Assembly: GCA_017515325.1 (NCBI GenBank)
Contig: JAFWGA010000009.1
Span: 1-34,927, forward strand
DNA from: Blautia sp.
GTDB taxonomy: Bacteria; Bacillota; Clostridia; Lachnospirales; Lachnospiraceae
Direction: 5' to 3'
Length of the DNA stretch: 34,927 bases
Positions 1 through 34,927 of this stretch are shown here, in pieces (the first letter of the stretch is position 1; the number at the start of each line of letters is the position of its first letter). A model generated the notes under the pieces. The model saw only the letters and a list, made by a program, of their open reading frames with translations, was not told the DNA's origin and did not search any database. A program made the translations under genes and the position numbers.

Positions 1-215
1 CGTTTGGCTATCTCTCGTCATTACTGTTTGGGTCGCATTTCATGCTTTCCCAAGAATAAAATGTAAAGAATTTTCGAGAATCGTATGTGTTTCACTGTTC
101 AGTTATCAAGGTTCTGTTTCCCTTATTTATCGAAACATTTTACTGAATCGATAGAAGCTATCACTCTTCGCCGCTCTTTTTTTCTCTCTCAGGAGCATCT
201 GTATCAGCGACAGCT
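1..215 (-). ncRNA. rRNA operon leader (5' part of precursor transcript)
   Basis: On the minus strand, downstream of a consensus promoter, this stretch contains CCTTGATAACTGAACAGTG (rc of about 93-111), a sequence typical of 16S leaders and 16S-23S spacers in Firmicutes. No ORF is present. The rRNA gene itself would lie to the left of position 1, outside the window. It could instead be a promoter-linked spacer ahead of another stable RNA. Seen: promoter plus spacer-like sequence. Inferred: that 16S follows. Confidence 0.65.
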
Positions 216-220
216 TTGAT

Positions 221-249
221 AGAATATCACCGAACCTCTTGTTTGTCAA
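221..249 (-). promoter_or_regulatory. Strong sigma-70-type promoter, probably rRNA P1
   Basis: Reading the minus strand, TTGACA (244-249) and TATTCT (221-226) are separated by exactly 17 bp. A very A/T-rich block at about 252-287 lies just upstream, where an UP element would sit. It fires leftward, away from the protease gene, into the rRNA-like leader. Confidence 0.8.
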
Positions 250-333
250 CAACTATTTTAAAAATTTTTTATTTTTTTCTGTCGGCGTTCCTTTTCCCTT
301 TTTTCTCCTCTTTTTTGCGGATATCCCCTCGCC

Positions 334-380
334 AAAAGGCGGGCCGGAAAAAGCCATATTGCCTTTTTCTATGGTCCGCC
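334..380 (-). terminator. Terminator after the Clp/FtsH fusion gene
   Basis: An inverted repeat pairs 338-345 with 373-380 (one mismatch) and continues with a mostly paired A5/T5 inner stem. On the minus strand it is followed by TTTT (334-337). It lies 18 bp past the stop codon and separates that gene from the rRNA promoter. Confidence 0.65.
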
Positions 381-397
381 TTGTATCTCTTCTCAAT

Positions 398-3300
398 TCA
401 ACAATTCATGCCATCCAGGATCTTCTGCACCTCATCCCCCATCAGCTGGTTCTTCTCCAGCAGCAGCTCAGCCAGCGCATGAATCCTTTCCCGCCCCTGT
501 TTCACCAGGACACGGGTTTTCTCCATCTCCTTCGACAGCAGCTGATCCGCCTGATCCAGAATCTTTTCTCCCACCGTTGTCTGCAGCGCTTTATCAATCT
601 CCAGACTCAACAGCTTGTCCCCCTCCATCCCATAGGAGCAGATCATCTGAAGAGCCAGCCTTGTCGCCTTGGTAAGATCACTGGAAACACCGGTATTTAC
701 CCCTTTTTCCCTGCCATAGAACTCCTCCTCCGCTGCTCGTCCTGCCAGCGAAATACGGATCTTCCAACAAAGCTCCTCCCGAGTATACACGGGTTTTTTT
801 TCTTCATCCCCATGCTGCATATATCCACCAAAATCCCCTCGGGAAACTATGGTGACAAAGGAAGGCTTCTCTCCGGAAAGATAGCAGATATAGGCATGAC
901 CGGCCTCATGCCTGGCTATTTGCTGGTAATAATCTCTGCCCCAGTGCTTTTTCTCGCCATAGGCATATTCTTCCAACGCTTCCAGAAGAATCCGGTCTGT
1001 CAGATTTTCATTCTCCCGCTGAGCCTTTCTTCCCGCCAGAGAAAGGACGTTTTCCAAATTCGACAGGCTCTCTCCCGTCGTCCTTACAGCCACATTTTCT
1101 ATGGCCTCGTCCGTCACCTGAGCGTCCTTAACCAAAGCCAGCTTACGGTTTAGATACTCTTTTCTCTCCTCCTGGTTAGGCAGATCAACATAAATCTTGT
1201 TGTCAAATCTTCGCAGTAGAGCGGAATCAATCACAGCCTTCCCTCCGGCTTTCTCTTTATCCAGAGGATAATTGGTAGCTGCCAGGACAAATACCGGGTG
1301 CAGAGGGTCAAAAACAAAACCATCCATCTCCGACAGGAGGGTATTGAGCAAAGTTTCCGTATGGAACTCCCCGGTACGCTCCTTGGCAATCGCATCGATC
1401 TCATCGATGAAAATCACCGAAGGAGCATACTTCCTTGCGGCAGAGAAAACCTTGCGGATCTTCGCCTCTCCCTCTCCCACGTACTTATTCATAAAATCCG
1501 TGGCATTGGCCGGAAAAAAGGTCGCTCTGGCTTCCCCGGCCATAGCCTTTGCCAGCATGGTCTTTCCTGTTCCGGGAGGACCATAAAGAAGGATTCCCCG
1601 GGCGGGTTTCAGATTATTGTGGACAAAGTTTTCTGAATTTTTTAAGTAATAAATGAAATAATTCAGTTCTTCCTTGGCATTCGCAGCCCCGATCACATCC
1701 GAGAACCGTATTTCCGGCTTGTTGACGCCATCCATAACAAAGCTCTTATTGTCTGTCGTCACGACAGTTTCAAATCTGAAATCTCCAAATTCGATCACAG
1801 CTGTTTTGCCGTCGTCGGTCAGCTTCTGGAAGGTATTATACTGAAGCCTCCGCCCTCTGCGAGAACAGTCATCCACATTGTCCTGAATATAGATATCCTC
1901 CGCCAGGCGAAGAACCCTGTCTGAGATGTCCTCTTTCCTGACCGGGTCAAAAGCGAGTATCTCTCTCGCTCCCTGCTGCAGAAGAACAGCCTTGTCCGCT
2001 TCCATCATCTTCCGCCCTGGATCCAGGATAAAAACAGGTTGATTCCTTTTATACTGTCTCAGAAAACGGAAAGCCTGGTAGCCTTCCGTATTTAGTTCAT
2101 CCAGGTCAGTCCCTTCCGTCTCTTCCCTCTCCTTTTGATACCCTGTATCAATCAGAACCAGGGTAACTTCCTTTTCTGAGAGAATCTTTTTTGCCTCGGC
2201 TGCCGTTCCCGCATAAACCGTCTCCAGCTTCTTGCCCTGGATGGGGATATGTTTTTCCTCTTTCGGATCCGTCTCCCCCAGAATCAGAACCAGGAAATTT
2301 TTGTCATTGATAAAGAGACTGCGGATCTCCGGTTCGCTGTCGTTAATGTTGCCGATAAAACGGAACCGCTCTACCTTTCCCAGATCCAACCGATCCACCG
2401 TCCGACGCCCATATTCATAGATCTCGTTACGGAGCATCTGCGCGCTCTGGAAGGAGACGATCCTGGCATCCAGCCCAGAGCTGTGGCTGAAAAGAAAAAT
2501 GGGGGTGATCCATTGGTCCAATTCCATATGACAGCCAAACCTCTCCTGCAGATTAAGAGAGGCTTCCAGAAAATGTCTTTCCGCAATAGCCTGAAGATGG
2601 TGGCAGCTCAGATAATTAAACATGATCACATTTCCGGACATGAGGCGGGAGCATATGGAGGAAGGAAACAGCTGCCAACCGCCCAATGGATGAAGTTCTT
2701 TTTCCAGTGCATCCAGGATCACTGCGGAGGGCAGGAGGGACAGATTTTTCCCCCGACCATCTTCATAAAGACTTTTACCAACGTTCGTCGTAAAAATGAT
2801 CGTACTGTTCTCAAAAGAGACATCCTTCTCTTCATATTCATCCTGCAGGACACCCGCATCCAGGATCTGCAGAAACAAATGAATCACATTCCGATGCGCT
2901 TTTTCAATCTCATCAAAGATGAGGATACATTCAGGGTTTTTCTTCACGTAGGAGGTGAGTCGTCCCCTTGCAGCTCCTTGATATTTTTTGGACAGACCGA
3001 TCAATTCTGTCTGGGACTGATGATCTGCGTATTCGCTCATATTGAATCTCATACAGGGTCTGTTCAGGCAGACTGCTGCCTCCTCTGCCAGATAGGTCTT
3101 TCCAACGCCAGGTGGTCCCACAAAGAGGTAGACACCCCTTGGCGTATTTGAGGCCTGGGAGGAATCCTTCAAAAGCTCAGACTCAAAAAATCCCCTGACA
3201 AACTGTCGAATCGCTTCAGATTGTCCCAGAATGTGGCCCTCCAGACTATGGTAAAGCTCCCCACACTGCACAGACAAAGCAGAAAAATTCATAACGGCAG

Positions 3301-3847
3301 CTTCGGAACCCTCTGTGGCAACCGGTTCCCTTACCTGCCTTTGTGTTTGAGAAGGAAGCGGCTCCCTTATCTTGCTGGCGCTCTCTGTCTGAAGGGTCTT
3401 GCGATCAGGCTGACTCTCTTCTCCCAGAGCATTTCTTGCCGCCGTTTCTGCAGAAATCTTTGAAAGAGTTTCCGGTTCAAAGGCGGCAAAGAGAGATGGC
3501 AAGGCTTTATGAAGCTTTCTCAAACAGCCCAGGGCGGAAGTAGTATCCGATTTTTCCGTCGCCTCGACATACATCTGGATCTCTACCGGGATCTGAGGAA
3601 TTTTCTGCCACTGGGCAAAAAAGTCCAGAACCTCTCTCATCCTGCCCGCATCTATATTCTTATTCTCAGAAAAGCTGAACAAGGCTTTAATTTCCTGCTT
3701 CTCATTCTGTTTATCCTCATCCTCCTGCAGCTTCCTGGAATCCTTCTCCAGAAAAACAGCATATCCGTACAGTAACTGACAGACACTGTAGGAAGCTCCT
3801 CCTGCCCGTTTCCTGGCTATATCCTGGATTTTCCCGAATGTACTCAT
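398..3847 (-). CDS. Clp-type AAA+ / receiver-like / FtsH-type AAA+ M41 metalloprotease fusion
   Basis: 1149 residues; an ATP-dependent protease by motif content. Residues 1-195 are unrecognised and partly low-complexity. A Clp-type AAA+ module has Walker A GPPGVGKT (244-251) and Walker B ILIFDEIEKA (308-317). Residues about 515-650 alternate beta-like and helical stretches like a degenerate receiver domain. A second, FtsH-type AAA+ has GPPGTGKT (756-763), VIFIDEIDAIA (811-821) and arginine fingers RR (879-880). The C-terminal M41 zinc protease has HEAGH (980-984) and the probable third ligand Asp in SSDL (about 1057). FtsH normally begins with two transmembrane helices; none is seen here, so the protein is probably cytosolic. 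The start is set by AAGGAGGTGG upstream of ATG. Both ATPase sites and the protease site look intact. Family identity of the two AAA+ modules is secure; the receiver assignment is tentative and the substrates are unknown. Confidence 0.9.
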   Translation of the reverse strand: MSTFGKIQDIARKRAGGASYSVCQLLYGYAVFLEKDSRKLQEDEDKQNEKQEIKALFSFSENKNIDAGRMREVLDFFAQWQKIPQIPVEIQMYVEATEKSDTTSALGCLRKLHKALPSLFAAFEPETLSKISAETAARNALGEESQPDRKTLQTESASKIREPLPSQTQRQVREPVATEGSEAAVMNFSALSVQCGELYHSLEGHILGQSEAIRQFVRGFFESELLKDSSQASNTPRGVYLFVGPPGVGKTYLAEEAAVCLNRPCMRFNMSEYADHQSQTELIGLSKKYQGAARGRLTSYVKKNPECILIFDEIEKAHRNVIHLFLQILDAGVLQDEYEEKDVSFENSTIIFTTNVGKSLYEDGRGKNLSLLPSAVILDALEKELHPLGGWQLFPSSICSRLMSGNVIMFNYLSCHHLQAIAERHFLEASLNLQERFGCHMELDQWITPIFLFSHSSGLDARIVSFQSAQMLRNEIYEYGRRTVDRLDLGKVERFRFIGNINDSEPEIRSLFINDKNFLVLILGETDPKEEKHIPIQGKKLETVYAGTAAEAKKILSEKEVTLVLIDTGYQKEREETEGTDLDELNTEGYQAFRFLRQYKRNQPVFILDPGRKMMEADKAVLLQQGAREILAFDPVRKEDISDRVLRLAEDIYIQDNVDDCSRRGRRLQYNTFQKLTDDGKTAVIEFGDFRFETVVTTDNKSFVMDGVNKPEIRFSDVIGAANAKEELNYFIYYLKNSENFVHNNLKPARGILLYGPPGTGKTMLAKAMAGEARATFFPANATDFMNKYVGEGEAKIRKVFSAARKYAPSVIFIDEIDAIAKERTGEFHTETLLNTLLSEMDGFVFDPLHPVFVLAATNYPLDKEKAGGKAVIDSALLRRFDNKIYVDLPNQEERKEYLNRKLALVKDAQVTDEAIENVAVRTTGESLSNLENVLSLAGRKAQRENENLTDRILLEALEEYAYGEKKHWGRDYYQQIARHEAGHAYICYLSGEKPSFVTIVSRGDFGGYMQHGDEEKKPVYTREELCWKIRISLAGRAAEEEFYGREKGVNTGVSSDLTKATRLALQMICSYGMEGDKLLSLEIDKALQTTVGEKILDQADQLLSKEMEKTRVLVKQGRERIHALAELLLEKNQLMGDEVQKILDGMNC

Positions 3848-3938
3848 CTTACCACCTCCTTTTTTCTATTTTATCATCCTGTTCTGATATGTTCCTCGGG
3901 GGGACGTAACTGCCCAGCGCTTTTTGCGTCGTAGCTAC

Positions 3939-3986
3939 GGCAGAAGGCACAGCTCCTCTCCTTGCAATAAAAGTGCGCCTTCTGCC
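3939..3986. repeat. Inverted repeat in the protease gene leader
   Basis: GGCAGAAGGCAC (3939-3950) and GTGCGCCTTCTGCC (3973-3986) are complementary apart from a short bulge, giving a hairpin of about 12 bp with a 22-nt loop. The small palindrome GTAGCTAC (3931-3938) abuts it. It lies 90-140 bp upstream of the protease start codon. It could be a structured 5' UTR or a dispersed repeat element. Confidence 0.5.
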
Positions 3987-4019
3987 CGCTGCACGTACAA
4001 TCTCACACGCCGCTGACCC

Positions 4020-4041
4020 AACAGTCACGGAACAGTCACGG
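4020..4041. repeat. 11-bp tandem direct repeat
   Basis: AACAGTCACGG occurs twice head to tail (4020-4030 and 4031-4041), in the intergenic region between the YbjN-like gene terminator and the protease gene. It has the size of a tandem operator site, but no promoter could be placed on it. Confidence 0.4.
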
Positions 4042-4065
4042 ATGCGGTTTACAATGCCTAAGGGG

Positions 4066-4109
4066 CAAAAAACGGACTGCGGCATACAAAGCTGCCCCAC
4101 AGTCCGTTT
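4066..4109 (-). terminator. Terminator after the YbjN-like gene
   Basis: AAACGGACTG (4070-4079) pairs perfectly with CAGTCCGTTT (4100-4109), with a GGCA/TGCC inner stem. On the minus strand it ends in a TTTTTT run. It lies about 65 bp beyond the stop of the YbjN-like gene. Confidence 0.75.
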
Positions 4110-4175
4110 CCCACAATATGCCCTTCGCTTCACAGCCCCTCATCCGTCCCGGATGACATAGGCTTCGCAAAGCAA

Positions 4176-4637
4176 TCACTTTTGCGTTTTTTTGTATTCG
4201 GAATCCGCGTCTGAAAATCCCATGGCCAAAGCAGCGATCCCATCGCCATACTTTTCAACCATGAGTACCGGAATATAGATACTGTCCTTTACCACCTGTT
4301 CCGGAAGGGTGTCAAACCCGTCCAGATTTTCATAGACCTTATAGCGGATCTCACCGTCCCTGAGATCCAGCTCAAAATTCCCATTTTTCAGTCCATAATT
4401 TGCCATGGAAAGGTAGCGCAGCATTTCGTCCGGATTTTCTTTGTCCGCGGCAATCGGAATAACAGCATATGTGAGGAAGGCATCATCCTTTACATCGATG
4501 AGAAGCCTCACTTCCCTGAGCTTGCACTTGATGTTTACACCACAACGAAAATAGGATTTCTCCTCGTCAAAAGTACTGTGCCAGTTGTTTTTTTCAAAGA
4601 AGTCTTTGAACGCCGCAATAATAATCTCTTTTGTCAT
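4176..4637 (-). CDS. YbjN domain-containing protein
   Basis: 153 residues, a single small alpha/beta domain with no signal peptide or membrane segment. The N-terminal 'F..FFEKNNWHSTFDEEKSYFRCGV' type pattern, the central YAVIPIAA strand and the LRYLSMANYGLKNGNFELD segment match the YbjN/type III secretion chaperone-like fold, which is common in bacteria and has no defined enzymatic activity. The start ATG has GGAGG-like sequence 8 bp upstream. The gene stands alone with its own promoter and terminator. Function is unknown; a chaperone-like binding role is only a fold-based guess. Confidence 0.7.
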   Translation of the reverse strand: MTKEIIIAAFKDFFEKNNWHSTFDEEKSYFRCGVNIKCKLREVRLLIDVKDDAFLTYAVIPIAADKENPDEMLRYLSMANYGLKNGNFELDLRDGEIRYKVYENLDGFDTLPEQVVKDSIYIPVLMVEKYGDGIAALAMGFSDADSEYKKTQK

Positions 4638-4687
4638 GGCAATCCTCCTTCCTGAAACCTGATCTTCTACCTGTACCTATGTTATAG

Positions 4688-4715
4688 ATTATACGATATT
4701 TCCGGTTCTTGTCAA
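4688..4715 (-). promoter_or_regulatory. Promoter of the YbjN-like gene
   Basis: On the minus strand TTGACA (4710-4715) and TATAAT (4688-4693) are both perfect consensus hexamers separated by 16 bp. They sit about 50 bp upstream of the start codon at 4637. Confidence 0.8.
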
Positions 4716-4783
4716 CTGTAACATCAGCACCCGTGACCCCCGGGTATTCCATTATATACTCTTGGAGATAGTTTTTCAAGCAC

Positions 4784-4816
4784 AAAAAAAACGCGGAATA
4801 AATCCGCGTTTTTTTC
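4784..4816 (-). terminator. Intrinsic terminator (bidirectional) after the ACT-domain gene
   Basis: ACGCGGA (4791-4797) pairs with TCCGCGT (4803-4809), flanked by an A-run and a T-run that extend the stem and give a U-tract on both strands. It ends the leftward iorA-iorB-paaK-ACT transcript. Confidence 0.85.
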
Positions 4817-4918
4817 TGATTCTTATTCTAAAAAGGATAAACAATTCATCCTGGCAGCATTCAAATTTCATTTGCCGCTGACTATAATTCAGCTTTATGA
4901 TAACCGGTTCAGGATAAC

Positions 4919-5350
4919 TCAGATCTTTGAGATGGCCTCCTGATCCAAAGCCTCAAATCCTTTGCCCTCAAGAGCGGCTTCAGCCTCCATGGTATCCGCG
5001 ACCCGGAAAATCATATAAGCCTTGTTTGATCCTGCGCCAAGGAAAGCATACATATACTCGATATTCACCTGCGCCTCCGTAAATGCTTTAAGCAGCATGT
5101 TGAGGCCTCCTGTCTCATCCGGCACCGCATAGGCAAGCACAGGAGTAAGGCTGGCGACAAAATCCGCCTCCTTAAGAACCTCCAATGCGGCATAGACATC
5201 ATCTACGATGATCCTGGCAATCCCAAAATCCTTTGTCTCTGCAAGGGAAAGTGCCCGCATATCTATCTTGTTCTCTGCCAGAATATTGGTCATTTTATTC
5301 AGGGTACCGGGTCTGTTCTCCAAAAATACAGATATCTGACGAATACTCAT
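4919..5350 (-). CDS. Tandem ACT-domain protein, probable aromatic amino acid sensor
   Basis: 143 residues consisting of two ACT domains: the first begins QISVFLENRPGTLNKMTNIL (5-24), the second spans about 70-135. ACT domains bind small ligands, usually amino acids, at domain interfaces. There is no catalytic or DNA-binding domain, so it probably acts through a partner. It lies immediately downstream of paaK and the indolepyruvate oxidoreductase genes, a neighbourhood in which stand-alone ACT proteins recur, so an aromatic amino acid or aryl-acid ligand is likely by inference. The last gene of its operon, followed by a clear terminator. A dispersed palindromic repeat lies in the gap to paaK. 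Confidence 0.85.
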   Translation of the reverse strand: MSIRQISVFLENRPGTLNKMTNILAENKIDMRALSLAETKDFGIARIIVDDVYAALEVLKEADFVASLTPVLAYAVPDETGGLNMLLKAFTEAQVNIEYMYAFLGAGSNKAYMIFRVADTMEAEAALEGKGFEALDQEAISKI

Positions 5351-5395
5351 ATTGTACCTCCATTCGATGTATCAAGTATTTCCTGTACAGTAGAC

Positions 5396-5485
5396 GAACA
5401 AAATGCATGCATTTTGATTCATTTACTGCGCCGAATTTACGCCGCTGTAAGCGACATGATTCCGCAGTAAATTCGAACGCATACC
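5396..5485. repeat. Dispersed palindromic repeat, copy A
   Basis: About 90 bp, beginning GAACAAA and ending near ATTCGAACGCATACC. It matches 33137-33230 over nearly its full length. Internally CTGCGCCGAATTTAC is complementary to GTAAATTCGAACGCA around a GCCGCTGTAAGCGAC core, so it folds into one long hairpin. It sits between paaK and the ACT gene. Confidence 0.8.
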
Positions 5486-5488
5486 ATA

Positions 5489-6790
5489 TCAGATTTTTCT
5501 CCTGTCAATGACGCGGACAGCCTTACCTTCGCTGCGGGCAATACTCTTGGGCGCGACAAGGTAGACCTTTGCCTTCAGACCCAGCATGGACTTTAAGCCA
5601 TCGACCAAAGCCCTCTGGCGAGCGTCAATCTCACCCACGTTATCGGTAAACATCTCAGGTGTCATCTCCACCTGAACATCCAAAGTATCCGTATTATTCT
5701 TGCGATCCACAATGATCTGATAATTGGAACCATAGCCATGATTGATCAGGACTGTCTCAATCTGGCTCGGGAAGACATTGACTCCGCGGATGATCAGCAT
5801 ATCATCGGAGCGTCCCTTGGGCTTGGCCATCCTGACATGAGTACGGCCGCAGGAGCATTTCTCACGGGTCAGGCTGCAGATATCACGGGTGCGGTATCTC
5901 AGCAGGGGGAAGGCCTCCTTGTCCACCGAGGTAAACACCAGTTCCCCTTCGCTTCCCTCGGGCAGAACTTCTAATGTATCGGGATCGATGATCTCGGCAA
6001 TGAAGTGATCCTCATTGATGTGCATTCCCTGCTGAGCAGAACACTCAAAGGCTACACCGGGTCCTGATAGCTCTGTCAGTCCATAGATATCATAGGCTTT
6101 GATCCCCAGTGTCTGCTCAATATCATGGCGCATCTCCTCGCTCCAGGCCTCCGCGCCAAAGATACCGGCTTTCAGAGAAATATCATCCGGCCCGTAACCC
6201 ATTTCCTTGAATCTTTCTCCAAGAAAAGCCGCATAGCTTGGGGTACAGCACAGGATCGTCGTCTGCAGGTCATTCATGAACATAATCTGACGGTCTGTAT
6301 TCCCTGAGCTCGTCGGAACAGTGAGACAGCCAACCTTGTGAGAACCTCCGTTCAGACCAGGACCGCCGGTGAAGAGGCCGTAGCCATAGGAAACCTGGCA
6401 GACATCTTCATTCGTACCTCCGGCAGCAGTGATGGCCCGGGCGCAGCATTCCTCCCACAGGTCAATGTCATGCTGGGTATAGAAAGCAACCACACGTTTC
6501 CCCGTAGTTCCCGATGTAGACTGAATCCTGACACAATCCTTAAGAGGAGCGCCAAGCAATCCATAGGGATAGGCTGTTCTGAGGTCGTCTTTGGAAAGGA
6601 AGGGCAGTTTATAGAGATCGTCGCTGGACTTGATGTCATCTGGTGTAATCCCCTTTTCCTCCATCTTTTTTCTGTAGTAGGGCACATTCTCCCATACATG
6701 CTTCACCTGGGCTACTAGGCGCTCATCCTGAAGGGCTTTGATTTTTTCGCGTGGGGCGCACTCGATTTCTTCCTGATAGTATCTTTCCAT
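5489..6790 (-). CDS. paaK: Phenylacetate-CoA ligase (AMP-forming), PaaK family
   Basis: 433 residues, the usual length for PaaK. This adenylate-forming enzyme joins an aryl acetate to CoA using ATP, releasing AMP and pyrophosphate. Motifs: P-loop-like SGTTGK (93-98), YGLTE (236-240), the RTRD hinge (300-303), GRSDDMLIIRGVNVFPSQIE (326-345) and the C-terminal SEGKAVRV with the catalytic-type Lys (420-427). It is cytosolic. It lies downstream of iorAB, whose product is an aryl-acetyl-CoA. The pair could salvage aryl acids into aromatic amino acids (IorAB running reductively) or recover energy during amino acid fermentation; the direction cannot be read from sequence. ATG follows AAAGGA. The 176-bp gap to iorB holds no clear signal. 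Confidence 0.9.
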   Translation of the reverse strand: MERYYQEEIECAPREKIKALQDERLVAQVKHVWENVPYYRKKMEEKGITPDDIKSSDDLYKLPFLSKDDLRTAYPYGLLGAPLKDCVRIQSTSGTTGKRVVAFYTQHDIDLWEECCARAITAAGGTNEDVCQVSYGYGLFTGGPGLNGGSHKVGCLTVPTSSGNTDRQIMFMNDLQTTILCCTPSYAAFLGERFKEMGYGPDDISLKAGIFGAEAWSEEMRHDIEQTLGIKAYDIYGLTELSGPGVAFECSAQQGMHINEDHFIAEIIDPDTLEVLPEGSEGELVFTSVDKEAFPLLRYRTRDICSLTREKCSCGRTHVRMAKPKGRSDDMLIIRGVNVFPSQIETVLINHGYGSNYQIIVDRKNNTDTLDVQVEMTPEMFTDNVGEIDARQRALVDGLKSMLGLKAKVYLVAPKSIARSEGKAVRVIDRRKI

Positions 6791-6966
6791 GTTACGATCC
6801 TTTCTGCATTTCTGACCTTCGTCCGGTTTGACTTCCTATAGGCTTCCCGCTTTTATTTCAAAAGCCGGAGGCAGAACATAAACCTTCTGTGGCCGAACAA
6901 AATGATATTGCTATAATTCTGGCTATTCTGCTTTAGCAGCACGCTGTTCACAGCAGGATAAACCTT

Positions 6967-7542
6967 TTACAGGGCGTTTTTTCCCAGGGCAAACGCCTTC
7001 TTGTTCATTTCAAGAAATCTGGCAGGAACATTTGCCTCCAGGGATGCCATCCAGGCATCCTCCGGGATATCGAAATAGTGGGAAAGCCTTCCCAGCAGAA
7101 CGATATTGACGGCCTTGACAGAACCGGCCTCCCTGGCCAGCTTCAGGCAATCCATGGCGTCCACCTTTGTTCCTGTGGCCTTGAGCTTCTCTACCAGATT
7201 CTGGGGATACTCTGCAGCACCGATAATCACAGGCATAGGATCCATCTGCTGAATATTTGTCACAATCTGACCGTCCCTTTTCAGGAAGGTCAGCCAGCGG
7301 GCCGCCTCCAGCAATTCAAAGGAAACGATAAAATCCGCCTCTCCCTCGTCTATGATGGGAGAATACACTTTATCGCCATACCTCACATAGGTGACAACGC
7401 TGCCACCTCTCTGTGACATTCCGTGTACCTCGGAAACCTTTACATCATATCCCTGGGAAAGCAGAAGATGACCTAACAGTTTGCTGGCCAAAAGAGAGCC
7501 CTGGCCGCCCACGCCGACGATCATGATATTTTTTGTCTCCAT
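6967..7542 (-). CDS. iorB: Indolepyruvate ferredoxin oxidoreductase, beta subunit
   Basis: 191 residues, standard IorB length. The gamma-type 2-oxoacid oxidoreductase domain starts with VGVGGQGSLLASKLLG (9-24). The subunit partners IorA in converting aryl pyruvates (indolepyruvate, phenylpyruvate, p-hydroxyphenylpyruvate) plus CoA to aryl-acetyl-CoA, CO2 and reduced ferredoxin. Its start codon is 3 bp past the iorA stop, and its ribosome binding site (AAGGAGG) lies inside the end of iorA, so the two are translationally coupled. Confidence 0.93.
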   Translation of the reverse strand: METKNIMIVGVGGQGSLLASKLLGHLLLSQGYDVKVSEVHGMSQRGGSVVTYVRYGDKVYSPIIDEGEADFIVSFELLEAARWLTFLKRDGQIVTNIQQMDPMPVIIGAAEYPQNLVEKLKATGTKVDAMDCLKLAREAGSVKAVNIVLLGRLSHYFDIPEDAWMASLEANVPARFLEMNKKAFALGKNAL

Positions 7543-7545
7543 CTC

Positions 7546-9285
7546 TCATGCCTCCTTCTGCGTGGATTCAAACGCATCTTTTTTACAGAGCTGGCTGCAG
7601 ACGCCGCAGCCAACGCACAGGGTGGTGTCTACATGCGCTTTTTTATCCTTCATGGAAATAGAAGGGCATCCGATCTTCATACAGGATTTGCATCCGATAC
7701 ATTTATCTGTATTTACCACAAGCGGTGCTTTATGCTTCACGTATTTGAGCAGGGCACAGGGTCTGCGGGAAATAATCACGGAGGGACCCTCAAAGGCCAG
7801 CTCCTCCTTCAGTACCGAATCACATTCCGCCAGATTGTAGGGATCCACGATGCGAACCCTCTCAATGCCCATAGAATGACAGAGGGACTCCAGGTCGATC
7901 TTTCCTGCCGGTTCTCCCTTGATATTATACCCGGTGGTAGGATTCTGTTGATGTCCCGTCATGCCCGTAATAGAATTATCCAGGATGATGACAGTGGAAT
8001 TCGACTGATTGTAGGCCACATTGGCCAGGCTCGTCATTCCGGAATGGACAAAGGTGGAATCTCCGATCACGGCAACTGTCTTTCCCTCGCTCTCGCTTCC
8101 CAGCATCTTATTGAAGCCGTGAGCTGCTCCGATGGAGGCTCCCATGCACAAAGTAAGGTCTATTGCAGCCAGAGGCTGAGCAGAGCCAAGGGTGTAGCAG
8201 CCGATATCCCCCATCACAATGCATTTATTCTTCTTTAAGGTATAAAACAGCCCTCTGTGGGGACAGCCCGAGCACATCACCGGTGCTCTCAGGGGGATAT
8301 TCTCATCCAGAGACAGGCCCTCACGCACCTCAGCGCCCAAAGCCTTCGCGACGATATTCTGTGAAAACTCTCCGGTCAAAGGAAGAAGGTCTTTTCCGGA
8401 CACGGGAATGCCGAGAGCCCGGATATGATTCTCTATGATGGGATCCAGTTCCTCTACCACAACCAGGCGATCCACCTTTGCGGCAAAATCCTGAATCTTC
8501 TTCACCGGAAGCGGGTTCACAAGTCCCAGCTTCAAGACGCTGACGCTGTCTCCAAAGATTTCCTTGACATACTGATAGGAAGTGGAGGAGGTAACGATAC
8601 CCAGTCCGGTGCCGTTCATCTCCAGCCGGTTAAGCTCTGTCGTCTCTGCAAACTCTGTCAGTGCCTTAGTCCGGGCTTCCACAAAGGGATGGCGCTTTTT
8701 CGCGTTTGCCGGTGTCATAACATATTTCGCGATATCTTTTTGGTACTCCTTCAGGGGAACCGTTCTCTCTCCCGGCTCAACGATAGACTGGGAATGGGAC
8801 ACGCGAGTGCACATTTTCAGAAGTACCGGAGTATCAAACTCCTCGGAAATCTCAAAGGCCGCTTTGGCAAAAGCAAGCGCTTCCGCGGAATCCGACGGTT
8901 CGAGCATGGGAACCTTTGCGGCTATGGCATGATGACGACTGTCCTGCTCATTCTGCGAGGAATGCATGGCCGGGTCATCGGCAACACCGATAACCATTCC
9001 GGCATTGACCCCTGTATAAGACATGGTATAAAGAGGATCGGCCGCCACATTCAGCCCGACATGTTTCATACCACAGAAGGCCCGCCGTCCGGCCAGAGAC
9101 GCGCCAAAGGCTGTCTCCAGGGCCACCTTCTCGTTCGGAGCCCATTCACAGTAAATCTCGTCATATCTGGCCGCCTCTTCGGTAATCTCCGTACTGGGTG
9201 TACCCGGATAACTGGAGACCAGACATACCCCAGCCTCATACAGTCCACGGGCAACTGCCTTGTTGCCCAGCATCAATTGCTTCAT
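7546..9285 (-). CDS. iorA: Indolepyruvate ferredoxin oxidoreductase, alpha subunit
   Basis: 579 residues, within the usual range for IorA. The N-terminal pyrimidine-binding domain begins at residue 1. The TPP/metal domain carries CSGCPHRG (338-345), GDIGCYTLG (359-367) and GDSTFVHSG with a following DNSITGMTG. The C-terminal ferredoxin-like tail binds two [4Fe-4S] clusters: C529, C532, C535, C540 (with the IorA-type longer last gap) and C557, C560, C563, C567. The enzyme is cytosolic and oxygen sensitive, fitting an anaerobe. First gene of the iorA-iorB-paaK-ACT operon. ATG follows GGAGTG. All cofactor residues that can be recognised are present. Confidence 0.95.
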   Translation of the reverse strand: MKQLMLGNKAVARGLYEAGVCLVSSYPGTPSTEITEEAARYDEIYCEWAPNEKVALETAFGASLAGRRAFCGMKHVGLNVAADPLYTMSYTGVNAGMVIGVADDPAMHSSQNEQDSRHHAIAAKVPMLEPSDSAEALAFAKAAFEISEEFDTPVLLKMCTRVSHSQSIVEPGERTVPLKEYQKDIAKYVMTPANAKKRHPFVEARTKALTEFAETTELNRLEMNGTGLGIVTSSTSYQYVKEIFGDSVSVLKLGLVNPLPVKKIQDFAAKVDRLVVVEELDPIIENHIRALGIPVSGKDLLPLTGEFSQNIVAKALGAEVREGLSLDENIPLRAPVMCSGCPHRGLFYTLKKNKCIVMGDIGCYTLGSAQPLAAIDLTLCMGASIGAAHGFNKMLGSESEGKTVAVIGDSTFVHSGMTSLANVAYNQSNSTVIILDNSITGMTGHQQNPTTGYNIKGEPAGKIDLESLCHSMGIERVRIVDPYNLAECDSVLKEELAFEGPSVIISRRPCALLKYVKHKAPLVVNTDKCIGCKSCMKIGCPSISMKDKKAHVDTTLCVGCGVCSQLCKKDAFESTQKEA

Positions 9286-9373
9286 AACAAATCACTCCTC
9301 TACACTCGTATACTCCATCATTTGTGACTGCTCAGTCTTCGTTGTGGCTGGACAGCCCCCCTGAATTTTTCCT

Positions 9374-9402
9374 ATGTTATCACGTGAAAGCATTAAAGTA
9401 AA
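9374..9402 (-). promoter_or_regulatory. Candidate promoter of the ior operon
   Basis: Minus strand TTTACT (9397-9402) and TAACAT (9374-9379) are 17 bp apart, about 90 bp before the iorA start. The hexamers are four and five matches to consensus. No T-box or other riboswitch signature is visible in the leader. Confidence 0.45.
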
Positions 9403-9410
9403 CAATAAAT

Positions 9411-10451
9411 TTATTTTTTTGTTTCGTTGACAGCTTCTTCGATCTTTTCTTCCCCGTCCAGAATGGTGAAGGTCAGTCTGACTTTTTCTTTTTCGAAAGG
9501 AGCCAGACGATGAACCGAACCGTTCTTTTCATGGAAAGGCCTGCCATAGACACTGGAATTGGAGGGCTCCAGGCCGATCACATAATCACCGGAGGCTGTG
9601 GACTTCCATTCCATAAAGTAAGGAAGATTCCCATTCTGATAAGACAGCTTCAATCCCAGTCCAAGTGGACGGTTCACGGCCAGTATGCTTACATTCCCCT
9701 TTTCGTCTGCACTTAGCTCATGGATAAAAACATATTCCGGCTCATTGTCCTTGGGCGGATCCATCCTGTCATAATGAGATTCATGTCCGCGTGCGTCATC
9801 GTCCCTTGCCGTGACCTTTGCTGTCGGGATAAAGAGCTGAAGATTCTCATCCAGAAAGGGATAGCCCAGATTGATATGATACAGCAGCATCATTGGCTCA
9901 TCCCGGTAGGCTTCATTTTCAAACTCATCTGTAACCGTAAAGCTGCTCTCCCCAAATACGGTCTCGATCCGCCGACGCAGAACCAGGTTTTCTCCAAAAA
10001 GAGCAGCCTCCCGCATCTCACCCTGCACGCTCATCACATAAGAATCCCCTTCCCAGCGGGCATCTGCACTAAGATGCTCTGCCGGAGTGGTGCGTATTCT
10101 GCCGTGCATAGGATAATCCGTTCCCTCGATCGTACAGGGGGCGCAGATATTCTCCAGGCCGGCAGTAAAAAAGAAGCCTCCCATGATGCTGCGAATGGCT
10201 TCCTGTCCATTGGTATCATAATGGTTCCTGCCCTGCAGGCCGGGCTTTGAGAGAAAACTCATATTGATTCCCCTGTAGCTCAATCCGCTCACATCCAGGC
10301 ATTTATCCGCCATAATGTCAAGCTCCAAAGGTCCGTTCTTTACCCTGAAAGCCTTGGTTGCGCTGCTTCTACCCTCTAACAACGTAAAAGGCCGGACATA
10401 AGCCAGCTGTTGCATACTGCCTGCATATCTCAGCAGTTCTTCTTTTTTCAT
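9411..10451 (-). CDS. DUF4432 / aldose 1-epimerase-like protein
   Basis: 346 residues from the chosen start. The protein has the beta-sandwich pattern of the galactose mutarotase superfamily, including GLENICAPCTIEGTDYPMHG with a central His, LLYHINLGYPFL, and the late EWK....GDYVIGLEPSNSSVYGR segment typical of DUF4432. Such proteins act on sugar anomers or are uncharacterised sugar-binding enzymes. The start is the ATG at 10451 (MKKEELL) because TTGAGGAGAAAAAG places a ribosome binding site just before it; an in-frame TTG 15 bp upstream would overlap that site. It follows a PfkB kinase, so both probably serve one sugar pathway. The exact substrate is unknown. Confidence 0.8.
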   Translation of the reverse strand: MKKEELLRYAGSMQQLAYVRPFTLLEGRSSATKAFRVKNGPLELDIMADKCLDVSGLSYRGINMSFLSKPGLQGRNHYDTNGQEAIRSIMGGFFFTAGLENICAPCTIEGTDYPMHGRIRTTPAEHLSADARWEGDSYVMSVQGEMREAALFGENLVLRRRIETVFGESSFTVTDEFENEAYRDEPMMLLYHINLGYPFLDENLQLFIPTAKVTARDDDARGHESHYDRMDPPKDNEPEYVFIHELSADEKGNVSILAVNRPLGLGLKLSYQNGNLPYFMEWKSTASGDYVIGLEPSNSSVYGRPFHEKNGSVHRLAPFEKEKVRLTFTILDGEEKIEEAVNETKK

Positions 10452-10547
10452 TCTTTTTCTCCTCAACTCGTTCCTTCAAAAGACAAAGCTTGTGCAGCAA
10501 CAAAATCCGTCTCCATGGGCTCTTGGTCAAATGCCCTTTTCCGCCGA

Positions 10548-10587
10548 CAGGCCGGCAGTCCACCGTCACGCGGGAACTGCCGGCCTG
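10548..10587. repeat. Perfect 12-bp inverted repeat between kinase and epimerase genes
   Basis: CAGGCCGGCAGT (10548-10559) pairs with ACTGCCGGCCTG (10576-10587) around a 16-nt loop. No U-tract follows on either strand, so a transcript-stabilising or processing hairpin is more likely than a terminator. Confidence 0.6.
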
Positions 10588-10628
10588 AACCAATAACCAT
10601 GTCAAATCATGCCTTATGGATGCTTTCC

Positions 10629-11573
10629 TCACTTCCGTGAGGCCAGGACTGCTTCAATATCCTTTCTGGTGGGCAGAGAAGCAATCGCTCCCTTGCTCTG
10701 GACACAGATCGCCCCGGAAACATTTCCGTACTCCATGGCTTTACAGAGGATATCCGCTGTCAGCTCTTCTACCCGGGAAACGCCCTGAATCCGAAGGCTG
10801 GAAAGGAAGCCTCCCCAGAAAGCATCTCCGGCTCCCGTAGCGTCCACCGCTTTGACCTGGATGCCAGGAACACGGAAGTTGTCGCCTTTAAAGAATACCT
10901 GGGCTCCTTCCGAACCGAGAGTCTCCACAATGACGGCGATACTGTTTTTCTCCATGAGGGCAGGCAAAGCAGCCTCTCCCCCCATCATGTCTACCTCTTC
11001 CTCAGAGATTTTCAGAAGATCCACATAAGGTAAAATATCCATCACGGCCTTTGCGCAGGCGCTTGCATCGTCCTTCCACATGACATTGCGGTAGTTGACA
11101 TCGAAGCTTACCAGCTTCCCCTTTTCATGCCCCAGCCTGAGAGCTTTCTGGGTCGCTGAGCATTCCGGCTGAGCGGAAAGGGAACAGGAGCCTGCATGGA
11201 CGATCACGCTGTCCTGGATATCCTCCTCCTTTACATCTTCCTCTGAGAGAAACATATCCGCCCCTGGCTTACGGGCAAAAGTGAACATTCGTTCTCCGTT
11301 GGCCGCCAGACTGACAAAGGCCATGGTCGTGATCGCTTCGTCACACAGCTCCTCGCATGCCGGTCTGACCTGATTCTCTTTAAGCGTCTCAAGCAGAAAA
11401 CGACCAAAATCGTCATTTCCCACTTTGCAGCACATGGTCGCAGCCAGTTCGTTTTTTGCCACTGCGATGGCAACATTGGCTGGCGCTCCACCTGCGTTAC
11501 GGATGTAGCTGGCTGCTTCCTTCCCGGGTATAAAATCGATAACCATTTCTCCTAAGGAATACAGATCTGTCAT
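10629..11573 (-). CDS. PfkB-family carbohydrate kinase (fructokinase-like)
   Basis: 314 residues from the chosen ATG. Ribokinase-fold sugar kinase transferring phosphate from ATP. First signature GGAPANVAIAVAK (28-40), second signature DATGAGDAFWGGF (244-256) with the anion hole and catalytic Asp (D250). The N-terminal SLGEMVIDFIP and NYRNVMW segment are most like fructokinases, but 2-keto-3-deoxygluconate or other ketose kinases cannot be excluded. The start at 11573 is chosen over upstream in-frame codons because GGAGG lies 9 bp before it and homology-like sequence begins there. An epimerase-like gene follows about 180 bp downstream. Confidence 0.87.
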   Translation of the reverse strand: MTDLYSLGEMVIDFIPGKEAASYIRNAGGAPANVAIAVAKNELAATMCCKVGNDDFGRFLLETLKENQVRPACEELCDEAITTMAFVSLAANGERMFTFARKPGADMFLSEEDVKEEDIQDSVIVHAGSCSLSAQPECSATQKALRLGHEKGKLVSFDVNYRNVMWKDDASACAKAVMDILPYVDLLKISEEEVDMMGGEAALPALMEKNSIAVIVETLGSEGAQVFFKGDNFRVPGIQVKAVDATGAGDAFWGGFLSSLRIQGVSRVEELTADILCKAMEYGNVSGAICVQSKGAIASLPTRKDIEAVLASRK

Positions 11574-12123
11574 TACTTCGTCCTCCATTCTGCAGTATAT
11601 CCTGTTTGTAACCGTTCCGCCACCGGATCCTTTGCGGTTACTCCCGTTCAATGTTGCGGCAGCAGCTCAAAGACAGCTTTGAGTCCCAGGCTTTTGATGA
11701 GCTGTGACGGCTGCGGCATTGCTGCTTTTGCCTATATTATACGCTTATAAAGATACACCCAACACTCCTTGTTTTCAAGTCCTCTCCTGATGTGATACCA
11801 ATGTTTTTTGTATATTCAGTTTACTAAATGGCCATTACAATCTTTGCCATTTTGTTTCATTCTGGTTTTCTATGCCTTTTTTACGTATGATTCTCTTTTC
11901 CAGAGCTGCTTTTCCTTCCATTCACGACAAAAACAACCTGTCCAATACGAAATTACCCTGTCATTGATGTGAAATGATTTATTATAATCCCTGCTTACTT
12001 TTTAAATTCTACAGATCAGAACTTTGGAAAAAATTAATCCGCACTTATGAACTTTGTAACATTTATCCATTATAGTAGAGACCGATCAATACCAAAATAT
12101 TTTATCCCGAAAGGAAATGAATT
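11574..12123. other. Divergent intergenic region
   Basis: 550 bp between the leftward kinase and the rightward L,D-transpeptidase. It holds a perfect 7-bp hairpin with tetraloop ACAG (CTCAAAG 11667-11673, CTTTGAG 11678-11684) in the kinase leader, a TATAAT on the minus strand (11736-11741) without a good -35, and a TATAGT on the plus strand (12071-12076) that may serve the transpeptidase. The rest is A/T-rich and shows no gene. Confidence 0.45.
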
Positions 12124-12909
12124 ATGAAAAGCGTAAAGAAACTGTTGATCAGTGGAGTATTGGCATCCTTTGTTTTGACCGCGTGTGTTTCCGCTGAAGA
12201 AATGACCCACTGGGCTCTTCTGCGCGATGACACCGGTGAAGCGATCGCTTCCATTAATGAAGGAGAAGAGGTGGAGGTTCTCGGTATCAATGAAGCTGAT
12301 GCTTCCCGCACCGATATTTACTATCCCGCCGGAGATCTGTACGGAAGTGTATCCTCTGTCTACATTTACGGTGGTTCTGATTACGAGTATGAACATCCCA
12401 CGGAATACGGCGTAGACACTGAGTATGAATATTACGAGGAATACGAGTCAGAAGATGGATATTCCGAAGATAAAGAAGAGTACCAAGAGGAAGCCTATAT
12501 CTCTGATGCTGCCGTTGATACCAGCAATGTCTGGGTCGATATCGATATCGCCTCCCAGGTCATCACTGTCAACCAGGGAGACGAAATCCTCCTCAGCGCT
12601 AATTGTGTTACCGGAACAGCCGGCGTAAGCGATACGCCAACCGGCACCTTCAGTATCCTCTTCAAGGAGATCTATTCCAACCTTAGCGGTACGGATCTTT
12701 CCGGTCAGTATTATTCCCGCGATGTCAACTACTGGATGGCCGTCACTGAGTGGGGTGTTGGCATTCACGACGCTCCCTGGCGTGACGGTGCCTTTGGCGG
12801 AGACATCTATACCTATGACGGCTCACTTGGCTGCATCAATGTAGATTCCTACGTAGCTGAGGCAATTTACGGTATGGTTGAGGAAGGCACTCCGGTTTAC
12901 ATCCATTGA
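12124..12909 (+). CDS. L,D-transpeptidase (YkuD) lipoprotein with SH3-like domain
   Basis: 261 residues. The signal sequence ends in the lipobox LTAC (18-21), so it is probably a lipoprotein on the outer face of the membrane; signal peptidase I cleavage after VSA is an alternative. Residues 26-82 look like a bacterial SH3 domain. A very Glu/Tyr-rich linker covers about 86-124. The YkuD domain (about 135-261) contains the catalytic His in GIHDAPWR (H215) and SLGCINV (S234, nucleophile C237). L,D-transpeptidases form 3-3 peptidoglycan crosslinks or attach proteins to the wall. The start has AAAGGAAA upstream. Monocistronic, ended by a strong terminator. Confidence 0.9.
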   Translation: MKSVKKLLISGVLASFVLTACVSAEEMTHWALLRDDTGEAIASINEGEEVEVLGINEADASRTDIYYPAGDLYGSVSSVYIYGGSDYEYEHPTEYGVDTEYEYYEEYESEDGYSEDKEEYQEEAYISDAAVDTSNVWVDIDIASQVITVNQGDEILLSANCVTGTAGVSDTPTGTFSILFKEIYSNLSGTDLSGQYYSRDVNYWMAVTEWGVGIHDAPWRDGAFGGDIYTYDGSLGCINVDSYVAEAIYGMVEEGTPVYIH

Positions 12910-12947
12910 TTCCCGCCTGCGCATTTTGTTGCATATGTTTTTTATTT

Positions 12948-12982
12948 CCCGGTATCCCGTCTCAAGGGATACCGGGTTTTTT
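12948..12982 (+). terminator. Terminator after the L,D-transpeptidase
   Basis: CCCGGTATCCC (12948-12958) pairs perfectly with GGGATACCGGG (12966-12976) and is followed by TTTTTT. It lies 43 bp before the next rightward gene, which therefore depends on read-through or an unseen promoter. Confidence 0.92.
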
Positions 12983-13025
12983 CATATCATGGCCTGCCAG
13001 CCAAAAGTGAAAGGAGAATACGTGC

Positions 13026-14081
13026 ATGGCAGAAATATACGGAACCTTTGGCCCTTCCTGCTGCAGTCAAAATGTCCTGGAGGCCATGCTGCGGGAGGGA
13101 CTTACCGGTATGCGGCTGAACCTCAGCCATGCTTCCCTTCTGGACAGCCTTCCCTTTATCGACAATTATAAAAAAGCCTGTGAAAAGGTAAAAAAACCCA
13201 TGGAACTGATGATCGATCTTCATGGACCTGAACAGAGGATTGGGCAATTAGCAAAGGAGCTTACCCTCTCCCCCGGCGATACGCTGGTTCTGTCCGGCCC
13301 CGACAACAGCAAAGCTCCTGGGACTCTTGTCGTTCCAGCGGCTATTCTGACAGCCTGTGAGCCCGGGGACCGGTTGATCATCCATGACGGAGCTGTAGAG
13401 CTTGAAGCAGTAGAAAGACTGAACCCGGCAGGTTCAGAAAAAAATCCGCAGCGCTTTTGTTGTCGGGTCCTACGAGGAGATACCATTTCCGGCCAGCAAT
13501 CGATTCAGATCGAGGGCAAGGAGGTCTATGGGGACGTTGTCACCCAGGCTGATCTGGAAAACCTTAATCTGGCAAAGGAGATGGGAGTCACCTCCGTCAT
13601 GCAGCCCTTTGTGAGGGGAGCCGAGGATCTCAGGACGCTTCGCAGTGTTCTTGAGAAGCGGAAGCTGAAGCTGCGTATTTTTGCCAAGATTGAGTCTTTG
13701 ACAGGGCTGGCCAATCTGGAGACCATCATCCCCTTTGCTGATGTGATTGTCATCGCCAGAGGGGATTTGGGTAACGCCATGCCGCTGTGGGAGCTGCCCC
13801 GGGCGCAAAAGAAAATTGCCAGAAGCTGCCAGGAGGCCGGAAAGCCTTTTTTGACTGTGACGCAGCTTCTGGCTTCTATGACACAGAATGCCTCTCCTAC
13901 CCGGGCTGAGGTCTCTGATATTTTTAATGCCATTCTGGACGGAGCCTCAGCGGTAATGGTGACAGGGGAAACAGCTGTGGGAAGATATCCGGTTGAAGTC
14001 ATACGCTATCTGGCCAAAACGGTGGAAACGGCAGAGGACTATGCCGCTGACCTCAGTCAAGGCACATATCGTACCGAATAG
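13026..14081 (+). CDS. Short pyruvate-kinase-like protein lacking the C-terminal domain
   Basis: 351 residues against about 470-590 for ordinary pyruvate kinases. The A-domain barrel and inserted B domain (about 70-165) are present: GMRLNLSHAS (28-37), AKIESLTGLANLE (220-232, Lys221 and Glu223), IARGDLGNAMPLWELPRAQK (244-263), VTQLLASM with Thr279, and SPTRAEVSDIFNAILDGASA. The sequence stops after the last barrel helix, so the C-terminal allosteric domain is absent. The K+/substrate segment, normally DTKGPEIR, reads DLHGPEQR (64-71). Catalytic Lys, Glu, Asp and Thr remain, so activity is plausible, but substrate or regulation may differ. ATG follows AAGGAG. It could be a phosphoenolpyruvate-utilising paralogue rather than the main glycolytic enzyme. 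Confidence 0.85.
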   Translation: MAEIYGTFGPSCCSQNVLEAMLREGLTGMRLNLSHASLLDSLPFIDNYKKACEKVKKPMELMIDLHGPEQRIGQLAKELTLSPGDTLVLSGPDNSKAPGTLVVPAAILTACEPGDRLIIHDGAVELEAVERLNPAGSEKNPQRFCCRVLRGDTISGQQSIQIEGKEVYGDVVTQADLENLNLAKEMGVTSVMQPFVRGAEDLRTLRSVLEKRKLKLRIFAKIESLTGLANLETIIPFADVIVIARGDLGNAMPLWELPRAQKKIARSCQEAGKPFLTVTQLLASMTQNASPTRAEVSDIFNAILDGASAVMVTGETAVGRYPVEVIRYLAKTVETAEDYAADLSQGTYRTE

Positions 14082-14083
14082 TT

Positions 14084-14121
14084 ACCAAGCCTGTGAAGAG
14101 ACAGCTTAAGACTTGGTTTCT
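14084..14121 (+). terminator. Weak terminator after the pyruvate-kinase-like gene
   Basis: ACCAAG (14084-14089) pairs with CTTGGT (14112-14117), with an inner CTGT/ACAG stem, followed by TTCTT. It is short and the U-tract is interrupted. It lies between two convergent genes. Confidence 0.4.
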
Positions 14122-14130
14122 TGAAAGCGG

Positions 14131-16212
14131 TCAGAAGAAATTTTCCAACCGGTGAGCACTATCATAGAGACAGTTGTACTCAAGGATGGCATATTCCATC
14201 AGATCCTGATAGTAAGGAGATCCGGTATCCTTGTTTTCATAGAAGACACCGTCGCTGCCCCAGTATCCGACGGTGTTGATGACCGGAATCTTTTCGGAGA
14301 GTTCGAGGAGATATTTCTGATAGCCAGTCATTCTCAAGCCTGTTTCCTTCATTAGTACAGCCTGGAGATAATTCATACTGGTAATATCCTGCTTTGGTTC
14401 TTGCCGCGACGCCTGGCCTTCCTGCATTGCATTCGTCCAGATGAGATAGGGAACCTGATAGAGAGCCATGGCTGCCTGGGCATTGCTCTGATAGTCTTCT
14501 CCCATGATCTCTTTGTAGAATTTTCCAGGCAGTTTGGGCTGATGGTCTCCGATCAGAAGGATGACGGTAGGTTCTTCTATTCCCTCATAGTACTCGATCA
14601 GACTGCGGATGGCATCGTCCGTGTATTTTACCAGAGTCAGATACTGTCCCAGTTCCTTATAGGTTTTGGAAAGACCGGTGGCTTGTATTTTGACGGAAAA
14701 ATTGTCATAATCCAGGTCGTAGGAGGAGTGGTTCTGGACGGTAAGGTTATAGAGATACCAGGGCCCGGATTGAGTCTGTGCTTCTGTCTCATAAATCCTG
14801 GTCAGGTTTTTGAAATCGCTGGCGTCGCTGGGGAATTTCCGGATCATGTCAAGCTTCTCGGGCAGGTTGTCTCTGCTGTAGAAGGTCTCAAAGCCCAGGA
14901 GAGGATATACCTTGTCCCGCCGGTAATTGGCCGGATTGAAGGGATGCAGGGCGCTGATCCCGGTGTAGCCCAGCTCCTTCATCCGGCTTGCCATAGAGGG
15001 AAGCTCTGCCCTGATATAAAGCTGGAAGGGAACAGACGCAGAGGGAAGAAAAGCCATGGAATGGCCGGTGAGGAACTCAAATTCGCTGTTTGCGGTCATT
15101 CCTCCCAGGGTTGAGGCATATACAGTCCCGGAGGGATATTTCTCTTCCAGGCTGTGGAAATAAGGCATGGGATCCTCTGACGTCTCGAAGTCCCCCAGCT
15201 TCCTGATATCCGCAAAGGCCTCCAGCATGACCACGATCACATTCGGCTCTTCCTTCGCCTGCTCCAGACCGGGCTCTGGCATGGTGTCCGTGCTGTATTC
15301 TGCCGCTATGGTTTTTGCCGTTTCAGGCGAATAACCCTTTGGCCTTTCAGGCTTCGCTTCCCTGACAGACCGGGCCAAGGTAGCGGCTGTACCGTACTTC
15401 CGATAGGATCTCATAGTATTAAAATAGCTGATATCCACACCGTAATCCGAAAGAAAAGGACTCAGTATCATTACCTTTGTGCCTGCCGTAAAGAGAAGCA
15501 AACCGATCACAGCAGCAGCCACATGGCCTTGGGGTGAAGAAAAGAGTCTGCCGTCAGGCATCTTCGTCACAATCACCATAAAGATCACCAGCAGCGTTAT
15601 CCCCAAAAAAGGTCTGAAGCCCAGTCTGAGCTGATAGCCCGGCGCCACATCCAGTGCCGTTCCCCAGGCTGCCAGATCCGCCGCAGACAGGGCGTTTCCG
15701 CGGAAATCCGCCACGTACAGGTTCAGAATACTAAAGGCAGTGCACAGCAGCTCTGCCATGGCCGGTCCCCAGACAAGGCTGTTTGTCAATCCAGTAAAGA
15801 GCAAAACCAGCAGCAGGATAAGAAGAAGGTTGATCAAAGCCCACTTCATATGAAGAGCCGGCACACCGATCAGATTCTCCAGTCTGGAATACTCTTGGGC
15901 AGGTGTTGTTGTTACCACCTCCATATTCAGAAAAATATAGAAGGGCGAAAGGATAAAAAATGTCCATGACAGAATCCGGCCAGCCTTATCGGAAAAGGAA
16001 AAGCTGTGGAAAATAAGGATATAGGCCACCAGCCACAGAATAACGATCTGCAGAACATGGCTCATCATAATACTGCCGGACTCCTGATGGAAAAATATCT
16101 CTTGCCCGTTTCTCAGGCAAAGAACAAGAAGAACCAGAGCCAGGATTTGCCAGAAGGCCGAGATATAATATCTTCTTTTTTCTTCCTTCTTTTTATCATT
16201 TTTATTCATCAT
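14131..16212 (-). CDS. LTA synthase family protein (membrane sulfatase-fold phosphotransferase)
   Basis: 693 residues. An N-terminal block of membrane helices (about five, residues 17-252) is followed by an extracellular sulfatase-fold domain. PNVIVVMLEAFAD supplies metal ligand Glu331, GGMTANSEFE the nucleophile Thr373, and LLIGDHQP Asp556/His557, matching the LtaS pattern. Enzymes of this family move glycerol phosphate from phosphatidylglycerol to lipoteichoic acid or glycolipid, or modify other envelope glycans. The active-site set is complete. Which glycopolymer is made cannot be told here. It is longer at the C-terminus than minimal LtaS. ATG at 16212; a second ATG follows immediately. 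Confidence 0.9.
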   Translation of the reverse strand: MMNKNDKKKEEKRRYYISAFWQILALVLLVLCLRNGQEIFFHQESGSIMMSHVLQIVILWLVAYILIFHSFSFSDKAGRILSWTFFILSPFYIFLNMEVVTTTPAQEYSRLENLIGVPALHMKWALINLLLILLLVLLFTGLTNSLVWGPAMAELLCTAFSILNLYVADFRGNALSAADLAAWGTALDVAPGYQLRLGFRPFLGITLLVIFMVIVTKMPDGRLFSSPQGHVAAAVIGLLLFTAGTKVMILSPFLSDYGVDISYFNTMRSYRKYGTAATLARSVREAKPERPKGYSPETAKTIAAEYSTDTMPEPGLEQAKEEPNVIVVMLEAFADIRKLGDFETSEDPMPYFHSLEEKYPSGTVYASTLGGMTANSEFEFLTGHSMAFLPSASVPFQLYIRAELPSMASRMKELGYTGISALHPFNPANYRRDKVYPLLGFETFYSRDNLPEKLDMIRKFPSDASDFKNLTRIYETEAQTQSGPWYLYNLTVQNHSSYDLDYDNFSVKIQATGLSKTYKELGQYLTLVKYTDDAIRSLIEYYEGIEEPTVILLIGDHQPKLPGKFYKEIMGEDYQSNAQAAMALYQVPYLIWTNAMQEGQASRQEPKQDITSMNYLQAVLMKETGLRMTGYQKYLLELSEKIPVINTVGYWGSDGVFYENKDTGSPYYQDLMEYAILEYNCLYDSAHRLENFF

Positions 16213-16275
16213 AACACTAAGCCTCTTTTATCACGGAATAAGGCAGAGGGAACACAGATCCGCCTCTACCCACGA

Positions 16276-16317
16276 CGGCGGGCTGCCGATCACCATAAGG
16301 TGACCGGCAGCCCGCCG
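16276..16317. repeat. Long hairpin between deoD and the LTA synthase gene
   Basis: Arms 16276-16294 and 16299-16317 are complementary over 19 bp with one mismatch and an ATAA loop. A T-rich run follows on the plus strand; on the minus strand, the direction of both neighbours, there is none. It may act as a poorly canonical terminator or a transcript-end hairpin for deoD. Confidence 0.6.
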
Positions 16318-16351
16318 GTATTTCTCTTTTTACCGCGTCACTCTGCCCTGA

Positions 16352-17083
16352 TCAGGCACAGGTCCGTACGGCGGTTTTTAAGGATATCTCCATCATCTCA
16401 TGGAAGCTGTCCTGGCGCTCGATTGCCGAGAGTGCTTCACCTGTGAAAATGTGATCCGAAATCGTCAGAACTGACAAGGCCTTCTTATGGTTGGCCATGG
16501 CCGCAAGATAAAGCCCTGCCGTCTCCATCTCTACTGCCAGCAGTCCCATGTCTTTCGCCTTCCGGTTGACTTCATGGTCCGGATGATAGAAAAAGTCCGA
16601 GGTGTACACGCTTCCCACATCAGCACGGACTCCCATCTCCTTTGCCGCCTCAACAGCGGCACTGAGCATGGCAAAATCTGCCGTAGGGGCAGGGATTCCC
16701 GGAAGATCATAGGAGGTGATATAACCGGAATTGGTAGAAGCCGACATTGCAATCACCACATCCCTGACATGAACATCCTCCTGAAGTCCCCCTGCAGAAC
16801 CGACCCGAATCACGGCCTCAACGCCGAAGAAATTGAAGAGCTCATGGACATAAAGTCCCAGCGAGGGAACCCCCATGCCGGAGCCCATGACAGAAACCTC
16901 TTTTCCTTCATAGAAGCCGGTATAGCCATACATATTCCTCACATCGTTAAAGAGAACCGGATCCTGCAGATAATGCTCGGCAATGTATTTCGCCCGAAGC
17001 GGGTCTCCCGGCATCAGAACACATTTGGCCACATGGGTGCCTTCCTTCAGTTCTATGCACGCTGACGGTGATGCAGTCATCAT
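16352..17083 (-). CDS. deoD: Purine nucleoside phosphorylase, DeoD type
   Basis: 243 residues, the normal hexameric PNP size. It splits purine (deoxy)ribonucleosides with phosphate into base and (deoxy)ribose-1-phosphate. Motifs: MPGDPLR (24-30), MGSGMGVPS (66-74), RVGSAGG (93-99), VEMETAG (184-190) and the catalytic Asp in SDHIFTGE (D210) with Arg223 in ERQ. The His near the N-terminus that contacts the ribose 5'-OH of the neighbouring subunit in E. coli DeoD aligns by spacing with Cys9, an unusual replacement. GGAGGAGG precedes the start. It follows the phosphoketolase gene by 62 bp and may be cotranscribed; ribose phosphates released here could feed that enzyme. Confidence 0.92.
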   Translation of the reverse strand: MMTASPSACIELKEGTHVAKCVLMPGDPLRAKYIAEHYLQDPVLFNDVRNMYGYTGFYEGKEVSVMGSGMGVPSLGLYVHELFNFFGVEAVIRVGSAGGLQEDVHVRDVVIAMSASTNSGYITSYDLPGIPAPTADFAMLSAAVEAAKEMGVRADVGSVYTSDFFYHPDHEVNRKAKDMGLLAVEMETAGLYLAAMANHKKALSVLTISDHIFTGEALSAIERQDSFHEMMEISLKTAVRTCA

Positions 17084-17104
17084 ATTTTTGCTCCTCCTCC
17101 TATC

Positions 17105-17142
17105 AGATGTCGGTTTCTGACATCTTTTCCCGGCAATGCCGG
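17105..17142 (-). promoter_or_regulatory. Two small hairpins between phosphoketolase and deoD
   Basis: On the minus strand CCGGC/GCCGG (17130-17142) and AGATGTC/GACATCT (17105-17125) form adjacent hairpins immediately before the deoD ribosome binding site. No U-tract is present. They could set relative expression of the two genes. Confidence 0.4.
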
Positions 17143-17145
17143 TGC

Positions 17146-19536
17146 TTATTTTTTATCCCACTTCCAGCCTGCCACCTCAGGCAGATCCAGGCCATAATGA
17201 TGGATATACTGCTTATGCTCAACCAGCTTGTCGCTCATCTTCTGATACAGATAGGCTCCGCGATTGCCCAGCTGAGGCAGATACTTGATCGCTTCCTGAA
17301 CCATATGGAAACGGTCTACATCGTTCTGTACCCGCACGTCAAAGGGCGTGGTGATGGTTCCTTCCTCTTTATAGCCGCGCACATGCATCAGACGGTTATT
17401 ATGGCGGCGATAGGTCAGCTCATGGATCAGGCTGGCATAGCCATGGAAGGCAAAGATGACCGGCTTGTCCTGGGTGAAGAGAATGTCATATTCCGCATCC
17501 GTCAATCCATGGGGATGCTCATTGGCCGGCTGAAGCTTGAAAAGGTCCACGACATTGATGAAGCGGATCTTCACTTCAGGCAGCTCCTGATTCAGGATGG
17601 ACACAGCGGCAAGAGCCTCCAAAGTGGGCGTCTCTCCGGCGCAGGCAAAAATGATATCCGGCTCAAGGCCCTGATCGTTGCTGGCCCAATCCCAGATCCC
17701 GATGCCCTGGGTGCAGTGCTTGATGGCCTCCGGCATGGTCAGCCACTGAGGACGCGGATGCTTGCTGGCAACAATGACATTGACATAGTTGCGGCTGCGG
17801 ATGCAGTGGTCAAAGCAGGAAAGCAGGCAGTTGGCATCCGGCGGCAGATACAGACGAACGACATCTGCCTTCTTGTTGGCAATGTGATCCATAAAGCCGG
17901 GATCCTGGTGGGTAAAGCCATTGTGATCCTGCTGCCACACGGTAGAAGCCATGATCAGGTTCAGAGAAGCAATCTCTTCCCTCCAGGGAAGCTGGTTGCA
18001 GACCTTTAGCCACTTGGCATGCTGGGCTGCCATGGAATCGATGATGCGGGCAAATGCCTCATAGGTGGCAAAGAAGCCATGACGTCCTGTCAGCAGATAG
18101 CCCTCCAGCCAGCCCTCGCACATGTGCTCGGAAAGCATGGAATCCATAATCCTGCCGTCAGCTGCCAGATGATCGTCCGTCTCATACCTTTCGGCATTCC
18201 AGTCACGGTTTTCCACCTCAAATACGGCATTCAGACGGTTGGAATTTGTCTCATCCGGGCCAAACACACGGAAGTTTCTGGCCTCCTTATTCAGGGCAAG
18301 GATATCGCGGACGAACTTGCCAAGCTCCGTCATATCCTGACCGTCTTTCTCGCCATGCTCCTTGACGTCAAAGGCATAGTCACGGAAATCAGGCAGGCGC
18401 AGGTCACGCAGAAGCAGACCGCCATTGCCATGGGGATTCGCGCCGATCCTGGCATTGCCCACAGGAGCCAGCTCCTTCAGCTCGGGGATCAGCCTGCCAT
18501 TCTCATCAAAAAGCTCCTCGGCATGGTAGCTCCTCAGCCACTCCTCAAGAAGCCCTAAATGCTCCGGCTTATCCATCATGATGGGCACCTGATGCGCCAG
18601 GAAATTGCCCTCGATGCGCTGACCGTCCACAATCTTGGGACCGGTCCAGCCCTTAGGCGTGCGAAGGACGATCATGGGCCAGACAGGACGAGTGCTGTCA
18701 TTGTTCTCCCTGGCATTCTTCTGGATAGCCTGGATCTTCTCGATCACTTCATCCATGGCCTTCGCCATCTTTTCATGCATGGGCATGGGATCCTCGCCCT
18801 CCACAAAATAGGGCTCCCAGCCACAGCCATGGAAGAAATTCACCAGCTCCTCATGACTCATACGGGCAAAGAGGGTAGGATTGGCAATCTTATAGCCATT
18901 CAGATGCAGAATGGGAAGGACAGCTCCGTCTGTCACAGGGTTGAGGAACTTATTGCACTGCCAGGAGGTTGCCAGAGGACCTGTCTCTGCTTCGCCGTCA
19001 CCTACGGTAACAGCAGCAATCAGGTCGGGATTGTCAAAGACTGCTCCGAAAGCATGGGCAATGCCATATCCCAACTCGCCACCCTCGTTGATGGAGCCCG
19101 GTGTTTCCGGTGCGCAATGGCTGGGAACACCACCAGGGAAGGAAAACTGCTTGAACAGCTTGGCCATACCGGCCTCATCCTCGGAAATATTCGGATAAAC
19201 TTCACTGTAACTGCCGTCCAGATAGTCATTGGCGATATAGAAATTCCCACCATGGCCGGGTCCGGACAAAAGGATCAGATCCAGATCATACCGCTTGATG
19301 ACCCGGTTCAGATGAACAAATACGAAATTCTGTCCGGGAACCGTGCCCCAATGCCCTACGATCTTTTTCTTGATCATTTCCTTGGTAAGAGGCTTCTTCA
19401 GAAGAGGATTCTCCAGAAGATAGAGCTGCCCGGCAGAAAGATAATTTGCCGCCCTCCACCAGGCGTTCATCCTGGTAAGAAGTTCTTCTGTGATCGGTCC
19501 CTTTTCCGCACAGGAAACCTTGGTTTCATTGGTCAT
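17146..19536 (-). CDS. xfp: Xylulose-5-phosphate/fructose-6-phosphate phosphoketolase
   Basis: 796 residues, full length for the family. A TPP enzyme that cleaves xylulose-5-phosphate (and often fructose-6-phosphate) with phosphate to acetyl phosphate plus glyceraldehyde-3-phosphate (or erythrose-4-phosphate). Motifs: [10 protein letters not shown] (62-71), [22 protein letters not shown], and the TPP motif GDGEAETGP (179-187). The start at 19536 (MTNETK) follows AAAGGAGG with ideal spacing; an upstream in-frame codon would place ten extra residues over that site. It is cytosolic. Specificity for F6P cannot be read from sequence. The leader contains competing hairpins (see 19595-19632). Confidence 0.96.
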
Positions 19537-19594
19537 AACATACCTCCTTTTTGATCTCAAAAACAATGTCTTTAGCCGCTATTCCAGACAGCTT

Positions 19595-19632
19595 CCTGGC
19601 TTTACCGCCAGGTTCCGGGTCCCGATCCTGGC
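19595..19632 (-). promoter_or_regulatory. Phosphoketolase leader with mutually exclusive hairpins
   Basis: In transcript order on the minus strand, GCCAGG (19627-19632), CCTGGC (19607-19612) and GCCAGG (19595-19600) lie in series. Segment 2 can pair with segment 1 (with inner TCGGGACCCGGA) or with segment 3, not both. This is the geometry of an attenuator or riboswitch expression platform, 59-96 nt before the start codon. No known riboswitch was recognised. Confidence 0.4.
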
Positions 19633-19682
19633 AAAGCGCGGGCCGCTGAGAAGAAACATCAGGCGTGAGCTGAGCCGTTCCG

Positions 19683-21557
19683 TTAAGCAAAAACATCCTT
19701 CTCCCTGTCCCGCAGCGGGTCGGGATATTCCCAGGCCGCTGTCCGGGTGATTACCTTGCCATCGTCCGTGATCCCTTCGCCGGTATTCGGGGATACATGC
19801 GAAAAGACAACATCCATGGTAAATACTGCCAGCAGGACAATACTCAATGGCCATATTATTTTGAGCTTCAGCTTTTCTAAGTCGTCATCAATCATAGGAG
19901 CCAGGATATAAACAGTCGCCATACCGCCAATGCCGAATACCAGCAGTCCTTCCGCACAGATCCGGCCGTTCAGGTTCAGGTAATATCCACTGTAGTCCCA
20001 CCAGCGCTGGCCATGCACCAGCTCCAGGATAAGGGAGGTGAAATATTCTACCGTTCCGCAAAGAAGGACGATAGCTCCAAATTCCACCAGGGGATACTTG
20101 CGAAAGCGGCTCAGCAAAGAGATGACCATCAGCCCGCCTGCCCCGTAGATCGGAAGCCAGGGTCCATGCAGCACCCCGCGATTGATCATGGTGCCATGCT
20201 GTAAAAAACCTACGATCCCTTCCCATGACCAGCCGATAAAGCAGAAAATAAAAAACATCAGGATAAATACCGGTGCAGAGTAATGCCGAAGATATCCGAC
20301 GTTCTCCTTCCGTTTTCTTTTTCCTTCCCTCTCCTTCAGGATATACAGGCGGGTAGGATAGGTTTCCCCCGCCAGTATCCCTTCATACTCCTCCAGCTGG
20401 ATCTGCTGCTTCAGGCCTGCCCGAAAACAGCGTTCTCTCTCGTCCAGGCGGGGAACCAGTCCAAAGATATTCTCTGCGATAAGCCTGCCCGGATGGCAGG
20501 ACGGGAGGGGCTTGGGAGGGGCCTCCCGCAAGGTTATCACATCCTTGTAGGCTTCCTGCATCAGCTCATGATCCGGAAGTTCAAACAGATAGCGGTCAAT
20601 CAGCTTCTCCACTCCGTCCACCTGGTTTTTGACGGCTTCGCCCCGGACCTGTGCATAATATTCCGCAAATACCGCTTCCGAATAAGCGTTGCTGAAAAAA
20701 ATCCCTGTTACCCCGCCGCTGATAAAGGATAAGATATCCCAGGGCAGAAGGGTCAGTTCCAGCAGGAAGGCTTCTTTTTTGTGTCCCTCCATCATCCTTG
20801 CGGAAAGGCGGATTGCCTCCATCGGAGCCACGTCCGGATTCTCCGCCAGAATATAAGGAACCAGCAGATAAGCATATCTTTTGATGGGATATATGACAAC
20901 CGTCAGCATCCACAGAAAAGACAGAGCCTTATAAACAAGCATACCGGCAGAAACCTGCCACCAGCGGCGAATCCGATAGAGATAGGAAAGACGGGCAACG
21001 GGCACCTGTTTATAAATCCGGCCTTCCAGGAAAACCCGTTTCAGGATAACCTGATAGGTATTGATCAGAAAAAGCCAGATGAAAAAAACGATTGCCAGGG
21101 AAACAACCGAAAAAATCACCACCGCCGCGGTGCGTGAGCCAAGAATCAGGTCCACTACGGAAAGAATGGCCATCATGAGGGCACCGGAGGAAAAAATATT
21201 GACCACAGAGGCCAGTATCCCCCGGGAGTGCCCCAGCTCAACTACTCCAACATAGCTGTCCTCGCCGGTCAACAGGTCAAATCTCTCATCGACAGCCTCC
21301 TTGGCTCCCTGCCAGTCCCCGCTGACAATATACCCCCACAGGCTGCTCTCCCCCTGAGTAGAGGGTACAAAGATGGAATTCCTCCCGACATTCAGGAAAG
21401 CTTCTCCCTTTTCCGTGCGGGTAACACGGAAAATGTCCAGGGAATTACCGAAGTCTGTTCCCAGTATCGCAGCCAGGATACAGGCCAGCATAAAGATCCA
21501 GTAATGACCACGTATACTTTCCCGGGCTTTTTTCCGGGTTTCTTTTCTTGTCAGCAT
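19683..21557 (-). CDS. DUF975 membrane protein fused to a CmpB-like permease domain
   Basis: 624 residues with two parts. Residues 1-310 resemble DUF975 integral membrane proteins: the start RKETRKKARESIRGHYWIF, several membrane helices, and the PYILAENPDVAPMEAIRLSARMMEGHK segment. After a soluble linker, residues 425-560 match the 'putative ABC transporter permease' CmpB family: FIGWSWEGIVGFLQHGTMINRGVLHGPWLPIYGAGG. No ATPase partner is adjacent. Function is unknown for both families. The stop-to-start gap from the upstream polyphosphate kinase gene is only 8 bp, so they are probably one operon. Confidence 0.75.
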   Translation of the reverse strand: MLTRKETRKKARESIRGHYWIFMLACILAAILGTDFGNSLDIFRVTRTEKGEAFLNVGRNSIFVPSTQGESSLWGYIVSGDWQGAKEAVDERFDLLTGEDSYVGVVELGHSRGILASVVNIFSSGALMMAILSVVDLILGSRTAAVVIFSVVSLAIVFFIWLFLINTYQVILKRVFLEGRIYKQVPVARLSYLYRIRRWWQVSAGMLVYKALSFLWMLTVVIYPIKRYAYLLVPYILAENPDVAPMEAIRLSARMMEGHKKEAFLLELTLLPWDILSFISGGVTGIFFSNAYSEAVFAEYYAQVRGEAVKNQVDGVEKLIDRYLFELPDHELMQEAYKDVITLREAPPKPLPSCHPGRLIAENIFGLVPRLDERERCFRAGLKQQIQLEEYEGILAGETYPTRLYILKEREGKRKRKENVGYLRHYSAPVFILMFFIFCFIGWSWEGIVGFLQHGTMINRGVLHGPWLPIYGAGGLMVISLLSRFRKYPLVEFGAIVLLCGTVEYFTSLILELVHGQRWWDYSGYYLNLNGRICAEGLLVFGIGGMATVYILAPMIDDDLEKLKLKIIWPLSIVLLAVFTMDVVFSHVSPNTGEGITDDGKVITRTAAWEYPDPLRDREKDVFA

Positions 21558-21565
21558 ATAATACC

Positions 21566-23053
21566 CTATTTCGTTTTTTTAGCGTCGCATGCCTTCTTGA
21601 TCTCCCTGATCACGATTTTCAGGGCTTTCAGCCGGGCATATTTCTTATCTACCGATTCCAGAATGTACCAGGGAGCATAAGCCGTGCTGGTCTTCTGGAT
21701 CATCTCATTGATGGCACTCTCATAGACATCCCATTTTTCTCTGTTGCGCCAGTCCTCGTCGGTAATCTTCCACTGCTTTTCCGGTGTATTCTGACGGTCA
21801 GTAAACCGGGCCAGCTGAGTATCCTTATCGATATGCACCCAGAATTTGATCACCACAGCGCCCCAGTCTGTCAGTTCCTTTTCAAACTCGTTCATCTCAT
21901 TGTAGGCCCGCTGCCAGTCATTCTCACTGCAGAAGCTCTCCAGCCTCTCCACCATGACACGACCGTACCAGGTCCTGTCAAATATGGCGATATGCCCCGT
22001 CTTGGGAAGACGGTTCCAGAAACGCCAGAGATAAAACCTGGCCTTTTCGTGAGGTTCCGGGCTGGCAATGGGGTTCACGATGTAGCCTCTGGGGTCCAGC
22101 GCCTCCGCAATCCTCTTGATATTGCCGCCCTTTCCGGCAGCATCCCAGCCCTCGTAGGCAATGATCACAGGTATCTTCTTGCGGTAGAGTTCGTTGTGCA
22201 GCTGCCTCAGCTGGGCCTGCAGCTCCTTGAGCTCCTTTTTGTATTCCTCATCCGTCACTGTCTTGTCCAGAGGGATCTCAGCCAGGAGTGGTCTTTTTTT
22301 CAGCTGGAAAATGTTCTGCCGGATGGGCATGGCCAAGGAATGATTCTTCAGGGCGGTATCTATCCCCTGATTCAGGAAGGTCAGGACCTGCAGCTCCGCC
22401 CACTTTTTGTCGGATGCGTCAATGATATACCAGGGGGCGGCCGTACGGTTGGTGTCCTTTAAATATCTTTCATAGACATCCATACAGTCATCGTAATGCT
22501 TATTCTCCCACCAGTCCTCCTCTGATACCCGCCATTTTGTATTCTCATCATCCGCCAGAGCCTGCAGACGCTTTTTCTGCTCCTTTTTGCTGATATGGAA
22601 GAAGAACTTCATGATCAGGTAGCCATTGTCGCACAGCTGTCGTTCAATGGTATTGATGCTGTCCACCTTCTGTTCATATTCCTCGGGACTCAGTTTCTTC
22701 CGGCAGACGCCGTCCGTGATCTCCTCCATCCAGCAGGTATCGAAAAATTTGAACTTTCCCGCCTCCGGCAGTTCAACCAGATATCGGTAAAGGAAGGGGA
22801 AGCGTTTCTCCTCCGGTGTGGGTTCGGCATCCATGGTTGCCACCTGAAAAAACCTGGGATCGATATTTTTGATCACCTTTCCTATGACGGAACCCTTGCC
22901 GGCAGAGCCCCACCCTTCAAAGAGCACCATAACCGGAAGCTTGGCTTCCTTTATCCTCATCTGATACCCGTTAAGCTTTTCCCTTTCTTCTCTTAGCCTT
23001 GCCCCCAGCTCTTCTTTTTCAGGCTTCGGGTTCTTCACAAAATCCTTCAGCAT
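21566..23053 (-). CDS. pap: Two-domain polyphosphate kinase 2 (polyphosphate:AMP phosphotransferase type)
   Basis: 495 residues with two PPK2 domains. The second has a complete set: Walker A EGWDAAGKGG (301-310) and Walker B FDRTWYGRVMVER (358-370). The first keeps Walker A EGWGSAGKGS (46-55), but its Walker B region reads FFDTCWMEEI, lacking the Arg of the usual DR(S/T)WY. Two-domain PPK2s typically phosphorylate AMP to ADP using polyphosphate, with catalysis in the C-terminal domain. Soluble and cytosolic. ATG follows GGGGGT. The first of a two-gene unit with the DUF975/CmpB gene. Substrate is inferred from architecture. Confidence 0.88.
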   Translation of the reverse strand: MLKDFVKNPKPEKEELGARLREEREKLNGYQMRIKEAKLPVMVLFEGWGSAGKGSVIGKVIKNIDPRFFQVATMDAEPTPEEKRFPFLYRYLVELPEAGKFKFFDTCWMEEITDGVCRKKLSPEEYEQKVDSINTIERQLCDNGYLIMKFFFHISKKEQKKRLQALADDENTKWRVSEEDWWENKHYDDCMDVYERYLKDTNRTAAPWYIIDASDKKWAELQVLTFLNQGIDTALKNHSLAMPIRQNIFQLKKRPLLAEIPLDKTVTDEEYKKELKELQAQLRQLHNELYRKKIPVIIAYEGWDAAGKGGNIKRIAEALDPRGYIVNPIASPEPHEKARFYLWRFWNRLPKTGHIAIFDRTWYGRVMVERLESFCSENDWQRAYNEMNEFEKELTDWGAVVIKFWVHIDKDTQLARFTDRQNTPEKQWKITDEDWRNREKWDVYESAINEMIQKTSTAYAPWYILESVDKKYARLKALKIVIREIKKACDAKKTK

Positions 23054-23067
23054 AATAACCCCCTAGC

Positions 23068-23087
23068 AAATTCGTGCGCATACGATA
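23068..23087. repeat. Solitary arm of the dispersed palindromic repeat
   Basis: These 20 bp match the right end of copy B (33211-33230) at 18 of 20 positions. The remainder of the element is absent. It lies just upstream of the polyphosphate kinase start, in a 270-bp divergent region that shows a possible minus-strand -10 TATACT (23105-23110) and little else. Confidence 0.55.
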
Positions 23088-23323
23088 TATCCAACTGTCG
23101 GAACAGTATAACAGCGTTTTCCCGCTTCACATACATTAAATCATACCAAATCCAGGATGGATATTCAATCTTTTTTCGTTGATTCTGACAGATTAGGCTT
23201 TGTTTTTAGGAATATCTCTTTTCGTTTTGCGGTAAATATGGTAAACTTGCGGAGAATACTCAGATCATCAGAAAGTGTTTTTATAGCCAGGGAAACAAGA
23301 TATCCTGGGAAGGAGGAAGCTGT

Positions 23324-24982
23324 ATGTATCAGGACAACAAGATTCTAATCGGCAAATCCGGTGAAGAGAATATCTATATTTACCCTAAAATGGCGAACCG
23401 CCATGGCCTGATCGCCGGCGCCACCGGATCCGGAAAGACCATCACCCTGAAGGTTCTCGCCGAATCCTTCAGTGACTGCGGCGTGCCGGTCTTCCTGGCA
23501 GACGCCAAGGGTGATCTGGCCGGTATGTGCCGTCCCGGCCAGGAGGGTACTACCGCCTCAGAACGCGTGGAAAAAATGGGACTGGCCCAGCTGGGTTTTA
23601 CCTTTAAAGGCTATCCGACCATCTACTGGGATGTATACCAAAACCAGGGACTGCCCCTGCGCACCACCATCTCGGAGATGGGGCCGCTTCTTCTCTCCCG
23701 CATTCTGGGTTTGAACGATACCCAGAGCGATATCCTGACCGTTGTCTTCAAGATCGCAGATGACGAATCCCTCCTTTTGGTCGACACCAAGGATCTGAAG
23801 GCGATGATCTCCTACGTGGGGGAAAGAGCCAAAGAGTACGCCCTGCAGTACGGCAACATTGCGCACCAGAGTCTGGCGGCTATCACCCGCTCCATCGTGG
23901 CACTGGAGGCCGAAGGCGGGGAGATGTTTTTCGGTGAACCTGCCCTGAGCATCCGTGACTGGATCAGCACAGACAACAACGGCAGAGGAAAGATCCATGT
24001 CCTGGCCTGTGAAAAGCTGATGCAGAACCCCACCATGTACGCTACCTTCATGATGTGGATGCTGTCAGAGCTTTATGAAATGCTCCCGGAGGCCGGGGAT
24101 ATGGAAAAGCCCAGGATTGTCTTCTTTTTTGATGAAGCACATATGCTCTTTGACAATGCCTCAAAGAGTTTCCTCAGCAAGGTAGAACAGGTGGTAAAGC
24201 TCATCCGTTCCAAGGGCGTCGGTATCTATTTTATCACACAGAATCCTTCGGACATTCCCGACGGCGTACTTGGCCAGCTGGGCAACAAGGTTCAGCATGC
24301 CCTGCATGCCTATACCCCCAAGGAGCAACGGGCAGCGAAGGCTGCCTCAGAGTCCTTCCGGACCAATGAAGCATTTTCCACCTATGATGCCATTCTGGCT
24401 CTGGGCATAGGGGAAGCCCTGGTTTCCGTTTTGGATGAGGAAGGCATACCGACGATCGTAAAGCAGACAAAGATTCTTCCTCCCCAGAGCCTGATGGGAG
24501 CTCTTGACGATGAGGTCCGGAAGCAGGAAATCCAGAACTGTGACCTCTATATGAAATATTCCGATTTTTATGACAGGGATTCCGCCTATGAGTTTCTGCT
24601 CCGCAAGGCCGCAGACGACGCCAGGGCTTTGGAGGAGATGAAGGCCGCCCAGGAGGCAGAAAAAGAAAGGCTTCGTCAGGAAAAGGAGGCTATGAAGGCC
24701 GAGCAGGAAGCCCTGAAGGAACAGGAGCGGCAGGAAAGGGCTGCACAGAGGGAAAGGGAGAAGGAGATCGCCGCCGCCGAAAAGGTAGCAGCCGCCAAGG
24801 AAAAGCAGCTGATGAATGAGATGAAAAAGGTCTCGTCAAGTGCTGCCGGTACACTTGGCCGCACCGTGGGAAACGCAATCGGAAAAACTGTCGGAGGAAG
24901 CTTTGGCAAAAAGCTGGGCGGCAATGTCGGAGCTCAGCTGGGACGTGGTATCATGAATACCCTGTTTAGCTTCAGAAAATAA
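23324..24982 (+). CDS. HerA-like ATPase, DUF853 (YjgR) family
   Basis: 552 residues. A RecA-like hexameric-type ATPase: Walker A GATGSGKT (32-39), FLADAKGDLAGM after it, and Walker B IVFFFDEAHMLF (265-276), then FITQNPSDIPDGVLGQLGNK, typical of DUF853. A charged Glu/Lys/Arg coiled coil follows (about 430-503), then a Gly-rich tail (508-545) ending in a short hydrophobic helix. HerA relatives pump or process DNA, but DUF853 proteins have no settled role. GGAGG lies before the ATG. The sigma-I/RsgI-like gene starts 45 bp downstream on the same strand, probably cotranscribed. Confidence 0.88.
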   Translation: MYQDNKILIGKSGEENIYIYPKMANRHGLIAGATGSGKTITLKVLAESFSDCGVPVFLADAKGDLAGMCRPGQEGTTASERVEKMGLAQLGFTFKGYPTIYWDVYQNQGLPLRTTISEMGPLLLSRILGLNDTQSDILTVVFKIADDESLLLVDTKDLKAMISYVGERAKEYALQYGNIAHQSLAAITRSIVALEAEGGEMFFGEPALSIRDWISTDNNGRGKIHVLACEKLMQNPTMYATFMMWMLSELYEMLPEAGDMEKPRIVFFFDEAHMLFDNASKSFLSKVEQVVKLIRSKGVGIYFITQNPSDIPDGVLGQLGNKVQHALHAYTPKEQRAAKAASESFRTNEAFSTYDAILALGIGEALVSVLDEEGIPTIVKQTKILPPQSLMGALDDEVRKQEIQNCDLYMKYSDFYDRDSAYEFLLRKAADDARALEEMKAAQEAEKERLRQEKEAMKAEQEALKEQERQERAAQREREKEIAAAEKVAAAKEKQLMNEMKKVSSSAAGTLGRTVGNAIGKTVGGSFGKKLGGNVGAQLGRGIMNTLFSFRK

Positions 24983-25027
24983 TGGCAACCGGATTATTGC
25001 CTGTTGCCCGGAAGGAAAACACATCAT

Positions 25028-26500
25028 ATGGATATAAAAAATGTACGCTCAACGGATGCAGAACGTTCTGCCCGCAATCAGGAGGCTTTGAGAGCAGCGG
25101 CAGATCCCGGCCAGAGGGAAATATTCCTGGCTGACCACAGGACTCATATCCTTCGTATCGCCTCTCTGTTGACAAATACCTCTGTCACCACCGGCGACGA
25201 GGAATGGTTCATCTCCCTTCGCGCTGTTTCTGAGGCATTGGAGCATTATCAGGAGGGCAAAGGATATTTCTGGACCTATGCTGTCCTGGCCGTCAAAAGC
25301 CGTCTCAATGACTGGTATACAGTGACATCCAGACAATTGCCGGAGCTTTCCCTTCTTCCCCAGGATGGGGAAGTGAAGGCGGAGGAGGATAAAGGAAAGG
25401 GTATTCCGGCCGAACCGGAGCCTTCAGCGGAAGACCAACCCCGGCAGGATGAGCCGAAATCATCAAGGGGCTCCAGAAGAAAAGGGAAATCAGCAGGAGA
25501 AAAAACAGGCACCACCAAAGGAAAGAAAAACGGATCCTTGATCAAAAGGCTTATCATCGGCCTTGTTGCCTGCCTTGTCCTGGCAGGCGGCGCGATCGGC
25601 ACCTATTTTGCCGTCATGACCCCCGCCAGCACAGTCACATTGGACGGTCAGGCTTCCTTTATGTTCCGCCTCAATACTCTTGACCAGGTTATGACTGTCG
25701 AAGGCTACAATGAGGAATCTCAGGAGCTGGCCAAGGAGCTTAGCTCTTCCATCAAGGGAAAGAGGATTCCGGTCGCCTTGACCTCAACCCTGGAGCATTT
25801 GGCTGAAAAGGATCTTTTATCTAAAGAATACGATGAAACGATCGTAATTACCATTGATGCTAAGCCCAATAAGAAAGAGAAACTGGAAAACGCCATTTCA
25901 GAACATATGGATGAATGGAATGAAAAGCGCAGCATAGAAACCAGCTCCGGTATGATCTGGCCTGAGTTTGCCGCACAGACAGAAGAAATGAAGGAAAAAG
26001 CAATGGAGCAGGGAGTCAGTCCGGGACAGATCTACATCAAGGATAACAATATTGCCACCGGCCCCATGGTCATGGAAATGACGGATGATCTCTCCGACAT
26101 CGAGGACATCTCCGACTTCGAGGATATCAACAGCTCGGAGGATTGGGATGCCTTCTTCAGCTCCTACGGTGATGATACGGAGGGAGTATTCGGAGAGGGC
26201 GATTTCATGATCGACGATCCGGCGCTCTTCTTTAATGATGTAGAGGATGGCGGTTCCGGCGTGCCCGGCAGGACCGAAGGAGGTTCAGAAGAAGCCCTGG
26301 CCGCCGATGGCCAGGGAGGAGGTGATACAGGAATGAGCGATGGAGCTTTGGCGAGCCCGGATTCCGACATGGCGACAGAAGGCTCAGAAGCAATTGATCC
26401 AACCGCGGCAGAAGGTGCCTCAGACGGTTCTGTCCCGCTTCTTACTGACAGCAGTATGCCAGGCTATGACGACAGCGGCGCCATCGATATCATCTCCTGA
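25028..26500 (+). CDS. Membrane protein joining a sigma-I region-2-like domain to an RsgI-like ectodomain
   Basis: 490 residues from ATG 25028 (AAGGA 11 bp upstream; an in-frame TTG at 25004 is less likely). Residues 25-97 resemble sigma-I region 2: an aliphatic helix ILRIASLL, the acidic GDEEWFISLRAVSEALEHY, then GKGYFWTYAVLAVKSRLNDWY, in the same order and spacing as SigI. Sigma region 4 is missing. A basic linker leads to one transmembrane helix (about 171-197). Outside, residues 200-300 resemble the RsgI juxtamembrane domain: 'ASFMFRLNTLDQVMTVEGYN' and a following helix-strand pattern with DETIVITID. The tail (about 350-490) is acidic and low-complexity. SigI/RsgI normally are two proteins, one a sigma factor and one its membrane anti-sigma factor. 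Both homology calls are by eye. Function is not known. Confidence 0.65.
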   Translation: MDIKNVRSTDAERSARNQEALRAAADPGQREIFLADHRTHILRIASLLTNTSVTTGDEEWFISLRAVSEALEHYQEGKGYFWTYAVLAVKSRLNDWYTVTSRQLPELSLLPQDGEVKAEEDKGKGIPAEPEPSAEDQPRQDEPKSSRGSRRKGKSAGEKTGTTKGKKNGSLIKRLIIGLVACLVLAGGAIGTYFAVMTPASTVTLDGQASFMFRLNTLDQVMTVEGYNEESQELAKELSSSIKGKRIPVALTSTLEHLAEKDLLSKEYDETIVITIDAKPNKKEKLENAISEHMDEWNEKRSIETSSGMIWPEFAAQTEEMKEKAMEQGVSPGQIYIKDNNIATGPMVMEMTDDLSDIEDISDFEDINSSEDWDAFFSSYGDDTEGVFGEGDFMIDDPALFFNDVEDGGSGVPGRTEGGSEEALAADGQGGGDTGMSDGALASPDSDMATEGSEAIDPTAAEGASDGSVPLLTDSSMPGYDDSGAIDIIS

Positions 26501-26527
26501 CAGAAGAAAAGTGAAACGCTTCACCGG

Positions 26528-26570
26528 CTCAGCGCGGAACCTTACGGCTCCGCGCTGAGTCTTTACCGTT
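26528..26570 (+). terminator. Terminator after the sigma-I/RsgI-like gene
   Basis: CTCAGCGCGGA (26528-26538) pairs perfectly with TCCGCGCTGAG (26549-26559), followed by a T-rich stretch on the plus strand. It lies between convergent genes and has no U-tract on the minus strand. Confidence 0.7.
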
Positions 26571-29271
26571 ATTTTACCTTGACTGTCTGAACCGCTGACC
26601 AGGCGGAGAAGTACCTTTTTCCGGAAACAAGCTTCCAGGAGCGGATCCGAACGTAGAAAGTCCTGCCTGATGGCAGGCCGGTCACCTTCCTGGTCAGGTT
26701 AGCCGCCCCTGTAATCCCGGCAGATTTCGTCGCACCGGAGGTGAAGCTTTTGTTGGTGGAATACTGAAGCTGGTAGCCGCCTGCGTTTGCGTTTTTGGTC
26801 CACCTTAGGAGAAGCTGCCTGGCTGTCGTACTATTGCAGTAGGTAAATCTCACCGCCGCAGGAAGAACCGTTATCGTTATGCTTTTCGTCTCCGCCTTGT
26901 AATTGGTTGTCTGACCAGCCTTTACGGTAATCTTCGCCTGACCGACAAAATTCTTTTTTATGGAAACAAGACCGGTGCTGCTTACTCTCATTCCGGCATT
27001 ATCGGAAGAAAATGCGATATTTCCTTTTTCCCTGACAGAAATCCCCAATCGGAATGACTGAACCGATGCGGATTCTGCCCTGGTGAAAGCGGTTTTGGGA
27101 ATGATAAGATTCCCACTCGCCTTCTGGATTCGGAAGGTCAGGTACCGGGACCCATGCAGCCGGCCATAGGTGGTAGATCTCACCGCTACACTGGCAGTTC
27201 CTGCCTTTATATTGTTTTTATAGGCCACACTGTATTGGCTCGAAGGAACAAGCTTAGATCCACTGTAAACCTTTACTGTGGGTCTTAAGGCTTTTCCGGT
27301 ATAGGAAGCGTTGGTAAAGGAAAGCTGTGCTTCACAGCTGTTAATATCAATCGTTTTGACAATCTCAAACTTTACCGGGAACTGATCCCTTGTTTCATCC
27401 CGGTCTGCTTCGATTCTCAGATTGTAAAGTACCCCTTCTTCCAGGTCTACATCATAGGTAAAGATAAAGGACGATGAGGAAGTCCCTCGATTCCAGCTCC
27501 CCTTTACCTCTTCTTCTCCCATCCATTCTCCCCTGTCATTCCGTAATATTTTACTGAGCCTGAAAACCGTAGGAGCATCATCTCCGACAGTAGCGAAGAT
27601 CCGGTAATGCCCTGCTCCCTTACCCAGATCCCCCAGGGTAAATTCGTATTTACCGGCTCTGGGCACACCACGATAGTTCCTGTAAATGACAGACTCTTTC
27701 CCCGGGGTCAACGGAAAGTCTTCTACATTATTCAGGAACCAGGGGCTCATAGGAGCAAAAACTTCCCTGATCCTGGCATTCGGATACTCTACCATACCAT
27801 AGCAGATACGAGCCAGCCCGCCCAGATCGCCACCGGCATACTCTACTGTCTGAAGGCATCGGTTCCCATAAAAGGCGAATTGTCCGATAGAAGTCAGGGA
27901 AGACGGAAGCCGGACACTTTCCAGACCGGTTTTTGCCACAATATTTCCCTGATCGCTTCTATAATTTTCGGCATAGCAGTCCCGGAAGGCACTTTTGTCT
28001 ATGGTCTGTACCCCCTCCGGAATCACAACATTTTTCAGCAATGGGCAGTGGCTGAATGCAGAATCGCCAATAGAGGCAACACTGGAAGCGATCGATAACT
28101 CTTTCAGATAATCCAGCTGCATAAAGGCAAAATTGCCGATATGGGTCACCCCCTGTTCCACTGTCACCTTGGCGATGCGGACACGATAGGGGAATACATC
28201 GGTCCAGAAAGCATGATGGTTCACCGGACTTTCCCAGGGAGCGTTTCCCTCATAGTCATGAAAATAGTCCTCCATAGGACCGCTCCCCTTGATGACCAGG
28301 TGAAGAGTGCCTTCATGGACATACTCTCCGCTTTCAAGCTGGATCGTTACCCCCTCGGGGTCCAGGGCTCGCACTTCAAAGCGCACATTCTGACCACAGC
28401 TTCCCTCATCGAGCAGCAGATTGGTTTGATAGGGAAGGATCTCAAAGCTGGCCTGCACCTCTTCTTTCTGTTTGGACCGGTTGGAGATGGTGATGACATA
28501 TTCTTTGTCAGCATACAGATAGAAGGAAAAGAAATAGATCGGATTGATCAGGGTCTCCCCATCCGTTTTACAAGGGGAAATAGCACCGATAAGGTGATTC
28601 CTTTCTCCCCCGACAGTCTCATAAAGATTGGTTAATGTGTTGGCGTCGGACCGCACCTTTATCACATAATAGCCATCCGATAAACCCGTTCCCAGATCCG
28701 ACAGCCTGAAAGGATAGACCCCCTCAGAAGAAGTCGTGATAACAACCTCATTGCCGGGGGTCATCGCCTTGGCGACCTCCAAAGCAGGATCAGCCGCTTC
28801 GGTTTCCGGCCCTGCGCTGCTTTCTCCTGCCAGAAACAAGTCGTCCGCCTGCCCGGCAGCCCCTACCTGTGGCGCAATCTCTCCCGAATCGAGAACAGGA
28901 TCTCCTGCCGAAAACAGATCCGGAAGCTCCACGGCTGCAGGGGTTGACGCATCAAAGCTTTCCGTACCGGCCTGAAAGACATCAACAGAGTCCCCTGTAT
29001 CTCCTACGGCAAACAGGGCATAATCGTCCGGAACAGCCTCCGTCTGAGTTTCCATGACAGAGACAGACTCTCCGGAAACAAAAATATCCTCATTGACCGA
29101 AGCCGCGTCCGAAGCGGCAGCGGAAAAGACGTCCTCCACCGCTTCCGAGACTTTCTCCAGGCTTTGCCCGGTATCCCCGGACGTAAACAGATCCTCCGCC
29201 AGGACGATGGCACCGGGCTGGCTCACAAGCATGAATGCAGCCACTGCAGCTGCTATGATTCTTGACTTCAT
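26569..29271 (-). CDS. BspA-like leucine-rich repeat surface protein with Ig-like and Fn3 domains
   Basis: 900 residues with a signal peptide cleaved near VLA|ED (about 25). Residues 26-150 carry about seven degenerate copies of a short motif, acidic-hydrophobic-Phe-x-x-Gly-acidic: EDLFTSGD (26-33), EDIFVSGE (61-68), LFAVGD (86-91), DVFQAGTE (97-104), PDLFSAGD (117-124), DDLFLAGE (143-150). BspA-type LRRs cover about 366-480 (e.g. VTHIGNFAF, VASIGDSAF, LTSIGQFAF). An Ig-like MBG-type domain follows (650-718) with ASYTGKALRPTVKV, and a fibronectin type III domain at 805-900. No LPXTG sorting signal or membrane anchor is seen at the C-terminus, so it is probably secreted or wall-associated by other means. 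Likely role: adhesion or glycan contact. AAGGAGG precedes the ATG. Confidence 0.88.
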   Translation of the reverse strand: MKSRIIAAAVAAFMLVSQPGAIVLAEDLFTSGDTGQSLEKVSEAVEDVFSAAASDAASVNEDIFVSGESVSVMETQTEAVPDDYALFAVGDTGDSVDVFQAGTESFDASTPAAVELPDLFSAGDPVLDSGEIAPQVGAAGQADDLFLAGESSAGPETEAADPALEVAKAMTPGNEVVITTSSEGVYPFRLSDLGTGLSDGYYVIKVRSDANTLTNLYETVGGERNHLIGAISPCKTDGETLINPIYFFSFYLYADKEYVITISNRSKQKEEVQASFEILPYQTNLLLDEGSCGQNVRFEVRALDPEGVTIQLESGEYVHEGTLHLVIKGSGPMEDYFHDYEGNAPWESPVNHHAFWTDVFPYRVRIAKVTVEQGVTHIGNFAFMQLDYLKELSIASSVASIGDSAFSHCPLLKNVVIPEGVQTIDKSAFRDCYAENYRSDQGNIVAKTGLESVRLPSSLTSIGQFAFYGNRCLQTVEYAGGDLGGLARICYGMVEYPNARIREVFAPMSPWFLNNVEDFPLTPGKESVIYRNYRGVPRAGKYEFTLGDLGKGAGHYRIFATVGDDAPTVFRLSKILRNDRGEWMGEEEVKGSWNRGTSSSSFIFTYDVDLEEGVLYNLRIEADRDETRDQFPVKFEIVKTIDINSCEAQLSFTNASYTGKALRPTVKVYSGSKLVPSSQYSVAYKNNIKAGTASVAVRSTTYGRLHGSRYLTFRIQKASGNLIIPKTAFTRAESASVQSFRLGISVREKGNIAFSSDNAGMRVSSTGLVSIKKNFVGQAKITVKAGQTTNYKAETKSITITVLPAAVRFTYCNSTTARQLLLRWTKNANAGGYQLQYSTNKSFTSGATKSAGITGAANLTRKVTGLPSGRTFYVRIRSWKLVSGKRYFSAWSAVQTVKVK

Positions 29272-29393
29272 TCCTTTTCCTCCTTTTCTTCTTGTCCTTT
29301 GTTCGTCATAATTCCTTCACTGCCAGGGACAAGTGCCGCTCCTACCATACCAAAAGGTGTGTCTTCTGCTCACTGTCCCTTCTGCTGCATTCA

Positions 29394-29412
29394 CAGCCCG
29401 CCGTGGGGCGGG
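29394..29412. repeat. Short GC-rich hairpin downstream of nahK
   Basis: GCCCGCC and GGCGGG arms with a GTGG loop lie about 20 bp past the nahK stop. There is no U-tract on the minus strand, so termination is doubtful. The remaining 120 bp to the BspA-like gene start shows only a weak possible promoter. Confidence 0.35.
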
Positions 29413-29430
29413 AGCAAATAGGATGAAAAA

Positions 29431-30498
29431 CTACAGGATTGCCAGCATCTGATCGAGCAGCCTGATCTGGGTACGGGCTCGGATCAGATTATGCTCCGGA
29501 TAAGCAGTCTTATAATAGACATCGCCCTCCAGGTAATCCGTCAGGAAGCGGAGTGCCTGTTCGCAGGTAATGACCTCTGCTCCGTCAGGAAGAAGAGCTT
29601 CCTCCTCCCTGGTAAGGCTGCCCTCGCATCCTTCCAGATAGCCCTCTCGATATACTTCATACAGATGCCGGTCAAAGCCGACCCTTTTCAGATCCGGCTC
29701 ATCCTCCCGGGCCGTATTGGCCCCGAAACGGATGGCATCCCCGAAATCGGTAACGGAAAAACCGGGCATCACCGTGTCCAGGTCCAGGATACACAAGGCC
29801 TTTCCCGTCTTCACATCCATCATGACATTATTGAGCTTGGTATCATTGTGCGTCACCCGCAGAGGAAGTTTTCCCACTTTGTGGGCATCGTAAAGACGGT
29901 GAGCCAGTTTTTCCATCCCCAGGAGGAAATCCGCCTCCCATCTGCAGGAGGAATACCTGCCCACCGGATCCCTCTCCACTGCCGACGTAAACTGTTCAAA
30001 GCGCACCGGTGTATTGTGGAAATCGGGGATGGTCTCATGCAGGGTCCGGGCCGGATAATCACTGAGCAGCCTCTGGAAGCTGCCAAAAGCGAGAGCGCTT
30101 TGCCGAAAGCTTTCTTCTGATTCTGCCTGCTCATAGCAGACAGCATTCTCAATGAAGCGGTATACCCTCCAGTATTCTCCGCTGTCATCGATGGTGTAGC
30201 CTCTGCCGGATTCCTCCGGAACCAGGCAGAGCACCTCCCTGGTCACATCTCTGCCGGCTTCCTTGTATTTTCCGGTAAGCCAGCTGATGATCCCCGTTAT
30301 ATTTTCCATCACCTGGTCAGGATGATGAAAGACATTCCGATTTATCCTCTGCAGGATAAAAGAGGAAGATTCCGCTTTCTCTCTCTCGCATAGAATGCGG
30401 AAGGTATCGTTGATATGGCCGTTTCCGTAGGGCAGGCATGATATTACCTTCCCCGGCAGGTCAAACCGAGAAAGAATGTCCGTCATCTGCTCCATCAT
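29431..30498 (-). CDS. nahK: N-acetylhexosamine 1-kinase (NahK/LnpB type)
   Basis: 355 residues, close to the 359 of the bifidobacterial enzyme. An aminoglycoside-phosphotransferase-fold kinase that phosphorylates GlcNAc or GalNAc at C1. Motifs: PYGNGHINDTF (23-33), the catalytic loop VTHNDTKLNNVMMD (215-228, Asp219), and ILDLDTVMPG with metal ligands (237-246), then DFGDAIRFGA and DYLEGDVYYKTAYPEHNLIR, all characteristic of NahK. Its start lies 11 bp past the permease stop with AAAGAGGTG between, so it is the last gene of the transporter operon. In bifidobacteria it works with lacto-N-biose phosphorylase, galT and galE; none of these is in the window. Confidence 0.9.
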   Translation of the reverse strand: MMEQMTDILSRFDLPGKVISCLPYGNGHINDTFRILCEREKAESSSFILQRINRNVFHHPDQVMENITGIISWLTGKYKEAGRDVTREVLCLVPEESGRGYTIDDSGEYWRVYRFIENAVCYEQAESEESFRQSALAFGSFQRLLSDYPARTLHETIPDFHNTPVRFEQFTSAVERDPVGRYSSCRWEADFLLGMEKLAHRLYDAHKVGKLPLRVTHNDTKLNNVMMDVKTGKALCILDLDTVMPGFSVTDFGDAIRFGANTAREDEPDLKRVGFDRHLYEVYREGYLEGCEGSLTREEEALLPDGAEVITCEQALRFLTDYLEGDVYYKTAYPEHNLIRARTQIRLLDQMLAIL

Positions 30499-30509
30499 CT
30501 ATCACCTCT

Positions 30510-32102
30510 TTAGCCCTTCACGCCGCCACTGGTCAGTCCTGATGTCAAGTGCTTTTCAATTGCCATAAAAAGAATCACCACCGGTATGGTTGCCAGCAAT
30601 GAGGCGGCAAACAGATACTGCCATTCAATCATATTGAAGGATGAGAATTGGGTAATCCCTACAGTGATGGGTTTATGGGACGAGGTGGAAATCAGCACCG
30701 TAGAGATGGTATATTCATTCCATGCGTTGATAAATACAAAGATCAGGGTCGTCACGATGCCCGGTGCTGCCATAGGGAGAAGGATCCGGGTCAGGGAGCC
30801 AAAGGTGGAACAGCCGTCAATCTTTGCCGCCTGCTCCATTTCCAGGGATATGGCTGAAAAGGTTCCTCTCAGCAGCCAGATGGCGAAGGCCTGGTTAAAG
30901 GCTGCGTTAACAAACACCAGCCCCAGAATACTGTCGTTCAGGCGCAGGGTATTCATCAGCTGCGCGATACCGATCAGCAGAACCACCGGCGAAAACATCT
31001 GGCTCATAATGACGAAGCCCAGGAAAAATTTCTTCCCTTTAAAGTTCATCCTTGCCATGGCAAAGGCAGCGGGGATCCCACAGAGCATGGCAAGAAGAGT
31101 CGCTCCGCCGGCTATGGCCAATGAATTCAACAGATAGCGGGGTACTCCCCGGTTAACTATATCAATAATATTGTTCCATTTCCAGCTGGTGGGAAGAAGA
31201 TGCAGAAAATACATATCCAGAGTCTCAGCATTGGAACGGAATGCCGTGATCAGCATGACATAATAGGGGTACAGGGTAATCACGCAGACGGCAATGACAA
31301 AGGCAAACAAAAATATCCGCAGCATCTTGCTCTTCATGCTGCCATAGCGGATTTGCACTGCTGCCGAAAGAGCAAGCAGGAAAAGCAAAAGCAAGACCCA
31401 GACAAGCGGGCTGTGCTCCATCCTAAGGTTTTTCAGGACGGTTCCCGCCTCCTCTCCCATCTTCCCCTGGAAAAGGAAGCTGTCCAGCAGGGCGTAAAAC
31501 TCCTCCCTGCCCTCTGTCAACAGATCTTGTTCATACAAAGAGAGCCGTCTCCAGAAACAGCGATTATTCAGGAGAATAAATACCGGCACCAGAGTCGTTC
31601 CCAACAAGGAGAAAAAGACCGAAAGGGAACGCAGACCCTTTGATCTCCGATCCAGATATTTGGGAATCAGATCCATCCTGCCAATCAGCCCTGCCCCTGA
31701 CAGGATCAACGACAAGAGCATACAGACCAACATACCCCAAAGAGCCCGGGAGGATGGAAGCCCTGCATAAAGGAAAGATAAAATGCTCTTTGTGAAGGTC
31801 TGCACGACAGAAAAGGCCACCATGGAGGTTACCTCTCCCTTGGAATTGGTTCGTTCCGTCACTGTCTCGCTGATATCCACCAAAAGCCCCTGTGCCCGAA
31901 ACTGATCCGCTTTCGACTCAACCTCCGCCTTGACCTCAAGGTATTTCTCATCTCCTGCGAAGGTATTTCCGGATTTTTTGGTATACACGGAGGCGGAAAA
32001 GCGGTACAGAGGCAAAAGCATGAGCATGATTGACAGCAGGCCGGCCAGAAGAAGGAGAATAAGAGCCATCCTGTTCCTGCCGGCAAGTGTTTTCATTTTC
32101 AT
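30510..32102 (-). CDS. Carbohydrate ABC transporter permease (MalG type) with long N-terminal membrane extension
   Basis: 530 residues from ATG 32102, which overlaps the preceding stop as ATGA and has GGAGGAG just upstream. The last 270 residues form a normal MalG-type permease with the EAA loop EQAAKIDGCSTFGSLTRILLP (about 424-444) for contact with an ATPase. The first 255 residues are additional: one helix (11-33), an extracytoplasmic stretch (34-108) rich in charged residues, then about three more helices (121-140, 159-179, 233-251) with a soluble segment between. Ordinary MalG permeases are about 280 residues. The extension has no recognised domain. No ATPase gene is adjacent, so a shared MsmK-type ATPase is probably used. 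Confidence 0.9.
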   Translation of the reverse strand: MKMKTLAGRNRMALILLLLAGLLSIMLMLLPLYRFSASVYTKKSGNTFAGDEKYLEVKAEVESKADQFRAQGLLVDISETVTERTNSKGEVTSMVAFSVVQTFTKSILSFLYAGLPSSRALWGMLVCMLLSLILSGAGLIGRMDLIPKYLDRRSKGLRSLSVFFSLLGTTLVPVFILLNNRCFWRRLSLYEQDLLTEGREEFYALLDSFLFQGKMGEEAGTVLKNLRMEHSPLVWVLLLLFLLALSAAVQIRYGSMKSKMLRIFLFAFVIAVCVITLYPYYVMLITAFRSNAETLDMYFLHLLPTSWKWNNIIDIVNRGVPRYLLNSLAIAGGATLLAMLCGIPAAFAMARMNFKGKKFFLGFVIMSQMFSPVVLLIGIAQLMNTLRLNDSILGLVFVNAAFNQAFAIWLLRGTFSAISLEMEQAAKIDGCSTFGSLTRILLPMAAPGIVTTLIFVFINAWNEYTISTVLISTSSHKPITVGITQFSSFNMIEWQYLFAASLLATIPVVILFMAIEKHLTSGLTSGGVKG

Positions 32103-32983
32103 AGCTCCTCCTTCCTCATCACGGAAATCATATATACGCCTGCGCACAGACAAAGGATCAGAAATCCAATCACAGAAAGGGCATTGGCCGGGCCTTTTTT
32201 TCTGTCATAGAAATTCAGCATGTAAAGATAGGTGATCATTGTGTCCGTTTTATTGGCCGGGGCTCCCTTTGTCATGGTGTAAACGATGGGGAAAGAGTTG
32301 AAGACATAGATAATATTCAGTACCGTGCTGACAGACAGAGCTGGCCTCACCAAAGGTATCGTTATGGTAAACAGCTTGTCGATAAAGCCGGCTCCGTCGA
32401 CCGTAGCTGCTTCATAGAGGGATTCGTCTATGGACTGGAGTCCGGAAAGCACACAAAAGGCCACAAAAGGGATCGTAACGAAAATTCCCACGGCACATTC
32501 CCAGACAAATTCCACGTGATAGGAAGAACGCCAGTTTATCGCCTCTTTGATGATACCAAGGTTCAGAAGCACATTGTTCAGGCTTCCGTATTCGTATTTG
32601 ATAATGTAATTCCATACCGAGGCCTGGATCACCAGGGATGTAGCCCAGGGAAAAATCAGAATCGAACGCGCCAGCTTTCTTCCGTGAAACTTCTGGTTCA
32701 GTACCATGGCAATGATAAATCCCATCAGTGTGGAAATCCCTACAACAGACAGAACCCACCAGAAGGTATTGGTCAGCACAGTCCGAAAAGCAGGCAGATG
32801 CACAGCGTCAACATAGTTCCGAAAGCCGACAAAACCTCCCACGACCCCGGCCTTGGATATTTCACTGAAGGAGAGCTTAAAAACGATAGCGATCGGAAAC
32901 AAAACAAAAACAGCAATCAGAAGGATACTGGGCAGCATCCATAGGTAGGGAGTCAGGCTGCCCTTTCCCTTTCCTTTATTCAT
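32099..32983 (-). CDS. Carbohydrate ABC transporter permease (MalF type)
   Basis: 294 residues with six predicted membrane helices, the usual size. The EAA motif SLYEAATVDGAGFIDKLFTI sits before the last two helices. It forms the inner-membrane channel with the MalG-type partner, whose start codon overlaps its stop by ATGA. AGGAGGAG lies 8 bp before the ATG. It lies 251 bp downstream of the binding protein gene, from which it is separated by a terminator and a dispersed repeat, so it is probably expressed below the binding protein. Confidence 0.92.
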   Translation of the reverse strand: MNKGKGKGSLTPYLWMLPSILLIAVFVLFPIAIVFKLSFSEISKAGVVGGFVGFRNYVDAVHLPAFRTVLTNTFWWVLSVVGISTLMGFIIAMVLNQKFHGRKLARSILIFPWATSLVIQASVWNYIIKYEYGSLNNVLLNLGIIKEAINWRSSYHVEFVWECAVGIFVTIPFVAFCVLSGLQSIDESLYEAATVDGAGFIDKLFTITIPLVRPALSVSTVLNIIYVFNSFPIVYTMTKGAPANKTDTMITYLYMLNFYDRKKGPANALSVIGFLILCLCAGVYMISVMRKEEL

Positions 32984-33075
32984 GGTTCATTCTCCTCCTC
33001 TCAGACCGTATAGTCTGGTCTGACAAAACGTCTTCGAATGATGTGTGTTGCCTCAAAAGGCAGAACTGCCATATG

Positions 33076-33117
33076 AAAAAAGGCCCGGCAGGTTGGTTTT
33101 CCCGCAATCCTGCCGGG
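33076..33117 (-). terminator. Terminator/attenuator between binding protein and permeases
   Basis: CCCGGCAGG (33084-33092) pairs perfectly with CCTGCCGGG (33109-33117), followed on the minus strand by TTTTTT (33076-33081). Placement inside the operon suggests partial read-through, giving more binding protein than permease. Confidence 0.85.
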
Positions 33118-33136
33118 TTCTGTTTGTATAGGAAAT

Positions 33137-33230
33137 GAACAAACTGCCTGCATTTTGATTCGTTCCCTGCGCCGAATTTTCCGCCGCTGCAAGCGGCATG
33201 ATTCCGCAGTAAATTCGTGCGCAACCGATA
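33137..33230. repeat. Dispersed palindromic repeat, copy B
   Basis: Closely matches copy A at 5396-5485. Its core GCCGCTGCAAGCGGC is a perfect palindrome, flanked by CTGCGCCGAATTT and AAATTCGTGCGCA arms. It begins 5 bp past the binding-protein stop on the minus strand, between the stop and the terminator. Confidence 0.8.
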
Positions 33231-33234
33231 AGCT

Positions 33235-34500
33235 TCAGCCGACCAGCTCTGCCTGAAGGGCATCAAGCTCTGCCTGGATATCCGCTCCCGTGAGAGCATT
33301 CTGCTCCGCCGCGATGACTCCCTGCTTCACCTGATCCCATTCCGCCTTGGCTGCCGGATAGAACTGGCAGCCGCCAAGGACATCCAGCCATGCTTCGAAG
33401 GAAGGATCCGCTTCCACCAAAGATTCCACTGCAGAATTCACAGCCGGGAGGAAGCCTTCCATGCTGACCCAGCCCACATAGTTTTCAGGATCATAGAAGA
33501 ATTTCAGGAAGGCGCCGATGGCTTCATTCCTTGCTTCCTGATCCGGGGCAGACTCATCCTTGAAAGCCATGACACGATCCATTACGCCTACCGAAGAGGC
33601 TGTCTTTCCTTCATTGGCCGGGATGTTTACCGTAACCATGTTGATATCGCCGCCCTTATCTGCCACATAGGTGGGCAGCTGATTGGGAGCGATAACCATG
33701 GCAAGCTTACCTGCCGCAAACATATCCTGAAGATCATAACGGGTCTGGGTGGCCGGATTCGGATTGGTGTATCCGCTGTTGATCAGATCCAATGCGTAAT
33801 TGATGGCCTCAGCGTTCTCCGCTGAGTTGACAGCCCACTCGCCGTTTTCATCCACGAAGCCGCCCCCATTGCCCCAGGTATAATAGGCGAACGCAGCCTG
33901 ACCTTCATCTGTCGTCATGTCAATGCCCCAGGGATAGACCTCCCCATCATAGAAATCAATGATGGCCTGGCAGGCATCCTTCAGCTCAGCCCAGGTGGTG
34001 GGATAATCGATGCCGACCTCCTCAAAGATATCGGCATTGCAGAAAAGAGCCCGGGCGGAGGCCAGATCAGGGACAGCCCAGACGGTATCGTCAATCACGG
34101 ACTGCTCGATGAAGGAGGGGAAGAAATCCTCATACAGCTCCTCCTGACAGTAGTCCTTCACCGGCATCAGAAGGCCCTCCGTGGCATAGTTTGCAAAAAC
34201 GTCAATGTTCAGGATGTCCGGGGCATTGTTGTTGGCAATGCGGGTATCCACCTCGGTATAAACATCATTCCATGAGACGACATCCAGGTTCAGCTTGATC
34301 CCGGGATTCTCTTCTTCAAATTTCGCCACGAAGCTGGTGCCGTCCATCCCGCTGCCCAGGAACCAGTCGTTGGTGTTGGGGCCATATTGGCAGATAATCA
34401 CATCCAGTTCAATGTCGTCCGCCCATGCCGTGACTGCTGTCTGGGCGGTCAGCGAAAAGAGCATTGCCATTGACAGAATACCGCAAAGTATCTTTTTCAT
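33235..34500 (-). CDS. Extracellular solute-binding protein, sugar ABC transporter
   Basis: 421 residues, a family 1 sugar-binding protein by length and pattern (QYGPNTNDWFLGSGMDGTSF, a FEEENPGIKLNLDVVSWNDV block, later YPWGIDMTTDEGQAAF). The signal peptide MKKILCGILSMAMLFSLT... appears to end at AWA|DD (residue 27). There is no lipobox Cys after the hydrophobic core; Cys6 is inside it. Most Gram-positive binding proteins are lipoproteins, so the retention mode is unclear. First gene of the operon with permeases and nahK. Substrate inferred from nahK: an N-acetylhexosamine disaccharide. ATG follows GGAGGAG; strong promoter upstream. Confidence 0.9.
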   Translation of the reverse strand: MKKILCGILSMAMLFSLTAQTAVTAWADDIELDVIICQYGPNTNDWFLGSGMDGTSFVAKFEEENPGIKLNLDVVSWNDVYTEVDTRIANNNAPDILNIDVFANYATEGLLMPVKDYCQEELYEDFFPSFIEQSVIDDTVWAVPDLASARALFCNADIFEEVGIDYPTTWAELKDACQAIIDFYDGEVYPWGIDMTTDEGQAAFAYYTWGNGGGFVDENGEWAVNSAENAEAINYALDLINSGYTNPNPATQTRYDLQDMFAAGKLAMVIAPNQLPTYVADKGGDINMVTVNIPANEGKTASSVGVMDRVMAFKDESAPDQEARNEAIGAFLKFFYDPENYVGWVSMEGFLPAVNSAVESLVEADPSFEAWLDVLGGCQFYPAAKAEWDQVKQGVIAAEQNALTGADIQAELDALQAELVG

Positions 34501-34543
34501 CGTGAACTCCTCCTTTTTCGTTTTGGTTATTATGGATAGATAA

Positions 34544-34572
34544 ATATTACTTCTTTCCTTTTATATTGTCAA
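34544..34572 (-). promoter_or_regulatory. Promoter of the sugar ABC transporter operon
   Basis: Minus strand TTGACA (34567-34572) and TAATAT (34544-34549) with a 17-bp spacer, about 45 bp upstream of the start at 34500. No obvious operator palindrome overlaps it. Confidence 0.8.
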
Positions 34573-34631
34573 CCATTTCTAATCCCATTGCAGTCAAAGC
34601 GCCATATCACACTGTATCAAGTCTGCCGACA

Positions 34632-34660
34632 TTGACTTTACCCCATCCATATGGTAAAAT
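34632..34660 (+). promoter_or_regulatory. Promoter of the structured RNA
   Basis: Plus strand TTGACT (34632-34637) and TAAAAT (34655-34660) with a 17-bp spacer. Predicted transcription start is near 34667. It is divergent from the transporter promoter, about 60 bp away. Confidence 0.75.
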
Positions 34661-34666
34661 CTGACA

Positions 34667-34927
34667 AATATATGATTCAGCAGTCAAAAGTCATCCGACA
34701 CGGCAAGCTTGCTTGCCGATGGAGGAATGACTATATGACTGCCCCCGATATGAGCAAGTAGTGGGGCAGGGGTCCCACGGATTGCGAATATCGGGGAGGA
34801 TTGTGGGTTGCTGCCTGCCAGTGGCAGGCGTTTAGCAACGACCGGTTCTGATGCCCGGTGGGCATCGTTTAGAACCGACCGAGCCGGAGGCGAGACCCGA
34901 CAGGCGAGACCCGACAGGCGAGACCGC
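34667..34927 (+). ncRNA. Ornate structured noncoding RNA (family uncertain; raiA motif a candidate), truncated by window edge
   Basis: Downstream of a good promoter, nearly every base can be placed in helices. Nested stems: 34681-34686 with 34736-34741, 34689-34694 with 34727-34732, and CGGCAAG/CTTGCCG (34701-34718). A 9-bp stem CCCCGATAT (34743-34751) / ATATCGGGG (34788-34796) encloses GTGGG/CCCAC (34761-34778). Two tandem hairpins of the same plan follow: 34807-34839 and 34843-34877, each with a 6-7-bp stem, a GTTT bulge, a 7-bp upper stem and a three-base loop. The stem sequences differ but pairing is preserved. It ends in 14-bp direct repeats. No ORF fits. The size and complexity resemble large bacterial RNAs such as the raiA motif found in Clostridia, but I cannot confirm the family. 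Confidence 0.72.
34888..34925 (+). repeat. 14-bp tandem direct repeat at the right edge
   Basis: AGGCGAGACCCGAC occurs at 34888-34901 and 34902-34915, with a partial third copy at 34916-34925 running to the window end. It lies at the 3' part of the structured RNA. More copies may follow outside the window. Confidence 0.75.

Follow-up and report, generated by a model that had tools for sequence, protein, structure and literature searches.

The window, the whole 34,927-nucleotide stretch of Blautia sp. DNA that was analyzed, ends within a structured element that occupies positions 34673 to 34927 of the plus strand. To the left of the element, positions 29431 to 34500 carry minus-strand genes that by eye resemble those of a sugar ABC transporter (a substrate-binding protein and two permeases), as well as a phosphotransferase-like gene, also named by eye. 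A promoter-like sequence, TTGACT-17-TAAAAT, is found on the plus strand at 34632 to 34660. The clear promoter of the original prediction is thus present as a match to the consensus, but it belongs to the flanking DNA and is not a part of the element. The element is immediately preceded by ATATA (34668 to 34672, plus strand), the left copy of the target duplication expected for a mobile element; the right copy falls past the end of the contig. In the same genome, seven fetched 3' ends from the subfamily of the window copy, on different contigs, run on into ATATA.

The right end of the window is the end of the contig, which cuts the element short before the partner strands of helices P1 and P4; the gene downstream of this copy also lies past the contig. 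Inspection of the sequence to the right, which had been proposed as a check, gave a mixed outcome: the last 141 bases of the window are, by eye, the start of contig C52, and the last 120 are also found at the end of contig C39. The join past the window is therefore ambiguous. Because the sequence at the window's end recurs at these two contig ends, the repeat probably broke the assembly at this point.

The only match at or above the gathering threshold when the whole window was searched with the Rfam covariance models was RF01699, Clostridiales-1, at 34676 to 34852 (70 bits versus a gathering cut-off of 48). Our own covariance model of the element, R1, aligns to 34673 to 34849 with 82.8 bits, and the 3' part of both alignments extends into a nested hairpin module. 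The first bases of the element, TGATTCAGCAGTCAAAA (34673 to 34689, plus strand), are its left terminal inverted repeat and also provide the 5' strands of P1 and P2. The helices of RF01699 that are seen in the window are P2 (34680 to 34685 with 34737 to 34742), P3 (34743 to 34751 with 34788 to 34796), and two inner helices. Within the second part of the P2 arm (34690 to 34731), GTCAT (34690 to 34694) pairs with ATGAC (34727 to 34731) below an apical stem (34701 to 34707 with 34712 to 34718). The P3 arm (34743 to 34796) is formed by CCCCGATAT and ATATCGGGG, with inner GCAA/TTGC and GTGGG/CCCAC pairings and the conserved AUGAG and CGAAU sides, and is followed by the 5' strand of P4, GGATTGT (34798 to 34804). 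All of these features are on the plus strand.

Two tandem hairpins come next on the same strand. Hairpin A (34807 to 34839) has the lower stem GTTGCT/AGCAAC, the upper stem GCCTGCC/GGCAGGC, and the loop AGT; hairpin B (34844 to 34876) has the lower stem GGTTCT/AGAACC, the upper stem GATGCCC/GGGCATC, and the loop GGT. In both, a GTTT bulge separates the stems and GACC comes next. The remainder (34877 to 34927) is a tail, GACCGAGCCGGAGGCGAGACC, plus two CGACAGGCGAGACC repeats, of a type that recurs in other copies. No terminator-like site was found in 34500 to 34927, an interval that ends before the element's 3' end. The minimum free energy of the 261 bases from 34667 to 34927 is -125.7 kcal/mol, compared with a mean of -88.1 (standard deviation 5.05) for 200 dinucleotide shuffles (z -7.4), none of which folded as well. 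These results bear out the original prediction that the structure is not due to chance, that it includes a 9-bp long-range stem with nested stems, which are helices of RF01699, and that two tandem hairpins share one plan while differing in stem sequence, with every pair kept. That prediction also entertained an undescribed class of RNA, and it held that a strong Rfam match would make the RNA known rather than new. The RF01699 match does so.

Clostridiales-1 was listed in the table of a 2010 survey as a probable RNA that is probably not cis-regulatory, found in Clostridiales and the human gut (PMC2864571). In the open literature searched, this was the only paper on topic for the Clostridiales-1 name or accession. 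Its table row and legend for Clostridiales-1 mention neither mobility, operon placement, nor nested hairpins (PMC2864571). The name was not found by a term search in the text of the ModT (raiA motif) paper. The listings of the open literature searched showed no link between Clostridiales-1 and mobility. The mobility, the operon form, and the guest hairpin module extend the Rfam entry, and no report of them was found in the open literature searched.

The genome that contains the window has 22 matches to RF01699, 11 of them above the cut-off, which fall into two subfamilies with many copies cut short. Matches were present in 49 of 64 genomes of the genus, and counts across the 64 ran from 0 to at least 36; these are lower bounds, with up to 36 candidates scored per genome. 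Muricomes intestini DSM 29489 has at least 128 matches to R1, again a lower bound from up to 150 scored candidates. A pattern scan of species genomes returned at least 119 stretches, and most among the matches listed were titled Lachnospiraceae, Butyrivibrio, or Clostridiales. R1 finds nothing in one Lewinellaceae-titled stretch (L358), which is probably a chance pattern match. Among the matches listed, two loci, L293 and L338 (the latter from Anaerosporobacter faecicola), had tandem arrays of three pattern matches spaced 150 to 168 bases apart. Two copies elsewhere (L029 and L030) lie 5' of a substrate-binding-protein gene, right after an apparent terminator that we take to be that of a T-box.

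Within the genus, Clostridiales-1 is carried by a nonautonomous element of about 200 bp with inverted ends and AT-rich target duplications of 5 to 6 bp. Complete copies bear imperfect terminal inverted repeats, of which the window shows only the left. Many genomes share the ends TGATACCAGGGTCAAAAGG ... CTTTTGACCCCAACATC; one subfamily in the window's genome has TGATTCCAGTGCAAAAA ... TTTTTGCAGTATAATC. Among 115 copies with enough flanking sequence, the target duplication reached 5 bp or more in 61 and 6 bp or more in 47, versus about 18 and about 6 expected when the flanks of different copies were paired. In M. intestini 34 of the 39 copies examined had a duplication, at least two of which (L441 and L453) look like chance matches. 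The target site is AT-rich, roughly ATWWTA. Of 40 copies defined strictly, 39 have A as the base preceding the element. Some copies with internal deletions (L150, L142, and L160) retain both ends and the duplication. The window copy likewise has the look of a small mobile DNA element.

For one insertion, in contig C40, matches to the flanks in other genomes of the genus break off before reaching the element from either side, and it is therefore likely that this element is absent from the genomes compared. No base-exact empty site for the insertion was found among the 64 genomes, in which one locus was found with a spacer that is not alignable. When the joined flanks of 113 copies were used as queries for empty sites, only neighboring element copies matched. 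No transposase flanked by the element's ends was found in the fetched loci. One candidate for an autonomous element, C40:164503-167651, was rejected: although its two ends are similar, the open frames that separate them appear by eye to be chromosomal. One long frame in this interval reads, by eye, as a sensor kinase. A scan of the fetched loci gave a single case of ends that face each other, separated by 1,180 bp and lacking a duplication; these belong to two copies of the element (L466). At this M. intestini locus (G070:C17) the two facing copies flank about 0.9 kb in a composite-like arrangement without a target duplication. The window query had no match in phage and plasmid records; an M. 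intestini copy gave partial matches in nine phage records and one plasmid record, none of which covers 80% of the query.

To evaluate base pairing, structure-aware alignments were made of 57 mostly operon-type sequences and 66 mostly mobile-type sequences, the latter including those used to build R1. Pairing was maintained in 92.7% and 94.8% of the cells, respectively. There were 617 and 562 two-sided changes versus 161 and 147 in shuffled alignments and no more than 88 when the structure was slid along the alignment. The comparison among relatives that had been proposed as a check, together with the RF01699 match, strongly supports an element with conserved base pairing. The original prediction is in this respect partly supported; the identities that it proposed are not. 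Unpaired AUGAG facing CGAAU and the apical CUUG were nearly invariant in 49 sequences. In the two alignments G-U pairs outnumbered A-C mismatches 23 to 8 and 61 to 17 at well-aligned pairs and 49 to 33 and 69 to 40 at all pairs, an excess that favors the sense strand. G-U pairs make up only about 1 to 2.5% of pairs, versus 9% in a control set from the same genus, 27 distinct TPP riboswitches with helices set by hand. The G-U to A-C ratio of this control was 39:0 at well-aligned pairs and 44:5 overall, whereas A-C cells are present in Clostridiales-1. In our view the low G-U share tells against a simple account in RNA terms alone, as part of the strict Watson-Crick matching may be maintained at the DNA level, for example, by template switching between the arms or by use of the hairpins in movement.

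Copies in Butyrivibrio and other Lachnospiraceae often lack the inverted ends and lie in sense between the genes of operons, typically at the stop codon of the upstream gene. In counts based on simple open-frame picks, 15 of 20 copies from two Butyrivibrio genomes were in sense between codirectional genes, compared with 8 of 38 in M. intestini (Fisher P = 1.5e-4). Eleven of these 15 start no more than 6 bases from the upstream stop codon and 12 end 18 to 59 bases before the next start, the rest in each case being further away. Within same-direction gaps, Butyrivibrio had 15 sense and 2 antisense copies (P = 0.0012). The corresponding M. intestini counts, 8 sense and 10 antisense, led us to reject a sense bias for the mobile form in that species. 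Beyond the genus, 72 of at least 96 R1 matches were taken, 57 of which had no inverted ends by a crude test; among the 52 such copies with genes on both sides, 31 were in sense between codirectional genes and 7 were antisense (P = 5.8e-5). In a mixed set from the genus the right-hand gene was co-oriented in 72 of 119 copies.

The same gaps are occupied repeatedly. The pheS/pheT gap holds a copy in L280, L288, and L479, the fliE/fliF gap in L281, L290, and L486, and the gap between a glycyl-radical frame (the end of pflB or a GrcA-like frame) and pflA in L305 and L322. Other occupied gaps read, by eye, as purF/purB, rnfA/rnfB, and acetyl-CoA acetyltransferase with hbd or crotonase. Pfam matches, for one example each, were obtained for pheS (PF01409), the tRNA-binding N terminus of a pheT-like frame (PF01588), the glycyl radical domain (PF01228), radical SAM (PF04055), FliE (PF02049), and FliF (PF01514). 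Pfam scored the purF piece below its cut-off and gave no match for the purB piece.

The reading that we favor, with a probability of roughly 70%, is that Clostridiales-1 is a mobile element that serves as a cis-acting RNA in operons and whose P4 loop, in the window copy, hosts a probably mobile hairpin module. Counting against it are the failure to find a transposase in the fetched loci or a base-exact empty site in the searches described, the low share of G-U pairs, and the lack of sense bias of the mobile form in M. intestini. The ends and target duplications suggest that a putative transposase acts on the ends in trans to move the element. When the element lies in sense within a transcript, the RNA would fold and serve as a cis-acting domain, either intercistronic or in a leader, as the sense placement in operons and the stop codon in or beside the P1 strand suggest. 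In the operon form, in which the upstream stop codon is often in or adjoining the P1 strand, the terminating ribosome might open the fold, and this opening might couple translation of the upstream gene to how stable the downstream message is, how it is processed, or how it is translated. The hairpin module may itself be mobile, a smaller unit that colonizes structured repeats through their loops and junctions. The fuller proposal, a mobile riboregulatory domain that spreads as a transposon and works in operons as a translation-sensitive device overlapping the stop codon, while itself hosting an undescribed moving hairpin module, is possible but tentative, and we would sooner doubt it than adopt it. 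If it is correct, mobile elements nest in the loops of a mobile RNA, and the module moves among structured repeats, tRNA neighborhoods, and genes.

The alternative that survives best is a palindromic MITE that functions at the DNA level. According to this explanation the hairpins matter as DNA, in transposase binding or as single strands, or arise through template switching, the RNA fold being incidental. The inverted ends with target duplications, the scarcity of G-U pairs relative to the TPP control, and the indifference of the mobile form to sense in M. intestini all fit such an element. However, placement of the operon form in sense (15:2 and 31:7) and conservation of the apical CUUG and the unpaired motifs are not what it would lead one to expect. 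The excess of G-U over A-C also speaks against it, although a hairpin in the top DNA strand could give the same excess. On balance we regard a DNA-level explanation as unlikely, while giving it real weight.

Considerably less probable is a stand-alone gene for a trans-acting small RNA with its own promoter, an explanation that agrees with the Rfam type of RF01699 (sRNA), with the survey's verdict of a probable RNA that is probably not cis-regulatory in its table (PMC2864571), and with the promoter-like site upstream of the window copy. That site lies outside the element, however, and no terminator-like site accompanies the part of the element within 34500 to 34927, although its 3' end is beyond the window. 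Promoter-like scores upstream of 40 insertions exceeded those of sequence further upstream (P = 0.00025), which we attribute to the AT-rich target preference. They were not above those on the 3' side when it was read inward (P = 0.24), which argues against a promoter for the RNA, and capture of promoters by insertion just downstream of -10 boxes was rejected on the same comparison.

Returning to the favored reading of a mobile, cis-acting RNA with a guest in its P4 loop, the two tandem hairpins of the window copy are guests, a repeated module of about 55 nucleotides. Sister copies C24a and C45a have GTGGGAGCGCGAAGCGCG where module-bearing copies have GTGGG-module-GCGAAGCGCG. Elsewhere the module occupies the P3 loop of other copies or, in other genomes, the P2-P3 or P3-P4 junction. 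The internal covariation that the original prediction saw in the hairpins does point to something that Rfam does not name, which is this repeated module nested in the RNA. It is very improbable that the hairpins are instead a native RNA domain conserved for its function. They do lie within the RNA with all pairs kept, but the hairpin-free C45a and C24a contradict a native domain unless module-free copies are all dead, and the unit also occurs in the P3 loop or junctions of other copies and outside Clostridiales-1. A raiA-type RNA, for which the original prediction's suggestion is the sole argument, has next to no chance of being correct, because RF01699 matches whereas RF03072 gave no match at an E value of up to 1 in 34400 to 34927 and none in the genome of origin, the latter in a search run without a positive control.

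A strict search of the fetched loci for the hairpin plan found 20 distinct instances of the module, 18 of them with exactly 6 plus 7 bp and a triloop. A covariance model of the module, R2, was built from 16 typed rows, one of them composite; its pair counts are biased upward, as 15 of the 16 rows were picked by plan and most passed a perfect-pairing filter. R2 matches hairpin B of the window (34844 to 34897) and 46 of the 64 genomes of the genus, with at least 55 matches in the window's genome and at least 61 in genome G021, both copy numbers being lower bounds with up to 89 candidates scored per genome. REP palindromes, which are partnered by RAYT transposases, and Rickettsia palindromic elements are short repeated hairpins with a conserved tag that occasionally lie inside genes. 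The nested module resembles them and has a tag of its own, the GTTT bulge and GACC. There were no matches to the Y1 transposase family (PF01797) in the genome of origin (87.7% complete), which argues against a RAYT partner.

The nearest known kind that we found for Clostridiales-1 as a whole, judged by description, is the set of scattered repeats bcr1 to bcr18 of the Bacillus cereus group, some of which are MITE-like in untranslated regions or operon gaps and others of which have conserved RNA structure (PMC3446304). As described there, the MITE-like bcr1 to bcr3 and the structured bcr10 and bcr18 are separate families (PMC3446304), whereas in Clostridiales-1 a single fold has both mobile and operon forms. 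MITEs with folded transcripts have been described in a review as short, with inverted ends, target duplications, AT-rich sites, and stable transcript folds (PMC10969869). Clostridiales-1 shares these traits but differs in that its interior is a conserved, covarying fold common to several genera.

An Rfam family without known function thereby gains testable biology in its apparent mobility and in operon gaps that recur across species. M. intestini DSM 29489 is a named isolate with abundant matches, and an effect on expression in operon gaps is measurable. Strong covariation, the usual mark of a functional RNA, is seen here in a transposable palindrome whose G-U pairs are very scarce, so that the extent to which covariation is proof of RNA function can be tested. 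The nested module is a candidate for a new Rfam family.

The module also belongs to a second repeat, which is present in at least 10 copies in the window's genome. Rfam names neither the module nor the second repeat; searches of ten loci of the two gave three weak microRNA matches below the cut-off, all in one locus (L238). The second repeat (L234 to L244; for example, G000:C64:11428, C34:29048, and C55:2985) has inverted ends of its own, GGCACTGTAATTAAATA ... AATTTAATTACAGGGCC. Modules were also seen in coding genes (L506 in G038:C72, L510 in G039:C145, and L548 in G062:C1). In a gene with a PD-(D/E)XK nuclease piece the frame is open through the module. ParA-like genes from two genomes are interrupted by the module at a shared position in the P-loop, and one of these genes has an in-frame stop within the module. 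Among nine loci that were picked for tRNA-like flanks, eight had the module within about 200 bases of a tRNA gene, which in six was tRNA-Arg(ACG). In these six loci, each from a different genome (L502, L503, L504, L255, L264, and L266), the module is about 100 bases or less from the tRNA-Arg(ACG) gene, and beside it the sequence of the tRNA 3' end, GTGCGTTAGAGG, is repeated.
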